Assembly: GCA_016182795.1 (NCBI GenBank)
Contig: JACPFW010000029.1
Coordinates: 1 to 64,000 of the forward strand
Direction: 5' to 3'
DNA: 64,000 bases
Source: Gemmatimonadota bacterium
GTDB lineage: Bacteria; Gemmatimonadota; Gemmatimonadetes; Gemmatimonadales; Gemmatimonadaceae
The notes under the pieces were generated by a model. The model was not told the DNA's origin. It saw only the letters and a list, made by a program, of their open reading frames with translations, and did no database searches. Shown piece by piece: positions 1 through 64,000 of the stretch (within the stretch, counting starts at the first letter, position 1; each line of letters starts with the position of its first letter). The translations under genes and the position numbers were made by a program.

Positions 1-173
1 CCGGTCAGGATGCCCAGCGGGAGCAGCGAGACGAGCGCCCCGCTGGCGATGCCGTCGAGTCCGAACCGCGACGTGATGGACGGGAGCAGCGACCCCACCG
101 ACAGCAGGGAGACGCCAAACATCAGCATCCCGAGGCAGGCGGCGCCAAAGACGAGCGGTTTGCGGTAGGTCAT
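1..173 (-). CDS. MFS transporter, N-terminal fragment
   Basis: Partial gene running off the left edge; only the first 57 codons are in the window. The translation begins MTYRKPLVFGAACLGMLMFG and is a hydrophobic first transmembrane segment followed by a short loop (SRFGLDG) and the start of a second hydrophobic segment. This layout is usual for the N-terminus of major facilitator superfamily permeases. It starts 10 bases after the stop of the ROK kinase gene on the same strand, so the two are probably one operon for uptake and phosphorylation of a sugar or amino sugar. The substrate cannot be told from this fragment. Confidence 0.6.
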   Translation of the reverse strand, partial: MTYRKPLVFGAACLGMLMFGVSLLSVGSLLPSITSRFGLDGIASGALVSLLPLGILT

Positions 174-183
174 CTCACTCCCG

Positions 184-1137
184 TCAGACCGGTGACGACG
201 CGGCGCGCAGGGCGAAGTGCCCGGCGCCATGCAACGCCGCCGTGCCGCACAGCGCCGACGCGACCAGCTCCACCTGGGTGCTGCTGATCGGCTGCGCCCA
301 CCGGCGCGCCTCGCGGGTGATGTCGGCGAGGAAACGCGTGGCGGGGCCGAACACGCCCCCGCCAAAGACGATGCGCTCGGGGTTGAACAGGCTGATGAGG
401 TTTGCCGCGGCCATCCCCCACAGGGCAATCGCCCGCGCGAGCACGGTCATCGCGATCTCGTCGCCGGCGTCGTAGACCGCAAACACGTCGCGCGACGTGA
501 GCGCCACGGCGGGGAGGTCGAGCAGGGCGCCGCGATACTCCGGACGCTCGGCCAGCAGGTCGCGCGCGTAGCGGGCAATGCCGTCGCCCGACGCGTAGTA
601 CTCGAAGCCGCCGCAGGCGCGGTACTTCTCGTCCCATGGCCGTTCGAGACCAAGCCAGCCGATCGCTCCAGCGATGTCGTGCGCGCCGTGCAGGATCCGC
701 CCGTCGGCAAGGATGCCGGCGCCAATGCCCGTGCCCACCGTCAGGAAAATGGCGTTGCGGCAGCCGCGGGCCGCGCCGTGCCATACCTCGCCCATGATGC
801 AGCACGAGCGGTCGGCCTCAATCACCACCGGAACGTCCTCGTACGAGAGGGACTGGCGCACCTCGTCGCGCAGGGGATAGTCGCCCCAGCCGGTGATGTT
901 GGGCGCCCAGACCCGTCCGGACTTTGAGTGCGCGATGCCCGGCACGGAGATGCCAATCGCCTCCACTTCCGGAGCTTTCGCCATCAGGCGGTTGAGAACC
1001 GCGATGAGGAGGGAGCCGACGTCCGCGCCGCCCCGGTGCTCGAGCAGCGCATGCTCTTCGGCCACGACCGCGCCGCTGGCGTCGAACACGGCGCCGGCGA
1101 GTTTTGTCCCCCCGAGATCCAGTCCAATTACGGCCAT
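184..1137 (-). CDS. ROK family sugar kinase-like protein
   Basis: 317 residues, the usual ROK length. The N-terminus GLDLGGTKLAGAVFD is the phosphate-binding ATPase motif, LTVGTGIGAGILADGRI is the second phosphate loop, and AHDIAGAIGW sits where the ROK substrate loop lies. Known members are glucokinases, N-acetyl-amino-sugar kinases and repressors; no DNA-binding domain is present here, so a kinase is likely. The usual ROK zinc motif (CxCGxxGC) is not intact: only one Cys remains in RACGGFEYYASG. A GAGGA Shine-Dalgarno lies about 9 bases before the ATG. It is cotranscribed with the MFS gene to its left. Substrate unknown. Confidence 0.8.
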   Translation of the reverse strand: MAVIGLDLGGTKLAGAVFDASGAVVAEEHALLEHRGGADVGSLLIAVLNRLMAKAPEVEAIGISVPGIAHSKSGRVWAPNITGWGDYPLRDEVRQSLSYEDVPVVIEADRSCCIMGEVWHGAARGCRNAIFLTVGTGIGAGILADGRILHGAHDIAGAIGWLGLERPWDEKYRACGGFEYYASGDGIARYARDLLAERPEYRGALLDLPAVALTSRDVFAVYDAGDEIAMTVLARAIALWGMAAANLISLFNPERIVFGGGVFGPATRFLADITREARRWAQPISSTQVELVASALCGTAALHGAGHFALRAASSPV

Positions 1138-1273
1138 CGATCAGTCCTCACGACAGCATCGGTGCGCGGCAAACGGGGGGCGCGCCGAGAAGGTATCGTT
1201 GCCCGTGCGGAATGTCACGGTCGGCAGACGACCGGAGTCCGCAAAGGCCCGCGTCACGCGGCGCCCGCATTCA

Positions 1274-1281
1274 TATAGATT
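1274..1281 (+). promoter_or_regulatory. -10-like element of the lysine operon
   Basis: The run CATATAGATTAGG contains TATAGA and TAGATT hexamers ending 9 to 11 bases before the ATG at 1291. No Shine-Dalgarno is seen, so the transcript is probably leaderless or nearly so. No convincing -35 is visible. The rest of the 153-base gap between the divergent genes (1138-1290) shows nothing else I can name. Confidence 0.45.
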
Positions 1282-1290
1282 AGGCTCATT

Positions 1291-2286
1291 ATGACTGACG
1301 TCGTCTCACTCGCCGCTGAACTGCTCGCCATCCCCTCGACGTCGCGCGACGAAGGGCGCGCCGTCGAGTTCGTGGCCCGCTGGCTGATTGCCCGCGGCTG
1401 GAACGTCACGCTGCAGGAGGTCACGCCCGGCCGCTCCAACGTATGGGCGTCGCGTCGCGGCGGCGGCGTCACGCTGTCCACGCATCTCGACACCGTGCCG
1501 CCGTACGTGGCGCCGCGCCTGACGGGCGATCGCCTGTACGGCCGCGGTTCGTGCGATGCCAAGGGCATTGCGGCCGCGATGCTTGCCGCCGCCGACCGCC
1601 TGGTCGAGGCCGGCGAGGAACGCGTCGACCTGCTCTTCGTTGTGGGTGAGGAACGCGGCTCCGACGGCGCTCGCGCCGCCAACCAGCTCGACGCCACCTC
1701 GCGGTACCTGATCAACGGCGAACCCACCGAGAGCCGGCTCGCAACGGGGTGCAAAGGTGCCCTGCGCGTCACCGCGCGCACGCGCGGACGCGAGGCGCAT
1801 TCGGCGTACCCGGACCTCGGCGCGTCGGCCATCCTGCCGATGTGTGAACTGCTCCCCGGCCTTGCATCGCTGAAACTGCCGCACGATCCCGCCTTGGGGG
1901 CCACGACGATCAACGTCGGCGTGCTCCGTGGTGGCACGGAAGCCAACATCGTGCCGGCGCTCTGCGAGGCGGAGTTGCTCGTCCGCCTGGTCGGCGACCG
2001 CGAGCCGGTGCACGCAGCGCTCGAACAGTGGGCTGGTTCGCGCGCCGAACTCACGTACGGTTCTTTCATTCCGGCACAGCGCTTCCACGTCGTCCCCGGC
2101 TTCGACACCGCGCCGATGGCGTACACGTCCGACATTCCGCTGCTTCCGCGCTGGGGCACGCCGCTGCTCTTCGGCCCTGGTTCCATCCACGTGGCGCACA
2201 CCCCAGACGAGTTCATTGCCGTCGATGAACTGCGGGCGTCCGTCGACACCTACGAGCGCCTCGTGCGCACCCTGCTCGCCTCATGA
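1291..2286 (+). CDS. dapE: M20 family deacylase, probable succinyl-diaminopimelate desuccinylase
   Basis: 331 residues. Metal-dependent M20 amidohydrolase: STHLDTVPP carries the first metal His and the Asp, GRGSCDAKG the bridging Asp, VGEERGSDG the general-base/metal Glu pair, and HVAHTPDEF the C-terminal His. The family includes DapE, ArgE and LysK, which cannot be separated by motifs alone. The DapE reading rests on context: it starts an operon with asd, lysC, dapB, dapA and dapD, and dapD makes the N-succinyl intermediate that DapE would hydrolyse to LL-diaminopimelate. Its stop overlaps the asd start (ATGA), implying translational coupling. Somewhat shorter than typical DapE (about 375 residues). 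Confidence 0.72.
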   Translation: MTDVVSLAAELLAIPSTSRDEGRAVEFVARWLIARGWNVTLQEVTPGRSNVWASRRGGGVTLSTHLDTVPPYVAPRLTGDRLYGRGSCDAKGIAAAMLAAADRLVEAGEERVDLLFVVGEERGSDGARAANQLDATSRYLINGEPTESRLATGCKGALRVTARTRGREAHSAYPDLGASAILPMCELLPGLASLKLPHDPALGATTINVGVLRGGTEANIVPALCEAELLVRLVGDREPVHAALEQWAGSRAELTYGSFIPAQRFHVVPGFDTAPMAYTSDIPLLPRWGTPLLFGPGSIHVAHTPDEFIAVDELRASVDTYERLVRTLLAS

Positions 2287-3350
2287 CGGCTCCTCGCCCC
2301 CCCATTCGTGTTGCGGTTCTCGGCGCCACCGGCGCCGTGGGACAGACCTTTGTGCGCCTGCTGCAGGGGCACCCGTGGTTTGAAATCGCCGAGGTCGCGG
2401 CGTCTGAACGCTCGGCTGGCAAGCGCTACGACCAGGTGACGCGCTGGATTGAAGGCGATCTTCCGCCGGCGGTCGCCGGGCTCACGGTGAAGCCGTGCGA
2501 TCCCGCCGCGGTGGAGTCGCCGATTGTCTTCTCCGCGCTCGACAGCAACGTGGCGGGCGAGGTGGAGGCGGCGTTTGCCGCCGCGGGGCGGCTCGTGCTC
2601 AGCAATGCGAAGAACTACCGCATGGAGCCCGACGTGCCGCTGGTGATCCCCGAGGTGAATGCCGATCACCTCGGCCTGCTCGACGCGCAGCGCGCGCGGC
2701 GCGGGTGGTCGGGCGGCATCGTGACCAACGCCAACTGCGCCTCCACGATGGCGGCGGTGGCGCTGGCGCCGCTGCACGCCGCGTTTGGCGCGCGCCGCGT
2801 GTTCGTGGCGACGATGCAGGCGGTGAGCGGGGCAGGGTATCCGGGCGTGCCGTCGCTCGACATCCTTGGCAACGTCATTCCGTACATCGGCGACGAAGAG
2901 CCCAAGATTGAACGCGAGATGCAGAAGATGCTCGGCGTGCTGGCCGGCGGCGCCGTGCAGGGCGCGCCGTTTGTCGTGAGCGCGCACGCCAACCGCGTGG
3001 CGGTGGAGAACGGCCACACGGTCTGCCTGTCAGTGGAGTTCGAGCGGGCGCCGTCGCTCGACGACGCGGCGCGCGTTCTGCGGGCGTGGACGGGGGCGAG
3101 CGTCGTGCGCGGTCTGCCGTCGGCGCCCGAGTCGCCGCTGCACTTATTCGATCAGGACGACCGTCCGCAGCCGCGCCGCGATGCGATGCGCGGCGGCGGC
3201 ATGACCGTCTCGGTCGGGCGTCTGCGCGCCGACCCGCTGTTCCACCTGAAGTTCGTGGCCATGGGCCACAACACGATTCGCGGCGCCGCCGGCGGCTCCA
3301 TCCTCAACGCAGAGCTGCTCGTGAAGACGGGTCGCGTTGGCGCCGCATGA
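2283..3350 (+). CDS. asd: Aspartate-semialdehyde dehydrogenase
   Basis: 355 residues. It reduces aspartyl-4-phosphate to aspartate semialdehyde with NADPH, the branch point to lysine/DAP, threonine and methionine. The N-terminus VAVLGATGAVGQTFVRLL is the Rossmann nucleotide loop; TNANCAST holds the catalytic Cys; QAVSGAGYPGVPSLD and the late SAHANRVAVENGH segment carry substrate and catalytic residues. The Cys motif and the DILGNVIPYIGDEEPKIE segment look like the archaeal/fungal-type ASADH more than the enterobacterial type. It overlaps the upstream dapE-like gene by 4 bases and lysC by 4 bases. Confidence 0.93.
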   Translation: MTAPRPPIRVAVLGATGAVGQTFVRLLQGHPWFEIAEVAASERSAGKRYDQVTRWIEGDLPPAVAGLTVKPCDPAAVESPIVFSALDSNVAGEVEAAFAAAGRLVLSNAKNYRMEPDVPLVIPEVNADHLGLLDAQRARRGWSGGIVTNANCASTMAAVALAPLHAAFGARRVFVATMQAVSGAGYPGVPSLDILGNVIPYIGDEEPKIEREMQKMLGVLAGGAVQGAPFVVSAHANRVAVENGHTVCLSVEFERAPSLDDAARVLRAWTGASVVRGLPSAPESPLHLFDQDDRPQPRRDAMRGGGMTVSVGRLRADPLFHLKFVAMGHNTIRGAAGGSILNAELLVKTGRVGAA

Positions 3351-4702
3351 TCGTCTGCAAGTTCGGGGGCACCTCGGTTGGCGACGCCGCCGCCATTGAA
3401 CGCACTGCTGACATCGTGCGCGGCCGGTTGGCGCGTCAGCCGGTCGTCGTGGTGTCGGCGCTGGCGGGCACCACCAACGCCTTGCTTGAGATCGCGTCGC
3501 AGACGTCGGGCGGACAATTCATCGTCGCGATCCGCGGCATCGAGGCGCTGCGCGCGCGCCACCTCGCGGTCGCGGAAGAACTGCTCGGCACCGGTCCCGA
3601 CGCCCACGAAGTGGCGGCCGAACTGAGCATGCTGTTCGACGAGCTGGCCCACCTTGGCGAGGCGCTGACGGTGCTGGGCGACGTGAGTCCGCGCTCGCTC
3701 GATGCCGTGGCGGCGTACGGCGAGCGCCTGTCGTCGCCCATTGTCGCCGCCGCCTTCGCGCAGCGCGGCATCCCCGCCACGTGGGTTGACGCGCGCACGG
3801 TGATGGTCACCGACAAGGCGCACGGGCGGGCGCGGCCGCAGCCCGACGCCATCGCCGAGCGCGCGCGCGAGCATCTGCTGCCGCTCGTGCGCGCCGGGCG
3901 CGTGCCGGTGCTCGGCGGCTACATCGGCGCCACGCGTGAGGGCGTCACGACCACGCTCGGGCGCGGCGGATCCGACTACAGCGCCGCGCTGGTCGGCGCC
4001 GCCCTCGACTGCGAGGGCATCGAGATCTGGACCGATGTCGACGGCATGCTGACCGCCGACCCGCGGGTCATCCCCGGCGCCGGACTCATTGCGCACATCC
4101 GGTTCGACGAAGCCGCGGAACTCGCGAGCTTCGGCGCCAAGGTGCTGCATCCGAGCACCATCGCCCCCGCCGTGCAGCGCAACATTCCGGTCTTCATCTA
4201 CAACTCGCACCGGCCGCAGGCGGCGGGCACGCGCATCACGTTCGACGCGCCGCGCCGTGAAGTGCGCGCCATCGCCGGCCGCGCCAATGTCGTGCTGGTC
4301 AACGTGAAGTCGAGCGCCATGCTCGGCACGCCCGGCGTGGTGCGCGGCATCTTCTCGGTGTTCGAGCGTTTCAAGCTCTCGGTGGACGTCATCGCCACCT
4401 CCGAAGTCAGCGTCTCGGTGACGCTCGACGCCGACCTGCATCTGGAGGATGTGCTCAACGAACTGCGCACCTTCGGCGACGTCACGGTCGAGCGCGGGCG
4501 CGGCATCGTAGCCGTCGTCGGCTCCGGGCTCGGCGGACACACGCCAACGATGGCGCGCGCTCTCTCCGCGCTCGGCGAACTGCGCGTGCACATGTGCTCG
4601 TTGAGCGCCAGCGCCATCAACCTGACGCTCATCGTGGACGGCGATCAGGTGCACGAAGCGATGCGCCGCCTGCATCGCGCCTTCTTTGAGGAGGATGCAT
4701 GA
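3347..4702 (+). CDS. lysC: Aspartate kinase, monofunctional
   Basis: 451 residues; phosphorylates aspartate, the first step of the aspartate family pathway. The start is the ATG inside the asd stop (ATGA), giving MIVCKFGGTSVGD, the classic kinase motif. TTLGRGGSDYSAAL and EIWTDVDGMLTADPR are the ATP/substrate segments. The C-terminal third (about residues 320-450) is a pair of ACT domains (VLVNVKSSAML and VAVVGSGLGGH), so feedback inhibition by an end product such as lysine or threonine is likely. There is no fused homoserine dehydrogenase. Confidence 0.95.
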   Translation: MIVCKFGGTSVGDAAAIERTADIVRGRLARQPVVVVSALAGTTNALLEIASQTSGGQFIVAIRGIEALRARHLAVAEELLGTGPDAHEVAAELSMLFDELAHLGEALTVLGDVSPRSLDAVAAYGERLSSPIVAAAFAQRGIPATWVDARTVMVTDKAHGRARPQPDAIAERAREHLLPLVRAGRVPVLGGYIGATREGVTTTLGRGGSDYSAALVGAALDCEGIEIWTDVDGMLTADPRVIPGAGLIAHIRFDEAAELASFGAKVLHPSTIAPAVQRNIPVFIYNSHRPQAAGTRITFDAPRREVRAIAGRANVVLVNVKSSAMLGTPGVVRGIFSVFERFKLSVDVIATSEVSVSVTLDADLHLEDVLNELRTFGDVTVERGRGIVAVVGSGLGGHTPTMARALSALGELRVHMCSLSASAINLTLIVDGDQVHEAMRRLHRAFFEEDA

Positions 4703-5291
4703 CGGCGCTGCGGCTGGCCGTCGTCGGCGACGGCAAGATGGGCCGCCTCGTGCACGCGCTCGCGCTGGAGCAGGGCGACGCCGTGGCTGCCTACCTCGGC
4801 CGCGACGCGGTGCGCCGCGACGGCATCACCGCGGCAACGCTCGGCGGCGCCAACGTGGCCATCGAGTTTACGCAGCCCGACGCCGCAGCGGCCAACGTGC
4901 GCGCCTGCATTGCCGCCGGGTGCGCGGTGGTGTGCGGCACCACGGGCTGGGATGCGGCGCGCGCGGAGGTCGAGGCCGAAGTGCGCGCCGGCGGCGGCGC
5001 GCTGCTTTGGGCGCCCAACTTCTCGCTCGGCGTGCACCTGTTCACCAAACTCGTGGCCGAGGCCGCGCGACGCGCGAAAGCCGCGGGCGGGTTCGATGCG
5101 CACGCGTCGGGTCGGTGCCGGGCACGCACGAGTTCGTGCTCGATGGCGCGTTTGAGCAGGTGCGGCTGGTGCACGAAGCCCGCGACCGGCGCGTCTTTGC
5201 CCTTGGCGCGCTCGCCGCGGCGCGGTGGCTGGCCGGCCGCCAGGGCGTATTCACGCTCGACGACATGCTCTCTCTCCCCGGAGGTGCCTAA
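4699..5291 (+). pseudogene. dapB: 4-hydroxy-tetrahydrodipicolinate reductase, broken by an internal deletion with frameshift
   Basis: The first frame reads MTALRLAVVGDGKMGRLVHA (Rossmann loop), IEFTQPDAA, VCGTTGWDAA and APNFSLGVHLF, all good DapB, as far as GGFDAH near 5103. From there that frame is nonsense. A second frame picks up the C-terminal DapB sequence RVGSVPGTHEFVLDGAFEQV, then HEARDRRVFALGALAAARWL and TLDDML, up to the TAA at 5289-5291. Total length is about 198 codons against 240-270 in the family. The part that would hold the catalytic HHxxK and DAPSGTA motifs, roughly 40-50 residues, is absent. This is therefore a deletion plus frame change, not a simple indel. Strain mutation and assembly collapse are both possible. 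It overlaps lysC by 4 bases, with GAGGAGG upstream of the ATG. Confidence 0.85.
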
Positions 5292-6184
5292 TGGGCTCGT
5301 GCACACTGCGCGGCGCCATCACGGCGCTGGTGACGCCGTTCGCGCCAGACGGCTCGATCGACGAACCGGCCCTGCGCGCGCTGGTCGCCTGGCAGATCGA
5401 GCAGGGCATTGACGCGCTCGTGCCGGTCGGGTCCACGGGCGAAGCGGCGACGCTCTCGTTGGCCGAGCGCGAGCGAGTCGTCGCCATCACGGCGGAGGTG
5501 GCCGCCGGCCGCCTGCCGGTGATTGCCGGCGCCGGGAGCAACGACACCGCCGAGGCCGTCAAGAACTCGCGCGTGCTTGCCGCCGCCGGCGCCACACACC
5601 TGCTCCATGTCTCGCCAATGTACAGCAAGCCGCCGCAGCGCGGGCTTGTCGCGCATTTCCGCGCGGTGGCCGACGTCGCGCCGGTGCCGGTGGTGCTGTA
5701 CAATGTGCCCGGACGCACGGCGAGCAACGTGGAGGCCGACACGCAACTCACGCTCGCGGCGCATCCGAACATCGTCGCCACCAAGGAAGCGTCGGGCAAC
5801 GTCGCGCAGATTCAGGCGATCATCCGCGGCCGGCCGTCGGGCTTCGCCGTGCTCTCGGGCGATGACGCGCTGACCGTGGAGGTGATGGCCAGCGGCGGCG
5901 ACGGCGTAGTGTCGGTGGTCTCCAACGCCGTGCCGGCGGCGATGCATCGGTTGTGCCTCGACGCCTCGCGCGGCGACGCCACGAGCGCGGCGCAGCTGCA
6001 CAGGCAGCTGTCGCAGCTCTTTTCCGCGGCGTTTGTTGAGTCGAACCCGATTCCGATCAAGGCGGCGCTGGCCTTGATGGGACGCATTCAGAACGTGCTG
6101 CGCCTCCCCCTCGTGCCGCTCGATCCGCGCCATGAGCCGGCGCTGCGGCAGGCGCTGACCAGCGCCGGAGTGACCCTGGCATGA
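5291..6184 (+). CDS. dapA: 4-hydroxy-tetrahydrodipicolinate synthase
   Basis: 297 residues. It condenses pyruvate with aspartate semialdehyde, the committed step to DAP/lysine. TIM-barrel aldolase motifs: PVGSTGEAATLS (the substrate GxTGE loop), VVLYNVPGRT (catalytic Tyr) and IVATKEASG (Schiff-base Lys). The ATG at 5291 overlaps the stop of dapB (TAATG) and follows GGAGG, so it depends on read-through translation of the upstream region or on reinitiation. A longer in-frame extension upstream is ignored because it lies inside dapB coding sequence. Confidence 0.95.
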   Translation: MGSCTLRGAITALVTPFAPDGSIDEPALRALVAWQIEQGIDALVPVGSTGEAATLSLAERERVVAITAEVAAGRLPVIAGAGSNDTAEAVKNSRVLAAAGATHLLHVSPMYSKPPQRGLVAHFRAVADVAPVPVVLYNVPGRTASNVEADTQLTLAAHPNIVATKEASGNVAQIQAIIRGRPSGFAVLSGDDALTVEVMASGGDGVVSVVSNAVPAAMHRLCLDASRGDATSAAQLHRQLSQLFSAAFVESNPIPIKAALALMGRIQNVLRLPLVPLDPRHEPALRQALTSAGVTLA

Positions 6185-7056
6185 CGCAGGAGCCTGCACT
6201 CGACGTCCTCGCACGGCGCGTTGAAGAGCTGTTCGCGCTGCAGCAGCATCTGCCAATCCCCGACAGCGCTGAGGAGACGATTGATCAGTTTCTGTCGGCG
6301 CTCGAGAGCGGCCGCGTGCGCGCTGCCGAACGCGGCGCCGACGGCGAGTGGGCGGCGGTGCCGTGGGTGAAGCGCGGTATTCTCGTCGGCTTCCGCGTGG
6401 GGCGCATGATCGACCAGTCGGTGCTCGGGGATGCCCGCGTCAGCCGGCCATTCACGTTCTTCGACAAGCACACGTATCCCACGCGCGCGCTGACGCTCGA
6501 CGATGGCATTCGCGTGGTTCCCGGCGGGTCGAGCATCCGGCGCGGGGCGTTTGTGGCCCGCGGCGTCGTCTGCATGCCGCCGATGTTCGTGAACGTTGGC
6601 GCCTACGTTGGCGCCGGCACGATGATCGACTCCCACGCACTGGTCGGGTCGTGCGCGCAGATCGGCGAGCGGGTGCATCTCAGCGCCGCGGCACAGATTG
6701 GCGGCGTGCTCGAGCCGGTGAACGCCGCGCCCGTGGTCATCGAAGATGACGTGGTGGTCGGCGGCAACTGCGGCGTCTACGAAGGCACGGTGGTGCGCAA
6801 TCGCGCGGTGCTCGGCGCCGGCGTCGTGCTGACGCGCGGCACGCCGGTGTTCGACCTCGTCAACGAGCGCGTGCTCCGAGCGGCTGACGGCGGCGTGCTG
6901 CAGATCCCTGCGGGCGCGGTCGTGGTACCGGGCGCGCGGCAGGTGGCCGCGAACTGGGGCCGGGACCAGGGGCTCTCGCTGCAGACGCCGGTGATCGTCA
7001 AGTACCGCGACGACAAGACGGACGTCGCCACCGCCCTCGAAGGCTGGCTGCGCTGA
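6181..7056 (+). CDS. dapD: Tetrahydrodipicolinate N-succinyltransferase
   Basis: 291 residues. It transfers succinyl from succinyl-CoA to tetrahydrodipicolinate. The middle of the protein (about residues 110-240) is a left-handed beta helix of hexapeptide repeats, with MPPMFVNVGAYVGAGTMIDS and then IGERVHLSAAAQIGGVLEP, the DapD signature region. The N-terminal helical domain contains VPWVKRGILVGFRVGRM. Its presence says that this organism uses the succinylase branch of DAP synthesis and fits the DapE-like gene at the head of the operon. It overlaps dapA by 4 bases. The matching aminotransferase (dapC) and epimerase (dapF) are not in the window. Confidence 0.92.
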   Translation: MTQEPALDVLARRVEELFALQQHLPIPDSAEETIDQFLSALESGRVRAAERGADGEWAAVPWVKRGILVGFRVGRMIDQSVLGDARVSRPFTFFDKHTYPTRALTLDDGIRVVPGGSSIRRGAFVARGVVCMPPMFVNVGAYVGAGTMIDSHALVGSCAQIGERVHLSAAAQIGGVLEPVNAAPVVIEDDVVVGGNCGVYEGTVVRNRAVLGAGVVLTRGTPVFDLVNERVLRAADGGVLQIPAGAVVVPGARQVAANWGRDQGLSLQTPVIVKYRDDKTDVATALEGWLR

Positions 7057-8318
7057 TGCGGGTTGACGGCGCGCTGCGCGTTCCCGGCGACAAGTCCATC
7101 TCGCACCGCGCGCTGATGCTTGGCGCGCTGGGCGATGGCGTGTCGCGCGTACGCGGCGTGCTGCGCTCGCTCGACGTGGAGAGCACGGCGGGGGTCCTGC
7201 GCGCTCTCGGTGCCCGCATCCCGGCATTGGGTGACGAGATGGTGATCGAAGGGGGCGGCCTGCGCGGATTGCGCGCGCCGACCGTCGATCTCGACTGCGG
7301 CAATAGCGGCACGACGACACGCCTGATGGCCGGCATCCTCGCCGGCTCACCCTTCTCGGCGCGCCTCATCGGCGATGCCAGCCTGAGTCGCCGCCCGATG
7401 GGGCGCGTTGCGCGCCCATTGTCGGCGATGGGGGCGCGGTTTGCGTTCGAAGGCGGCGGCGAGGGCCTGCCGATGACCGTGCACGGCGGCCGCCTGCGCG
7501 GACTCACATGGCCGATGGAATCGGCGAGCGCGCAGGTAAAGAGCGCCATTCTGCTCGCCGGGCTCGTCGCCGATGTGCCGGTGGAGGTGGTGGAGTCGGC
7601 GCCGACGCGCGATCACACGGAGCGGATGCTGTTGGGACGCGGCGTGGATGTGCGCGTCGAGGACGGCGTCATTGCGCTGGTTCCCAAGGCGACGCTGGCG
7701 GCCGCCGACCAGCTGGTGCCGGCCGATCCGTCGTCGGCGGCGTTCTTCGCCGCGCTGGCCGCCATCGCCGACGACGGCGAACTGGCGCTCGACGACGTGT
7801 GCATCAATCCCACGCGAGCCGGCGCGTTTCGCGTGCTGCGACGCATGGGCGCGCAGCTTCGCTACGATGATCGACGGCTCGCCGGCGGCGAGGAGCTTGC
7901 GCGCGTGGTCGTCTCGCCGGAGACGCTGCGCGGCACCGTGATCGACGGCGCTGAAGTGCCGTCGCTCGTCGACGAGCTGCCGGTGCTCGCCTGCGTCGCC
8001 GCGTGCGCGGAGGGCGAGACGCGGGTCACGGGCGCCGACGAACTGCGCGTCAAGGAGAGCGATCGGATCAAGGCGATCGTCGAGAACCTGCGGGCCGTCG
8101 GCGCCGTCGCCGAGGAACTGCCCGACGGCTTCGTGGTGCAGGGGGCTGGGCGACGGCCGTTCAGCGGCAGCGTCACCACGCATGGCGACCATCGCATTGC
8201 GATGGCGTTCGGCGTGCTGGGCGCGATTCCCGGCAGCCGAATCACGATTGACGATCCCGCCTGCGCGGCGGTGTCGTTCCCCACGTTCTGGGAGGAACTC
8301 GCGCGTGTCGTCCGCTAA
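7056..8318 (+). CDS. aroA: 3-phosphoshikimate 1-carboxyvinyltransferase (EPSP synthase)
   Basis: 420 residues; adds enolpyruvate from PEP to shikimate 3-phosphate. Motifs: GDKSISHRALMLGAL (substrate Lys/Ser), CGNSGTTTRLMAGILAG, LSRRPMGR, VKSAILLAGL, and ELRVKESDRIKAI near the C-terminus. This is the aromatic amino acid pathway, here attached to the end of the lysine operon by a TGATG overlap with dapD. The order aroA, cmk, rpsA that follows is common across bacteria. Confidence 0.95.
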   Translation: MRVDGALRVPGDKSISHRALMLGALGDGVSRVRGVLRSLDVESTAGVLRALGARIPALGDEMVIEGGGLRGLRAPTVDLDCGNSGTTTRLMAGILAGSPFSARLIGDASLSRRPMGRVARPLSAMGARFAFEGGGEGLPMTVHGGRLRGLTWPMESASAQVKSAILLAGLVADVPVEVVESAPTRDHTERMLLGRGVDVRVEDGVIALVPKATLAAADQLVPADPSSAAFFAALAAIADDGELALDDVCINPTRAGAFRVLRRMGAQLRYDDRRLAGGEELARVVVSPETLRGTVIDGAEVPSLVDELPVLACVAACAEGETRVTGADELRVKESDRIKAIVENLRAVGAVAEELPDGFVVQGAGRRPFSGSVTTHGDHRIAMAFGVLGAIPGSRITIDDPACAAVSFPTFWEELARVVR

Positions 8319-8979
8319 CCGGCCGCCGCTGGTCGTGACCATCGATGGCCCGGCTGCATCGGGCAAGTCGAGCACCTCGCAAATGGTGGCGGCGCAACTT
8401 GGCGTCCGGCACGTGGACAGCGGCATGATCTATCGCCTGGTCACGGCGGCGCGGCTGCGCGCCGGCGGGACGAGCGAGTCATGGACCGAGCAGTCGGTGC
8501 TTGAGGAGGCCGGACGCGTCTCCGTGGCGCCGGGGGCGACGAGCTTCGAGCCGCTGCTCGACGGCGAGCCGTGCGAGGGCGAGATCCGCGGCGAGGCCGT
8601 GACGCGGACGGTGAGTCTGGTGGCCCAGATGCCCCGCGTGCGGGCGTGGGTGAATGCCCTCGTGCGGGCCACCGCCTCGGTGCACGAGATCGTCGTCGAT
8701 GGCCGCGACATGGGAACGGCAGTCTTTCCCGACGCCCGACTCAAGGTCTGGCTCGTCGCGACCCCCGAAGAGCGGGCTCGCCGGCGCATCGTACAGCGCA
8801 CCGGACGGCAGCCGACCAGCGCGGAACTGGCGGAGGAGACGCGGGCGCTGGAAGCGCGCGACGCCAAGGACCAGCCCCAGACCCAGCCGGCGACTGATGC
8901 CGTGTGGATCGATACAACGGGGATTACGCAGGAGGAGCAGGTGAGACAGATCGTTCTCCTCGCTCGAGAGAGGAGATAA
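8305..8979 (+). CDS. cmk: (d)CMP kinase
   Basis: 224 residues. It phosphorylates CMP and dCMP. P-loop DGPAASGKSSTSQ near the N-terminus, HVDSGMIYR (substrate), VVDGRDMGTAVFPDA and ATPEERARRR (lid) are all canonical. I chose the GTG at 8305, which follows GGAGG by 9 bases and places MSSANRPPLVVTIDG at the N-terminus; no ATG lies in the right place. It overlaps the end of aroA by 14 bases. Confidence 0.92.
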   Translation: MSSANRPPLVVTIDGPAASGKSSTSQMVAAQLGVRHVDSGMIYRLVTAARLRAGGTSESWTEQSVLEEAGRVSVAPGATSFEPLLDGEPCEGEIRGEAVTRTVSLVAQMPRVRAWVNALVRATASVHEIVVDGRDMGTAVFPDARLKVWLVATPEERARRRIVQRTGRQPTSAELAEETRALEARDAKDQPQTQPATDAVWIDTTGITQEEQVRQIVLLARERR

Positions 8980-9000
8980 GAGGGACGAGGGGCGAGTAGC

Positions 9001-9122
9001 GGACCGGGGAGGGGGTAGGGGCGTAGGAACGAGGAATGAGAGTGGTGAAGGGGGAAGAGATGATCTCCCTCCCCGTTCCGTATCTCCATTCCCAACCCTT
9101 CGCCTCTACCTCCTCCCCGTTT
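9001..9122 (+). repeat. Long imperfect inverted repeat, purine-rich left arm
   Basis: In the 308-base gap after cmk, a G/A-rich arm (about 9004-9060) is followed by a C/T-rich arm (about 9064-9121) that is its imperfect reverse complement, for example CGGGGAGGGGGTAGGGGCG against CGGGGAGGAGGTAGAGGCG. The right arm contains, on the minus strand, the 16-mer AACGGGGAGGAGGTAG (9106-9121), which recurs on the plus strand at 52126-52141. The RNA could fold into a long hairpin between the cmk and rpsA units. The rest of the gap holds the rpsA promoter candidate and its leader. Confidence 0.7.
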
Positions 9123-9136
9123 CGTGCAGTAAGACC

Positions 9137-9167
9137 TTGCCCTAACTCCCGATCCTGCTCATATTTA
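9137..9167 (+). promoter_or_regulatory. Putative sigma-70 promoter of rpsA
   Basis: TTGCCC (9137-9142) is followed after 17-19 bases by CATATT/TATTTA (9160-9167) in an unusually AT-rich patch. It would give a leader of about 115 bases before the rpsA ATG. A long leader is usual for rpsA, which autoregulates its translation in well-studied bacteria; no specific structure is assigned here. Confidence 0.5.
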
Positions 9168-9287
9168 TAGGCTCTCGCCGAATGGCGGGCCCTCGGACCT
9201 CGACAGCCACCGTGCTCTCGTCTCCGGGTCATCGATCACCCGAATCCTCGCGCGCGGCGAGCCGAACCATCCGCGTCCAACCGACTG

Positions 9288-11096
9288 ATGTCGACCGAAG
9301 TCACGCCCACCGCAACCCCGCAAATGATCGAGCGTGAAAAGCGCATGGCCCAAAAGGCCGTCCTGCGCCCGCTCGCGAATCGCCGCCCCGAACTCTACGA
9401 GGAAGACGAGTACACGTCGTCCGACTATGAGGCGATGATGGATCTGTACAACGGGACGCTCGCTTCCATCGAGGAAGGCGAGATCGTCAAGTCCCGTGTG
9501 CTCGAGATCCGCGACAACCTCGTCGTGCTCGACATCGGCTTCAAGTCCGAAGGGTCGATCCCGCTCGAAGAGTTCAAGGACATGCCGGAGCTCAAGGCCG
9601 GCGACGAAGTCGAAGTGCTCCTCGAGCACCTCGAAGACCAGGAAGGCTCGGTCGTCCTGTCCAAGAAGAAGGCCGACTTCATGCGCGTGTGGGAGAAGAT
9701 CCGCGTCGCGTACGAGTCCGATCAGCCGGTCGAGGGCGTGCTCGTCAAGAAGATCAAGGGCGGCGTGGTCGTCGACCTCATGGGCGTCGACGCCTTCCTC
9801 CCGGGTTCGCAGATCGCGCTCCGCCGCGTCCCGAACATCGACGAGCTGCTCGGCCAGAAGTACGAGTTCAAGATCATCAAGCTCAACAAGCGCCGCCGCA
9901 ACATCGTCGTCTCGCGCCGCGTGATCCTCGAGACCGAGCGCGCCGGCAAGCGCGAGAAGCTGATGAAGGAGCTCCAGAAGGATCAGGTGCGGAAGGGCGT
10001 GGTCAAGAACATCACGGACTTCGGCGCCTTCATCGACCTCGGCGGCGTGGACGGCCTGCTCCACATTACCGACATGTCGTGGGGCCGCATCCAGCACCCG
10101 AGCGAGATGGTGCAGATCGGCATGGAGCTGGAGATCAAGGTCCTCGACATCGACTGGGAGCGCGAGCGCATCTCGCTCGGCCTCAAGCAGCTCCAGGCCT
10201 ACCCGTGGAAGGACGTCGCCGCCAAGTACCCGGTCGGCACGCGCGTCTCGGGCAAGGTCGTCAGCATCACCAACTACGGCGCCTTCATCGAGCTCGAGCC
10301 GGGCATCGAAGGCCTGGTGCACATCAGCGAGATGAGCTGGACGCGCAACGTCCGCCATCCCTCGAAGCTCGTCAGCATCGGCGAGGCCATTGAGGCGGTG
10401 GTGCTCAAGGTCGATCCGAACGAGGAGAAGATCTCGCTCGGCATGAAGCAGACCGAGCAGGATCCGTGGATGGTGCTGCCGCTCAAGTACCCCGTGGGCA
10501 CGCGCATTGCGGGCAAGGTGCGAAACCTCACGTCGTTCGGCGCGTTCGTCGAGATCGAGCCGGGCATCGACGGCCTGATCCACATCTCCGACATGTCGTG
10601 GACCAAGCGCGTCCAGCACCCGTCGGAAGTGGTCAAGAAGGGTGACTCGGTGGACGTCGTGATCCTCAACATCGACAGCGACAACAAGCGCATCTCGCTC
10701 GGCCTCAAGCAGGCCGAGGAAGATCCGTGGCTCAAGATCGGCGAGACCTACCCGGTCGGCACCGAGCTCAAGGGCCATGTGGTGCGCCTCATGGAGAAGG
10801 GCGTCGTCGTTGATGTCGGCAACGACATCGAGGGCTTCGTGCCGATCTCGCAGCTCAACATCACGGGCAACACGATCCAGAGCCCGGCCGAGATCGCGTG
10901 GGAGCAGATGGCGCTCGACCTGCGCGTGCTCGAGGTCGATCCGATCCATCGCCGCATCGTGCTGACCGTGACGAACATTCCGGAAGGGCAGGAGCGTCCG
11001 GCGGAGCCGTCCAAGGTGCACACCGAGGAAGGCGATGCCATTCCTGAGATCCCGGCCGACCTGTCGGCGGTGATCGAGGACGTGGACGAGGCGTAA
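9288..11096 (+). CDS. rpsA: 30S ribosomal protein S1
   Basis: 602 residues with six S1/OB repeats. The last four are easy to see by their repeated cores: TDFGAFIDLGGVDGLLHITD, TNYGAFIELEPGIEGLVHIS, TSFGAFVEIEPGIDGLIHIS and a degenerate final one, MEKGVVVDVGNDIEGFVPIS. The N-terminal two (about residues 60-215) have the S2-binding character typical of bacterial S1. The tail is acidic (IEDVDEA). S1 helps the ribosome bind mRNAs with weak or absent Shine-Dalgarno sequences. It has its own promoter candidate and terminator and lies after cmk as in many bacteria. Confidence 0.96.
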   Translation: MSTEVTPTATPQMIEREKRMAQKAVLRPLANRRPELYEEDEYTSSDYEAMMDLYNGTLASIEEGEIVKSRVLEIRDNLVVLDIGFKSEGSIPLEEFKDMPELKAGDEVEVLLEHLEDQEGSVVLSKKKADFMRVWEKIRVAYESDQPVEGVLVKKIKGGVVVDLMGVDAFLPGSQIALRRVPNIDELLGQKYEFKIIKLNKRRRNIVVSRRVILETERAGKREKLMKELQKDQVRKGVVKNITDFGAFIDLGGVDGLLHITDMSWGRIQHPSEMVQIGMELEIKVLDIDWERERISLGLKQLQAYPWKDVAAKYPVGTRVSGKVVSITNYGAFIELEPGIEGLVHISEMSWTRNVRHPSKLVSIGEAIEAVVLKVDPNEEKISLGMKQTEQDPWMVLPLKYPVGTRIAGKVRNLTSFGAFVEIEPGIDGLIHISDMSWTKRVQHPSEVVKKGDSVDVVILNIDSDNKRISLGLKQAEEDPWLKIGETYPVGTELKGHVVRLMEKGVVVDVGNDIEGFVPISQLNITGNTIQSPAEIAWEQMALDLRVLEVDPIHRRIVLTVTNIPEGQERPAEPSKVHTEEGDAIPEIPADLSAVIEDVDEA

Positions 11097-11107
11097 GCTC
11101 TCGCGGC

Positions 11108-11153
11108 AAACGACGCGCCCCCGCCGGCATTGACCGGCGGGGGCGCGTCGTTT
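11108..11153 (+). terminator. Intrinsic terminator of rpsA
   Basis: A perfect 20-bp stem (11108-11127 with 11134-11153, loop CATTGA) begins 11 bases after the rpsA stop. AAACGACGCG starts the left arm and CGCGTCGTTT ends the right arm. The T run is short (TTT), but the A/T bases at the foot extend the stem, so it may act in both directions. Confidence 0.85.
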
Positions 11154-11154
11154 G

Positions 11155-11317
11155 GGTGCAGGGGAAGAGGCAGAGTGTGGTGCAGGGTGCAGCGGCAGAG
11201 TGTGGTGCAGGGAAGGAGGCGCTTCGTACAAGCTCGCGCCCCCCTAACGACCCCTGCACCCCTCACCACACGCTGCCTCTGCACCTTGCACCTGGGATTG
11301 CCTCTTCCCCTGCACTT
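11155..11317 (+). repeat. Long inverted repeat with internal direct repeats
   Basis: Left arm about 11155-11213, right arm about 11255-11317. Matching segments include GTGCAGGGGAAGAGGCA against TGCCTCTTCCCCTGCAC, and GGTGCAGGGTGCAG against CTGCACCTTGCACC. Within the left arm, GGCAGAGTGTGGTGCAGGG occurs twice in direct orientation. It fills most of the gap between the rpsA terminator and the hydrolase gene. It has the same architecture as the repeats at 9001, 20821, 28149 and 52116. Confidence 0.8.
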
Positions 11318-11327
11318 GGTGAGTCTG

Positions 11328-11333
11328 TAGTCT
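11328..11333 (+). promoter_or_regulatory. -10-like element before the hydrolase gene
   Basis: TAGTCT ends 7 bases before the ATG at 11341 and is preceded by TG. There is no Shine-Dalgarno in the gap, so a leaderless start is likely. No strong -35. Confidence 0.4.
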
Positions 11334-11340
11334 GTTCGCC

Positions 11341-13371
11341 ATGTCTCGCCGCCTCGCTGTCGCCGCGATTCTCGCGGCCGCCTGCTATCAGCCCACCCGA
11401 CTCGTCGATCCCTCGCGATTCGCGCCGCCTTCGTCTCCCGGAGTGGAGGCTGCTGACCCTTCGAAGCCGGGTCCGTTCGCGGTACGCCGCCTCTATTACG
11501 GCCACGGGACCGACCGGCGACGGGCCGAGTATCGCGACTCCGTGACCCTGCGCACGGGGGTCGTGAACGGCACGTCGTTCCTCAGGGGGGCAAACCCCAA
11601 GCTGCTGCGTGACCGGTGGGCGTACTGGGGCTTCGACGCCAAGCGCCTGCCGGTGAACGGGCGGGTCTGGTATCCCGAGGGGGCGGGGCCGTTCCCGCTC
11701 GTGCTCATCGTGCACGGCAACCACGGAATGAAGGACTTCTCCGATCCCGGCTACGCCTATCTCGGCGAACTGCTCGCGAGCCGCGGCTATATCCTGGCGT
11801 CTGTGGACGAGAACTTCCTCAACGGCAACCTGCGCAACGATAACGACGCGCGCGGCTGGATGCTGCTGCAGCATCTGGTAGCCTGGCGCGGCTTCAACGC
11901 CGACAGCGCGTCACCGCTGTACCACAAAGTGGATTTGTCGCGCATCGCGCTGATGGGGCACTCGCGCGGCGGCGAAGCGATCGCCGTGGCAGCGGCCTTC
12001 AATCGGTTGCCACGCTACCCGGACGATGCGCGCGTGGTGTTCAACTTCGGCTTCGACATTCGCACACTCGTCGCCATCGCGCCGGTGGACGGCCAGTATC
12101 GGCCGGCCGACCAGGGGACGCCGCTCACGAACGTCAACTATCTCGTCCTGCACGGGGCGCACGACTCCGACGTCTCCACATTCATGGGGCAGCGCCAGTT
12201 CCAGCGCGTGCGCTTCACCGGGGCGGGGCCGTGGCGCAAGAGCGCCATCTACATTTACCGCGCCAATCACGGGCAGTTCAACACCACGTGGGGCTCCAGC
12301 AACGTCGGGCCGGAGCTGGGCCTGCTGCTGCGCAAGCAGAACCTGCTCACCGGCGACGAACAGCGGCAGGCGGGCAAGGTCTTCATCAGCGCCTTCCTCG
12401 ACCTCACTCTCCGCGACGCGGCGGCGTACGAACCGCTCTTCCGCGACGCGCGGCGCGGTGGATCGTGGCTGCCGCGCACCATCTACCTGACGCGCTACGA
12501 AGACCAGAGCACGCGGCGATTGGCGGCCTACGAGGAGGACGTCGACGTCACCACCGGGTCGATGGCCGGCGTGCGGATCGACGCGACCGGTCTCGCCGCT
12601 TGGCGCGAGCTCGGCCTAACCATGCGTTCGCGCGGGAACTCGGCGTACGAGAATCACGTGGTGCGACTCGGCTGGACGAAGTCCAAGGCGAACGGTGCGC
12701 CGGCGCGCTACGCCGTGCGCTGGACCGATTCGGTGGCGACGACGCTCGGGGTCGATGCGCACAGCACACTCGTGTTTGAGGCCGAGGCGGAGTCGGACAG
12801 GCCGCGTGCGCTCGCTGCCGCCGACACGGCGCCGGCCACGGGGGCGATGCGCCGTCCGCCGCGCTTTGGCTGGCTCCCCGGCTGGCTGCGCGGACGCGAT
12901 TCCACCGAGAAGGCGGCCGCGGACAGCGCGCAGCAACGCAAGATGGCGGGGGCCGACAGCGCCAAGGCGCGCGGCACCGCCGCCAAGGACAGCGCGAGTG
13001 CCGCCGATAAGGGCAAGGCAAAGTCCAAGTCGGTTAAGGACTCCGTTGTCGTGCTCGATTTCCATGTCGAACTGGAGACGTCGGACGGCGTGAAGGCCTC
13101 CGTTGCCCTCGCCGACTTGTCGCCGCTTCCCCCGCCGCTCACGATCCGCCTCTATAAATGGGCGCGCAGTGAGCGGAAGTACGGTGCGTCCAGCCGCGAC
13201 TACGACCAGGTGCTCACGCGGTACGCCATCGCCCTCGGTGACCTGGAACGCCGGGAGCCTGGGTTCCGCGCCGACCGATTGCGCGCGGTGCGCTTCGTGT
13301 TCGACCGCACCGAGGCCGGCAGCGTGCTGCTCGATGCGATCGGGGTGGAGGGCGCCGCGCCCCCGCAGTAA
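11341..13371 (+). CDS. Lipoprotein alpha/beta hydrolase with a charged linker
   Basis: 676 residues. The signal peptide ends in the lipobox LAAAC (Cys15), so it is a predicted lipoprotein. The hydrolase domain (about residues 90-360) has an oxyanion-type VHGNHGM loop, the nucleophile elbow MGHSRGGEA (Ser near 207), an Asp candidate in HGAHDSDVS and a His candidate in ANHGQF near 309; this resembles the chlorophyllase/dienelactone-type esterases. The C-terminal half looks like a carbohydrate-binding-like beta domain split by an Ala/Lys/Asp/Ser-rich linker (about residues 505-565, with repeats of the kind ADSA and KDSA). The substrate is unknown. It stands alone, convergent with the TonB-C gene. 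Confidence 0.7.
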   Translation: MSRRLAVAAILAAACYQPTRLVDPSRFAPPSSPGVEAADPSKPGPFAVRRLYYGHGTDRRRAEYRDSVTLRTGVVNGTSFLRGANPKLLRDRWAYWGFDAKRLPVNGRVWYPEGAGPFPLVLIVHGNHGMKDFSDPGYAYLGELLASRGYILASVDENFLNGNLRNDNDARGWMLLQHLVAWRGFNADSASPLYHKVDLSRIALMGHSRGGEAIAVAAAFNRLPRYPDDARVVFNFGFDIRTLVAIAPVDGQYRPADQGTPLTNVNYLVLHGAHDSDVSTFMGQRQFQRVRFTGAGPWRKSAIYIYRANHGQFNTTWGSSNVGPELGLLLRKQNLLTGDEQRQAGKVFISAFLDLTLRDAAAYEPLFRDARRGGSWLPRTIYLTRYEDQSTRRLAAYEEDVDVTTGSMAGVRIDATGLAAWRELGLTMRSRGNSAYENHVVRLGWTKSKANGAPARYAVRWTDSVATTLGVDAHSTLVFEAEAESDRPRALAAADTAPATGAMRRPPRFGWLPGWLRGRDSTEKAAADSAQQRKMAGADSAKARGTAAKDSASAADKGKAKSKSVKDSVVVLDFHVELETSDGVKASVALADLSPLPPPLTIRLYKWARSERKYGASSRDYDQVLTRYAIALGDLERREPGFRADRLRAVRFVFDRTEAGSVLLDAIGVEGAAPPQ

Positions 13372-13405
13372 CGCGCGAACGCGGCGCACGCACCACATGG
13401 GAAAT

Positions 13406-13434
13406 CGGGGGTGGTCCCGTCGGACCAGCCCCCG
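13406..13434 (+). terminator. Hairpin between convergent genes
   Basis: CGGGGGTGGTCC (13406-13417) pairs with GGACCAGCCCCCG (13422-13434) with one bulge and a 4-base loop. It lies between the stops of the hydrolase gene (13371) and the minus-strand TonB-C gene (13456). It could end transcription from both sides, although neither flank carries a strong T run. Confidence 0.6.
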
Positions 13435-13455
13435 TCCCACTATCAGGGATGAACC

Positions 13456-13875
13456 TTACGGCTTGAAAACCAGCGGAAGCACGACGCGCGACTTCACGGC
13501 GGTGCCCTTCACCTTCGCCGGGGTGAACTCGAGCTTCGGCGCCACCTGCTTTGCCACTTCGATCAGCTGCGGCACCGTGGAAACGGCGTCAATCTGCGAA
13601 GCGTCCACCTTGCCCGACGCGTCCACCACGAGTTCCATCTGCACGGCCCCGCCGACACCGGCGCGACGGAGGTTGTCGGGGTAGGCCTCGGAGATGAGGC
13701 GCGACGTGTACGACGGTGACGACAGCTTCGGCAGCGCGTCCACTTCCGAAAGTTCGTAGATCTTCTTGGCGTCCTGGGCCTGCGCCAACATCGGCAAGGC
13801 GCACATCAGGGCAAGAGCGGTGAGGAGCCGGCGCGCGACCGGCGCGTGCAGAGCGCGAAGAAACGTGCGGTTCAT
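13456..13875 (-). CDS. Secreted TonB C-terminal domain protein
   Basis: 139 residues from the ATG at 13875, which follows GGAGGACG; the open frame extends further upstream but lacks other support. The N-terminus has a signal peptide ([19 protein letters not shown], with cleavage likely after AQA). The remainder is a TonB-type C-terminal fold: [20 protein letters not shown], then [20 protein letters not shown]. There is no proline-rich spanner or transmembrane anchor of a true energy transducer, so it is a periplasmic TonB-C protein of unknown partner. Such paralogues are frequent in genomes rich in TonB-dependent receptors. Confidence 0.8.
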
Positions 13876-14098
13876 AAGGACGTCCTCCATGGCAGTAAGT
13901 GTTCTCCCTATGAAAGCTTCGGCCGTGCGAGAGGTGGCATTAGTTCCCGCCCCCCGGCGCGCGCACAAAAGTGTCACATCTGGCGACCCAATCATCACGT
14001 GGGGGGCCGATCGAGGGCACCGTCCCCTTACCATCGGCTCCGCGGCCAAATTGATGAGTCACACCACAGGGATTCCACCGGGCGTCCGGACGCCTCCA

Positions 14099-14104
14099 TA
14101 TATT
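14099..14104 (+). promoter_or_regulatory. -10-like element of the acyl-CoA carboxylase operon
   Basis: TATATT in CCATATATTGG ends 8 bases before the ATG at 14113. There is no Shine-Dalgarno, so a leaderless transcript is likely. No clear -35. The rest of the 237-base gap from 13876 shows no gene. Confidence 0.45.
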
Positions 14105-14112
14105 GGTGCACC

Positions 14113-17197
<3,085 letters not shown>

Positions 17198-17201
<4 letters not shown>

Positions 17202-18466
17202 GCCGGCCCGGAGCGTCCGCGGAGCGCAGCGCGCCGAACACGGTGTCGCTCGACATCACGTCCATCGCGGCCGGCGGCGACGGCGTGGCGCGGCACGACG
17301 GGATGGTGGTCTTCGTTCCGCGCACCGCGCCCGGTGATCGCGTGCGCGCCCGCGTGCACGCCAAGGGGCGTTTTGCGCGCGGCACGTTGCTCGACGTCGA
17401 ACAGGCCGGGGCGGGGCGCGTGGCGCCGGCGTGCGCGCACTACGGACGCGACCGCTGCGGCGGCTGTCAGCTGCAGCATCTCGCGCTCGACGCGCAGCGC
17501 GACGCCAAGGCGCATATGGTGCAGGACGCGTTCGCCCGCATCGGCAAGCGCGAGGTGGCGCTTCCCAAGGTGCACGCGGCCGGCGAGCCGTGGCGCTACC
17601 GACGCAAGCTCACGCTGGCGCTGCGCCGCCGCGCCGACGGATGGCGCGCGGGCCTGCATCGCGCCGGGGCGCCCGACGAGATCTTCGCGCTCGACGATTG
17701 CCTCATTACGGATGCGCGCATCGTCGCCGGCTTTCGCGACGTGCTCGCGCAGGGAACGCATCTGCTGCCGCGCGTGGCGTCGCTGCGCGCCTCACTGCGC
17801 GCCGAGGGCGATGACCTGCTGCTCGTGGTGGAAGGCGCCGAGGTGTGGCCCGAGGCCAAGGCGTTTGCCGCGGCGGTGCGGTCGGTTTCAGCCACGTGGT
17901 GGGTGAACGACGCCGGGCGGCGGCGCCTGCTGCTCGACCGTCGCGGCGCGAGCGCGGCGGGCGCGTCGTTTGTGCAGGTGAACGCCGACGTGGCCGCGCT
18001 GATGGGCGCGCACGTGGAGGCGGCCGTGCAGGCGCACGCACCGCGCACGGTGATCGACGCCTACGCGGGGACCGGCGATGTGGCGGTGGCGCTCGCCGCG
18101 CGCGGGGTGACGGTGACGGCCATCGAACTCGACCCCGACGCCAGCGCGGTGTGCGCCGCACGGCTCACGGCGCCCTCGCGCGCCATCGCCGCCCGGGTCG
18201 AGGACGCGCTTCCCGATCTGCTTCCCGCCGATGTCATTCTGCTGAATCCGCCGCGTGCCGGCGTCGATGCCGCGGTGACCGCGGCGCTTGCCGCCTGCAG
18301 CCCCGCGCCGCGGGCCATTGTGTACGTCAGTTGCGATCCGGCGACGCTGGCCCGCGACGTCGGGCGTCTGCCCGGGTGGCGGGTGCTATCTTTGGACTGC
18401 TTTGACATGTTTCCCCAGACGGCGCATGTCGAGACGGTGTGCGTGCTCGTGCCGGAGGCGGCGTGA
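17198..18466 (+). CDS. RNA uridine-5 methyltransferase, TrmA/RlmD family, with Fe-S cluster
   Basis: 422 residues from a GTG overlapping the accC stop. A TRAM domain (about residues 15-70) is followed by CAHYGRDRCGGCQ, three of the four [4Fe-4S] Cys of the RlmC/RlmD group. The SAM-binding fold has DAYAGTGDVAV and IELDPDASAV, then LLNPPRAGVD, with the catalytic Cys in YVSCDPATLARD near residue 378. It methylates C5 of a uridine in 23S rRNA or tRNA; which site cannot be read from sequence. It sits between the two halves of a carboxylase operon with 4-base overlaps on both sides, which looks like simple cotranscription. Confidence 0.85.
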
Positions 18467-18963
18467 AGTATTTCGTGGACATTGGCAGCGAGCGGCTCGA
18501 GGTCGAGCTCGACGGCGAGACGGCGCGCGTGGGCGGCGTCGAGCGCGCGGTGCACCTCTCCGACGTCGAAGGAACGCCGGTGCACCTCGTGCGCATCGGC
18601 TCGCGCGTGCATCGTGTGGTCGCGCAGCGGCACGCCGCGCGCGGACGGTACACCCTGCGCTTCGACGGCTGGCGGCTGGAGGCGGAAGCGCTCGACGAAC
18701 GGTCGCGCGCCATCCGCGACCTGACGGCCGCGCAGGCGGCGCATGCCGGCCCGCTGCCGGTGACCGCGCCGATGCCCGGCCTCATAGTGCGCGTGCATGT
18801 GCAGCCGGGCGACACCGTGACGGCGGGGCAGGGAGTCATTAGCATGGAAGCCATGAAAATGGAGAATGAACTGCGCACGGTTACCGCCGGCACGGTGAAG
18901 GCCGTGCTGGTGCGTCCCGGACAGGCCGTGGAGAAGGGCGCGGTGCTGCTGGAGCTGGCGTGA
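18463..18963 (+). CDS. Biotin carboxyl carrier protein of the acyl-CoA carboxylase
   Basis: 166 residues from a GTG. The C-terminal biotinyl domain holds the attachment motif SMEAMKMENEL (biotinylated Lys about residue 132) and the earlier TAPMPGLIVRVHVQPGD hairpin. The N-terminal 90 residues are a small beta-rich region, probably the piece that in larger PccA proteins joins biotin carboxylase to the carrier. It works with the products of the genes at 14113 and 15660. It overlaps both neighbours by 4 bases. Confidence 0.9.
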   Translation: MKYFVDIGSERLEVELDGETARVGGVERAVHLSDVEGTPVHLVRIGSRVHRVVAQRHAARGRYTLRFDGWRLEAEALDERSRAIRDLTAAQAAHAGPLPVTAPMPGLIVRVHVQPGDTVTAGQGVISMEAMKMENELRTVTAGTVKAVLVRPGQAVEKGAVLLELA

Positions 18964-19832
18964 GCCGTCGCGGCCCCATTTCGCTTGTCGTCGCGGCGTT
19001 GCTGTTGGGAGGCGCGTGCGCGTCGCATCAGACGCGCATGCAACGCGCGCTCGACGCGTCGATGGAGCGCGCCTATCTCACGGGGCTGTATCTGCAGACC
19101 GTCGCCGGCATCTCGGGAACTCCGTCGCGCCTGACGCGCAATGACGGCGTGGTCTATCTCTCCGACGTCGCGCCGCAGATGCTCTTCCTCGCCGAGGCCG
19201 GCGACACCGCGCGGTACCGGTCGTTGCGCGCGTTCGTGGCCGACAAAATGGTGCGCCGCTTGGCGACCGGTGTGGTGCCCGGACGGCGGTATCGTGCCGA
19301 CCTGCGCTTCGAGGATGCTCCGGCGCCGACGCGCCGCGTGCTCGGCAGGGCGTTGATCGCTGGATGGGAGCGACTTGGCGACACCACCTCGGCGCAGCTC
19401 GTGGCCCAGTTTGCGCCGGCCACCGACGACGGGGCGACACTCGAGCCCGTCGATGCGCTCGTCTCGGAGTGCGACGAGGCGCTCGATGTGGTGGGGAGCG
19501 ACCCCGCGCCGGCGCGCGCCGTGCTGGGCAAGGCGCGCGGGGTGCTGGCGAGCGCGCGTCAGGTCCCAACGGGGCCGACGGCGGGGAGTCGACTCGGCGG
19601 GGACAGCGAACTGAAAGCGCAGGCCTGCCTGGCCCGGGCGGCCATCGCCGTCAACGATCCCGACGCCGCCGTGAGGCACCTCGACCGCATGCTCGACCTG
19701 CTGAAGCCGATCGTTCGCAACGCGGGGCGCCCCGACTTGAGCACCTCGGCCGACGTGCTGCGGACGCTCAGTGCGGTCCGCGCCGCAGGGCCGACGTCGT
19801 ACCTCCCGCCGGGGACGGTCGCTCGCCCTTGA
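18960..19832 (+). CDS. Lipoprotein of unknown function
   Basis: 290 residues from a GTG overlapping the carrier gene. The signal peptide SLVVAALLLGGAC ends in a lipobox Cys, followed by a mature helical region. Family not recognised. The segment GDTARYRSLRAFVADKMVR and the C-terminal ACLARAAIAVNDPDAAVRHL look like helical-repeat (TPR-like) sequence, but no full repeat can be defined. It ends the carboxylase operon; a function linked to the carboxylase is not implied. Confidence 0.6.
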   Translation: MSRRGPISLVVAALLLGGACASHQTRMQRALDASMERAYLTGLYLQTVAGISGTPSRLTRNDGVVYLSDVAPQMLFLAEAGDTARYRSLRAFVADKMVRRLATGVVPGRRYRADLRFEDAPAPTRRVLGRALIAGWERLGDTTSAQLVAQFAPATDDGATLEPVDALVSECDEALDVVGSDPAPARAVLGKARGVLASARQVPTGPTAGSRLGGDSELKAQACLARAAIAVNDPDAAVRHLDRMLDLLKPIVRNAGRPDLSTSADVLRTLSAVRAAGPTSYLPPGTVARP

Positions 19833-19857
19833 CCGGGTGTAAGTTGTTGCCTAGCTT
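19829..19857 (+). promoter_or_regulatory. Sigma-70 promoter of rplM-rpsI
   Basis: TTGACC (19829-19834), a 17-base spacer, and TAGCTT (19852-19857). The -35 overlaps the last codons of the lipoprotein gene. It predicts a leader of about 100 bases before rplM. The same -10 (TAGCTT) and a near-identical -35 (TTGACT) with the same 17-base spacing occur before ptsN at 63919-63947. Confidence 0.75.
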
Positions 19858-19962
19858 ACAAGTCTGTCCGAAAACAGCCTTCACGGCGGCCGAGACCCGG
19901 GTTGCATTCCGCACCGGTGAGGCGAAGACCCACGCAGTCGAAGTACTGCCCAATTGGTTCGC

Positions 19963-20412
19963 ATGAAGACCTTTTCAGCTACACCCAAGGACATTGAGCA
20001 TCGCTGGTACGTTGTGGACGCCAGCGGCATGGTCCTGGGCCGGCTTGCCACCGAGGTCGCCAAGATCCTCCGTGGCAAGCACAAGCCGATGTTCACGCCG
20101 CACATGGACACCGGTGATTTCGTGATCGTGATCAATGCCTCCAAGGTGAAGGTCACGGGCCGCAAAGCGGAGCAGAAGGAATACTTCCGCCACACCGGCT
20201 ACATGGGCCATGAGCTGTACACGCCGTTCGCGACGATGCTCGCCAAGCACCCCGAGCGCATCATCGAGAAGGCCGTGCACGGCATGCTGCCGAAGAACGC
20301 CCTCGGCCGCGGCAAGCTCCGCACCAAGCTCCGCGTCTACGCGGGGGCCGATCATCCGCATGCGGCGCAACAGCCCACTCCGCTCACCTTCCCGTCGCTC
20401 GAGGCGAAGTAA
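19963..20412 (+). CDS. rplM: 50S ribosomal protein L13
   Basis: 149 residues from the ATG at 19963 ([20 protein letters not shown]); a TTG three codons earlier is a weaker option. Conserved features: [34 protein letters not shown], and [15 protein letters not shown]13 is an early assembly protein of the large subunit and is paired with S9 as in most bacteria. No obvious Shine-Dalgarno precedes the start. Confidence 0.96.
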
Positions 20413-20415
20413 GCA

Positions 20416-20808
20416 ATGGCCGACCAGACCATTCATACCATCGGCCGTCGCAAGGAAGCGGTGTGCCGTCTGTACCTGAAGCCCGGCTCGGGCAAGTGGA
20501 GTGTCAACGGGCGCACGCTCGGCGACTACTTCCCGCGTCCCGTGCTCGTGAGCGCCATCCAGCAGCCGTTCACGGCGACCGACACGCTCGGCCGCTTTGA
20601 CGTGCAGGCCAACATCGATGGTGGCGGTGTCACCGGCCAAGCCGGCGCGCTGCGTCTCGCCGTGGCCCGCGCGCTCGTGCAGGTGGACGAGCTGCACCGC
20701 CGCAAGCTCCGCGACCTGGGCCTCCTGACGCGCGATGCGCGCGCCGTGGAGCGCAAGAAGCCGGGCCGTCCGAAGGCGCGCAAGCGGTTCCAGTTCAGCA
20801 AGCGCTAG
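20416..20808 (+). CDS. rpsI: 30S ribosomal protein S9
   Basis: 130 residues. HTIGRRKEAVCRLYLKPGSG at the N-terminus and the basic tail KKPGRPKARKRFQFSKR, which reaches the P-site tRNA, are diagnostic. It begins 3 bases after the rplM stop. Confidence 0.96.
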   Translation: MADQTIHTIGRRKEAVCRLYLKPGSGKWSVNGRTLGDYFPRPVLVSAIQQPFTATDTLGRFDVQANIDGGGVTGQAGALRLAVARALVQVDELHRRKLRDLGLLTRDARAVERKKPGRPKARKRFQFSKR

Positions 20809-20820
20809 TCCGGGCTTGCA

Positions 20821-20912
20821 GGTGGCGGATGGCGGACGGCAGAATGCCGTCTTCCGATCCGATCGAGAGACGACGTTCCGTCCGCCACCTGTCATCTGCC
20901 GTCCGCCATCCG
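20821..20912 (+). repeat. Inverted repeat after rpsI
   Basis: An 18-bp perfect inverted repeat, CGGATGGCGGACGGCAGA (20826-20843) against its complement (20895-20912). A second pair, GGTGGCGGA (20821-20829) and TCCGCCACC (20881-20889), is nested in it. It lies 12 bases after the rpsI stop and may end or stabilise the rplM-rpsI message. Nothing else is recognised between it and rpsB. Confidence 0.8.
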
Positions 20913-21021
20913 TTGTTCATCTCACACCGCGGTCGAGTTCGCTCAGGGTTCCGGTTCGCCGGTCTGTGCGGACGCTGACGCCGCGGGACGACCAAAACCA
21001 TCGCGAGGAAGTCGCACTACC

Positions 21022-21942
21022 ATGGCACAGCCCACGCTCGACGATCTGCTCAAGGCGGGTGTCCACTTCGGACACCAGACCCGCCGCTGGAACCCCAAGA
21101 TGCGCCGCTTCATTTTCGCGGAGCGCAACGGGATCCACATCATCGACCTGCAGAAGACGCTTCGGCAGATCGAACTCGCCCAGAAGCTTGCCCGCGAAGT
21201 CGTGCTGCGCGGCGACCAGGTGCTCTACGTCTGCACCAAGCGCCAGCTGGCGGCGATCGTGACGCAGGAAGCGGAGCGCGCCGGCGCGCTCTCCGTCACC
21301 GAGCGCTGGCTCGGCGGCCTGCTCACCAACTTCTCCACCGTCAAGAAGCAGATCCGCAAGCTCAAGGAGCTTGAGGCCGGCTCCGAGGCGGGCGGCGGGT
21401 TCGAGAACTACACCAAGAAGGAGCAGCTGATGCTCACGCGTCAGAAGGACAAGCTCCTCAAAAACCTGTCGGGCATCAAGAACATGGGGCGCCTGCCGGG
21501 GCTGCTGTTCGTCGTCGACGCCAAGAAGGAACGCATCGCGGTGGACGAGGCCAAGAAGCTCGGCATCCCGATCATCGCCATCTGCGACACGAACTCCGAT
21601 CCCGATCTCATCGCCGTGCCGATTGCCGGTAATGACGACGCCATCCGCTCGGTCGAGCTGCTAACCAGCGCGGTGACGGACGCGATCATCGAGGCCCGCC
21701 GCGAGGCGCCGGTGCGCGAGGAGGTCGAGGAAGGGCAGTCGTACACGTACTCGTCGGACCGCGGCGCCGAGCCGCAGGACCGCGACCGCAACCGCCGCGG
21801 CGGCCAGGGTGGCGGTGAGCGCGGGGGCGACCGTCCGCGCCGTCGTCGCGCCAAGCCGGACGCCATCGCGGCCCGCCTCAAGGGCGACGCCCCGGAAGCG
21901 GCCGACAAGCCCGCCGAGCCGACCGACCAGCCGAGCGCGTAA
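21022..21942 (+). CDS. rpsB: 30S ribosomal protein S2, with a long basic tail
   Basis: 306 residues; the core (about residues 1-240) is canonical: [63 protein letters not shown] and [15 protein letters not shown]. The final 65 residues extend beyond the usual bacterial S2 and are low complexity: Arg/Gly-rich ([20 protein letters not shown]) and then Ala/Pro/Asp-rich. It starts the rpsB-tsf-pyrH-frr cluster. A GAGGAAG sits about 14 bases upstream of the ATG. Confidence 0.95.
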
Positions 21943-21986
21943 GCGCTGGGGCGTGGTCACCACGCCGCGCAGCGCGTATTTTTCCC

Positions 21987-22016
21987 GACGCCGCCGGCCG
22001 CACAGCCGGCGGCGTC
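21987..22016 (+). terminator. Hairpin between rpsB and tsf
   Basis: A perfect 12-bp stem GACGCCGCCGGC / GCCGGCGGCGTC with a 6-base loop CGCACA, 44 bases after the rpsB stop, followed only by TTC. More likely an attenuator or a processing/stability hairpin than a full terminator, since tsf has no other clear promoter. Confidence 0.6.
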
Positions 22017-22052
22017 TTCACACCGATCGAATCAACGAGAAGGCATCAGCAT

Positions 22053-22940
22053 ATGGCCGCTATTTCCGCGAAGGACGTTGCCGAGCTCCGCGCCCGTACC
22101 GGCGCCGGCATGATGGACTGCAAGAAGGCGCTGGAGGAGGCCGGTGGCGCGATGGACGCCGCGGTCGACATCCTGCGCAAGAAGGGGATCGCCAAGGCCG
22201 AGAAGCGCGCGGATCGCGCGGCGTCGGAGGGGCAGATCGCCACGTGGGTCGCGCCCGACGGTTCGGCCGCCGCCATGATCGAGATCAACTCCGAGACCGA
22301 CTTCGTCAGCCGCAACGAGGAGTTCGTGGCGCTGTCGAAGCAGATGTGCGAGCAGGTGACCAAGGACACCAGCGTCGACGGCATCGTGCCGATCGGCGCC
22401 GACGGCGCCTATTTGGCCACCAAGTGGCACGCCGACCCGGCGCGCACGGTGGGCGAAATCGTCAAGGCCGCGTCGGCCAAGACGGGCGAGAATGTCGTGC
22501 TCAAGTGCATCGCGCGCTTTACGGCCAAGGCCGGCGGCGCGGTGGGATTCTACCTGCACTTCAACGGCAAGGTTGGCGTGCTGGTTGAAGTCGCGGGCAT
22601 CACCGGCGAGGCGGGCACGGCGCTGGCCAACTCGATCGCCGAGCATGTGGCGGCGGGCGTGCCGGCGACGGCGATCGCGGTGAGCCGCGACGGCGTGGAT
22701 CCGGCGGTCGTCAAGCGCGAGCGCGACATCTTCGTGGAGCAGGCGGTGGCGAGCGGCAAGCCGCAGAACATCGCCGAGAAGATGGTCGAGGGGCGCATCA
22801 ACAAGTTCTTCGGCGAAATCGTACTCACCGAGCAGCCGTGGGTGCGAGAGGACAGCAAGACGATTGGCCAGCTGATCAAGGAAGCCGGTGCCGGGGCGTC
22901 GGTCGTGCGCTTCGCCCGCTTCAAGATGGGCGAGGCCTGA
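22053..22940 (+). CDS. tsf: Elongation factor Ts
   Basis: 295 residues. It exchanges GDP for GTP on EF-Tu. The N-terminal UBA-like domain has [20 protein letters not shown], followed by the core with [15 protein letters not shown], which contacts EF-Tu. The C-terminus repeats the dimerisation-type fold. It follows rpsB as in nearly all bacteria. Confidence 0.96.
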
Positions 22941-22969
22941 CCTTCACCCCGGGGCGGGAGCCCACGATC

Positions 22970-23686
22970 ATGACCGCGGCGCTCAAGTATCCGCGCATCC
23001 TGCTCAAACTCTCCGGCGAGGCCCTCGCCGGAGACAAGGGCTTTGGATTCGATTTCGACGCGATCTCGCGCTTCTCGCACCAGATCCGCACGATTCACGG
23101 GATGGGGGCGCAGGTGGCGGTCGTGATCGGCGGCGGCAACATCGTGCGCGGCTCGCAGATCTCGCGCATGGGGATGGACCGCGTGAGCGCCGACTACATG
23201 GGCATGCTCGGCACGGTCATCAACGCGCTGGCGCTGCAGGATGTGCTGGAGCGCGACGGGCTCGACACGCGCGTGATGACGGCGATCCGCATGGAAGAGC
23301 TGGCGGAGCCGTACATCCGGCGCCGCGCGATGCGCCACCTCGAGAAGGGGCGGTGCGTCGTCTTTGCCGGCGGCACGGGCAATCCGTACTTTTCCACGGA
23401 CACGGCGGCCGTGCTGCGGGCCATCCAGATGAAGGCGGATGTCATCATCAAGGCGACGAGCGTCGACGGCGTTTACTCGGCGGATCCGAAGAAGGATCCC
23501 AATGCCACCCGGTACGACCGCATCAGCTATCGGGATGTGATGCTCGAGGAATTGAGCGTGATGGACCAGACGGCAATCACGCTCTGCAAGGAAAACTCGC
23601 TGCCGTTGATCGTGCTCAACATCAACACGCCGAACGCCGTGGTGGATGCGATCCACGGCAAGCCGGTGGGGACCCTGGTTTCATGA
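22970..23686 (+). CDS. pyrH: UMP kinase
   Basis: 238 residues from the ATG at 22970 ([20 protein letters not shown]), preceded by GGGCGGGAG. It makes UDP from UMP. Amino-acid-kinase fold: [32 protein letters not shown] and [17 protein letters not shown]. The open frame runs 44 codons further upstream inside tsf and is not used. Its stop overlaps the frr start (ATGA). Confidence 0.95.
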
Positions 23687-24237
23687 ATTCCATTGCCGAC
23701 ATTCTGAAGGACTGCCGCGCCCACATGGAAAAGGGCGTTGAGGCGGTGAAGCGTGAGTTCACGTCCGTGCGTTCGGGCAAGGCCGCGCCCAGCATGCTAG
23801 ACGGCGTCAAGGTCGAGGCCTACGGCGCGCTGGTGTCGCTCAACCAGGTAGCCAGCGTCAACGCGCCGGAGCCGCGCGCGCTGATCGTGACGCCGTTCGA
23901 CAAGGGGCAGGTCCGCGCCGTGGAGAAGGCGATCCGCGAGAGCGGGCTCGGGTTCGACCCGGCGATTCAGGGGACGTTCATCCGCGTGCCGCTGCCGGCG
24001 ATGAACGAACAGCGCCGCAAGGAACTGGTGAAGATCGTGCACAAGTACGCGGAGGAAGGGCATATCGCCATCCGCCACGCGCGCACGCACGCTCGCGAAC
24101 TGCTCAAGAAGCTCGACGGCCAGTCCGAGGATGAGGTGAAGCACGCGGAGAAGGAACTTCAGAAGATGCACGACGACTACATCCACAAGGTCGACGGGCT
24201 GAGCAAGGCGAAAGAAGCTGAAATCATGGAGGTCTGA
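23683..24237 (+). CDS. frr: Ribosome recycling factor
   Basis: 184 residues. It splits post-termination ribosomes with EF-G. Typical N-terminus ([20 protein letters not shown]), central [19 protein letters not shown], and the long helical hairpin with [20 protein letters not shown]. It overlaps pyrH by 4 bases. Confidence 0.96.
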
Positions 24238-24243
24238 GCGCCG

Positions 24244-24990
<747 letters not shown>

Positions 24991-25002
24991 CCCGGCAAAT
25001 CC

Positions 25003-25857
25003 GTGAGCGAGTTCCCGAAGCGGCTGCTCGTCGCGATCGTGCTCATTCCGATCATCGTGGGGGTCATCTACGCCGGCGGTCCGGCGCTGGTCACCCTGCT
25101 GGCGCTCGCCTCGGCGCTCGCCGCGCGCGAGTACTATCTGCTGGCCGAAGTGCGCGGCGCGCGTCCGCTGCGCGCGGTGGGCATTGTGCTCAGCGCGCTT
25201 GTGCCGGTGATCGTGCACGCCCGTTACCTCGGCTTGTGGGTGCTGTCGGTGCCAGTGGTGTCGCTGCTCGTGCCGGTTCTGCTCACCGTGGTGCTGTTCG
25301 CGCGCGGCGCCGAAGGCGGCCCGATGGCGGCGGTGGGGACGACGCTGTCGGGCGTGGTGTACACCGGCGGGATGCTGAGCTTCGCGTACGCGCTGCGCTA
25401 CCACGATTACATCATCGACGCGCGCGGCGGCACGGCCTTGGTGCTGCTGCCGGTTGTTGTCACGTGGCTCAATGACACCGGCGCGTATCTTGCCGGGCGC
25501 GCCTTTGGGCGGCGCAAGCTGATGCCGTCGGTCAGCCCGGGTAAGACGTGGGCCGGCGCGTACGGAGCCGTGGTGGCGAGCGTGCTGACCACGTGGCTGA
25601 TTGCCGCCGTGGCGCTGCCGCCGCTCGCGCAACTGACGCTGCGTCCGGTCGGCATCGTGGTGGTGGGCGTCGTGCTGAGTCTGGCGGCGCAGGTTGGCGA
25701 TCTCGCCGAGTCGATGTTCAAGCGCGAGGCCGGCGTGAAGGACAGCTCGCAGCTGATTCCCGGCCACGGCGGCGTGCTCGATCGCGTCGACTCGCTGCTG
25801 TTCACGCTCCCCGTGGGGTACGTGCTCCTCAGCTTCTTCCTCGTCTACCGGCCGTGA
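25003..25857 (+). CDS. cdsA: Phosphatidate cytidylyltransferase
   Basis: 284 residues from a GTG. It makes CDP-diacylglycerol at the membrane. About seven or eight hydrophobic segments; the C-terminal signature runs from SLAAQVGDLAESMFKREAGV through KDSSQLIPGHGGVLDRVDS, with the metal-binding acidic residues. It is placed between uppS and dxr, the usual order. Confidence 0.94.
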   Translation: MSEFPKRLLVAIVLIPIIVGVIYAGGPALVTLLALASALAAREYYLLAEVRGARPLRAVGIVLSALVPVIVHARYLGLWVLSVPVVSLLVPVLLTVVLFARGAEGGPMAAVGTTLSGVVYTGGMLSFAYALRYHDYIIDARGGTALVLLPVVVTWLNDTGAYLAGRAFGRRKLMPSVSPGKTWAGAYGAVVASVLTTWLIAAVALPPLAQLTLRPVGIVVVGVVLSLAAQVGDLAESMFKREAGVKDSSQLIPGHGGVLDRVDSLLFTLPVGYVLLSFFLVYRP

Positions 25858-25859
25858 CC

Positions 25860-26990
25860 ATGCAGCGCGTCGCCGTCCTCGGCTCGACGGGCTCGATTGG
25901 CACGACGGCGCTGCGCGTGCTGGCGCGGCATCGCGACCGCTTTGCGGTGCAGGCGCTGACCGCGCACGGCAACGCCGTGCTGCTTGCCGAGCAGGCGGCG
26001 GCGTGGAAGCCGCCGTTCATTGCGCTCGTCGAAGGAGACGGCGCGGTGCCGTCGGCGTGGCGCCGCGGCGCGGGCGCGCTGGTGGACGCCGCCACGCTTC
26101 CCGAGGTGGACGTGGTGCTCAATGCCATCGTCGGCGCCGCCGGGCTCGACGCCACGCTCGCGGCGCTGGGCGCCGGCAAGCGCGTGGCATTGGCGAACAA
26201 GGAGTCGCTGGTGGTGGGCGGCGCGCTGGTGGAGGCGGCGGCGCGCCGTGGCGGGGGCGAGGTGGTGCCGGTGGACAGCGAGCATTCCGCCATTCTGCAG
26301 TGTCTCGGCACGCGCTCGGCGGCCGACGTGCGGAAGCTCGTGATCACGGCGTCGGGCGGGCCGTTCCGCGAGTGGTCCGCGGAGCGGGTGCGCGCGGCCA
26401 CCGTGCAGGATGCGCTGCAGCATCCCACCTGGTCGATGGGGCGCAAGATTACCGTCGACAGCGCGACGCTGGCGAACAAGGCGCTCGAAGTCATCGAAGC
26501 GCACTTCCTGTTTGGACTGGGGTATGACCAGATCGACGTGGTCGTGCATCCCCAGAGCATCGTGCATTCGATGGTGGAGTTCCGTGACGGAAGCGTGCTG
26601 GCGCAGCTCGGCGTGCCGTCGATGGAACTCCCCATCTTGTACGCGCTTTCGCATCCGGAGCGCTTCGACGATGCCGGGATCCCGGCGTTCGACGCGGTGG
26701 CCGCCGGGCGGCTGACGTTTGAGGCGGTGCGCCGCGAGGCGTTCCCGTGTCTCTCGCTCGGCGTGGCGGCGGGCCGGGCGGGCGGCGCGGCGCCGACCGT
26801 GTTCAACGGCGCCAATGAAGAGGCGGTGGCACTGTTCCTCGCTGGGCGCATTGCATTTGGCGGGATCGCGGAAGGCGTGGAGGCGGCGTTGGAGCGGCAT
26901 GCGGGGCTTGCGGGCGGCACGCTCGAAGCGCTGTGGCATGCGGATGCACAGGCACGGCACACCGTACGGGAGAGGTTTGGATGTCTTTAG
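25860..26990 (+). CDS. dxr: 1-deoxy-D-xylulose 5-phosphate reductoisomerase
   Basis: 376 residues from the ATG at 25860, two bases after the cdsA stop. First committed step of the MEP isoprenoid pathway; inhibited by fosmidomycin. VLGSTGSIGTTALRVL (NADPH loop), ALANKESLVVGG, VPVDSEHSAILQCL (metal site), TASGGPFRE, HPTWSMGRKITVDSATLANK and APTVFNGANEEAV are all canonical. It feeds the precursor for uppS two genes upstream. Its last 10 bases overlap rseP. Confidence 0.95.
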   Translation: MQRVAVLGSTGSIGTTALRVLARHRDRFAVQALTAHGNAVLLAEQAAAWKPPFIALVEGDGAVPSAWRRGAGALVDAATLPEVDVVLNAIVGAAGLDATLAALGAGKRVALANKESLVVGGALVEAAARRGGGEVVPVDSEHSAILQCLGTRSAADVRKLVITASGGPFREWSAERVRAATVQDALQHPTWSMGRKITVDSATLANKALEVIEAHFLFGLGYDQIDVVVHPQSIVHSMVEFRDGSVLAQLGVPSMELPILYALSHPERFDDAGIPAFDAVAAGRLTFEAVRREAFPCLSLGVAAGRAGGAAPTVFNGANEEAVALFLAGRIAFGGIAEGVEAALERHAGLAGGTLEALWHADAQARHTVRERFGCL

Positions 26991-28147
26991 CATGGCTTGC
27001 ACCGATCGTCGTGCTCGGACTCGTGATTTTCGTGCACGAGCTCGGGCATTTCCTCGCCGCCAAGTGGACGGGCGTCTACGCGCCGCGGTTCTCCATTGGG
27101 TTCGGCCCCGCGCTGTGGCGCCGCCGCCGCGGTGAGACCGAGTACGTGCTCGCCGCGCTGCCGCTCGGTGGGTATGTGCGCATGGCGAGCCGCGAAGACG
27201 AAACCATGGCCGCGTTGGAAGGCGGATCTCCCGAGGGGAAGGCGCCCGAGGCGGGCGAGGAGACGCGGCCGGCGGATTGGGACGAGGAGGCGATGGTGCC
27301 CTTCGGGCCCAAACCGGTGCCGTCCGACCGCTGGTTTGAGAGCAAGCCCTTGTGGGCGCGGCTGGTGATCATGCTCGCCGGCGTGGCGATGAACGTCGTG
27401 CTGACACTCGTCGTGTCGACGGGCGTGTTTGCGTACTACGGCCGGTCGTACGTGCCGGCGGTGGTGGACTCGGTGATCGTGGACATGCCGGCGCAGAAGG
27501 CCGGACTGCAGGCGGGCGATTCCATTGCCAGCATCAATGGCATCGCGGTGCACGCGTGGAGCGACCTGCTGACGACGATTGCGGGCTCGGCGGGCAAGGA
27601 ACTCACCATCGGCGTGGTGCGCGGCGGAACGCCCGTGTCGCTGACGGTGACGCCGGTCGCCCAAGCAGGAGCGAACGCCGTCACGGGACAGAAGGTGATG
27701 GTGGGGCGGATCGGCGCCTACCCGAAGGACCGCCTGGAGCGCGAGCGGATCGGGTTCGCATCGGCGGCCGTGGCGGGAGGGCAGGCGACCTGGGCCATGG
27801 GGACGTCCGTCGTTGGCGTGCTGGGCGGGCTGGTGCAGGGGTCCATCTCGGTGAAGAACCTCGGCGGCCCGGTGGCGATCGCCAGGACGTCGGTGGTGGC
27901 GGCCAAGAGCGGACTTGAATCGTTGTGGGCGTTGATCGCCTTCTTGAGCATCAACCTGGCGGTTTTGAACCTGCTGCCGATCCCGATTCTCGACGGCGGC
28001 CAGGTGGTGATGAATATCGCGGAGTCCATCAAGGGATCGCCGTTTAGCATACGAACCCGCGAAGTGGTTATGCGGATTGGACTTGCCGCGATCGTTGCGC
28101 TCTTCGCCGTGGTGATGTTCAACGACATTGTAGCGCTGTTCAAATAA
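26981..28147 (+). CDS. rseP: Site-2 type intramembrane zinc metalloprotease
   Basis: 388 residues from the ATG at 26981 inside the end of dxr. VIFVHELGHFLAAKWTGV carries the HExxH zinc site in the first transmembrane segment; the third zinc ligand is in LNLLPIPILDGGQV near the C-terminus. One PDZ domain is seen (AVVDSVIVDMPAQKAGLQAG then DSIASINGIAV). An acidic insert (EGGSPEGKAPEAGEETRPAD) separates the first segment from the rest. In other bacteria the orthologue cleaves anti-sigma factors and leftover signal peptides. Confidence 0.93.
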   Translation: MSLAWLAPIVVLGLVIFVHELGHFLAAKWTGVYAPRFSIGFGPALWRRRRGETEYVLAALPLGGYVRMASREDETMAALEGGSPEGKAPEAGEETRPADWDEEAMVPFGPKPVPSDRWFESKPLWARLVIMLAGVAMNVVLTLVVSTGVFAYYGRSYVPAVVDSVIVDMPAQKAGLQAGDSIASINGIAVHAWSDLLTTIAGSAGKELTIGVVRGGTPVSLTVTPVAQAGANAVTGQKVMVGRIGAYPKDRLERERIGFASAAVAGGQATWAMGTSVVGVLGGLVQGSISVKNLGGPVAIARTSVVAAKSGLESLWALIAFLSINLAVLNLLPIPILDGGQVVMNIAESIKGSPFSIRTREVVMRIGLAAIVALFAVVMFNDIVALFK

Positions 28148-28148
28148 C

Positions 28149-28222
28149 GATTGAGGATGTGGACTGAGGATTGGGATTTCGGATTCCACCGCAAAATATC
28201 CGAACCGATTCCGATCCTAAGT
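28149..28222 (+). repeat. Weaker inverted repeat after rseP
   Basis: ACTGAGGATTGGGATTTCGGAT (within 28162-28187) is mirrored by ATCCGAACCGATTCCGATCC (within 28198-28222) with several mismatches. The left side is made of GGATT-like words. It lies just after the rseP stop, in the 168-base gap before rpsO. The rest of the gap is AT-richer than usual and probably holds the rpsO promoter (TACATA at 28237-28242) and leader. Confidence 0.5.
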
Positions 28223-28315
28223 GAGCCGCGGGCCTTTACATAGGGTCGGTTGACCGATATTTTTCCAAGCTACAGCGAAATTGGCCTAACACCGAAGTAC
28301 GCAGAGAACCAGGAA

Positions 28316-28576
28316 ATGTCCTTCGACAAGAAGCCGGCGATCACCAAGAATCGCCGCCACGAGACCGACACGGGATCGTCGTACGTCCAGGTCGGCGTGA
28401 TGACGGAGCGGATCAATTACTTGACCGAGCACTTCCGTTCCCACGCCAAAGACCACCATGGCCGCCGCGGGCTGCTGAAGCTCGTTGGCAAGCGCCGCCG
28501 CTTGCTCGATTACCTCAAGCGCACGGACGTCGAGGGTTACCGCAAGCTCATCGCGGACCTGGGTCTGCGCTACTAA
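28316..28576 (+). CDS. rpsO: 30S ribosomal protein S15
   Basis: 86 residues from the ATG at 28316 ([20 protein letters not shown]). [40 protein letters not shown] and [16 protein letters not shown] are diagnostic. The open frame extends 22 codons upstream but the extra residues are not S15-like. It precedes pnp as in many bacteria, where S15 and PNPase expression are coupled by leader structures. Confidence 0.96.
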
Positions 28577-28592
28577 GAACCACAACGCATAC

Positions 28593-28624
28593 CGCGCGGG
28601 CGCATTTGGCGGCCCGCGCGTTTT
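28593..28624 (+). terminator. Terminator/attenuator between rpsO and pnp
   Basis: CGCGCGGGC (28593-28601) pairs with GCCCGCGCG (28612-28620), followed by TTTT. It starts 17 bases after the rpsO stop. A hairpin in this position is the processing and attenuation point in the E. coli rpsO-pnp operon. Confidence 0.75.
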
Positions 28625-28648
28625 GCGTTCTACCGAGACACACGACAC

Positions 28649-30913
28649 ATGATGCATCGCATTGAGCGGACCTTCGCCGGTCGCAAGCTCGTCATTGAGA
28701 CGGGGCGGATGGCCAAGCAGGCCGCCGGATCGGCGCTCGTCCAGTTCGGCGACACGATGGTGCTCGCCGCCGTCACCGTGAGCGACAAGAAGAGCCCGCT
28801 GCCCTTCTTCCCGCTCACCGTCGAGTACAAGGAAAAGACGTACGCCGCGGGCAAGATCCCGGGCGGCTTCATCAAGCGTGAGGGACGGCCGCGCGACGAG
28901 GAGATTCTCTCCTGCCGCATCATCGACCGCTCCATCCGCCCGCTGTTCCCCGAGGGCTTCCAGAACGAAGTCCAGGTCTTCATCTACGTCATCAGCGCCG
29001 ACCAGGAGAATGACGCCGACGTGCTCGGCCTCGTCGCCACGTCGTTCGCGCTGAGTGCGAGCAAGATCCCGTGGGCGGGCCCGATTGCCGGCGTGCGCGT
29101 CGGCCGCGTGGAGAACAAGTGGGTGCTGAACCCCACGTTCCAGGCGCTCGAGTTCTCCGACATGGATCTCGTGGTCGCCGGCTCGCAGGACTCGATCATG
29201 ATGGTCGAGGGCGGCGCGCTGGAGATCGGCGAAGATGACGTGATCAAGGGACTCGAGATCGCGCAGGGCGGCATCCGCGAGCTGATCGCGATGCAGGAGG
29301 AGCTCCTCTCGAAGATCACCGTCGAGAAGATGGAGTGGAGCAAGAACGAGACGCCCGCCGACGTGCAGAAGATCGTGACCAAGGCCGCCAAGTCGAAGAT
29401 CGAGGCCGCGATCAACCAGAAGGAAAAGCACACCCGCATCCAGGCCGTGGAGAAGGTGAAGGACACGGTCAAGGAAGAGCTGGCGGCGACGCTCGAGCCG
29501 GAGCAGGTGCCGTTCATCGGCGCCGTGCTCGGCGATCTGGAGTACGCCGCGCTTCGCGAGCAGGTGCTCGACACCGGCCTGCGCGTCGACGGCCGCAAGC
29601 CGACCGAAGTGCGCCCGATCAGCATCGACACCAGCGTGCTGCCGCGCGCCCACGGCTCGGCGCTCTTCACGCGCGGTCAGACGCAGGCCCTCGTGGCCGC
29701 GACGCTCGGCACCGGCAACGACGTGCAGCGCATGGACAGCATCGACACGGCCAAGGAGACCACCAAGGCCTTCATGCTGCACTACAACTTCCCGCCGTTC
29801 TCGACGGGTGAAGTGCGCCCGATGCGCGGCACCAGCCGCCGCGAAATCGGCCACGGCAACCTGGCCGAGCGCGCCATTCAGGGCGTGCTGCCGCCGTTCG
29901 AGGAGTTCCCGTACACGATCCGCATCGTCAGCGACGTGCTCGAGTCCAACGGCTCGTCGTCGATGGCGACGGTCTGCGGCGGCTCGCTGTCGTGCTTCGA
30001 CGCCGGCATCCCGCTCAAGGGCGCGGTGGCCGGTGTGGCGATGGGGCTGATCAAGGAAGGAAAGAAGTACGCGATCCTCACCGACATCCTCGGCACCGAA
30101 GACCACCTCGGCGACATGGACTTCAAGGTCGCGGGGACGAAGGACGGCATCACGTCGATTCAGATGGACATCAAGATCCAGGGGCTTGACCTCAAGATCA
30201 TGTCCGAGGCGCTGGCGCAGGCCAAGCTGGGGCGTCTGCACATCCTGGGCGAGATGAACAAGGCGCTCGACACGCAGCGCGCCGAGCTGAGCCCGTGGGC
30301 CCCGCGCATCGTGACGATGAACATCAACCCCGAGAAGATCGGCGACCTCATTGGTCCGAAGGGGAAGACGATCCGCGGCATCCAGGACGAGACGGGCGCC
30401 GAGGTGACGGTGGACGACACCGGCCTGGTGACCATTGCCGCCGTCGGCGGCGAGGCGATGGAGCGCGCGCGCCAGATGGTGGCGGCGATCACCGCCGAGC
30501 CGGAAGTGGGGCTCACGTACCAGGGCACGGTGAAGAGCGTCACGGCGTTTGGCGCGTTCATCGAGATCATGCCCGGCACCGAAGCGCTGCTCCACGTGTC
30601 GGAGATGCGCCACACGCGCGTCGAGAAGCCCGAGGACGTGGTGAAAAAGGGCGAAGTGGTCACCGTCAAGCTGGTGGAGCGCGATGAGCGCGGCCGCCTG
30701 CGCCTGTCGATGAAGGCGTTGCTGCCGAAGCCGGGCGCGCCGGAAGGCGGCGCGGCGACGGCTCCGGCCCCCGAAGGCGACGCGTACGCGGCGCCGACTG
30801 CGGCTCCGGCCGAGGGTGGCGAGGCCGCGCCGGAACACCACGAGCGCAAGCATCGCGAGGGTGGCGATCGCGGCGGGCGTGGCGGGCGCGGCGGTCGCGG
30901 ACCGCGCAAGTAG
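28649..30913 (+). CDS. pnp: Polyribonucleotide nucleotidyltransferase (PNPase)
   Basis: 754 residues. 3'-5' phosphorolytic exoribonuclease. Two RNase PH-like domains flank an all-alpha domain (about residues 235-320); catalytic segments include GEVRPMRGTSRREIGHGNLA, SSSMATVCGGSLSCFDAGIP and DHLGDMDFKVAGT. KH domain with IGDLIGPKGKTIRGIQDETG, then an S1 domain TAFGAFIEIMPGTEALLHVS. The tail (last 60 residues) is low complexity and ends in an RGG-type run (GDRGGRGGRGGRGPRK). A second ATG follows directly; either start is possible. Confidence 0.96.
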   Translation: MMHRIERTFAGRKLVIETGRMAKQAAGSALVQFGDTMVLAAVTVSDKKSPLPFFPLTVEYKEKTYAAGKIPGGFIKREGRPRDEEILSCRIIDRSIRPLFPEGFQNEVQVFIYVISADQENDADVLGLVATSFALSASKIPWAGPIAGVRVGRVENKWVLNPTFQALEFSDMDLVVAGSQDSIMMVEGGALEIGEDDVIKGLEIAQGGIRELIAMQEELLSKITVEKMEWSKNETPADVQKIVTKAAKSKIEAAINQKEKHTRIQAVEKVKDTVKEELAATLEPEQVPFIGAVLGDLEYAALREQVLDTGLRVDGRKPTEVRPISIDTSVLPRAHGSALFTRGQTQALVAATLGTGNDVQRMDSIDTAKETTKAFMLHYNFPPFSTGEVRPMRGTSRREIGHGNLAERAIQGVLPPFEEFPYTIRIVSDVLESNGSSSMATVCGGSLSCFDAGIPLKGAVAGVAMGLIKEGKKYAILTDILGTEDHLGDMDFKVAGTKDGITSIQMDIKIQGLDLKIMSEALAQAKLGRLHILGEMNKALDTQRAELSPWAPRIVTMNINPEKIGDLIGPKGKTIRGIQDETGAEVTVDDTGLVTIAAVGGEAMERARQMVAAITAEPEVGLTYQGTVKSVTAFGAFIEIMPGTEALLHVSEMRHTRVEKPEDVVKKGEVVTVKLVERDERGRLRLSMKALLPKPGAPEGGAATAPAPEGDAYAAPTAAPAEGGEAAPEHHERKHREGGDRGGRGGRGGRGPRK

Positions 30914-30966
30914 CCTGACGCGGATCAGACGCACGGGGCGCCGGTGACGGCGCCCGGCGCGGCGAG

Positions 30967-31003
30967 AGGGGGAACGGCGACGATGTCGCGGTTCCCCCTT
31001 TTT
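30967..31003 (+). terminator. Intrinsic terminator of pnp
   Basis: AGGGGGAAC (30967-30975) pairs with GTTCCCCCT (30991-30999), with an inner GCGAC/GTCGC stem and a GAT loop, followed by TTTTT. Classic rho-independent terminator 54 bases after the pnp stop. Confidence 0.88.
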
Positions 31004-31069
31004 GCGTCCGTCTGCGAGGCCGGTACTTCGGGTTGACGGCGGCAGGTCCCGCATCGTTCTTTGTCGTCG

Positions 31070-32344
31070 ATGAATACCCCCGCCGTACCAAGCATCGCCG
31101 CCCCGGAGACCGGGGTGCAGCGCACCGTCCTGCCCAACGGGCTGACCGTCCTCTCCGAGTTCTATCCGGGCGTGCGCTCGGTTGCGCTGGGGGCCTGGGT
31201 GCGGGCGGCGTCAGTGCACGAAGCGCGCGAGGTGATGGGGGTCTCGCACCTGCTCGAGCATTTGGTGTTCAAGGGGACCGAACGGCGGAGCGCGCACGCG
31301 CTGGCGCTGTCGCTCGAGTCACTGGGCGGTTCGCTCGACGCCTACACCTCGCGCGAACACACGTCGTTCCAGGCGCGGGTGCTCGACGAGCATCTCCCCG
31401 AGGCCGCCGACGTGATGTTTGACCTCATGTTCCGGCCGCTACTGCGCGCCGAGGACCTGAAGCTCGAGCGCAAGGTGGTACTCGAGGAGATCTCGATGGT
31501 GGAGGACACTCCGGACGACCTCGTGTTCGATTTGCACAACGAGGCGCTGTGGGGCGCGCATCCACTGGGGTATTCGATCCTCGGTACCCGCGACACGGTC
31601 GCGGCCATGAAGCTCGATGACCTGCGCGCGTTGCACGCGCGGGCGTATCATCCGCCGCACGTGGTGGTGTCGGCGGCGGGAAATGTGACCCACGAGCACC
31701 TGCTGGAGGTGCTGGCGGACGCGGGCTGGGCCGATCTGCCGCGCGGCGACGACACGCCGCTCGAAGAGGCGGCGGCGGCGGCGCAGGCACCTGGCGTGCG
31801 TCACGTACAGCGAGACGGCGCGCAGTGCCACGTGGTGCTCGGCTCGGCCACGGTGCCGCACCGCGATGCGCGCCGCTTCGCGCTAATGCTGGTGGACACG
31901 CTGCTCGGCGGCGGGATGAGTTCGCGGCTGTTTCAGAAGGTGCGTGAGGAGCTGGGGCTCGCGTACAGCGTCTACACGTTTCAGAGCTTCCACTCGCTCT
32001 CGGGCGCGCACGGGGTGTATCTCGGCACCGCCCCCGATACGCGCGCGGCCGCGCTGGCGACGGTACAGGCCGAGCTGCGACGGCTGGCCGACGAAGGCAT
32101 CCCCGAGAAGGAGCTTGCCCAGGGGCGGCAGCAGCTGAAGGGGCAGATCACCCTTGGGCTGGAGAGCCCATCGGCGAGAATGTACCGGCTGGCCTCGTTG
32201 GAGCTGTATCGCGAGCCGTTCCGCCCGCTGGACGAGGTGCTGCGCAGCGTCGATGCCATCGACGGAGCGGCGGCACGCGCGGCATGCGCCGAGTTTTTTG
32301 GCCCAGACCGGCAGACGGTGGTGAGTCTGGGGCCGACCGCCTAG
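31070..32344 (+). CDS. M16 family zinc peptidase (processing-peptidase-like)
   Basis: 424 residues from the ATG at 31070; a TTG three codons upstream is possible. The inverted zinc motif HLLEHLVFKGTERR with a downstream Glu (DLHNEALWGAHPLGYSILGT) marks an active M16B peptidase related to mitochondrial processing peptidase beta and to Bacillus MlpA/YmxG. LLGGGMSSRLFQKVREELGL is the conserved C-terminal segment. pnp followed by an M16 gene is a frequent arrangement. A TTGACG / TTCTTT pair (31033-31062) ends 7 bases before the ATG. Its stop shares CTAG with the stop of the convergent tetR. Confidence 0.88.
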   Translation: MNTPAVPSIAAPETGVQRTVLPNGLTVLSEFYPGVRSVALGAWVRAASVHEAREVMGVSHLLEHLVFKGTERRSAHALALSLESLGGSLDAYTSREHTSFQARVLDEHLPEAADVMFDLMFRPLLRAEDLKLERKVVLEEISMVEDTPDDLVFDLHNEALWGAHPLGYSILGTRDTVAAMKLDDLRALHARAYHPPHVVVSAAGNVTHEHLLEVLADAGWADLPRGDDTPLEEAAAAAQAPGVRHVQRDGAQCHVVLGSATVPHRDARRFALMLVDTLLGGGMSSRLFQKVREELGLAYSVYTFQSFHSLSGAHGVYLGTAPDTRAAALATVQAELRRLADEGIPEKELAQGRQQLKGQITLGLESPSARMYRLASLELYREPFRPLDEVLRSVDAIDGAAARAACAEFFGPDRQTVVSLGPTA

Positions 32345-32958
32345 ACGGTGGTCGACGCCGGCCGGACGTTCGTCATCAGTCCGACCGCGGCCGCCAGATG
32401 GTCGTCGACGTCGAAGCGCTCGGCATCGATCATCGACTGCACGGCACAGCCTTTGATGAGGCTGACGGCCAAGCCGGCCAGGCCCTCGGGCGTGACGTCG
32501 GCGAAGCGGTCGGGCTCGGCCCGCAGCACTTCCGCGGCAAGCGGTCGGAACGACGCGCGGTATCGAGCGAACTCCGTCTGCAGCTTCTCGCGAATCGCCG
32601 CGTCGCGCACGCCGGCCATCCAGTAATCGAACGTGAGGCGAATGCGCAGCGGCTCGCTGGTGAGTCGGCTCATTTCGCGGCGCAGCACGGCGATGAGGCG
32701 CTCGGTGGGGGAGGGGAGCGCGGCCACGGCCGGATCGACGAGCAGCACCGTGGTGGTGGCGAGCACGTGGTCGAGGAGGGCGAGCAACAACTGGCGCCGA
32801 GTCTCGAAGTGGAAGATCACGAGACCGGGACTCACGTTTGCCGCCGCCGCGACGCGCAGGATCGTGGTTTCCCACAGCCCGTGTTCAGCGGCCACATCGT
32901 ACGTCGCCGCGAGGATCTGCTCCCGCCGCTCTGGCTCCGGCACTCTCTTGCCCGGCAT
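32341..32958 (-). CDS. TetR family transcriptional regulator
   Basis: 205 residues from the ATG at 32958, preceded by GGAGGGGG. The N-terminal HTH is PERREQILAATYDVAAEHGL then TTILRVAAAANVSPGLVIFHF. The C-terminal ligand domain (about residues 75-200) includes LTFDYWMAGVRDAAIREKLQ and TPEGLAGLAVSLIKGCAVQS, resembling BetI-type members in length and layout; the ligand is unknown. It is divergent from the Ehr-like operon, with a palindromic operator candidate in between, and likely controls that operon and itself. The much longer open frame reading upstream is a GC artefact. Confidence 0.88.
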   Translation of the reverse strand: MPGKRVPEPERREQILAATYDVAAEHGLWETTILRVAAAANVSPGLVIFHFETRRQLLLALLDHVLATTTVLLVDPAVAALPSPTERLIAVLRREMSRLTSEPLRIRLTFDYWMAGVRDAAIREKLQTEFARYRASFRPLAAEVLRAEPDRFADVTPEGLAGLAVSLIKGCAVQSMIDAERFDVDDHLAAAVGLMTNVRPASTTV

Positions 32959-33069
32959 CCGACCCCCTCCGGTTCGAGTTCCGCGTCCGACGCTCTGTGC
33001 CGCCTGCCGTCCGCACCACGGCAGCACGCGGACCGGCGCCGAGCATCGCGTTGACTGAGCTTCAGACAT

Positions 33070-33099
33070 AGCATAACGTTGTATTGAACGGAAGTTCAA
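33070..33099 (-). promoter_or_regulatory. Putative tetR promoter
   Basis: On the minus strand TTGAAC (33099-33094), an 18-base spacer, and TATGCT (33075-33070). The -35 lies inside the palindrome at 33081-33102, which would allow autorepression. Confidence 0.55.
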
Positions 33100-33102
33100 T
33101 AC
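33081..33102 (+). promoter_or_regulatory. Palindromic operator candidate for the TetR regulator
   Basis: A perfect 9-bp inverted repeat GTATTGAAC-GGAA-GTTCAATAC in the 291-base divergent gap between tetR and the Ehr-like operon. Its size, symmetry and AT content in a GC-rich region fit a TetR dimer site. The remaining gap (33103-33249) shows nothing I can name; the operon promoter probably overlaps or follows the palindrome. Confidence 0.75.
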
Positions 33103-33249
33103 GAGATTTCGATCGAGAGTGGCACTCGCGCAAAGCCACCTTTCGCGTCGTCTGGGAGGGCACGCCGAACGGATGTCCGAGCCAGGGGTGGTTGATCGGG
33201 CCACGGCCTGTGGCCTGCGGGAGCATGCCGCGGCCGCGGGCGCGCTGCG

Positions 33250-35226
33250 GTGTGGAATGAGCGACCGGTCCGGCGCGTGAACACCGGGTGGCTGGTGCTC
33301 GTGGCAGTGTGTTGCCTGCTCGGCGGCATCGCCGCGGCGCGCGCGGCGACGCGCGCGTGGCTTGCGCTCACGCTGACCGGAGTCGCTGCGGGGCTGGCGG
33401 CGGCGGCGCGAGTCCTGATCGGCGCTGGCGCGTGGGAGTGGACCAGCGCCATGCGAGTGGGCGGCGAGACGCTGCATCTGCGACTCGATTCCATTAGCGC
33501 AATGTTTCTGGCGCTCTTGTGCGTGATCGCTGGCGCCGGAGCGGTCTACTCGAGTGCGTACTGGACCGATGCGATGCACCCCCGGTCGGCCGGTGCAGGA
33601 CGGCGCTGGTGGAACGTGCTGGTGCTCAGCATTGTCGTGGTGCTGCTCGCTTCGAACGGAGTTCATTTTCTGCTCGGGTGGGAGGCGTTCACGATCAGCG
33701 CGTACTTCCTGATCACGCTCGACCGCGACAACCCCGACGTGCGCCGCGCCGGATGGCTCTACCTCGCGGTGTCGCATGTGGCGGTCCTGCTGCTGTTCAC
33801 GTTCTTCGCGCTCCTCGCGGTCCGCACCGGCACGTGGGACCTCGGACCGATGCAGGAGCGCGCGGAACTTGCGCCGCTCTTCTGGCTGATGCTGGTCGGA
33901 TTCGGCATCAAGGCGGGGGTGTTTCCGCTGCACGTCTGGCTGCCCTCGGCGCACGCGAACGCGCCGAGCCACGTGTCGGCGATGCTGTCGGGCGTGGCGC
34001 TCAAGATCGGCGTCTACGGACTGGTGCGGTTTGCCGGGTGGCTGCCGACACCGCCGGAGGCCGGCTGGGTCGTGGCGACGCTGGGCGTGACAAGCGCGGT
34101 GCTGGGTGTGGCGTTTGCGCTCGGGCAGCACGACATCAAGCGCCTGCTGGCGTACCACAGCGTGGAGAACGTGGGGATCATCCTGATCGGACTGGGCTTC
34201 GGGATGGTGGCGACCGCGCAGGGATATCCGGCGTGGGGACGGCTGGCGCTGATCGGTGGTCTGCTGCACGTCTGGAATCACGGATTGTTCAAGGGCCTGC
34301 TGTTTCTCGGGGCTGGATCGGTGCTGCACGCGACCGGAACGCGCGAGATGAGCCGCCTGGGCGGACTGTGGCGTCGCATGCCGTGGACCACGGCACTGTT
34401 CGCGCTCGGCGCCGTGGCCATCTGCGGGCTGCCGCCGCTGAACGGCTTCGTGAGCGAGTGGCTGGTGTTCCTCGGACTGTTCGGGGCGGTGCTGTCACGC
34501 GGTTCTTCGGTGTGGATGGCCATACCGGCGGCGATTCTTCTGGCGCTCACGGGGGCGCTGGCGCTCGCCTGCTTCGTCAAGGTGTGCGGCGTCGTCTTTC
34601 TCGGGGCGCCCCGTTCGGAGACGGCGGCACGGGCGCACGAGAGCGGGCTGGCCATGCGCCTCCCGATGCTCGGGCTCGCCGGAGGCTGCGTGGCCATCGG
34701 CGTGGCGCCGCTGCTTGTCTGGCCGGCGCTCTCGCGCGCCGTCGGCACGTGGCACGGCGGATGGATGGACGCTGCGGAACCGGCGCCGCTGATGATGCTT
34801 GGCGCGGTGCAGACGGGGGTGCTGGTGATCGGCGGCGCGGTTGCGTGGATGCTGTGGCGCCGCGTGCGTGCCGTCGGGTGCGTGACGGCGCCGACATGGG
34901 ACTGCGGCTACGCGCTGCCGACGGCGCGCATGCAGTACACGGCGGGCTCGTTTGCCGGTATCGTCACCGAGTGGTTCGCGTTCATCTTGCGCCCGGTGCT
35001 GCATATGGAACGCCCGGAGGGCCTCGCGCCCCAGTCGGCGAGTCATTGGCAGCATACGCCGGAGACGGTGCTGGAACGGGCGGTCGAACCGCTCGGCGCG
35101 CTCGTGCTGCAGGGCGCGGTGGCGGCGCGGCGTCTCCAGCACGGCCGAGTGCAGGCGTATCTGGTGTACCTGCTGATCGGTGTCGCGCTGCTCGCGGCCG
35201 TGGTGCTGAGCGGAGTGTCGCCATGA
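33250..35226 (+). CDS. hyfB: Ehr/Hyf complex antiporter-like subunit, HyfB type, copy 1
   Basis: 658 residues from a GTG at 33250; a GTG at 33277 is equally possible and neither has a clear Shine-Dalgarno. About 16 hydrophobic segments. NuoL/HyfB family proton-channel motifs: FLLGWEAFTISAYFLITLD (the conserved membrane Glu), FGIKAGVFPLHVWLPSAHAN (key Lys and His), LGQHDIKRLLAYHSVENVGI (discontinuous helix) and HVWNHGLFKGLLFLGAGSV. The C-terminus continues with the HyfB-specific extension (WDCGYALPTARMQYTAGSF). It is the first gene of the operon and closely similar to the gene at 35947. Confidence 0.88.
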   Translation: MWNERPVRRVNTGWLVLVAVCCLLGGIAAARAATRAWLALTLTGVAAGLAAAARVLIGAGAWEWTSAMRVGGETLHLRLDSISAMFLALLCVIAGAGAVYSSAYWTDAMHPRSAGAGRRWWNVLVLSIVVVLLASNGVHFLLGWEAFTISAYFLITLDRDNPDVRRAGWLYLAVSHVAVLLLFTFFALLAVRTGTWDLGPMQERAELAPLFWLMLVGFGIKAGVFPLHVWLPSAHANAPSHVSAMLSGVALKIGVYGLVRFAGWLPTPPEAGWVVATLGVTSAVLGVAFALGQHDIKRLLAYHSVENVGIILIGLGFGMVATAQGYPAWGRLALIGGLLHVWNHGLFKGLLFLGAGSVLHATGTREMSRLGGLWRRMPWTTALFALGAVAICGLPPLNGFVSEWLVFLGLFGAVLSRGSSVWMAIPAAILLALTGALALACFVKVCGVVFLGAPRSETAARAHESGLAMRLPMLGLAGGCVAIGVAPLLVWPALSRAVGTWHGGWMDAAEPAPLMMLGAVQTGVLVIGGAVAWMLWRRVRAVGCVTAPTWDCGYALPTARMQYTAGSFAGIVTEWFAFILRPVLHMERPEGLAPQSASHWQHTPETVLERAVEPLGALVLQGAVAARRLQHGRVQAYLVYLLIGVALLAAVVLSGVSP

Positions 35227-35242
35227 GCATCGGAGTTCCGAC

Positions 35243-35950
35243 ATGTTCCTGAATCTCATCCAGATTGCCGAGTCGTTCGGCATATCGGAGGGGGTCGTCG
35301 AGGGGTGGATCCGCGACGAGGGGCTGCCACATACCCGCGATCGAGGGCGACTGTTGTTCGATCGCGCGCAGGTGGCCCACTGGGCGGCGCTGCGTGGACT
35401 GTCGTCGCAGGCGGGCTTCCTCGCGCCCGAGCATTCCGTCTTTGCGACGGGCATCCGGCTCGAACCGCTGCTGCGCGCGGGCGGCATCCATCGCGGCGTC
35501 GCGCCGGAGGATGTGGGGGTGGTGTTCGACCGCGTGGTGTCGGCGCTGCCGCGCACGACGCCGGCGGTGCGACAGCTGCTGGCGCAGCGCTTGCGTGCGC
35601 CGGGCGGCGTGACACCGGCACCGGTGGGTGGCGGGTTTGCGGTGCCGCACCCGAGCGCGCGCGTCGCGCTGGGGCGCGACGCGGGCACGATTGCGCTGGT
35701 CTTCCTGCGCGACGGCATGCTGCTTCCTGAGGGCGCGGCCGATGGCGTGCCAGTGACGCGCCTGTTCTTCTTCGTGGCACCGTCGCCCCGCGCGCACCTC
35801 GACCTGCTCGGGCGGCTGAGCCGGCTGTTGAGCCGGGGACCGCTGCGCGACGCCTTGCACGCGGGGGCCACGGACGACGAGATCTTCCGTGCCGTGGCGG
35901 CGTTCGACGAGGAATTGGCGGCGCCCGGCGTGAGGAGCGGCCCATCGTGA
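35243..35950 (+). CDS. DNA-binding HTH / PTS EIIA (PtsN-like) fusion protein
   Basis: 235 residues. The N-terminal 55 residues are an excisionase/MerR-type winged helix: LIQIAESFGISEGVVEGWIR then GRLLFDRAQVAHW. From about residue 70 to 220 the protein is an EIIA-type-2 PTS domain, with the phosphorylatable His in GGFAVPHPSARVALG (His136) and VTRLFFFVAPSPRAHLDLLG as the conserved core. It lies between two HyfB-type genes, 16 bases after the first and overlapping the second by 4 bases. It probably senses PTS(Ntr) phosphorylation state and either regulates transcription or docks on the complex; this is inference. Confidence 0.85.
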   Translation: MFLNLIQIAESFGISEGVVEGWIRDEGLPHTRDRGRLLFDRAQVAHWAALRGLSSQAGFLAPEHSVFATGIRLEPLLRAGGIHRGVAPEDVGVVFDRVVSALPRTTPAVRQLLAQRLRAPGGVTPAPVGGGFAVPHPSARVALGRDAGTIALVFLRDGMLLPEGAADGVPVTRLFFFVAPSPRAHLDLLGRLSRLLSRGPLRDALHAGATDDEIFRAVAAFDEELAAPGVRSGPS

Positions 35951-37896
35951 TCGCCGGACCGCTGCTCACGCTGTCGTTCAGCGCGCTGGTGCTGGCCGCG
36001 CTTGCGGGTCGCCGGTGGCCACGCACCTGGCTTGCGCTCACCGTGGCCGGATCGGGTGTGGCACTGGCCGCAGCGCTGCTCGTGCTGTTCGGCACGACGG
36101 ACTGGGAGTGGCGTGGCACGGTCGCCTTTGGCGGTGAGTTGCCACATCTGCGGCTCGACGGCCTGAGCGCAATTTTCCTGGCGCTGGTCGGCGTCCTGGG
36201 CGGCGCCGGGGCGGTGTACGCCCACGAATACTGGTCCGATGCGTCGCATCCGACCTCGGCGCCGCGCGGTCGCGCGTGGTGGAGCGTGCTGGTGCTGAGC
36301 ATGATGCTCGTGCTGACGATCGCCAACGGACTGCACTTCCTGCTGGCCTGGGAGTCGTTCGCGATCGCCGCGTTCTTCCTGATCACGCTCGACAGCGGCG
36401 CGCGCGCGGTGCGATCGGCGGGCTGGCTGTACCTGGCGGCGTCGCATGCGGGAACGCTGGCGCTGTTCGCCTTCTTCGCGCTGCTCGCCGAGCGGACGGG
36501 GAGCTGGGACTTGGGCCCGATGCGCGCGCAGGCCGGGCTGCAGCCGCTGTTCTGGCTGGCGATGCTGGGATTCGGCGTGAAGGCCGGCCTGTTCCCGTTG
36601 CACGTCTGGCTGCCGTCGGCCCACGCCAACGCCCCCACTCACGTGTCGGCCATCATGTCGGGGGCCGCGATCAAGATGGGCGTGTACGGCCTCGTGCGCT
36701 TCAGCGGCTGGCTGCCGGTGCCGGTGTCGGCGGCATGGGTGCTGGTGATCGTCGGCTCGCTGAGCGCGCTGCTCGGCATCGCGTTCGCGTTCGCGCAGGG
36801 CGACCTCAAACGCTTGCTCGCCTACTGTTCGGTGGAGAACGTGGGGATCATTCTCGTGGGCGTGGGCGGCGCCCTGCTCGCCGTCGCCGATGGCGACTCG
36901 CCCTGGGGACGGCTGGTGCTGGCCGGCGCGCTGTTTCACGTCTGGAATCACGGTTTGTTCAAGGGCCTGCTGTTCTTTGGGGCCGGCTCGGTGCTGCACG
37001 CCACGGGAACGCGGGAGATGAGCCGACTCGGCGGCCTCTGGCGGCGGCTCCCATGGACAGCGGCGTCGTTTGCGATCGGGTGCCTTGCCGTGGCCGGCTT
37101 GCCGCCGCTCAATGGATTCGTGAGCGAGTGGCTGGTGTATCTCGGGCTGTTCGATGCGGTCACGAGCCACGGCGCGACCGCGTGGGCCGCGATCTTCGCG
37201 GCGCTGATGCTCGGGAGCGCGGGGGCGCTTGCGCTGGCGAGCTTCGTGAAAGCGGGATCGATGGTGTTCCTCGGCGCGCCCCGCGGTCGGGCGGCGGCGC
37301 AGGCGCACGAGGCCGGCCGGGCGATGCGCGGGGCCATGCTGCTGCTCGCCGCGCTGTGCGTGGGGCTCGGCCTTGCGCCGACGCTCGTTTGGCGGGCGCT
37401 CGCACGCGGGGTTGCCGCGTGGCATCCGGCGTGGACCGTGGCGCCGGTGCCCGGCGCGCTGCAGGCGATCGGCGGTACACAGCTCGCGCTCGCCATGCTG
37501 CTCCCCGCGGTGGGCTGGTTCGCGTGGCGCAAGATGCACGGACGCACGGCGCGACGGGCGTTGACGTGGGACTGCGGATTCGCCGCGCCCACCGCGCGCA
37601 TGCAGTACTCGAGCGCATCGTTCGCCGGCATCGCGAGTGGGTGGTTCCGATGGATCCTGCGGCCGCGCCTGACTCTGCGCCGGCCGCGCGGCCTGATGCC
37701 GACCCGCGCCTTCCGTCTGGAGCGCATTCCCGAAACGATGCTGGACCTCGTGATTGTTCCTATCGGCGGGCTGATCATGCAGACGGCGAGCGGGGCGCGT
37801 CGGCTGCAGCATGGCAGCCTGCAGGCCTACATCCTGTACGTCGTGGCGGGGCTCGTCGCGTTGGGCGCGATGGTCCTCGGGGCTGGGATCCGATGA
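35947..37896 (+). CDS. hyfB: Ehr/Hyf complex antiporter-like subunit, HyfB type, copy 2
   Basis: 649 residues from a GTG overlapping the previous stop. It parallels copy 1 segment by segment: FLLAWESFAIAAFFLITLD, FGVKAGLFPLHVWLPSAHAN, FAQGDLKRLLAYCSVENVGI, HVWNHGLFKGLLFFGAGSV, and the C-terminal WDCGFAAPTARMQYSSASF. Nothing suggests loss of function: Glu, Lys and His of the channel are kept. With the HyfF homologue at 39436 the complex would have three large antiporter-like subunits, as complex I has. Confidence 0.88.
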   Translation: MIAGPLLTLSFSALVLAALAGRRWPRTWLALTVAGSGVALAAALLVLFGTTDWEWRGTVAFGGELPHLRLDGLSAIFLALVGVLGGAGAVYAHEYWSDASHPTSAPRGRAWWSVLVLSMMLVLTIANGLHFLLAWESFAIAAFFLITLDSGARAVRSAGWLYLAASHAGTLALFAFFALLAERTGSWDLGPMRAQAGLQPLFWLAMLGFGVKAGLFPLHVWLPSAHANAPTHVSAIMSGAAIKMGVYGLVRFSGWLPVPVSAAWVLVIVGSLSALLGIAFAFAQGDLKRLLAYCSVENVGIILVGVGGALLAVADGDSPWGRLVLAGALFHVWNHGLFKGLLFFGAGSVLHATGTREMSRLGGLWRRLPWTAASFAIGCLAVAGLPPLNGFVSEWLVYLGLFDAVTSHGATAWAAIFAALMLGSAGALALASFVKAGSMVFLGAPRGRAAAQAHEAGRAMRGAMLLLAALCVGLGLAPTLVWRALARGVAAWHPAWTVAPVPGALQAIGGTQLALAMLLPAVGWFAWRKMHGRTARRALTWDCGFAAPTARMQYSSASFAGIASGWFRWILRPRLTLRRPRGLMPTRAFRLERIPETMLDLVIVPIGGLIMQTASGARRLQHGSLQAYILYVVAGLVALGAMVLGAGIR

Positions 37897-38801
37897 TGAT
37901 CGTGCTCTCGTTCGTTGCGCGCCTGGCATGGTGGCTGCTGCTGGCGCCGCTGCTCCCGGGCATCATCAACAAGGTGAAGGCGTGGGTGGCCGGACGTCGC
38001 GGACCGCCGGTGCTGCAGCTCTACTACGACCTGGCGCGCCTGTGGCGGAAGCAGGTCGTGATGAGCACGCTCGCGTCGCCGGCGTTCATCGTTGGTCCGG
38101 CGGTGGCGTGGGCCGCGGTGCTCGGCGCGACACTGCTCGTGCCGCTGGGGCCGGCGGCCGGCGCGACGCTAAGCTTCCGCGGCGACGTGGTGCTGATGCT
38201 CTACCTGCTCGCGCTCGCGCGGTTTGCGACGACGTGGGCGGCCATGGAAACGGGGTCGGCGTTCGAGGGGATGGGGGCGGCGCGCGAGGTGACCTACGCG
38301 GTGCTCGCCGAGGCGGCGATGATCGCCGCCATGCTCACGCTGGCCGTGCAGACGGGAAGCGTCTCGCTGGCGACCATGCTGGCGCCGTCGGTCGGCACGA
38401 GCGCGGTGCTGCTCGCGGCCGGACTGTTCACGGTGCTGCTGGTGGAGAACTGCCGCGTGCCGTTCGACGACCCGGCGACGCACCTCGAACTGACGATGAT
38501 CCACGAGGTGATGGTGCTCGACCACAGCGGCCCGCCGTTCGCGGCCATTCTGCACGGCGCCTCAATGAAGCTGCTCCTGTTTGCCGTGCTCGTGACGCAG
38601 TCGGTGCTGCCCATGGGCACCTATTCCCGAACGATGGCGTCGATCGTGCTGCTCGTCGGCGTGCTCATCGTGACGGTGGGTGTCGGGATCGTGGAGTCGT
38701 TCATGGCGCGCTTCGCGTTCCGGCGCGTGCCGCTGCTGCTGACGACGTCGGTGCTGCTCTGCGTCTTCGCCCTGCTCGTGGCGTGGCAGGGGGCGGCCTG
38801 A
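37893..38801 (+). CDS. hyfC: Ehr/Hyf complex membrane subunit, NuoH/HyfC type
   Basis: 302 residues, about eight transmembrane segments. NuoH-family features: PLLPGIINKVKAWVAGRRGP near the N-terminus, ETGSAFEGMGAAREVTYAVL (the conserved acidic loop), VENCRVPFDDPATHLELTMI and HEVMVLDHSGP. The subunit anchors the peripheral arm and lies near the quinone/charge-transfer entry in complex I. The start is the first of two adjacent ATGs overlapping the previous stop. Confidence 0.92.
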   Translation: MMIVLSFVARLAWWLLLAPLLPGIINKVKAWVAGRRGPPVLQLYYDLARLWRKQVVMSTLASPAFIVGPAVAWAAVLGATLLVPLGPAAGATLSFRGDVVLMLYLLALARFATTWAAMETGSAFEGMGAAREVTYAVLAEAAMIAAMLTLAVQTGSVSLATMLAPSVGTSAVLLAAGLFTVLLVENCRVPFDDPATHLELTMIHEVMVLDHSGPPFAAILHGASMKLLLFAVLVTQSVLPMGTYSRTMASIVLLVGVLIVTVGVGIVESFMARFAFRRVPLLLTTSVLLCVFALLVAWQGAA

Positions 38802-39439
38802 TGCGCGACCTGAATCTGCTGATCGGGCTGGCGATGGGGCTGAACCTCGTGGCGCTGGGGAGCAGCCGGTTGCCGTCGATCATCCGAGCGACGGCGTTGC
38901 AGGGCGTGCTGCTCGGCATCATGCCCCTGCTGCTCGAGCACGATTTCGGCTGGCAGGTGGTGGCGGTGGCGGTGGCGACGGCGATCGGCAAGGGCGTCGT
39001 GATCCCGGGGTTGCTGCAGCGCGCGATGCGCGCGGCGCACATTGAGCGCGAAGTCGAACCCTTCATCGGCTTTGTGCCGTCGCTCCTGCTGGGCGCGTTC
39101 GGCACGATCGCCGCGCTCGCGGTGGCGCGTTCGCTGCCGTTGCTCCCGGAGCACGCCAAGTCGCTGCTGGTGCCGGGGGCGCTGGCGTCGATGCTGACCG
39201 GATTCGTACTGCTGATCGGCCGCGTGAAGGCCATCTCGCAGGTGTGCGGCTACCTGATCTTCGAAAACGGCATCTACCTGTTCGGCCTTCTGCTCATCGG
39301 CTCGACGCCGCTGCTGGTGGAGGCCGGCGTTCTGCTGGACCTGACCGTGGGCATCTTCGTTATCGGTATCATCGTGGACCGCATTCAGCGCGCCTTCGAC
39401 TCGCTGGACACCCGCAAGCTGACGGTGCTGCGCGAATGA
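38801..39439 (+). CDS. hyfE: Ehr/Hyf complex membrane subunit, HyfE type
   Basis: 212 residues with about six or seven hydrophobic segments. The N-terminal half is HyfE-specific; the C-terminal half resembles NuoK/MrpC: SQVCGYLIFENGIYLFGLLL contains the conserved membrane Glu, followed by LLVEAGVLLDLTVGIFVIGI. It overlaps neighbours by 1 and 4 bases, so the operon is tightly coupled. Confidence 0.88.
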   Translation: MRDLNLLIGLAMGLNLVALGSSRLPSIIRATALQGVLLGIMPLLLEHDFGWQVVAVAVATAIGKGVVIPGLLQRAMRAAHIEREVEPFIGFVPSLLLGAFGTIAALAVARSLPLLPEHAKSLLVPGALASMLTGFVLLIGRVKAISQVCGYLIFENGIYLFGLLLIGSTPLLVEAGVLLDLTVGIFVIGIIVDRIQRAFDSLDTRKLTVLRE

Positions 39440-40878
39440 GAGAGCTACTCCTGGTTTTCGTGCCGCTGGCCGGCGCGCTCGTCGCGTGGTTCTGGCCGAG
39501 CGACCGCGGGAGACCGTGGTTGCTGCCGGCGGTGGGCGCCGTGCACCTGGTCCTGTCGGCATGGCTGCTCGTGCAGCCGCCGACGGTCGCGCCGAACGCG
39601 TGGATGGGCTTCGACGCCGTGGCGCGGGCCGTGCTGCCGGTGGTCTCGCTGCTGTTCTTCGCGTGCTCCATCTACGCGGTGACCTATCTGGGGCTGCGCG
39701 CCGAGCGGGAGAATCGCGTCTTCGTGTCGGTGCTGATGCTCGTGATCGGCCTGCTGAGCGCGGGGCACCAGGCCCGACACCTGGGCGTGCTGTGGATCGC
39801 CACGGAGGGAGTGACGCTGGCCGCGGTGCCGCTGCTGCATTTCAACGGCACGCCGCGCGCGTTCGAAGCCACCTGGAAGTACCTGCTGGTGGGTGGCACG
39901 GGGATCGCGCTGTCGCTGCTCGGCTCGTTCTGCCTGGGTTACGCGTCGATGCACGGGGGCGGGAGCGGCGACCTGACCTTTGTGGCGCTCGCGGCGCAGG
40001 GCGCGGCGCTGTCGCGCCCGTGGGTGCTGATCGCTTGGGTGCTGCTGCTGGCCGGCTACGGCACGAAGATGGGGTTGGCACCCATGCATACGTGGAAGCC
40101 CGACGCGTACGGCGAGGCGCCGGGGATCGTCGGCGCCCTCCTCGCCGGGGGCGTCACCACGGTGGCGTTCACCGCGCTCCTGCGCGTGCGCGCGGTGGTC
40201 GGCGCGTCGGGGGCGGGCGCGATCGCGGATCGCACGCTGCTGGCCATCGGCCTGTTCTCCATGCTGGTCGCGGCGCTGTTCCTGCTGGGCACGCGGAACT
40301 ACAAGCGCATGCTCGCCTACTCGAGCGTCGAGCACATGGGGATCCTGAGCATCGGCGCGTCGCTCGGCCCGGCGGGCGTGTTCGCGGCGCTGTTCCACGT
40401 TTGGAGCAACGGACTCACCAAGGGGGCGCTGTTCCTGAGTTCGGCCAACATCCGACGCGCCGCCGACTCGGCGTCGATCGACGACGTGCGCGGCATGTCG
40501 GTGCTCACCCCGCGTTCGGCGATGATCTTTGTGGCCGGACTCTTCGCGGTCACGGCGTCGCCGCCGTTCGGTCCGTTCTTCAGCGAACTGCTCGTGCTGC
40601 GCGCCGCGCTCGGTGCAGGGCATTACGCGGCCGTCGCGGTCTTTCTGGTGTGCCTGCTGTTCGCGTTCTTCGGGCTCAGCCGTGTGGTGTTCGCCGTCGT
40701 GGACGGCCGGCCGCGGCCGGCGACGGTGGCGGCCAGTCGCCGGTTCGTCGAGACGGCGGGGTCGTTGGTGCCGCCCGCCCTGCTGCTCGGCCTGTCGCTG
40801 TGGCTCGGGCTCTTCACGCCGGCCGTGCTGCGGGAGTCGTGGACCGCGGCGGTCGCCCAACTGTTTCCGACGCCATGA
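39436..40878 (+). CDS. hyfF: Ehr/Hyf complex antiporter-like subunit, HyfF type
   Basis: 480 residues, NuoN/HyfF-like. About 13-14 hydrophobic segments; IATEGVTLAAVPLLHFNGTP (conserved Glu), GYGTKMGLAPMHTWKPDAYG (Lys/His), RNYKRMLAYSSVEHMGILSI and HVWSNGLTKGALFLSSANIR. This is the third proton-channel-like subunit in the operon and the closest to the peripheral arm in Hyf/FHL structures. Confidence 0.9.
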   Translation: MRELLLVFVPLAGALVAWFWPSDRGRPWLLPAVGAVHLVLSAWLLVQPPTVAPNAWMGFDAVARAVLPVVSLLFFACSIYAVTYLGLRAERENRVFVSVLMLVIGLLSAGHQARHLGVLWIATEGVTLAAVPLLHFNGTPRAFEATWKYLLVGGTGIALSLLGSFCLGYASMHGGGSGDLTFVALAAQGAALSRPWVLIAWVLLLAGYGTKMGLAPMHTWKPDAYGEAPGIVGALLAGGVTTVAFTALLRVRAVVGASGAGAIADRTLLAIGLFSMLVAALFLLGTRNYKRMLAYSSVEHMGILSIGASLGPAGVFAALFHVWSNGLTKGALFLSSANIRRAADSASIDDVRGMSVLTPRSAMIFVAGLFAVTASPPFGPFFSELLVLRAALGAGHYAAVAVFLVCLLFAFFGLSRVVFAVVDGRPRPATVAASRRFVETAGSLVPPALLLGLSLWLGLFTPAVLRESWTAAVAQLFPTP

Positions 40879-42362
40879 GTGGAGACACCCTCTTCGCGCT
40901 GCTGCCCAACGCCGGTTCGCTGCCGTGGGGCGACGTGCCCGAGTGGCCGGCGGCCGAGTTCGTGCGGCGCACCGCGGCCGAACTCGATCGCGGCGCTCGC
41001 CTGTGCAGCTGGTTTGGCGTGCCCGAGGACTCGGGACTGGGAGTCCGGCTCGTGGCGATCGTCGCGTTCGACGCCGACAACACGCTGGCGGTGGGGCGCA
41101 GTCTGCCGGTGAGCGGTTCGGTGCCGTCGCTCACCGTCTTGCACCCGCAGGCGCATCTGTTCGAGCGGGAAGTGTGGGAACAGCACCAGCTCACGCCCGA
41201 GGGACATCCGTGGCTCAAGCCCGTGCGGGCGTCAGCGGGAGAGGCGCCGGCCAACGGCGAGTTCTTCCGGGTGGACGGTGGCGAGGTCCACGAAGTGGCG
41301 GTCGGGCCCGTGCATGCGGGGATCATCGAGCCGGGGCACTTCCGGTTCCAATGCGCGGGCGAGGAGGTGATCCACCTCGAGATCGCGCTCGGCTATCAGC
41401 ACCGCGGCATCGAGCGCGCGCTGGCCGGGGGGCCGCACCGGCTCACCGAGCGGCAGATTGAGACGATCGCCGGCGACACGACGGTGGCGCATGCCACCGC
41501 CTATGCGACCGTGCTGGAGTCGCTCGCGCAGGGCGAGGCGCCGCTGCGCGCGCAGTGGCTGCGCGCAATCGGACTGGAACTTGAGCGGCTCGCGAACCAC
41601 ACGGGCGACCTGGGCGCACTGGCCGGCGACGCCGCCTTCCTGCCGACGTCGGCAGCGTGCGGGAAACTGCGCGGCGACTTCCTGAACCTGACGGCGGCGC
41701 TCTGCGGCAACCGGTTCGGACGCGGGCTTGTGCGCCCGTTCGCGATTGGGCCGGATGTTGATGACGCGTTGGTCGCGCGCATGATGGGCAACCTGACGCG
41801 CGCGCTCGATGACGTGGAGCAGGCCATCGCATGGCTTTGGGACGCGGCGTTGGTGCGCGGCCGCTTTGAAAACGTGGGGACGGTGCACCGCGCGCAGGCG
41901 GAGGAGATCGGGATGGTCGGACCCGCGGCGCGGGCGTGCGGTCTGGTGCGCGACGTCCGCTACGATCACCCGGCGGGATGGCACCGCTTCGCGCAGGCAC
42001 CGGTTGCCGTCTGGCCGGGCGGCGACGTGTTCGCGCGGGCGCGCGTGCGCTCACTCGAGATCCAGCGGTCCGGCGATTTCCTGCGCGAGCAGTTGGGAGT
42101 GCCGCCCGAACGGGAGGCGACCGGCGGTGCGCCGCCGCTCGAGGGGGATACGCTCGCGGTGGCGCTGGTGGAGGGATGGCGTGGCGAGGTGTGCCACGTG
42201 GCGATCACGAACGCATCGGGCGCATTCCGCCGCTACAAGGTCACGGATCCATCGTTCCACAATTGGCCGGGGCTCGCGCTGGCGCTGCGTGGCAACGCGA
42301 TCTCCGACTTTCCGATCTGCAACAAGAGCTTCAGTCTGTCGTACTGCGGTTTCGATCTCTAA
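40875..42362 (+). CDS. hyfG: Ehr complex large subunit, HyfG/NuoCD-like, without NiFe ligands
   Basis: 495 residues. The N-terminal 150 residues are a NuoC-like domain (LFEREVWEQHQLTPEGHPWL), the rest NuoD/large-subunit-like (GYQHRGIERALAG, then LELERLANHTGDLGALAGD). In [NiFe] hydrogenases the first Ni-binding CxxC follows GxxHRGIE by some 20-30 residues; here that stretch reads IETIAGDTTVAH with no Cys. The C-terminal CxxC is also missing: the end is DFPICNKSFSLSYCGFDL. So no Ni-Fe site can form. This matches Ehr-type complexes described as related to, but distinct from, group 4 hydrogenases. The electron donor and acceptor are unknown. Confidence 0.85.
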   Translation: MSGDTLFALLPNAGSLPWGDVPEWPAAEFVRRTAAELDRGARLCSWFGVPEDSGLGVRLVAIVAFDADNTLAVGRSLPVSGSVPSLTVLHPQAHLFEREVWEQHQLTPEGHPWLKPVRASAGEAPANGEFFRVDGGEVHEVAVGPVHAGIIEPGHFRFQCAGEEVIHLEIALGYQHRGIERALAGGPHRLTERQIETIAGDTTVAHATAYATVLESLAQGEAPLRAQWLRAIGLELERLANHTGDLGALAGDAAFLPTSAACGKLRGDFLNLTAALCGNRFGRGLVRPFAIGPDVDDALVARMMGNLTRALDDVEQAIAWLWDAALVRGRFENVGTVHRAQAEEIGMVGPAARACGLVRDVRYDHPAGWHRFAQAPVAVWPGGDVFARARVRSLEIQRSGDFLREQLGVPPEREATGGAPPLEGDTLAVALVEGWRGEVCHVAITNASGAFRRYKVTDPSFHNWPGLALALRGNAISDFPICNKSFSLSYCGFDL

Positions 42363-42376
42363 TCCGGACGCTCCCC

Positions 42377-43201
42377 ATGTTCGTCGTCGACACCCTGTTG
42401 CACCGATTGAAGCGCGGCTGCGAGACGATGGCGTATCCCGACGGCCCGGCGCCGGCGCTCCCCGAGCGGCATGGCGGCGCATTGCGTGTCGACGGCTCCA
42501 AGTGCGACGACGGCTGTGACGCCTGCGTGTCCGTCTGTCCGACAACCGCCATCTCGCGCGCCAACGGGCAGCCGGCGGTGCTGGATCTGGGCCGTTGCGT
42601 GTTCTGCGCGGCGTGCGTGCAGGCCTGTCCGACGGGGGCGATCACGCAGACCGGAGATCATCGCATGGCCGTGCGCCGGCGCGAGGACCTCGTGGTCGGC
42701 GGCCGTGGCGCCGAGGAGGTGCGGTTGGCAGCCGAACTCGACGCGACGCTCATGCGGCTCTTTGGCCGTTCCCTGCGGCTGCGCCAGGTGAGCGCCGGCG
42801 GCTGCAACGCGTGCGAAGCCGACACCAACGTGCTCGGTACGATCGGGTGGGACCTTGGGCGATTCGGCATCCAGTTCGTGGCCTCGCCGCGGCACGCCGA
42901 CGGCTTGCTGATTACCGGTCCCGTCTCGCGCAACATGCAGCGCGCGCTCCGCAAGACGTGGGATGCCGTGCCGGAGCCGCGCATCGTCATCGCCGTCGGC
43001 GCGTGCGCCATCTCGGGCGGGCTGTTCGCCGGCCATCCGGAGGTGCATACGGGCGTGGAGTCCGAGCTCCCGGTCGACCTGTACATTCCGGGCTGTCCGC
43101 CGCACCCGCTGACGATCCTCGATGGGCTGCTGCGGATGCTTGGCCGCCTGGACGAGCGCCGTTTCCCTCCGCGTAGACGCGGCGCGGCGGCCACCGACTG
43201 A
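42377..43201 (+). CDS. Ehr complex Fe-S subunit: ferredoxin domain fused to HyfI/NuoB-like small subunit
   Basis: 274 residues. N-terminal part (about residues 40-95) has two 4Fe-4S sites, CDDGCDACVSVCP and CVFCAACVQACP, equivalent to HyfH/NuoI (note the first has three residues between its first two Cys). The C-terminal part (about 120-255) is NuoB-like: SAGGCNACEADTNVLGTIGW, VAVGACAISGG (here IAVGACAISGG) and IPGCPPHPLTILDGLLRML, supplying the ligands for the cluster nearest the active site. In Hyf/Hyc these are two separate genes. It is the last gene of the operon, 14 bases after hyfG. Confidence 0.9.
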   Translation: MFVVDTLLHRLKRGCETMAYPDGPAPALPERHGGALRVDGSKCDDGCDACVSVCPTTAISRANGQPAVLDLGRCVFCAACVQACPTGAITQTGDHRMAVRRREDLVVGGRGAEEVRLAAELDATLMRLFGRSLRLRQVSAGGCNACEADTNVLGTIGWDLGRFGIQFVASPRHADGLLITGPVSRNMQRALRKTWDAVPEPRIVIAVGACAISGGLFAGHPEVHTGVESELPVDLYIPGCPPHPLTILDGLLRMLGRLDERRFPPRRRGAAATD

Positions 43202-43256
43202 CCCGGCCGCGCCGAGTGAGTAGACCTCGGCTGTCAGTGTCGGTCGTGAGTCAAGG

Positions 43257-43280
43257 CCCCGCCGCCTGACGCTGGCGGGG
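43257..43280 (+). terminator. Terminator-like hairpin after the Ehr operon
   Basis: CCCCGCC (43257-43263) pairs with GGCGGGG (43274-43280), 56 bases after the last stop; no T run follows, so efficiency is doubtful. The 223-base gap 43202-43424 also holds the pntAA promoter candidate. Confidence 0.5.
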
Positions 43281-43334
43281 AGATTGCCTGACGTCGGCTA
43301 AGGCAACACAGAGTACCGCGTCGGAGTGGTCTTG

Positions 43335-43343
43335 TGCTAGAAT
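43335..43343 (+). promoter_or_regulatory. Extended -10 promoter of the pnt operon
   Basis: TGCTAGAAT, an extended -10 (TGn before TAGAAT). There is no good -35 at 17 bases. It gives a leader of about 75 bases with AAGGAAG as Shine-Dalgarno before the ATG at 43425. Confidence 0.55.
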
Positions 43344-43424
43344 TCATGTTGGCTTTTTCCATCGATCCGGCGGGCCTCTGGCGCCGGTGCAGCACACACT
43401 CACACAGCGACAAGGAAGCTGGCC

Positions 43425-44585
43425 ATGATACTGGGCATACCGAAAGAAGTCCTGGAGAACGAGGACCGCGTCGCGGCTCTCCCTGACTCCGTACGCGAGT
43501 ACGTTGCCATGGGATTTGACGTCCTGGTTGAAACGTCGGCGGGCAAGGGCGCCCTCAAGAAGGACGAAGAGTACGTGGCGGCTGGCGCCAAGATCGTCAC
43601 CGATGCCAAGGCGCTCTTCGCCCAGTCGGACATCATCCTCAAGGTCAAGCAGCCGCATTTCAACTCGAAGGTTGGAATGCATGAAGCCGACATGCTGCGC
43701 GAGGGGTCGATTCTCGTCACCTTCCTGCATCCGGCGACGCCGGGCAACCACGACATGATCCGGAAGCTCCGCGACCGCAAGATCACGTCGTTCACGATGG
43801 ACAGCATCCCGCGCATCTCGCGCGCGCAGTCGATGGACGCGCTGACCTCGATGAGCACGGTCACGGGCTACAAGTCGGTGATCATGGCCGCCTACCGCTT
43901 CCCGCGCATTATCCCGATCCTCGGCACGGCGATCGGCACGGTGAAGGCGGCGAAGTTCCTCATCGTTGGCTCCGGAGTGGTGGGCCTGCAGGCGATCGCC
44001 ACGGCGAAGCGCCTGGGCGCGTCGATCAAGGTGTGGGACATCAGCGAGGCCGCGCGCAAGGGCGCCGACAGCCTCGGCGCGAAGATCGCGGGCTTTGACG
44101 TGCCGGCGGAGATCGCGCTCGGCGACGGCGGCTATGCCAAGGCGCTGCCGGAGGAGTGGCTGAAGAAGGAGCGCGCCGCGCTGACGCCGTTCGTCCAGGA
44201 AGCCGACGTGATCATCATGAGCGCGCTCGTGGCGGGCGAGGTGGCCCCGATCCTGATCACCGACGAGATGGTCGCCGGCATGAAGCCCGGCTCCGTGATC
44301 ATGGACGTCTCGGTGGACCAGGGCGGCAACTGCGCGCTGACGGTCCCCGGCCAGGACGTGGTGAAGCACGATGTCTTCATCAGCGGCCGCATGAACATCC
44401 CCGGCTCGGTGGCCGTGGACTCGGCGTGGTTCTACTCGATGAACATGGTCAACTTCGTGAAGAACCTCTTCCAGAAGGGGATCGGGAAGCCCGATTTCGA
44501 GGATGACATCGTCAAGGAGACGCTGGTCACGAACCAGGGCAAGATCCACCACCATGGCGCGCTCAAAGCCATGGGCGAGTTGTAA
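43425..44585 (+). CDS. pntAA: NAD(P) transhydrogenase subunit alpha, part 1 (domain I)
   Basis: 386 residues: the NAD(H)-binding domain I. IPKEVLENEDRVAALPDSVR, VKQPHFNSKVGMHE, RISRAQSMDALTSMSTVTGY and FLIVGSGVVGLQAIATAKRL are diagnostic; the last is the Rossmann loop. Related alanine dehydrogenases are excluded by the pntAB and pntB genes that follow. The enzyme drives NADPH formation with the proton gradient. Confidence 0.94.
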   Translation: MILGIPKEVLENEDRVAALPDSVREYVAMGFDVLVETSAGKGALKKDEEYVAAGAKIVTDAKALFAQSDIILKVKQPHFNSKVGMHEADMLREGSILVTFLHPATPGNHDMIRKLRDRKITSFTMDSIPRISRAQSMDALTSMSTVTGYKSVIMAAYRFPRIIPILGTAIGTVKAAKFLIVGSGVVGLQAIATAKRLGASIKVWDISEAARKGADSLGAKIAGFDVPAEIALGDGGYAKALPEEWLKKERAALTPFVQEADVIIMSALVAGEVAPILITDEMVAGMKPGSVIMDVSVDQGGNCALTVPGQDVVKHDVFISGRMNIPGSVAVDSAWFYSMNMVNFVKNLFQKGIGKPDFEDDIVKETLVTNQGKIHHHGALKAMGEL

Positions 44586-44591
44586 GACGCA

Positions 44592-44912
44592 ATGGTTGAT
44601 CTCCTGCTGTTGCTCGTCGTCTTCGGCTTCTCCTTTGGGGTCGGGCATATCCTGATCTCGCGGGTGCCGCAGATTCTGCACACGCCCCTGATGTCGATGA
44701 CCAATGCCATCTCGGGCGTGACGCTGCTGGGGGCGCTGCTGCTGTTTGCGGTGCCCACCGGTCCGTGGGAGAAGACGCTGGGCGCCATTGCGGTCGGCGC
44801 CGCGGCCTTCAACGTGATTGGCGGGTTTGCGATCACCGACCGGATGCTTCGGCTCTTCAAGTTCAAGACCCGGCATAAGGGCGGGGACGAAGCAGGGGAG
44901 GCAGCGCGCTGA
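44592..44912 (+). CDS. pntAB: NAD(P) transhydrogenase subunit alpha, part 2 (membrane)
   Basis: 106 residues, three transmembrane helices: GFSFGVGHILISRVPQILHT, PLMSMTNAISGVTLLGALLL and FNVIGGFAITDRMLRLFK. Together with PntB it forms the proton channel. It starts 6 bases after pntAA and shares TGATG with pntB. Confidence 0.94.
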   Translation: MVDLLLLLVVFGFSFGVGHILISRVPQILHTPLMSMTNAISGVTLLGALLLFAVPTGPWEKTLGAIAVGAAAFNVIGGFAITDRMLRLFKFKTRHKGGDEAGEAAR

Positions 44913-46366
44913 TGGATTCTGGGCTGCAGTTCCTCATCGACCTTGCGGTCATCCTGATCCTGTTTGCCGGGATCTGGCAGTTTCACACCACGCGGGGCGC
45001 CAAGTGGGGCAATCTCACGGGCGCCTTCGCGCTGGCCAGCGCCGTGGCGCTCGTCCTGTACCGGCATCCTGTCCTGGAGCCCGGCCTCGTGGTCGCGGCG
45101 ATCGTGGTCGGGGGCATCATTGGGGTGGCCATCGCCCTGCGGGCCAACATGATCCAGATCCCCGCCATCGTGGCCTTTCAGCACGGCTTCGGCGGCGTGG
45201 CGGTGTCCTTCGTTTCGTACGTTGAACTGGCGCGCGTCACCGAAACGCTTCCGCTGGCGGGACGCATCTCGGGCCTGCTCGGACTCGTGCTTGGCGCGGC
45301 GACGTTCAGCGGCAGCTTGATTGCCAGCGCCAAGCTGGCGAACCGCATCAAGCAGACGCCGGTGGTGCTGCCGAACCACAATCTCGTGCTGGGGTCGCTG
45401 GCGCTCGTCGCGCTGGTGCTGGTGGTGATCTCCGGCATCTCGGGGATCCTCCCGGTGCACGCGGCACTGATCGTGCTCAGCGCGGTGTCGGTGGTGCTGG
45501 GCGTGGTGTTCGCCATTCGCATCGGCGGCGCCGACATGCCGGTGCTGATCTCGTTCCTCAACGCCACCGCGGGCTTCGCGGCCGCGCTGTGCGGCATCGT
45601 CATCCAGAACCGCCTGCTCATCGCGTGCGGAGCGACGGTGGCGGCGTCGGGCTCCATTCTCACGCACATCATGTGCAAGGGGATGAACCGGAGCCTCCGG
45701 AACGTGTTCATCAGCGCGTCGACGAAGGCGGAGGCCGTGAAGGGCGCGGCGGCGCCGGCGTCGGCGCCGGCCGTCGCGTCGAAGTCGACGGAAACGCCGG
45801 CGTCCGCGCCGGCGACCGCCGCGGTTGCCCCGGCGCCGGCCAAGCCGGTTGGAGATCTGTATGCCGAGGCCGCCGAGGCGGCCAAGGCGGCGAAGACCGT
45901 GGTGATCATTCCGGGGTACGGGATGGCGCTGGCCCACGCGCAGTTCGAGGTGGTCGATCTGGCCAACCGGCTCCAGAAGCGGGGCGCGGACGTGAAGTTC
46001 GCGGTCCATCCGGTCGCGGGGCGCATGCCGGGCCACATGCACGTGATCTTGGCCGAGGCCGAAGTCGATCCCGACGTGCTGTTCGAGATGAACCAGGTCA
46101 ACGACCAGCTGAAGAACACGGACGTCGTGTTCGTGGTTGGGGCGAGCGACGTGGTGAACCCGTCGGCCATCTCGGTGAAGGGGACGCCGATCTCGGGGAT
46201 GCCCATTCTGCTGGCCCACGAGGCCAAGCGCGTGATCGTCTGCAATCTCGACGACAAGCCGGGCTACTCGGGCGTGGAGAACTCTCTGTACAAGGATCCC
46301 AAGGCGCTGCTGCTGCTGGGCGACGCCAAGGCGACGATCGCGGAGTTGATCCAGCGGCTGGCGTAA
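44912..46366 (+). CDS. pntB: NAD(P) transhydrogenase subunit beta, with an Ala/Pro linker
   Basis: 484 residues. N-terminal membrane domain with about eight or nine helices (AFQHGFGGVAVSFVSYVEL; NLVLGSLALVALVLVV), then a 40-residue Ala/Pro/Ser-rich linker (about residues 273-312), then the NADP-binding domain III: VVIIPGYGMALAHAQFEVVD, FAVHPVAGRMPGHMHVILAE, VGASDVVNPSAI and IVCNLDDKPGYSGVENSLYK. The linker is longer than in E. coli PntB and low in complexity. All catalytic motifs are intact. Confidence 0.94.
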   Translation: MDSGLQFLIDLAVILILFAGIWQFHTTRGAKWGNLTGAFALASAVALVLYRHPVLEPGLVVAAIVVGGIIGVAIALRANMIQIPAIVAFQHGFGGVAVSFVSYVELARVTETLPLAGRISGLLGLVLGAATFSGSLIASAKLANRIKQTPVVLPNHNLVLGSLALVALVLVVISGISGILPVHAALIVLSAVSVVLGVVFAIRIGGADMPVLISFLNATAGFAAALCGIVIQNRLLIACGATVAASGSILTHIMCKGMNRSLRNVFISASTKAEAVKGAAAPASAPAVASKSTETPASAPATAAVAPAPAKPVGDLYAEAAEAAKAAKTVVIIPGYGMALAHAQFEVVDLANRLQKRGADVKFAVHPVAGRMPGHMHVILAEAEVDPDVLFEMNQVNDQLKNTDVVFVVGASDVVNPSAISVKGTPISGMPILLAHEAKRVIVCNLDDKPGYSGVENSLYKDPKALLLLGDAKATIAELIQRLA

Positions 46367-46396
46367 GACGTCGCCGGCGGAGGGTGCCGGTCGGTG

Positions 46397-46425
46397 CAGG
46401 GCCCGGGCAAGTGCGCCGGGCCCTG
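46397..46425 (+). terminator. Hairpin after pntB
   Basis: CAGGGCCCGG (46397-46406) and CCGGGCCCTG (46416-46425) form a perfect 10-bp stem with a 9-base loop, 31 bases after the pntB stop; TCTCGTT follows. Confidence 0.7.
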
Positions 46426-46451
46426 TCTCGTTGCCGGCTGTCGCGATTGAC

Positions 46452-46480
46452 TTGTCGCGCCCTGATGCGCCGCCTAACTT
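46452..46480 (+). promoter_or_regulatory. Putative promoter of the rod-shape operon
   Basis: TTGTCG, 17 bases, TAACTT. A second AT element, TATATAG (46497-46503), lies downstream and could be the -10 of another start. The leader to mreB is 50-70 bases, without a clear Shine-Dalgarno. Confidence 0.45.
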
Positions 46481-46553
46481 TCCGGACGTCCGCCGCTATA
46501 TAGTTGCCCGCCCCCAGCCGACTGCGCATGGCCGCGGTCGCGCGTGAGTGTAA

Positions 46554-47597
46554 ATGCGCTGGAATCTTCCGTTCTTCAAATCCGGATCCCTGTTCCCTGC
46601 GAACGCGATCGCTGTCGATCTCGGCACGGCGAACACGCTGGTGTATGTGAAGGGTGAAGGCATTGTGTTGAATGAACCGTCCGTGGTTGCGATGGACCGC
46701 GAGACGAAGAAGATCAAGGGTGTGGGCCTCGAGGCCAAGCGCATGCTCGGCCGCACGCCCGAAGGCATCATCGCGGTGCGTCCGATGAAGGACGGCGTGA
46801 TCGCCGACTTCGACGTCACCGAAAAGATGCTGCGCTACTTCCTCGAGCTGATCATCGAGAAGCACGTCTTCCGCGTGAAGCCGCGCGTGATTGTCTGCGT
46901 GCCGTCGGGCATCACCGAGGTGGAGAAGCGCGCGGTGCGCGACTCGGCGCTCGGCGCCGGCGCCAAGGAAGTGTTCATGGTCGCCGAGCCGATGGCGGCG
47001 GCGATCGGCGTCGGCCTGCCGGTGGAGACGCCAACGGGCAACATGGTGATCGACATTGGCGGCGGCACCACGGAGATCGCGGTCATCGCGCTCAGCGGCA
47101 TCGTGAGCGACACGTCGATCCGCACCGGCGGCGACGAGATCGACACGAGCATCGTGCAGTTCATGCGGTCGGCGTACAACCTGCTGATCGGCGAGCCGAC
47201 GGCGGAAATGATCAAGATCCAGGTGGGCTCGGCGTCGCCGATGGGTGAAGAGCGCGAGATGGAAGTGAAGGGGCGCGACCTGGTGTCGGGCATCCCGAAG
47301 ACGGTGCGCGTGCACAGCGCCGAGATTCGCGACGCGATGCAGCAGCCGATCCAGCAGATCGTCGACGCGGTGCGTCGCGCGCTGGAGATCACGCCACCGG
47401 AGCTGGCGAGCGACATCGTGGACCGCGGCATCGTGATGACCGGCGGCGGCGCGCTGATCCGCGGGCTCGATGTCCTGTTGACGCAGGAGACGGGGCTGCC
47501 GATCCACGTTGACGAGGACCCGCTGACGTGCGTCGTGCGCGGCACGGGGCGCATCCTCGACGACGAAGAGAAGTACTGGTCGGTTCTCACCACCTAG
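46554..47597 (+). CDS. mreB: Rod shape-determining protein MreB (actin-like)
   Basis: 347 residues. Actin-fold ATPase: AIAVDLGTANTLVYVKGEGI (phosphate 1), MVIDIGGGTTEIAVIAL (phosphate 2), and GIVMTGGGALIRGLDVLL (adenosine). The N-terminal segment RWNLPFFKSGSLFP could be the membrane-binding region. First gene of mreB-mreC-mreD-mrdA-rodA, which directs elongation of peptidoglycan in rod cells. Confidence 0.96.
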   Translation: MRWNLPFFKSGSLFPANAIAVDLGTANTLVYVKGEGIVLNEPSVVAMDRETKKIKGVGLEAKRMLGRTPEGIIAVRPMKDGVIADFDVTEKMLRYFLELIIEKHVFRVKPRVIVCVPSGITEVEKRAVRDSALGAGAKEVFMVAEPMAAAIGVGLPVETPTGNMVIDIGGGTTEIAVIALSGIVSDTSIRTGGDEIDTSIVQFMRSAYNLLIGEPTAEMIKIQVGSASPMGEEREMEVKGRDLVSGIPKTVRVHSAEIRDAMQQPIQQIVDAVRRALEITPPELASDIVDRGIVMTGGGALIRGLDVLLTQETGLPIHVDEDPLTCVVRGTGRILDDEEKYWSVLTT

Positions 47598-47603
47598 CCG
47601 ACA

Positions 47604-48596
47604 GTGCCGCGCCCGGCACGCACATCCTCCCGCGCGGACCAGGCGATGCTCATCGCCTGCGTCGTGCTGTCGCTCGTCGCGCTGGTGCTGCCAACCGCGG
47701 TGCGCTCGACCGTCGCCGGCGCCCTGCGCGGTTCGGTCGTGGTGCCGCTGGCGGAGCTGCAGGAGCGCGCCGAGGTGTCGCGACGCGCGGTGCTCGCGTA
47801 CGACGCGTCGGTGCGCACCGCCGACAGCGTGCGCCTGCAGGCGTCGCAGGCCGAGGTGGTGTCCGCTGAGAACGAGCGTCTGCGTCGACTGCTTGGGTTG
47901 GGAGCGGCGCTCCGCTGGGGCTTCGTGCCCGCCGAGGCACTGCACGGTCGCGGACTGGGCGATGACTTCACCATGACGCTGACCGTGGGCCGCAACGAAG
48001 GCGTGGAACCGTTCAGCGCGGTGGTGGCACCCGACGGGTTGGTGGGGATGATTGAGCGGGTCGACGCGCGATCGGCGGTGGCCATCGTTTGGCCACACCC
48101 CGACTTTCGCGTGAGCGCGATGTCGGCGGACGGCACCGTGTTTGGGATTGTGTATCCGCATCTTGGCTCCGGCGCCGCGCGCTTTCTGCTGGAACTGCGC
48201 GGTGTGGCGTTCCGCAGTGAGCTGCGCCCCGGCACGCTGATTGTGAGCGCCGGACTCGGCGGCGTGTATCCGCGCGGCATTCCGGTGGGCACCGTGCTGC
48301 GCGAGATCAGCACGGCCGAAGGGTGGGCGCGCAGTTATCTGCTGCAGCCAGCCGTGCGGCCGGCCGATGCGACCGCCGTGATGGTGGTGCAACCGCGGCG
48401 CGCCAAGGAAGGCGTGGCGATCGCGTGGCAGGTGGCAGTGGACAGCGCCCTGCGCATGGTGGTGACGGCTGGCGATTCGCTGGCGCGGCGTCGTGCCGAT
48501 TCGCTGGCGCTGGCCGAGCGGCGGCGGCTCGATTCGCTGCAGGCGCTCCAGCCGCGGATCGACTCGGCGGCCGCCGCATCGAGGCCGCGGCCATGA
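47604..48596 (+). CDS. mreC: Rod shape-determining protein MreC
   Basis: 330 residues from a GTG 6 bases after mreB. One N-terminal transmembrane segment (MLIACVVLSLVALVLPTAV), a short coiled coil (about 60-95), and the beta-rich periplasmic region with FTMTLTVGRNEGVEPFSAVV, APDGLVGMIERVDARSA and PRGIPVGTVLREI. The C-terminal 70 residues are Ala/Arg/Asp/Ser-rich and not conserved. It links MreB to PBP2. Confidence 0.9.
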   Translation: MPRPARTSSRADQAMLIACVVLSLVALVLPTAVRSTVAGALRGSVVVPLAELQERAEVSRRAVLAYDASVRTADSVRLQASQAEVVSAENERLRRLLGLGAALRWGFVPAEALHGRGLGDDFTMTLTVGRNEGVEPFSAVVAPDGLVGMIERVDARSAVAIVWPHPDFRVSAMSADGTVFGIVYPHLGSGAARFLLELRGVAFRSELRPGTLIVSAGLGGVYPRGIPVGTVLREISTAEGWARSYLLQPAVRPADATAVMVVQPRRAKEGVAIAWQVAVDSALRMVVTAGDSLARRRADSLALAERRRLDSLQALQPRIDSAAAASRPRP

Positions 48597-49081
48597 ACGC
48601 CGCACGGGGGTTCTGGTTTACCGTCGTGGTGCTCGCGCTCATCGTGCTGCACTACACTCTGCGTCCGGTGCTCGACTGGCGCGCGTCGGTGGACTTCCTG
48701 GCCATTGCGGTGCTCCTCGTGGCGGTACGGGCGCGGCCGGGTATCGCAACGGCGGTGGGCTTCGCCATTGGCCTGACCGCCGACGCCATGACGCCCGAGG
48801 CGTTCGGGGCGGGGGCGCTTGCGTTCTGCGTGGTGGCCTACGCGGCCTCGTCGCTGAAGGCCGCGTTCTTTGCTGACAACCTGGCGCTCAACGCCGTCTT
48901 CGTCTTCCTCGGCAAATGGCTGAGTGATCTCATCTTCCTGGCGGCCGAACACCGGCTGGGCGCGAGCGAGTTCTTGGCGCAGGCCCTGCTGTGGTCGCCG
49001 CTGGCCGCGGCGGTGACGGCGCTGGCTGGACTCGCGGTGTTCGTTGTCGCGCGCCCCGTAATGGGGACGCCAAGGGGATGA
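48593..49081 (+). CDS. mreD: Rod shape-determining protein MreD
   Basis: 162 residues, five to six transmembrane segments, overlapping mreC by 4 bases. MreD family proteins are poorly conserved; DFLAIAVLLVAVRARPGIAT and FAIGLTADAMTPEAFGAGAL match the family's typical D-x-L and G-x-x-x-D pattern. Identification rests on size, topology and position between mreC and mrdA. Confidence 0.85.
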   Translation: MNAARGFWFTVVVLALIVLHYTLRPVLDWRASVDFLAIAVLLVAVRARPGIATAVGFAIGLTADAMTPEAFGAGALAFCVVAYAASSLKAAFFADNLALNAVFVFLGKWLSDLIFLAAEHRLGASEFLAQALLWSPLAAAVTALAGLAVFVVARPVMGTPRG

Positions 49082-50865
49082 GTTTCCATCCGAACGAGAT
49101 GCAGCGGCGCGCGCGGCTCGCCTCCGCGCTGCTGTTCCTTGCGTTCGTCTTCCTCGTGGGTTCGTTCTTCCGCACTCAGGTGCTGCAGCACAATCAGTAT
49201 GCGCTGCAGTCCGAGGAGAACCGTCTGCGCGAGGTGCCGCTCCCCGCGCCGCGCGGGGTGATCTACGATCGCCGCGGGCAGATTCTCGCCGAGAACCTGC
49301 CCGGGTACTCCGTGTCATTGCTGGCGCCGGGGGTGGATTCGCTGCGGGCCGCGCTGCAGCGGCTGTCGGGCACGATTCCGTTGTCGCCCGAGCAGATGAA
49401 TCAGGCGGTGCGCCGTTTCCGGCGCGCGCCCAACCGGCCGGCCGTGATCTTCCCCGATGCGTCGTTCGACGTCGTGTCGGTGCTTGAGGAGCATCGGGTG
49501 GAGTTCCCCGGCCTGATCATCCAGAGTTCGCCCAAGCGGTACTATCCCGACGGCCCGGCGATGGCGGCGTTCGTCGGCTACACCGGCGAGGTCAACGAAG
49601 ACGAACTCGCCAGCGCGACGTTCCGCGGCTACAAGGCGGGACAGCAAGTGGGAAAGGACGGGCTCGAGCGCCAGTACGAGCCGCTGCTGCGCGGGCGCGA
49701 GGGAACGCGATTCGTGGAGGTGGACGCCCGCGGCCGCGTGGTGCGCGAAGCCGGCGCGCGGCAGGACCTGCTCCCCGAGGCCGCCGCGCCGCTCTATACC
49801 AATATCGATCTCGACCTGCAGAAATACGTGGTGGAGCTGTTCGGCGATTCGCTGATCGGCGGCGTGGTGGCGATGGAGCCGGCGACCGGCGAAGTATTGG
49901 CGCTGCACTCGGCGCCGACGTTCGACCCCAACCGGTTCATTGGCGGCATTCCCGCCGATTACTGGCGGTCGCTGATGGACGACCCGCGGCGCCCGCTGTA
50001 CAACAAGGCGATCAAGGGCGCGTACGCGCCCGGCTCGACGTGGAAGCTGGCGACGGCGGTGATGGCCATTGGGCAGGGCGTTGCCACACTCGATGACCAC
50101 ATGCCGGTGGCGTGCACCGGCGGCTATCAGTACGGCAACCGGCGCTTCAAGTGATGGGACGCCAAGGGACACGGCAGCGTGTCACTGGCGCAGGCGATTG
50201 AGCTGTCGTGCGACGTCTACTTCTATCAGCTTGGCCTGAAGATCGGTCTGTCGCGGCTGGTGGCGGGCGGCGTCGATCTGGGGGCGCGCGAGCGCACCGG
50301 CATCGACCTCCCGTCGGAAACGCGGTCGTCGTTCCCGAGCGCGCCGGCTACCGAGTACTACAACCGTCGGTTTGGGCCGCGCGGATGGAGCAATGCGGTG
50401 TCGCTCAATCTCGCCATCGGGCAGGGGGAGAACGCGCAGACGGTCATCAACATGGCGCGGTTCTACACGGCGCTGGCGACCGACGGCAAGGCCGCCCAGC
50501 CGCGCATTGTGCGCGGCGAGAGCCACCGCACGCCGTTGTTCACGCTGACCGATGAGCAGATGGACGGAGTGAAGAAGGCGCTGGCCGGCGTCGTGCAGCG
50601 CGGCACCGCGGCGGCGTCGCAGATTCACGGGGTCATGCTCGCCGGCAAGACGGGCACGGCACAGTCGGGCCGGTACGCCGGATCGACCGAGCTGAACCAT
50701 GCCTGGTTCGTGGGATTCGCGCCGGCCAATGACGCCAAGATCGTGGTGGCGGTGATGCTCGAGTTTGGCGGACACGGCACCCGCGCGGCGCGCATCGCGT
50801 CGAAGATCATTGAGCATTACCTGAAGGTGCAGACGACGCAGGTGCTGAACACGGAGGGCGAATGA
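49078..50865 (+). CDS. mrdA: Penicillin-binding protein 2, interrupted by an in-frame TGA
   Basis: The frame from the ATG at 49078 (overlapping mreD) codes for all of PBP2: one transmembrane anchor (residues 15-35), the dimerisation domain (APRGVIYDRRGQILAENLPG), then the transpeptidase with PGSTWKLAT (Ser320, Lys323), the S-x-D/N motif SCDVYFYQ (Ser377) and AGKTGTAQ (Lys524). Codon 359 (50152-50154) is TGA; reading continues in the same frame with W-D-A-K-G-H-G-S. In many PBP2s of this type the sequence here is RxFxCW, so TGA replaces a Cys codon (TGC or TGT). The product would be 595 residues with read-through, or a 358-residue fragment lacking SxN and KTG without it. Mutation, sequencing error and recoding are all open. 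rodA overlaps the end. Confidence 0.85.
50160..50190 (+). other. Hairpin just after the mrdA TGA (SECIS-like spacing)
   Basis: CGCCA (50160-50164) with TGGCG (50186-50190) and GACAC (50168-50172) with GTGTC (50179-50183) enclose the loop GGCAGC (50173-50178). The loop GG falls 19-20 bases after the TGA, close to the spacing in E. coli fdhF as I recall it. The bases also encode the conserved KGHGS segment, so the structure may be coincidence. Confidence 0.3.
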
Positions 50866-52115
50866 GCGCGGCGCGGCGGCGGATTGCCGACCCAACGCTC
50901 GTGGCGCTGGCCATCGCGCTGTCGGTGTTCGGCATCGCGATGGTGTACAGCGCCGGCCAGACCGACGCGCCGACGGCGGTGGCCAAGCTGTATCGCAATC
51001 AGCTCGGCTGGTTCGTGCTTGGACTCGGCGCGGCGTACGCGGTGAGCCGCGCGTCGGTGCGGTTCCTCGACTGGGTGACGACGCCGGCGTACGCGGTGTC
51101 GTGCGTGCTGCTGTTCGCGCTGCTGTTCATCGGCGCGGGGGCGGGGACGGCGGCGAGCAGCAAGAGTTGGCTGGCCATCGGCGGCGTGCGGCTGGGCCAG
51201 CCGTCGGAGCTGGCAAAGATCGCGGTGGTGCTGATGCTGGCGCGCATCCTCGCGGCGCGGCGCGAGGCGCCGCGATCGCTGATCGACCTCTGGCAACCGG
51301 CGCTCGCCGTCTTCGTGCCGTGGGTGCTGATCATGCGGCAGCCCGACCTCGGCACGGGCATTGTGTTCGTTGGCATCTTCTTCGCCATGCTCTTCTGGGC
51401 CGGCGCGTCGTGGAAGCTGCTGGTGCTCGTCGCGAGCCCGGTGGTGAGCCTGATCCTCGCGTTCAGCACCGGGCTGTGGGGCGCGTGGTTTCTGGTGCTC
51501 ATCGCGCTGGTGCTCTGGTACAAACCGTACCTGGTGGAGGGCGTGGCGGTGGTGCTCGCCAACGTCGTCACCGGCGTGGTGGCGCCCGTGCTGTGGGACA
51601 AGCTGAACCCGTACCAGCAGAAGCGACTGCTCGTTTTCCTCGATCCGAGTTCCGACCCGCAGGCGTCGGGCTATCACGTGATTCAGTCGCAGGTGGCGAT
51701 CGGCTCCGGCGGCTGGCTGGGGAAGGGCTTCACCCTCGGGAGCCAGAAGCGGCTGGCCTTCCTGCCGGCGCAGCACACCGATTTCATCTTTCCCGTGGTC
51801 GGCGAGGAGCTGGGCTTTCTCGGCGTGACGATCGCGCTGGCGCTGTTCCTGTTCCTCCTGCTGCGGTCGGTGCGCATTGCGGCGCGATCTCCCGACCCGT
51901 TTCCGAGTCTCGTGGCCTTTGGCCTCGCGTCGGCCTGGTTTGTGCACATCCTTGTGAACGTGGGCATGACCCTGAACCTGATGCCCATCACCGGCATCCC
52001 GCTGCCGTTCTTCAGTTACGGCGGCTCATTCATGCTGATGTGCTGGCTGGCGGTGGGGATACTGGGGCGGATATCGAGCGAGGGGCGCGGACCGGCGGAC
52101 ATGCTTGTCATTTGA
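50862..52115 (+). CDS. rodA: Peptidoglycan glycosyltransferase RodA (SEDS)
   Basis: 417 residues, about ten transmembrane segments. SEDS motifs: WLAIGGVRLGQPSELAKIAV, RQPDLGTGIVFVGIFFAML, AIGSGGWLGKGFTLGSQKRL, LPAQHTDFIFPVVGEELGFL and PITGIPLPFFSYGGSFML. It polymerises glycan strands together with PBP2; its start overlaps the end of mrdA (ATGA). Confidence 0.95.
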   Translation: MSAARRRIADPTLVALAIALSVFGIAMVYSAGQTDAPTAVAKLYRNQLGWFVLGLGAAYAVSRASVRFLDWVTTPAYAVSCVLLFALLFIGAGAGTAASSKSWLAIGGVRLGQPSELAKIAVVLMLARILAARREAPRSLIDLWQPALAVFVPWVLIMRQPDLGTGIVFVGIFFAMLFWAGASWKLLVLVASPVVSLILAFSTGLWGAWFLVLIALVLWYKPYLVEGVAVVLANVVTGVVAPVLWDKLNPYQQKRLLVFLDPSSDPQASGYHVIQSQVAIGSGGWLGKGFTLGSQKRLAFLPAQHTDFIFPVVGEELGFLGVTIALALFLFLLLRSVRIAARSPDPFPSLVAFGLASAWFVHILVNVGMTLNLMPITGIPLPFFSYGGSFMLMCWLAVGILGRISSEGRGPADMLVI

Positions 52116-52200
52116 GGGACGGTGGAACGGGGAGGAGGTAGGGACTAAGCGAGGGGGGATGGGATGGGGGACGGCGGACGGGATTCCCCGACACTTCCCC
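52116..52200 (+). repeat. Purine-rich word repeat after rodA
   Basis: A G-rich stretch (52116-52182) with repeated GGGA, GGAGG and GGACGG words followed by a C-rich stretch (52184-52207), forming only a weak inverted repeat. It contains AACGGGGAGGAGGTAG (52126-52141), identical to the 16-mer in the repeat at 9106-9121 (minus strand). The rest of the gap before accD (to 52252) shows nothing else. Confidence 0.6.
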
Positions 52201-52252
52201 TAGACCCGCAACTCCTTGCGGCGCCGTGTGATCCGCGTCACTTTTCGTTTCT

Positions 52253-53116
<864 letters not shown>

Positions 53117-53132
53117 ACCTGACGACCGCGTC

Positions 53133-54419
53133 GTGGCGCACCCCTTGAAGACGTACCACGACGCGCTCGACTTCCTGTACGCGCGCACGACCGGAAAATG
53201 GAAGTTGGGCCTCGAGCGCGTGCAGGCACTGCTGCGCGCCCTTGGCGACCCGCAGGAGTCGCTCCGCGCGCTGCACGTGGCCGGCACCAACGGCAAGGGG
53301 AGCGTCTGCGCGACACTCGACGCGGTGATGCACGCGCGCGGCCTGCGCGTCGCCCGCTATACGTCGCCGCACCTGGTGGATTTCCCTGAGCGCTTCCTCA
53401 TTGGCGGCACGCCGGTGACGAGTGCGCGCATTGTGGACTGGGTGACGCGCTGGACGCCCGAAGTCGAACGCCTGGGAGCGACGTTCTTTGAGGCGACCAC
53501 CGCGATGGCGTTCCAGTTCTTCCGTGAGGACGGCGTCGACATCGCGGTCATCGAGACCGGCCTTGGCGGGCGGCTCGACGCCACGAACGTCCTGCGTCCG
53601 CTCGTCGCCGGCGTCACGAACATTCAGATCGACCACGTGGAGTATCTGGGGGCCACGCGCGAGGAGATTGCGTTTGAGAAGGCCGGGATCTTCAAGCCGG
53701 GGATCCCCGCGATCGTCGGCGAACCAGAACTTGGCATTCGCGGCCTGCTCGTGGCGCACGCCGCGGCGCACGGCGCGACGCCGATCCACGCCGTGTTCGG
53801 CGAGTCGACAATCGAAGACATCGCCGTGAGCGCTGAGGGAACGCGCTTCACGCTGCGCCGTGACGACGTCGTGCGGCGCATCCGGACGCCGCTGGTGGGT
53901 CGCCATCAGGCGCACAACGCGGCGGTGGCGCTGGCGATGCTCGACGCGCTGCCCGACGACCTGCGCCCCGACGCCGCGGTGGTCGAGCATGGCCTCACCG
54001 ACGTGCGCCTCCCCGGGCGGTTCCAACGGGTGGGGAAGCACGTATTCGACGTGGCGCACAACCCGGATGGGTCGCGGGTGCTGGCTCGCACGTTGGCCGA
54101 AACGAAGATGCCGCGCCCGGTGGCCGCCGTCTTCAGTGTGCTGAGCGATAAGGACTGGGCGGCGATGATGGCGGCGCTCGCGCCGCACGTGGACCTGTTC
54201 ATTCTCACCAACTCGCCGACGGCGCCGGCGAGCCGCGCGTGGAACGTGACGGACGTGATGGCGCACGCCCGCGCCAACGGTTGGAGCGCGGAGGTCGTGC
54301 GCGACTTCGACCGGGCGCTGACGCGCGCGGCGGCCGAGGGCGAAACCGTGCTCATCACCGGCAGTTTCCACACCGTTGGCGACGCGATGACGCGCCTCGG
54401 CGTGTCGCCGACGGCCTAA
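53133..54419 (+). CDS. folC: Bifunctional folylpolyglutamate synthase/dihydrofolate synthase
   Basis: 428 residues from a GTG at 53133. Mur-ligase-like: ALHVAGTNGKGSVCATLDAV is the P-loop; YTSPHLVDFPERF, IETGLGGRLDATNVL and FDVAHNPDGSRVLA (C-terminal domain) are diagnostic. Adds glutamate to dihydropteroate or folates. Confidence 0.94.
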   Translation: MAHPLKTYHDALDFLYARTTGKWKLGLERVQALLRALGDPQESLRALHVAGTNGKGSVCATLDAVMHARGLRVARYTSPHLVDFPERFLIGGTPVTSARIVDWVTRWTPEVERLGATFFEATTAMAFQFFREDGVDIAVIETGLGGRLDATNVLRPLVAGVTNIQIDHVEYLGATREEIAFEKAGIFKPGIPAIVGEPELGIRGLLVAHAAAHGATPIHAVFGESTIEDIAVSAEGTRFTLRRDDVVRRIRTPLVGRHQAHNAAVALAMLDALPDDLRPDAAVVEHGLTDVRLPGRFQRVGKHVFDVAHNPDGSRVLARTLAETKMPRPVAAVFSVLSDKDWAAMMAALAPHVDLFILTNSPTAPASRAWNVTDVMAHARANGWSAEVVRDFDRALTRAAAEGETVLITGSFHTVGDAMTRLGVSPTA

Positions 54420-54447
54420 CGGGCCGTGGCGCAAGGGGTGGGCGTGG

Positions 54448-54475
54448 TTGCCGGGGGCGCCCACAGCCGGATAAT
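54448..54475 (+). promoter_or_regulatory. Promoter of hisS, probably leaderless
   Basis: TTGCCG (54448-54453), 16 bases, GATAAT (54470-54475). The -10 ends 8 bases before the hisS ATG, so transcription would start at or next to the start codon. Confidence 0.6.
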
Positions 54476-54483
54476 TTCTATGG

Positions 54484-55842
54484 ATGGCACAAAAAGGCCC
54501 ACTCCCCGGCTTTCGGGACTTCTATCCTGAAGATCTGGCTCGCCGCGCGGCGATCTTCCGCGCCTGGCGGGCGGTTGCGCGCCGGTACGCGTTTGTCGAG
54601 TACGACGGACCTCCCCTCGAGCCGCTGGAGTTGTACACCGCGAAGAGCGGCGACGAGATCGTCGGCCAACTGTACAACTTTGAAGACAAGGGCGGGCGCG
54701 CGGTCTCGCTGCGCCCGGAGATGACGCCGACGTTCGCACGGATGGTGGCGGCGCGCGCCAACGCGCTGCCCAAGCCAGTGCGGTGGTTTTCGGTGCCGCA
54801 GCTTTTCCGGTACGAGCGGGCGCAGCGCGGGCGTCTGCGCGAGCATTTTCAGCTCAACGTGGACATCGTAGGCGAGCCGAGCGAACTGGCGGACGCCGAA
54901 CTGCTGTGCGTGGCCATCGACATCATGCGCGAGTTGGGGCTTGGCCCCAACGATGTGCGGGCCCGGGTGAGCGACCGGCGGCTGCTGAATGCGCTGCTCG
55001 GCGCGATTGGCGTGACCGAGGCGCAGCTGGGGACCGCGTACGGGGTGCTCGACAAGATCGAGCGCCAGCCGCACGACGTGTCGCGTGAGAAGCTCGCGGA
55101 GGCGGGATTGGCCCCCGCGCAGATCGAGCGCGTCATGGCGCTGCCCGATATCAGCACGCTCGATGACCTCGAGCGCGACTTTGGGCAGGTGGAAACGGCG
55201 AAGCCGGCGATCGCGCAGTTTGGACGTTATCTGGCGCACTTGCACGCGCTCGGCGTCGAGGCGTGGGTGGACGTGGACCTCGCCATCGTGCGCGGCCTCG
55301 CGTACTACACCGGCACGGTGTTCGAGCTGTTCGACGCCAAGGGCGAACTGCGCGCCATCTGCGGCGGCGGTCGCTACGACAACCTGCTTGGGCAGCTGGG
55401 CGGCGTGGAACTGCCGGCCCTCGGCTTTGGCATGGGCGATGTGGTGCTTGGCGAACTGCTCAAGGCGCACCGGCTGTTCGACGACGATGCGGTGGATGGC
55501 CCCGACTTCTGGGTGGTGAGCACCGAGCACTGCGCGCCGGCGTCGGTGTTGCGCGCGGCGGCGTCGCTGCGGCGGATGGGATACGCCGCCGAGTACGTGC
55601 TGAACGAGGAAAAGCTGCGCTCGCAGAAGTCGTCGGCGCAGATCAAGGCCGCCGAACGCGCCGGCGCGGTGTGGCTGATGGTGCTGCGCGACGACACCCG
55701 CGTGGAGGTGCGACCGTTGTCGCGCGCGCCGGGCGGCGAGGCGCGCGACGGCGCGGAAGTGCTGCTGCATGACCTGATGGAACCCGAGCGCGGACTCGCC
55801 GTGCTCGCCGAGGCGGGCGTGCCCGCCCCCCGTGAAGACTGA
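54484..55842 (+). CDS. hisS: Histidyl-tRNA synthetase
   Basis: 452 residues, class II synthetase. Motif 1 region GFRDFYPEDLARR, motif 2 FRYERAQRGRLREHFQLNVD, the His-binding loop RGLAYYTGTVFELFD, motif 3 GGGRYDNLLGQLGG and LGFGMGD. The C-terminal anticodon-binding domain starts near residue 345 (FWVVSTEHCAPA). No Shine-Dalgarno. It is followed by proS and lysA. Confidence 0.94.
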   Translation: MAQKGPLPGFRDFYPEDLARRAAIFRAWRAVARRYAFVEYDGPPLEPLELYTAKSGDEIVGQLYNFEDKGGRAVSLRPEMTPTFARMVAARANALPKPVRWFSVPQLFRYERAQRGRLREHFQLNVDIVGEPSELADAELLCVAIDIMRELGLGPNDVRARVSDRRLLNALLGAIGVTEAQLGTAYGVLDKIERQPHDVSREKLAEAGLAPAQIERVMALPDISTLDDLERDFGQVETAKPAIAQFGRYLAHLHALGVEAWVDVDLAIVRGLAYYTGTVFELFDAKGELRAICGGGRYDNLLGQLGGVELPALGFGMGDVVLGELLKAHRLFDDDAVDGPDFWVVSTEHCAPASVLRAAASLRRMGYAAEYVLNEEKLRSQKSSAQIKAAERAGAVWLMVLRDDTRVEVRPLSRAPGGEARDGAEVLLHDLMEPERGLAVLAEAGVPAPRED

Positions 55843-55853
55843 CCAACCGACCG

Positions 55854-57326
55854 ATGGCTGACGACAAGAAGCTGACCACCCGCGCCGAGGACTTCAGCGC
55901 GTGGTACAACGAACTGGTGCTGCGTTCCGAGCTGGCCGATTACTCGCCGGTCAAGGGATCGATGGTGATCCGGCCGAATGGGTATGGCATCTGGGAGCGC
56001 ATGCAGCGCGCCCTGGACGACATGTTCAAGGAGACCGGGCACCAGAACGCCTACTTCCCCCTGTTCATCCCCGAGAGCTTCCTGAAAAAGGAGGCCCAGC
56101 ACGTGGAGGGGTTCGCCCCCGAGTGCGCGGTGGTGACGCACGGCGGCGGCAAGGAGCTTGAGGAGCCGCTGGTGGTGCGGCCGACGTCGGAAACGATCAT
56201 CTACCACATGTTCGCCAAGTGGACGCAGTCGTACCGCGACCTGCCCATCCTGATCAATCAGTGGGCGAACGTCGTGCGGTGGGAGATGCGGACGCGGCTG
56301 TTCTTGCGCACGCTGGAGTTCCTGTGGCAGGAGGGGCACACCGCGCACGCCACGCACGATGAGGCGGAAGAGGAGGCGGTGCGCATGCTCAATGTGTATC
56401 GCCGCTTCATGGAAGGGTGGATGGCGATGCCGGTGATCACGGGGCTCAAGAGTGAGAGCGAGAAGTTCGCTGGCGCCCTGCGCACGTACTCGTGCGAGGC
56501 GATGATGCAGGACAACAAGGCCCTGCAGGCCGGCACCTCGCACAATCTGGGGCAGAACTTCGCCAAGGCGTTCGAGCTGCAGTTCCAGGACGAGAAGGGG
56601 GAGATGGCCTTTGCGTGGAACACGTCGTGGGGCGTGAGCACGCGCATGGTCGGCGGCCTCGTGATGACGCACGGCGACGACAACGGCCTGCGGACGCCGC
56701 CGCGGCTGGCGCCCATCGAGATCGTCATCGTCCCGATCTGGAAGAATGACGACGAAAAGGCGCGGCTGACGGCGGCGGCGCTGAAGGTCAAGGACGAGCT
56801 CACGTCGTGGACGGGACGCGGCGCGACCGACCGCCTGCGCGTGCACGTGGACCTGCGCGACGGCATGCGGTCGGGCGCCAAGTACTACGAGTGGGAGCTG
56901 CGCGGCGTCCCGCTGCGGTTCGAGCTGGGGCCCAAGGATCTCGACAAGCAGGCGGTGTTCGCGGCGCGGCGCGACACGCGCGAAAAGCAGAGCCTGCCGA
57001 TGGACGGGCTGCCGGCCGCCGCCGCGGCGCTGCTGGAGCGCATTCAGCAGGACATGTTCGAGGCGGCGCGGGCCCGCCGCGAGGCGAACAGCGTGCGCGG
57101 GGAGATCTCGTACGCGCAGTTCCGCGAGTTGATGGAAGGGAAGGGCGGCTTTGTCTATGCTGGCTGGTGCGGCGATGCGGCCTGCGAAGCCAAGGTCAAG
57201 GAGGACACGAAGGCTACGATTCGCGTGATGCCGGATCCGGAGTTCCGGAGCCCGGTGGCACCGGCGACCTGCCTGTGCTGCGGGAAGCCCTCCATGGCCG
57301 AGGCGATATGGGCGCGAGCGTACTAG
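55854..57326 (+). CDS. proS: Prolyl-tRNA synthetase, archaeal/eukaryotic type
   Basis: 490 residues; no editing (INS) domain, and a C-terminal zinc-binding extension (CGDAACEAK and CLCCGKPS), which mark the eukaryotic/archaeal-type ProRS found in a minority of bacteria. MVIRPNGYGIWERMQRALDD, VRPTSETIIYHMFAKWTQSY, RWEMRTRLFLRTLEFLWQEG (motif 2) and HGDDNGLRTPPRLAP (motif 3) are canonical. It starts 11 bases after hisS and its 3' end overlaps lysA by 19 bases. Confidence 0.95.
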   Translation: MADDKKLTTRAEDFSAWYNELVLRSELADYSPVKGSMVIRPNGYGIWERMQRALDDMFKETGHQNAYFPLFIPESFLKKEAQHVEGFAPECAVVTHGGGKELEEPLVVRPTSETIIYHMFAKWTQSYRDLPILINQWANVVRWEMRTRLFLRTLEFLWQEGHTAHATHDEAEEEAVRMLNVYRRFMEGWMAMPVITGLKSESEKFAGALRTYSCEAMMQDNKALQAGTSHNLGQNFAKAFELQFQDEKGEMAFAWNTSWGVSTRMVGGLVMTHGDDNGLRTPPRLAPIEIVIVPIWKNDDEKARLTAAALKVKDELTSWTGRGATDRLRVHVDLRDGMRSGAKYYEWELRGVPLRFELGPKDLDKQAVFAARRDTREKQSLPMDGLPAAAAALLERIQQDMFEAARARREANSVRGEISYAQFRELMEGKGGFVYAGWCGDAACEAKVKEDTKATIRVMPDPEFRSPVAPATCLCCGKPSMAEAIWARAY

Positions 57327-58588
57327 GGCGCCCGTACCAACGCCGCGACGGAACGCTGTGGTGCGAGGGCGTGGCGCTCGAGCGCCTCGCCGACGCGGTG
57401 GGCACGCCGGCGTATGTCTACAGCGCCAATGCGCTGCGTGAGCGCTTCCGGGCGCTCGACGCGGCGCTGGCCGCGGTGCCGCACCGCATCCACTACTCGC
57501 TGAAGGCCAACAGCAGCCGCGGGTTGCTGCAGGTGCTGCGGGCCGAGGGATGCCGCGCCGATGTGGTGTCGGGCGGCGAGCTGATGCGCGCGCGACGCGC
57601 GGGGTTCGCCCCCGACGACATCATCTTTGGCGGAGTCGGAAAGCGGCGCGACGAGATTCGCGCGGCCATCGAGAGTCGCGTGCTGCTGCTCAATGTTGAA
57701 TCGGCGGCGGAGCTGGACATCGCCATCGAGGAGGCGCAGTCGCTCGGGACGCGGGCGCGGATTGCGTTCCGCGTGAACCCGGAAGTGCACGTGGCCAACG
57801 CGCACGAGTTCATTGCCACCGGGTCGCGCGGGCACAAGTTCGGCATTCCGTGGGGCGAAGTACCGGCGCTCGCCGCGCGGGCGCTGGCGTCGCCGCACGT
57901 TGAGCTGTCGGGGCTCGACATGCATGTCGGGTCGCAGCTCACGAACCTCGAACCATATCGCGATGGCGTCGCGCGACTCGCGGCGCTGGCGCGCGAGCTG
58001 CAGCGGCAGGGAGCGCCGCTGCGCTTCTTTGATGCGGGCGGCGGTCTGCCGGCGCGATACGACGCCGAAGAGGCGCCCGACCTCGCGCTGTTCGCCGAGA
58101 TCATCGTCCCCGTCGTCAACGATCTGGGGCTGGAACTGATCGTCGAGCCGGGGCGGTTCGTGGTCGCCGAGTCGTGCGTGCTGCTCACGCGCGTGCTGTA
58201 TCGCAAGCCGAGCGGCGGCACCGATTTTGTGATCTGCGACGCCGGCATGTCGGAGCTGCTGCGTCCCTCGCACTACGACGCGTTCCATAAGGTCGAGGCG
58301 GTGCGGCCGCGAGGCGGCACGGCGACGGTGGACGTGGTGGGGCCGATCTGTGAGACGGGCGACTTCATTGCCCGCGACCGGCTGATGGACGATCCCGCGC
58401 CCGGCGACGTGCTAGCGGTCCATACCGCCGGCGCGTACGGTTACGTGATGGCGCTGACGTACAACACGCGACCGCGGGCTCCCGAAGTGCTCGTGGACGG
58501 ATCGCGCTGGGCGGTGATCACTCGCCGCGAAACGCTGGATGACCTGGTCCGGCTCGAAGCCGAGACCGTTGAATGGGCGGAGGGCTAA
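57308..58588 (+). CDS. lysA: Diaminopimelate decarboxylase
   Basis: 426 residues; PLP enzyme making L-lysine from meso-DAP. HYSLKANSSRGLL (Schiff-base Lys), GRPYQRRDGTLWCEGVAL N-terminus, DMHVGSQLTN, FFDAGGGLP (PLP phosphate), EPGRFVVAESCVLLTRV, and GPICETGDFIARDR plus GAYGYVMALTYNTRPR at the C-terminus. The start is the ATG at 57308 inside proS; the upstream extension is not used. Completes the pathway begun at 1.3-7 kb. Confidence 0.93.
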   Translation: MGASVLGRPYQRRDGTLWCEGVALERLADAVGTPAYVYSANALRERFRALDAALAAVPHRIHYSLKANSSRGLLQVLRAEGCRADVVSGGELMRARRAGFAPDDIIFGGVGKRRDEIRAAIESRVLLLNVESAAELDIAIEEAQSLGTRARIAFRVNPEVHVANAHEFIATGSRGHKFGIPWGEVPALAARALASPHVELSGLDMHVGSQLTNLEPYRDGVARLAALARELQRQGAPLRFFDAGGGLPARYDAEEAPDLALFAEIIVPVVNDLGLELIVEPGRFVVAESCVLLTRVLYRKPSGGTDFVICDAGMSELLRPSHYDAFHKVEAVRPRGGTATVDVVGPICETGDFIARDRLMDDPAPGDVLAVHTAGAYGYVMALTYNTRPRAPEVLVDGSRWAVITRRETLDDLVRLEAETVEWAEG

Positions 58589-59097
58589 TGCGGATCGGAC
58601 TCATCAGCGACACGCACGACCGCGTGCCAGCCATCGCGGCGCTGTTGCAGGAGTTCCAGGCCCGTGGTGTGGAGATGGTGCTGCATGCCGGCGACTTTTG
58701 CTCGCCGTTTGCGCTGCAGCCGTTCCTCGACAACTCGGCGCCGATGGTCGGCGTCTTTGGGCGCAACGACGGCGACCGCGAAGGGCTGCGCGCGACGGCG
58801 GCGCAGTGCCTGGCGTGCGAGCTGTTTGAGGCGCCGCACTCCACGATGATCGGCGACCACAAGATCCTGCTCGTGCACGACCTCGCCGACGTGTCGGAGC
58901 GCTCGATGATGGCGCACGCGCTGGTCGTGCACGGACATGAGCACAAGCAGGAGATGAAGTCGCGCGGTGACACGCTGATCGTGAATCCCGGCGAGGGATG
59001 CGGCTGGGTGCACGGATCGCCGTGCGCGGCGATCATCGACCTCGACAGCAAGCACGTAGAGTTCGTGAAACTCGACGCTGCCGAATGGAAGCGGTAA
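58588..59097 (+). CDS. YfcE/MJ0936-type metallophosphodiesterase
   Basis: 169 residues from the ATG sharing TAATG with the lysA stop and preceded by GGAGGG. Metal-binding motifs of the calcineurin-like superfamily: LISDTHDR (DxH), VLHAGDFCS (GD), GRNDGDRE (GND variant), and [10 protein letters not shown] (GHxH). Members hydrolyse phosphodiesters in vitro, but the physiological substrate is unknown. Between lysA and guaA it is probably cotranscribed only. Confidence 0.88.
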
Positions 59098-59102
59098 GGG
59101 CC

Positions 59103-60641
59103 GTGTCGCGCATCCTCATTCTCGACTGCGGGTCGCAGTTCACCCAGCTCATTGCGCGCCGCGTGCGCGAAGCGCACGTCTACTGCGAGATTCATCCGCC
59201 CACGCGGTCGCTGGCGTGGATTCGCGAGTGGAATCCCTCGGGGATCATCCTGTCGGGCGGTCCGAGTTCGGTCACCGACGAGGGGGCGCCGTCGTTCGAG
59301 GCGGGCATTCTCGACCTCGCGCCGGTGCTGGGCGTCTGCTACGGCATGCAGTGGATTGCGCACGCGCAGGGCGGAGCGGTGGTGGGCGGCGGCGGGCGCG
59401 AATACGGCCGCGCCGAGGTGCAGGTGGTGGAGCCGGCGGGGTTGTTTGCGGGATTTGACGCCGGCGAGAAGACCACCGTGTGGATGAGCCACGGGGATCA
59501 CGTGGAGGTGGCGCCGCCGGGGTTCGTGGTCACGGCGCGCAGCGACCGGGTGATCGCCGGATTCCGGCACGAGACCAAGCCGATTCACGCCATTCAGTTC
59601 CACTCGGAAGTGCATCATACGGTGCGCGGCGCGGAACTCATTCAGAACTTCCTGTTCGGCGTGTGCGGCTGTTCGCCTGACTGGACGCCGGGGCATTTCA
59701 TCGACATCGAGGTCGAGAAGATCCGCGCGATGGTGGGCGATAAGCACGTCATCTGCGGGCTCTCCGGCGGCGTTGACTCCTCTGTCGCGGCGGCGCTGGT
59801 GCACAAGGCGATCGGCGATCAGCTCACGTGCATCTTCGTTGACACTGGGATGCTGCGCCTCCACGAGCGCGAGCAGGTGGAGCGGCTGATGGGCCAGCAC
59901 CTGGGCATCAAGCTGGTGACGGTCCGCGCGGAAGACCGATTCCTCGACGCGCTGGCCGGTGTGGACGAACCGGAGCAAAAGCGCCGGATCATCGGCCACA
60001 CGTTCATCGATGTCTTCGAGGACGCCGCGGCGCGCGAGGGGAAAGGTGCGGCGTTCCTGGTGCAGGGGACGCTCTACCCCGACGTGATCGAGTCGGTGAG
60101 CGCCAAGGGCGGACCGAGCGCGACCATCAAGACGCACCACAATGTCGGCGGCCTGAAGGCCGACATGACGTTCAAGCTGATCGAGCCGCTGCGTGAGCTG
60201 TTCAAGGACGAGGTGCGCAACGTTGGGCGCGAACTCGGCCTGCCCGAGGTGCTGGTCGGCCGGCATCCGTTCCCCGGGCCGGGCCTTGCCATTCGCGTGC
60301 TGGGCGCGCTGGAGAAGGGCGTGCTCGACACGCTTCGCCAGGCCGATGCCATCTACCTCGAGGAGATCCGCGCCGCCGGGCTGTACGATGTCATCTGGCA
60401 GGCGTTCGCCGTCTTCCTGCCGGTGCGGTCGGTTGGCGTGATGGGCGACGGACGCACATACGAGCACGTGGTGGCCCTGCGGGCCGTGACCAGCACCGAC
60501 GGCATGACGGCCGACTGGTTTGCGTTTCCGCCGGAGGTACTCGCCAGGATCTCGAGCCGCATCATCAACGAAGTGACGGGCGTGAACCGCGTCGTGTACG
60601 ACGTCAGCTCCAAGCCGCCCGCGACCATCGAGTGGGAGTAG
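59103..60641 (+). CDS. guaA: GMP synthase (glutamine-hydrolysing)
   Basis: 512 residues from the GTG at 59103, which follows AAGGG; an in-frame ATG at 59085 is the alternative. Glutaminase domain: [32 protein letters not shown] (nucleophile Cys) and [12 protein letters not shown] (His, Glu). ATP pyrophosphatase: [21 protein letters not shown]-terminal dimer domain: [15 protein letters not shown] and [11 protein letters not shown]. Converts XMP to GMP. Confidence 0.96.
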
Positions 60642-60650
60642 CGGCGGGCG

Positions 60651-61934
60651 TCAGCCCTCGAAGAGCTTCTTGCGACGATTGTCCCAACTGCCGACCCAGC
60701 CGGGGAGTTCGTCGGGCGCCATCGGCTTGCAGATGAAGTATCCCTGGGCGTGATCGCACTTGTCGAGGCGCATGGCAGCCCAGTCGGCGCCGTCTTCCAC
60801 GCCCTCGGCGACCGTGCGCATGCCGATGCGGCGCGCCAGGTCGAGGCTCGAGTTCACGATGGCGCCGAGGATCGCGTTGCTGCTGGAGCCGTGCACAAAC
60901 GACCCGTCGATCTTCACTTCGTTGAACGGAAGGTCGCGGAGCTGGGCGAGTGACGACGTGCCCGTGCCGAAATCGTCGATGGACATCGTGATGCGGCGTA
61001 GGCGCAGCCGGCTGACGGTGGCGAGCGCCGCGTCCGGGTTCTGCGCGAACCGCTGCTCGCTGACTTCGAGCACGAGGTTCTTGGGCGGAATCCCGCTGCG
61101 CTCGAGCTCCTCGAACACGTAATCGGCAAAGTCGGTGCGGCCGAGGTCGTCCATGGAGACGTTCACGGCGAGGAAGAGGTCGAGGCCCGCGTCGCGCCAC
61201 GCATGCCCCTGCTTGAGGCAGGCACGGATCATCGCGCGCGTGATGTCGCGAATCAGGCCGCGCTCCTCGGCCACGCCAATGAACTGGCTCGGCATCACCA
61301 GGCCGTCGGTGGGATGCTGCCAGCGCGCCAGCCCCTCGACGCCGACGAGCGCGCCGGTCGACAGCTCCACGATCGGCTGGAAGTACGGAATGAACTCGCC
61401 ATGCAGCACCGCGCGCGCCACCTCCTCACCGGGATACTGCTTGGGGGCCGACGCCACCGAGGCCGGCGCTTCCCAACGCTCGAGCACTGCGCGCAGCTCC
61501 GTCGGCCAGACGGGCTTGGGCACGGAGCCAAGGATCTTGAGGTGCTGCGAGGCTCCGAACCGCGCGGCGGTCTCGATCAGCCGCTCGTCCTCGCCGCTGA
61601 CAAGCACCACCGGGATTTCGGCGCGCCGTTCGGCGAGGAGTTTCAGGAAGGCGATGCCGTCCACGCCCGGCATGTTCAGGTCCAGCATGATGAGACCGAT
61701 CGAGCGATTGGGCGCGTTGAGCGCGCTCAGCGCGGCTCCCGCTGAACTGCATCCGAGCAGCTGCTTGTACCCCAGTGAATTCAGGGTGCGTGCCAGCAGT
61801 TTGAGCTGAAGCGGATCGTCGTCGAGGAGCAGGATCTCGGTCACTGAATCATCCGGGGCAGTAGTCAAACCATCTACGGGCTCTCGGGTCTTGTGCCTCC
61901 TGTGCGCGGCACCGCGCACAGTGCCTGTAAGCAT
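60651..61934 (-). CDS. Receiver-EAL response regulator (c-di-GMP phosphodiesterase)
   Basis: About 427 residues from the ATG at 61934; later GTGs near 61919 or 61844 are possible and would trim the basic N-terminus. The receiver domain (about 30-150) has EILLLDDDPLQLK, the phospho-Asp in LIMLDLNMPGVDGI, and VVLVSGEDE. The EAL domain (about 165-410) keeps the catalytic set: VGVEGLARW (EGL in place of EAL), LAVNVSMDD, LVLEVSEQ, SIDDFGTGTS, VKIDGSFV, AEGVED and QGYFICKPM. No GGDEF domain, so a degrader of c-di-GMP controlled by phosphorylation. The cognate kinase is not in the window. Its stop lies 9 bases from the convergent guaA stop. Confidence 0.88.
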   Translation of the reverse strand: MLTGTVRGAAHRRHKTREPVDGLTTAPDDSVTEILLLDDDPLQLKLLARTLNSLGYKQLLGCSSAGAALSALNAPNRSIGLIMLDLNMPGVDGIAFLKLLAERRAEIPVVLVSGEDERLIETAARFGASQHLKILGSVPKPVWPTELRAVLERWEAPASVASAPKQYPGEEVARAVLHGEFIPYFQPIVELSTGALVGVEGLARWQHPTDGLVMPSQFIGVAEERGLIRDITRAMIRACLKQGHAWRDAGLDLFLAVNVSMDDLGRTDFADYVFEELERSGIPPKNLVLEVSEQRFAQNPDAALATVSRLRLRRITMSIDDFGTGTSSLAQLRDLPFNEVKIDGSFVHGSSSNAILGAIVNSSLDLARRIGMRTVAEGVEDGADWAAMRLDKCDHAQGYFICKPMAPDELPGWVGSWDNRRKKLFEG

Positions 61935-62004
61935 AGCCAAACGACGTCGTGGGCGCATCGGCACCGACTGCGCGCCGGCGCCTCCGGACGACGTCCGAGG
62001 ATGT

Positions 62005-62010
62005 TATTCT
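62005..62010 (+). promoter_or_regulatory. -10-like element before the MATE gene
   Basis: TATTCT ends 9 bases before the ATG at 62020; no Shine-Dalgarno. No convincing -35. Probably a leaderless start. Confidence 0.4.
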
Positions 62011-62019
62011 GCGAGACCT

Positions 62020-63399
62020 ATGCGCTCCTCCCCAATGGCGTGGCCCACCGCGGCTGAATTGCACGAGATGCTCGGCATCGCCGCGCCGGTGGTGATCGTG
62101 CAGGTCGGGCTGCAGCTGATGGGGTTCGTGGACACCCTCATGGTCGGTCGTCTGTCCGCCGACGCGCTCGCCGGCGTGGCGCTCGGGAACTTCTACTTCT
62201 TCAACGTCGCCATCTTCGGCATGGGCATGCTGATGGCGATCGACCCCGTGGTATCACAGGCTATCGGGGCCGGCGACCTTGCTGGCGCGCGGCGCGGCGT
62301 GCAACGGGGCGTGCTGCTGGGCCTGCTGGTGAGCGTGGCGGTGGGCGCGACCTTCGCGGCGAGCGGTTCCGCGTTCCGGCTCCTGCAGCAGCCCGCCGCG
62401 GTGGTGCCGTTGGCACAGCACTATGTGGAGATCAGCGCCGTCGGGCTGCCGCCGTTCTTCACGTTCGTGGTGCTCCGCCAGTCGTTGGCTGCGATGCTCA
62501 GCGTGCGCCCGGTGCTGCTCGCCGTGGTGGTGGCGAACGTCGTGAATGTGGCGGCCAACTGGGTGCTCATCTTCGGGCATTTCGGGGCGCGTCCAATGGG
62601 AGTGGTCGGCTCGGCGTGGTCGACGGTGCTGGCGCGCTGGGTGATGTGCGTCGCGCTGCTCGTGGCCGGGTGGCCGCAGCTGCGGCCGCACCTCACGGGG
62701 TCGTGGCGACTGGCGTTCCAGCCGCGGCCGCTGTGGAACACGGTCGTGCTCGGCGCCCCGATTGGCTTCCAGTGGTTCTTCGAGGCCGGGGCGTTCGCCC
62801 TCGCCACGCTGATGTTCGGTTGGCTCGGCACGGTGCCGCTCGCCGGCCACGAAGTCGCGTTGAGCCTCGCCTCGCTGACGTTCATGGTTCCCGTCGGCTT
62901 TTCGGTGGCCGCGGCCGCGCTGGTGGGGCAGTCGGTGGGGCGGGGTGACATGGCCTCGGCACGGCGGCACGCCGTGGGCGCGTGGGTGCTCGGCGTTGGC
63001 TTCATGACGATGAGCGGGGCGGTGATGCTGCTGTTTCCCACGCCCATCGCGCGCTGGTTCACACAGGATCCGGCGGTGGTAGCCGTGGCGGCATCGCTCA
63101 TCGCAATCGCCGGCGTCTTCCAGGTGTTCGACGGCACGCAGGCGGTGGCCAGCGGTCTTGCGCGCGGGACGGGTGACACGAAGGTGCCGATGGTGCTGCA
63201 CCTGCTGGGCTTCTGGGCGATTGGCGTGCCGCTGGCGGCCGTGCTCGGATTTCGCACCCCACTGCGCGGCGAAGGCATATGGTGGGGGCTGACCGCAGGG
63301 CTGGTCGTCGCGGCGCTGCTGCAGGCGTGGCGGGTCCACCGGCGCTTGCGACACGATATAGCGCGTGTCGTCGTGGAGCATCCTCGCGACGCGCGCTGA
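62020..63399 (+). CDS. MATE family efflux transporter
   Basis: 459 residues, twelve transmembrane segments in two similar halves. GLQLMGFVDTLMVGRLSADA and LAGVALGNFYFFNVAIFGMG are typical of NorM-type MATE; IDPVVSQAIGAGD and VGFSVAAAALVGQSVGRGD are the equivalent loops of the two halves. Exports cationic drugs or metabolites using a Na+ or H+ gradient; the substrate is unknown. Divergent from the receiver-EAL gene. Confidence 0.9.
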   Translation: MRSSPMAWPTAAELHEMLGIAAPVVIVQVGLQLMGFVDTLMVGRLSADALAGVALGNFYFFNVAIFGMGMLMAIDPVVSQAIGAGDLAGARRGVQRGVLLGLLVSVAVGATFAASGSAFRLLQQPAAVVPLAQHYVEISAVGLPPFFTFVVLRQSLAAMLSVRPVLLAVVVANVVNVAANWVLIFGHFGARPMGVVGSAWSTVLARWVMCVALLVAGWPQLRPHLTGSWRLAFQPRPLWNTVVLGAPIGFQWFFEAGAFALATLMFGWLGTVPLAGHEVALSLASLTFMVPVGFSVAAAALVGQSVGRGDMASARRHAVGAWVLGVGFMTMSGAVMLLFPTPIARWFTQDPAVVAVAASLIAIAGVFQVFDGTQAVASGLARGTGDTKVPMVLHLLGFWAIGVPLAAVLGFRTPLRGEGIWWGLTAGLVVAALLQAWRVHRRLRHDIARVVVEHPRDAR

Positions 63400-63426
63400 T
63401 CGCGACGCGAGGGAGCGGGCGACGAG

Positions 63427-63879
63427 TTAGATGCCCTTCTCGTCGAGCAGCTTCATGAACTCGACCGGCGTGTTGAGCGCCAGCAGTCGGTCCGGCAGAT
63501 CGGGCTCCTTGGAGAACTGGGCGATCTTGCCCAGCACCGGGAGATACTGATTGGAGACTTCAAGCGGCGGCGCGACGATCAGGAAGAAGAAGTGCACCGG
63601 CTGGCCGTCCATCGCTTTGAAATCGATGCCGTCTTTCTTGCGGCCGAAGGCCACGCGGAGCTTGCTGACGACAAGCGAGCGGCAGTGCGGGATGGCGATG
63701 CCGCGGCCGATGCCGGTCGAGCCCAGGTTCTCGCGCCGCTTCAGCATCTTGAAGAGCATCTGCTCGTTCTTGTCGTCGAGACCGAGCAGGCCGATCAGTT
63801 CCTTGAGGACATCGTCCTTCGTGGTGCCTTCAAGGTTCAGTTGAACAGCTTCTTCAGAAAAGAATTCACGCAGTTCCAT
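63427..63879 (-). CDS. ptsN: PTS EIIA-type protein, PtsN (nitrogen regulatory) family
   Basis: 150 residues. EIIA type 2: GSTGIGRGIAIPHCRSLVVS with the phosphorylatable His65, then FFFLIVAPPLEVSNQYLPVL. In many bacteria PtsN works in the PTS(Ntr) relay with PtsP and NPr to regulate metabolism, not to carry sugar. It is convergent with the MATE gene, with a strong promoter upstream. Confidence 0.88.
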   Translation of the reverse strand: MELREFFSEEAVQLNLEGTTKDDVLKELIGLLGLDDKNEQMLFKMLKRRENLGSTGIGRGIAIPHCRSLVVSKLRVAFGRKKDGIDFKAMDGQPVHFFFLIVAPPLEVSNQYLPVLGKIAQFSKEPDLPDRLLALNTPVEFMKLLDEKGI

Positions 63880-63918
63880 GCGGTCCCCGGAAGCGCAGAG
63901 TGTATCGTTCTTGACGCG

Positions 63919-63947
63919 AAGCTAACCTCGGGGACAAGTGAAGTCAA
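63919..63947 (-). promoter_or_regulatory. Sigma-70 promoter of ptsN
   Basis: On the minus strand TTGACT (63947-63942), 17 bases, TAGCTT (63924-63919). It matches the rplM promoter in -10 and spacing. The leader would be about 30 bases. To its right (63948-64000) I see no supportable gene. Confidence 0.75.
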
Positions 63948-64000
63948 ATCGTTTTGTTGCACGGACTTGGGCTTCCGGTTAAGTTGATCTACATGCCCCG

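Follow-up and report, generated by a model that had tools for sequence, protein, structure and literature searches.

Ehr complexes, reportedly described by Coppi in 2005 and by Marreiros et al. in 2013, are said to occur in Nitrospira, Geobacter, and M. tuberculosis (Rv0082-Rv0087). These complexes are widespread and are placed between hydrogenases and complex I. Published studies describe them as relatives of group 4 hydrogenases that lack the CxxC motifs and whose function is unknown (PMC6349859, PMC10284858, PMC12342949, PMC7304191, PMC10432482), and no biochemical function has been demonstrated for any Ehr complex in the literature that we found. Among other described systems, E. coli FHL-1 and FHL-2 (Hyc/Hyf, group 4a) share with the operon described here a fused 30/49-kDa large subunit as well as HyfB-, HyfC-, HyfE-, and HyfF-like membrane genes, and complex I (NuoBCDHIKLN) shares homologous subunits and channel residues with it.

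Here we describe an operon in a stretch of 64,000 nucleotides (referred to as the window; all positions are window positions unless another contig is named) from a genome of the Gemmatimonadota (G000). The operon encodes a genuine Ehr complex, a kind that is already known; new here are an invariant proton relay without quinone ligands, transfer of the operon, a true hydrogenase residing in the same genome, and EIIA and SulP partners. We consider it likely, with a probability of roughly 70%, that Ehr, as a member of the complex I/group 4 hydrogenase superfamily, pumps ions by means of a redox reaction and has no part in H2 turnover.

Operon composition and annotation

A divergent TetR gene is followed by genes for NuoL1, EIIA-HTH, NuoL2, NuoH, a HyfE-like protein, NuoN, EhrL, and EhrS; adjacent genes from EIIA to EhrL overlap by 1 or 4 bp, and this Ehr gene order is conserved across dozens of loci. 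The membrane part comprises two NuoL/HyfB-like antiporter subunits, the first of which (EhrA-type; 33250-35226, + strand) matches Proton_antipo_M, with hydrogenase 4 subunit B as the closest model, and the second of which (35947-37896, +) is a paralogue with 59% identity to the first; it further includes a NuoH/HyfC-like subunit (EhrB; 37893-38801, +; NADHdh, PF00146), a HyfE-like subunit (EhrC; 38801-39439, +; sub-threshold match to NF008556, hydrogenase 4 membrane subunit), and a NuoN/HyfF-like antiporter subunit (EhrD; 39436-40878, +; PF00361). Conserved Glu and Lys channel residues are known from NuoL, NuoM, and NuoN, and each of the three antiporter-like subunits encoded here has kept Glu/Lys/Glu channel residues. 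Between the two NuoL-like genes lies a gene for a PTS EIIA (type 2) domain with an N-terminal HTH (35243-35950, +; PF00359 above cut-off, HTH_17 slightly below), a probable regulator. EhrL (40875-42362, +) is followed by EhrS (42377-43201, +; ATG start; Pfam Fer4 and Oxidored_q6), in which a NuoI-like ferredoxin with two [4Fe-4S] clusters is fused to a NuoB/HycG-like small subunit; EhrS matches HycG and MbhJ, its ferredoxin part matches NuoI-like domains, and the proximal-cluster cysteines are kept.

The operon resembles known Ehr systems in its EhrA/B/C/D-type membrane subunits, in an EhrL without CxxC pairs, and in its EhrS small subunit. Geobacter, too, appears to have two copies of EhrA, one of them named EhrA-1 (PMC7894505). 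By contrast, the fusion of EhrS to a ferredoxin domain, the upstream TetR gene and palindrome, and the horizontal acquisition of the operon set it apart from known Ehr, as may the EIIA-HTH gene between the two NuoL-like genes. Unlike E. coli FHL, the window operon contains neither a separate HycB/HyfA nor FdhF, and a second HyfB copy replaces HyfD; unlike complex I, it showed no NuoEFG (the NADH module) among its ORFs. A preliminary description of this DNA had credited the operon with the full membrane set of a Hyf/FHL-like complex; while HyfB-, HyfC-, HyfE-, and HyfF-like genes are indeed present, HyfBCDEF is incomplete, as there are two HyfB/NuoL-like genes and profile matches identified no HyfD-type gene in the membrane set. 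Its warning that automatic annotation would mislead holds, as the best NCBIfam scores, all below cut-off, favour 'hydrogenase 4' subunits for the antiporter-like genes and NuoD for the large subunit.

No gene for a donor module (i.e., FDH, NuoEF, or a separate ferredoxin) was found among the ORFs of the operon. This bears on the idea that Ehr forms the membrane part of a larger complex with formate dehydrogenase, in which formate would be oxidised and ions pumped; FDH-Ehr complexes have been proposed for Riflemargulisbacteria and Saganbacteria (PMC6349859), and the higher abundance of Geobacter Ehr subunits on formate (PMC7894505) is in line with this idea. However, no FDH gene was recognised in the conserved neighbours of related operons either (families were read by eye and are in part annotated), and the molybdopterin oxidoreductase of the genome adjoins a true hydrogenase (G000:C18) rather than Ehr; for the window operon we regard such a complex as rather unlikely.

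The large subunit EhrL and its pocket

The EhrL ORF is intact and encodes 495 amino acids that match Complex1_30kDa and Complex1_49kDa (Pfam), which identifies the protein as a fused large subunit with a NuoC-like and a NuoD/hydrogenase-like part. Neither an RxCxxC nor a DPCxxC motif was found in its sequence. In an alignment of EhrL with HycE, HyfG, and NuoCD of E. coli, MBH of P. furiosus, Nqo4 of T. thermophilus, and proteins from the genome itself, the Ni-Fe ligands C241, C244, C531, and C534 of HycE correspond to A199, T202, S489, and G492 of EhrL, and the C-terminus (...NKSFSLSYCGFDL) stops just beyond the position of the hydrogenase CxxC. None of 112 Ehr homologues has a Cys at any of the four ligand columns; the first column is occupied by A, S, V, or G, the second by T, S, A, V, or G, the third by S throughout (112/112), and the fourth by G or A (G492 in 111/112). 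An independent MAG of the same genus (G002), whose EhrL is 86% identical, shows the same residues at the four positions; as 112 sequences concur with this finding, sequencing error is ruled out as the cause of the Cys loss. EhrL is hence a group-4-like large subunit that has lost the four Ni-Fe cysteines. The earlier claims that both nickel-binding CxxC pairs are missing, that the protein cannot be a [NiFe] hydrogenase, and that the complex is of the Ehr type are borne out by the motif analysis, by the phylogeny, and by the description of Ehr in the literature.

In the phylogeny (IQ-TREE, PMSF, 53 sequences, with CxxC-less rows recognised by motif and a sample that did not include the published Geobacter and Nitrospira Ehr references or MBS/MBX), all CxxC-less large subunits formed one clade with support of 97/91, separate from NuoD, which has a branch length of 2.24, and from Hyc/Hyf/MBH. 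EhrL thus groups with CxxC-less sequences and not with NiFe hydrogenases or NuoD. The sister of all Ehr was a CxxC-bearing hydrogenase-like protein (L110, from genome G139 of the same phylum), a placement that is suggestive only because several joins involve long branches. L110 shares EPGHF, N241, and NKSF with Ehr; unlike Ehr, it keeps RICGVC and CYSC and therefore is probably a real hydrogenase. This protein provides a CxxC-bearing sister sequence for comparison with Ehr: the conserved residues specific to Ehr relative to L110 include D201, W435, K455, D458, S489, and G492, of which D201, S489, and G492 may mark changes that accompanied metal loss, and L110 is possibly a transitional form. 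With regard to structure, an AlphaFold model of EhrL based on close homologues alone was unusable at the active site (pLDDT 57.9), and a diverse alignment was used instead; the resulting model (pLDDT 88.8, pTM 0.91; uncertain in the loop at 145-153 and over the five C-terminal residues) gives a confident fold, which is closest to HycE among PDB entries (TM-score 0.89), followed by E. coli NuoCD. The archaeal sulfane sulfur reductase entry 6u8y_L (MBX/MBS) matched EhrL weakly (1.8e-13, rank 17).

The same genome also encodes NuoD of complex I (G000:C1). Another of its large subunits (L004, G000:C18:15826-16866) carries RICGIC and DPCFSC and hence represents a genuine FHL-like [NiFe] hydrogenase; the cluster in which its gene lies further encodes a molybdopterin oxidoreductase, an Fe-S protein (Fer4_22), and a protein of the flavin/NAD type. 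While hyp maturation genes had been expected to be absent or unrelated, HypD, the only one of them for which we searched, is present (G000:C46). Because the separate CxxC hydrogenase accounts for hypD, we rejected the lack of hyp genes as a criterion for Ehr; conversely, hyp genes in a genome cannot serve to call such loci hydrogenases. The presence of hypD, the fold closest to HycE, and the two CxxC pairs of the nearest outgroup could be read as signs that EhrL is a genuine hydrogenase whose metal ligands are unusual. We regard this as very improbable, given that all four ligands are lost in every Ehr homologue, with Ser fixed at the third position and Gly in all but one sequence at the fourth, that the intact hydrogenase accounts for the hyp genes, and that Ehr expression was not raised by H2 in Nitrospira moscoviensis (PMC12342949).

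The locus also defines which residues of the pocket are kept and which are replaced. A structural study of FHL (PMC9474812) lists the functional residues of HycE, and we mapped these onto EhrL. The proton donor Glu193 corresponds to E152, and His284, Arg395, Glu437, and Arg478 correspond to H242, R353, E395, and R436, each in 112/112 Ehr, so that the proton relay of E. coli FHL is retained. Among the canopy residues, Ser283 corresponds to N241 (109/112), while Asp529, termed strictly conserved across the superfamily (PMC9474812), is replaced by Asn or Ser in 110/112 Ehr, a difference from FHL that could mean different chemistry. Dozens of positions are invariant among the 112 sequences; between the window and G002, EhrL shows a dN of about 0.097, a dS of about 0.845, and a dN/dS of about 0.11, and the neighbouring subunits show likewise low ratios, which indicates purifying selection. 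As the relay residues are invariant and dN/dS is low, the pocket looks like a conserved, repurposed metal-free redox site under selection rather than a dead one. In a further difference from complex I, the quinone ligands H38 and Y87 of Nqo4 correspond to I151 and G200 in 112/112 Ehr, and a quinone is hence not indicated by homology; we tentatively give somewhat less than even odds that the acceptor is nevertheless a quinone, which would have to be bound otherwise than in complex I.

For a redox-driven ion pump, we infer the following donor, acceptor, ion, and direction of flow. A soluble donor, most likely ferredoxin, would give low-potential electrons to the two [4Fe-4S] clusters of the EhrS ferredoxin domain, from which they would go on to the EhrS proximal cluster and then to the metal-free EhrL pocket. 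There a small acceptor would be reduced, with protons supplied via the hydrogenase-type relay of E152, H242, R353, E395, and R436. A conformational and electrostatic change may then travel via the NuoH-like subunit to the three antiporter-like subunits, which would move H+ or Na+.

Horizontal acquisition of the operon

Ehr was found in 25 of 298 genomes of the window's phylum, and apart from the same-genus pair G000/G002 the other Ehr of the phylum show at most 57% identity; the closest relatives outside the genus are from Verrucomicrobiota MAGs (68-78% identity). Grouping of the window Ehr with the phylum's 15 main Ehr was rejected (AU p=4e-10), while a position as sister to, rather than within, the Verrucomicrobiota-type group was not (AU p 0.28); as nesting within that group is not required, we did not accept a transfer direction from the tree alone. 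The status of the window lineage as recipient instead follows from the insertion site, which is empty in sister genomes: five genomes of the same genus carry M16 peptidase, alanine dehydrogenase, and mreB with nothing in between, and in three further ones M16 adjoins alanine dehydrogenase. In G002, the TetR gene and Ehr operon are inserted between M16 and alanine dehydrogenase, and the window shows this insertion as well, except that pntA1A2B stands where G002 has alanine dehydrogenase. The whole operon together with the TetR gene was thus acquired horizontally; misassembly was rejected as the cause of the foreign operon, as the independent genome G002 carries the insertion at the same site. 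That the operon moves between lineages argues for a complex that works with widely shared partners.

Patchy presence and acquisition by transfer might also be expected of a decaying, non-functional remnant. We give this explanation next to no credence, as the ORFs are intact with tight overlaps, EhrL and its neighbours are under the selection described above, and dozens of positions are invariant across the family. The pntA1A2B transhydrogenase genes (43425-46366), which begin 223 bp downstream, were considered and rejected as part of the Ehr system, as they occupy the place that alanine dehydrogenase has in G002 and the sister genomes; their products are at most 41% identical to anything in the genus or in the sampled Ehr-bearing genomes.

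A few members of the Verrucomicrobiota-type group are labelled Kapabacteria, Planctomycetota, or Proteobacteria and may be mis-binned. Several Verrucomicrobiota loci (L015, L053, L056, L074, L008, L063) carry, in tandem with the first Ehr operon, another one that is divergent in sequence and of the IPDFPVVNKSF type, and on a Variovorax plasmid a second Ehr-like operon adjoins the first (L162, 15592-21419).

Regulators and partner genes

Comparison of loci adds EIIA, SulP, and TetR as conserved partners of Ehr. The divergent gene (32341-32976, - strand; Pfam TetR_N and TetR_C_6) encodes a TetR/BetI-like regulator that is 87% identical to its counterpart in G002, and related TetR genes adjoin native Ehr operons in three other genomes (G004, G131, G139). 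Between the TetR and NuoL1 genes lies a perfect 9-bp inverted repeat, GTATTGAAC-GGAA-GTTCAATAC (33081-33102), a candidate TetR operator; it is the sole TTGAAC-N4-GTTCAA within the 64 kb and is conserved in G002, while a scan for a sigma-70 promoter found none. An EIIA gene is present in most complete Ehr operons, with the active-site His136 in 74/74 aligned sequences, and a PTS enzyme I (PtsI) domain match occurs in the genome. The EIIA/HTH protein and the TetR repressor probably control expression or activity of the complex.

A SulP gene (DauA-like, with STAS) lies directly upstream of the Ehr operon in 16 of 58 scorable loci, and SulP genes are denser upstream of the operons (13 in 166 kb) than downstream of them (2 in 469 kb); in G004 and G014, which belong to the phylum of the window, a SulP gene in the opposite orientation adjoins the native Ehr. 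Together with the invariant EIIA His, these findings are consistent with a sub-family that is mainly an ion- or anion-homeostasis device, in which EIIA-regulated antiporter subunits are coupled to a SulP anion transporter (for dicarboxylate, sulfate, or bicarbonate) and the redox arm is a power supply or sensor. We consider this improbable, however, as the window operon and about three quarters of scorable loci have no adjacent SulP, as the SulP enrichment is partly shared ancestry because related genomes are not independent, and as redox chemistry is likely to be central to Ehr because EhrS keeps its cluster cysteines. A more far-reaching version of the redox-driven pump, which we hold to be equally improbable, is that the EIIA-bearing branch represents an energy converter of its own kind, under PTS control and associated with SulP, that might spread across phyla as a self-contained EIIA-regulated module and whose pocket (invariant D201, S489, G492, and K484, with the canopy Asp changed to N/S) might run a proton-coupled reduction foreign to known superfamily members.

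Two more EIIA genes are located on the contig of the Ehr operon (G000:C38:63439-63867 and 105331-105756). Finally, SulP/DauA-like genes with STAS were seen beside Ehr in two bacterial groups and in two orientations (L023, L027, L035-L039, L050, L064, L071, L079, L084, L135, L140).

Follow-up and report, generated by a model that had tools for sequence, protein, structure and literature searches.

The window (the whole stretch of 64,000 nt that was analysed) belongs to the assembled genome of an uncultured bacterium (3.13 Mb, 93% complete) and carries on its plus strand the genes mreB (46554..47597), mreC (47604..48596, with NCBIfam MreC scores below the model cut-offs), mreD (48593..49081), mrdA (49078..50865) and rodA (50862..52115). 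The mrdA gene codes for PBP2, a class B penicillin-binding protein (PBP) and DD-transpeptidase, and has 595 codons when codon 359 is read through. Its frame runs uninterrupted from 49078 as far as the true stop, a TGA at 50863-50865 on the plus strand which overlaps the start of rodA, but for one in-frame TGA, codon 359 (50152..50154, plus strand), a candidate selenocysteine (Sec) codon at a predicted zinc-ligand position. Apart from this TGA the mreB-mreC-mreD-mrdA-rodA cluster is intact.

The read-through protein scored 555.7 bits against the PBP2/MrdA equivalog model (cut-off 455) and matched both Pfam domains of class B PBPs, the dimerisation and the transpeptidase domain. When the two parts around the TGA were scored separately, they gave 347 and 170.4 bits with the same model and matched adjoining positions of it (1-345 and 356-592). 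Homologous coding sequence, one of the marks by which selenoproteins are recognised, is thus found on both sides of the in-frame UGA, and the statement of the preliminary description that PBP2 is complete on both sides of codon 359 in one frame holds. The SxxK, SxN/D and KTGT motifs together with the mre-rodA context identify the protein as a member of PBP2/MrdA. The catalytic Ser320 of the SxxK motif (50035..50037, plus strand) lies upstream of the TGA, while SxN/D and KTGT lie downstream, and termination would part them.

In order to see what relatives carry at this position, codon 359 was followed across 41 homologues of the family, namely the 30 loci with the highest scores, that of the window among them, and 11 loci flagged for a stop; a match was obtained in 166 of the 179 family genomes. 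A Cys at the UGA position of homologues, a further selenoprotein criterion, was found in 39 of the 41, with Asp in one, and TGA only in the mrdA studied here. The TGA stands where relatives have R-x-F-x-C-W or a similar sequence, 13 residues after Cys346, as described before. It is also one base away from TGC, the codon present in all 8 congeners having PBP2, whose PBP2 proteins are 86-91% identical to the one studied here. The congeners without a PBP2 match (G124 and G127) contained only paralogues of 29-30% identity. Relatives with Cys and no TGA had been named beforehand as a sign against recoding, and this is the state of all relatives read, the single Asp set aside. Since a recent Cys-to-Sec replacement would look alike, the Cys of the relatives leaves the case a singleton and does not reject it.

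The position can be given a probable function by comparison with A. baumannii PBP2, in the crystal structure of which Asp350, Asp365, His371 and Cys384 coordinate a zinc ion 10.2 Å from the catalytic serine, and in which mutations of the zinc site lead to the loss of rod shape (PMC9974482). In the alignment to PBP2 chains, with the A. baumannii residue numbers counted from the residues named in that paper, codon 359 falls on the ligand Asp365. The other three positions, all on the plus strand, are occupied by Cys346 (50113..50115; first ligand position, Asp350 of A. baumannii), His365 (50170..50172; third position, His371) and Cys378 (50209..50211; fourth position, Cys384, the x of SxN/D), and each of these residues is the same in 41 of 41 homologues. 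The x5-H-x12-C spacing after codon 359 equals the D-x5-H-x12-C of the A. baumannii protein (PMC9974482). Thus the four zinc-ligand positions around SxN/D are predicted to be present in PBP2, provided that codon 359 gives Cys or Sec; in that case residues 346, 359 and 378 are the sole three cysteines (or Sec) of the protein. This putative zinc-ligand role of codon 359 is an addition to the preliminary description. In one PBP2 of the family (locus L035, genome G132) the second ligand position is occupied by Asp, as in A. baumannii, so Cys and Asp are exchanged within one family.

Similar sites are known from other class B PBPs. SpoVD and PBP3 of C. difficile have two Cys at the first two ligand positions, it is stated that Asp and Cys can stand in for each other there, and a redox sensor has been speculated for the zinc site (PMC9334274). 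For the corresponding Cys motif of B. subtilis SpoVD, a substrate of the thiol oxidoreductase StoA, a disulphide is predicted (as reported in PMC9334274). The B. subtilis protein differs in being a sporulation PBP of a Firmicute with no selenium, and the present PBP2 is set apart from the zinc-containing proteins (A. baumannii PBP2 and C. difficile PBP2, PBP3 and SpoVD) by a second ligand position encoded by TGA and by a zinc site that is predicted from the alignment.

The in-frame TGA could be a true nonsense mutation, fixed or segregating, which would cut PBP2 to 358 residues without function, so that the cell either lives without PBP2 or has acquired the mutation recently. TGA serves as an ordinary stop codon in this genome, and mrdA itself ends with it. 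Loss of rod shape can occur in some bacteria. However, since the TGA falls between SxxK and the SxN/D and KTGT motifs, the truncated product should be inactive; PBP2 is single-copy, no second one being present in the genome at E<=1e-80, and its partners mreB, mreC, mreD and rodA are intact. Selection downstream of the TGA is not relaxed either: dN/dS was 0.12-0.19 in comparison with the congeners and 0.11-0.21 in the control pairs, thus the frame has not decayed. Together with the coincidence of the stop with a zinc-ligand Cys, these observations make a nonsense mutation improbable.

Still less credit can be given to a near-cognate tRNA or a changed code that would insert Trp or Cys without selenium, or to two separate chains made by a restart at the GTG at 50179. 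The frame does resume without loss and the GTG lies 24 bases further on, but TGA terminates mrdA itself and therefore has not been reassigned globally. The restarted product would be without SxxK, and no split PBP2 occurs among the 41 homologues. We consider both of these very unlikely.

The preliminary description had named the absence of selenocysteine machinery as a ground for rejecting recoding. The opposite was found, as selA, selB, selD and selC (tRNA-Sec) are all in the genome, which is another of the selenoprotein criteria. The scores were 542.9 bits for selA, 311 bits for selB (over its cut-off), 367.3 bits for selD (over its cut-off) and 74.1 bits for tRNA-Sec (cut-off 47), and the 633-residue ORF of selB contains the EF-Tu domains, the SelB beta-barrel and two winged helices. 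The selD gene (9867-10904 of another contig, L069, G000:C16) has its own in-frame TGA at 9921, accompanied by a strong hairpin. It is located directly upstream of the tRNA-Sec gene (10921-11013, an Rfam match), 17 bases separating its end from the latter. A plain ORF call starts this selD too late, at the ATG at 9933. The genus is represented by 11 genomes, in which 7 selD genes were found, and every one of these has the in-frame TGA and the same hairpin. A selA match was obtained in 10 of these 11 genomes, and in the family selA is over the cut-off in 105 of 179. Since the full machinery and a TGA-bearing selD are present and selA is common in the genus, it is very probable that UGA is read as Sec in this lineage. 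In the family as a whole the Sec trait is patchy, selA being absent from many near-complete genomes (for example those of genera g8 and g9). Formate dehydrogenase was considered as a second Sec client, and its alpha subunit (G000:C13:24102-26336; TIGR01591 over the cut-off) has no internal stop, thus the protein that usually is the chief Sec client lacks Sec in this genome. In the parts of the genome searched, selD was the only selenoprotein gene found.

The two-part stem with a GG loop at SECIS-like spacing, noted before behind the TGA, was confirmed as a candidate SECIS-like stem-loop at 50160..50190 on the plus strand. The outer stem (50160-50164/50186-50190) is supplemented by the pair 50166-50185, and the inner stem (50168-50173/50178-50183) closes the loop 50174-50177. 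The loop is GCAG, or GGCAGC if the closing G-C pair is opened, and the GG is found at +19/+20 after the TGA, the same register as in E. coli fdhF (+19/+20) and one position from that of the selD genes of the genus (+18/+19). The published bSECIS model asks for a loop of 3-9 nt with G in the first two positions, an upper stem of 4-16 bp, a distance of 16-37 nt from the UGA and an MFE <= -7.5 (PMC13188914). The hairpin agrees with this model on all four points, having a loop of 4 nt with G in the first position, an upper stem of 6 bp, a distance of 19 nt and a folding energy of -18.0 kcal/mol. The latter value belongs to the stretch 50155-50196, with a z of -2.23, and 5 of 200 shuffled sequences folded as well; for comparison, the selD element gave -17.9 with a z of -1.34, and the stretch after the real TGA stop of PBP2 a z of +0.38. 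Among the 41 homologues the energy is the lowest, the next value being -16.3, and those of the congeners range from -6.8 to -13.7. The Rfam scan of the 64,000-nt window gave no match.

The weight of this agreement depends on how often such a structure appears elsewhere. In the same genome, 67 of 295 Cys codons in genes fit the bSECIS model, 23 of them at equal or lower energy, and the corresponding values for random codons were 1978 and 642 (about 8%) of 8000. With a looser criterion of our own, 17 of 296 Cys codons and 1281 of 20000 codons qualified, as did 3009 of 20000 sequences that encode the same peptide with synonymous codons. Equal hairpins are thus not rare in this GC-rich genome and the bSECIS match is unspecific. 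The loose bSECIS model is also fitted by 7 of the 8 congeners with Cys, therefore the hairpin is largely inherited coding sequence. When as many random substitutions as there are observed differences were placed in the congener stretches, with codon constraint ignored, -18.0 was reached in 19 to 103 of 3000 trials. The 14 codons (42 nt) after the TGA contain 3 sites private to the species, which is no enrichment (at least as many were present in 103 of 581 windows); two of the three complete stem pairs, and the congener letters at these sites weaken the energy from -18.0 to -12.2. Altogether the hairpin goes only moderately beyond chance.

The position of the TGA, on the other hand, goes strongly beyond chance. 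The Cys form of the gene allows 174 one-base changes that create a stop, and only 3 of them are on a Cys codon. This bears on the possibility that the organism has Cys and that the assembly carries a wrong third base in codon 359, as a result of a consensus or base-call error. A stop created at random falls on Cys in 3 of the 174 ways, here moreover in a Sec-decoding genome and with a suitable hairpin behind it. In addition, the comparison of the whole 111.6-kb contig with the congener G128 (61 matched genes, approx. 23,500 aligned residues), in which over-long N-termini, unsupported frames and one antisense frame were set aside, revealed no other internal stop or frameshift. The antisense frame concerns a second Cys-to-TGA change on the contig, at 61807-61809 of the window, in a frame similar to a frame of G128. 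It was rejected as non-coding, since it runs on the strand opposite to a minus-strand gene of the response-regulator/EAL type (a label given from reading the sequence), upstream of a transporter gene.

In favour of an error stand the single base that separates the codon from the TGC of all 8 congeners, the frequency of equal hairpins in the genome, and the fact that the TGA is a singleton among all genomes searched. In the pattern search of the phylum a TGA in PBP2 was found in one genome of 395, the one studied here. The pattern of a TGA-bearing PBP2 matched 11 times in 84,980 species genomes, none of the matches being in a PBP2 frame; the genome of the window is possibly missing from this collection, and part of the motif was held constant in the pattern. 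Other PBP2 genes that appeared to bear a TGA (L074-L084 and L037-L039) had either their own terminal stop or, on re-alignment, no stop, and in further flagged rows (G017, G039, G040 and G041, among the matches listed) the alignments reach residue 596, i.e. the terminator. Selenoproteins are also expected to have the UGA in two or more different sequences. This was not found, and with the UGA in one genome only, PBP2 has the rank of a candidate and not of an established selenoprotein. This follows published practice, by which a selenoprotein known from a single sequence is filed as a candidate, since a sequencing error could produce the same picture (PMC1088965). A wrong base in the assembly accordingly has a considerable probability, though a lesser one than recoding.

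It is known that rare selenoproteins usually arise by Cys-to-Sec replacement in genomes that decode Sec (PMC1794560). We somewhat favour this reading, by which PBP2 became a selenoprotein in this species only recently, with UGA 359 recoded as selenocysteine, although Sec would be unusual in the place of a zinc-ligand Cys, which counts against recoding. What we infer is a TGA that the organism's DNA really carries, its decoding as Sec, and a zinc/thiol site made up of Sec359, Cys346, His365 and Cys378 beside the active-site serine, as in other class B PBPs. Recoding and error or mutation, the alternatives set out in the preliminary description, are those which have to be weighed, while its ranking of error or mutation in the first place is not upheld. 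We rank recoding slightly above error, the weights being set by judgement.

In several features the candidate resembles the bacterial selenoproteins SelD and FdhF, namely in the in-frame TGA at a Cys position, in the adjoining stem-loop whose loop begins with G, in the complete set of selA, selB, selC and selD, and in the loop register equal to that of E. coli fdhF. It differs from them in being drawn from a single sequence, and it is neither a thioredoxin-fold nor a UxxC/CxxU protein. In the open-licence literature no report was found of selenocysteine with a peptidoglycan transpeptidase, and, judged by the titles of the papers listed, neither a penicillin-binding protein as selenoprotein nor anything on selenocysteine as zinc ligand that bears on PBP2. 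A 2026 review covers 119 prokaryotic selenoprotein families and subfamilies; the words penicillin, transpeptidase and peptidoglycan are absent from the available part of its text, which mentions for a few other families that Sec may be a ligand of a metal (PMC13188914).

If UGA 359 is recoded, the following course of events can be proposed, in which the assignment of the ligands comes from alignment and we infer all later steps. A TGC cysteine codon would have changed to TGA in the recent ancestry of the species, and the hairpin just downstream would recruit SelB with Sec-tRNA for the insertion of selenocysteine at residue 359. Sec359 would then be the second ligand of a predicted zinc site bracing the SxN/D motif. 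As long as zinc is bound, Sec359 would serve as a structural ligand; upon oxidation it may form a Se-S bond with Cys346 or Cys378 and the zinc would be released. The easier reduction of the Se-S bond would make this a quickly reversible switch. The more reactive selenolate may therefore serve either to hold the zinc or to provide a faster and more reversible redox switch on wall elongation. The chances seem to us evenly balanced that Sec replaces a zinc-ligand or redox Cys in the elongasome transpeptidase PBP2, and that redox state or selenium supply governs wall elongation via a Se-zinc site about 10 Å from the catalytic serine (a distance taken from the A. baumannii protein).

Should the recoding prove false, the case would illustrate well the ease with which a single wrong base can mimic a selenoprotein when the genome is GC-rich and decodes Sec. 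Should it prove true, PBP2 would be the first selenoprotein known to us in peptidoglycan synthesis, located at a suspected zinc/redox switch; two structural papers name this site as a zinc site and suspected redox or oxygen sensor. It would represent a very early stage in the replacement of Cys by Sec (the 8 congeners that have PBP2 all still carry TGC), with a hairpin built mostly from sequence already present in the relatives, and Sec359 would offer a natural test of whether the zinc site of this transpeptidase is a redox switch.
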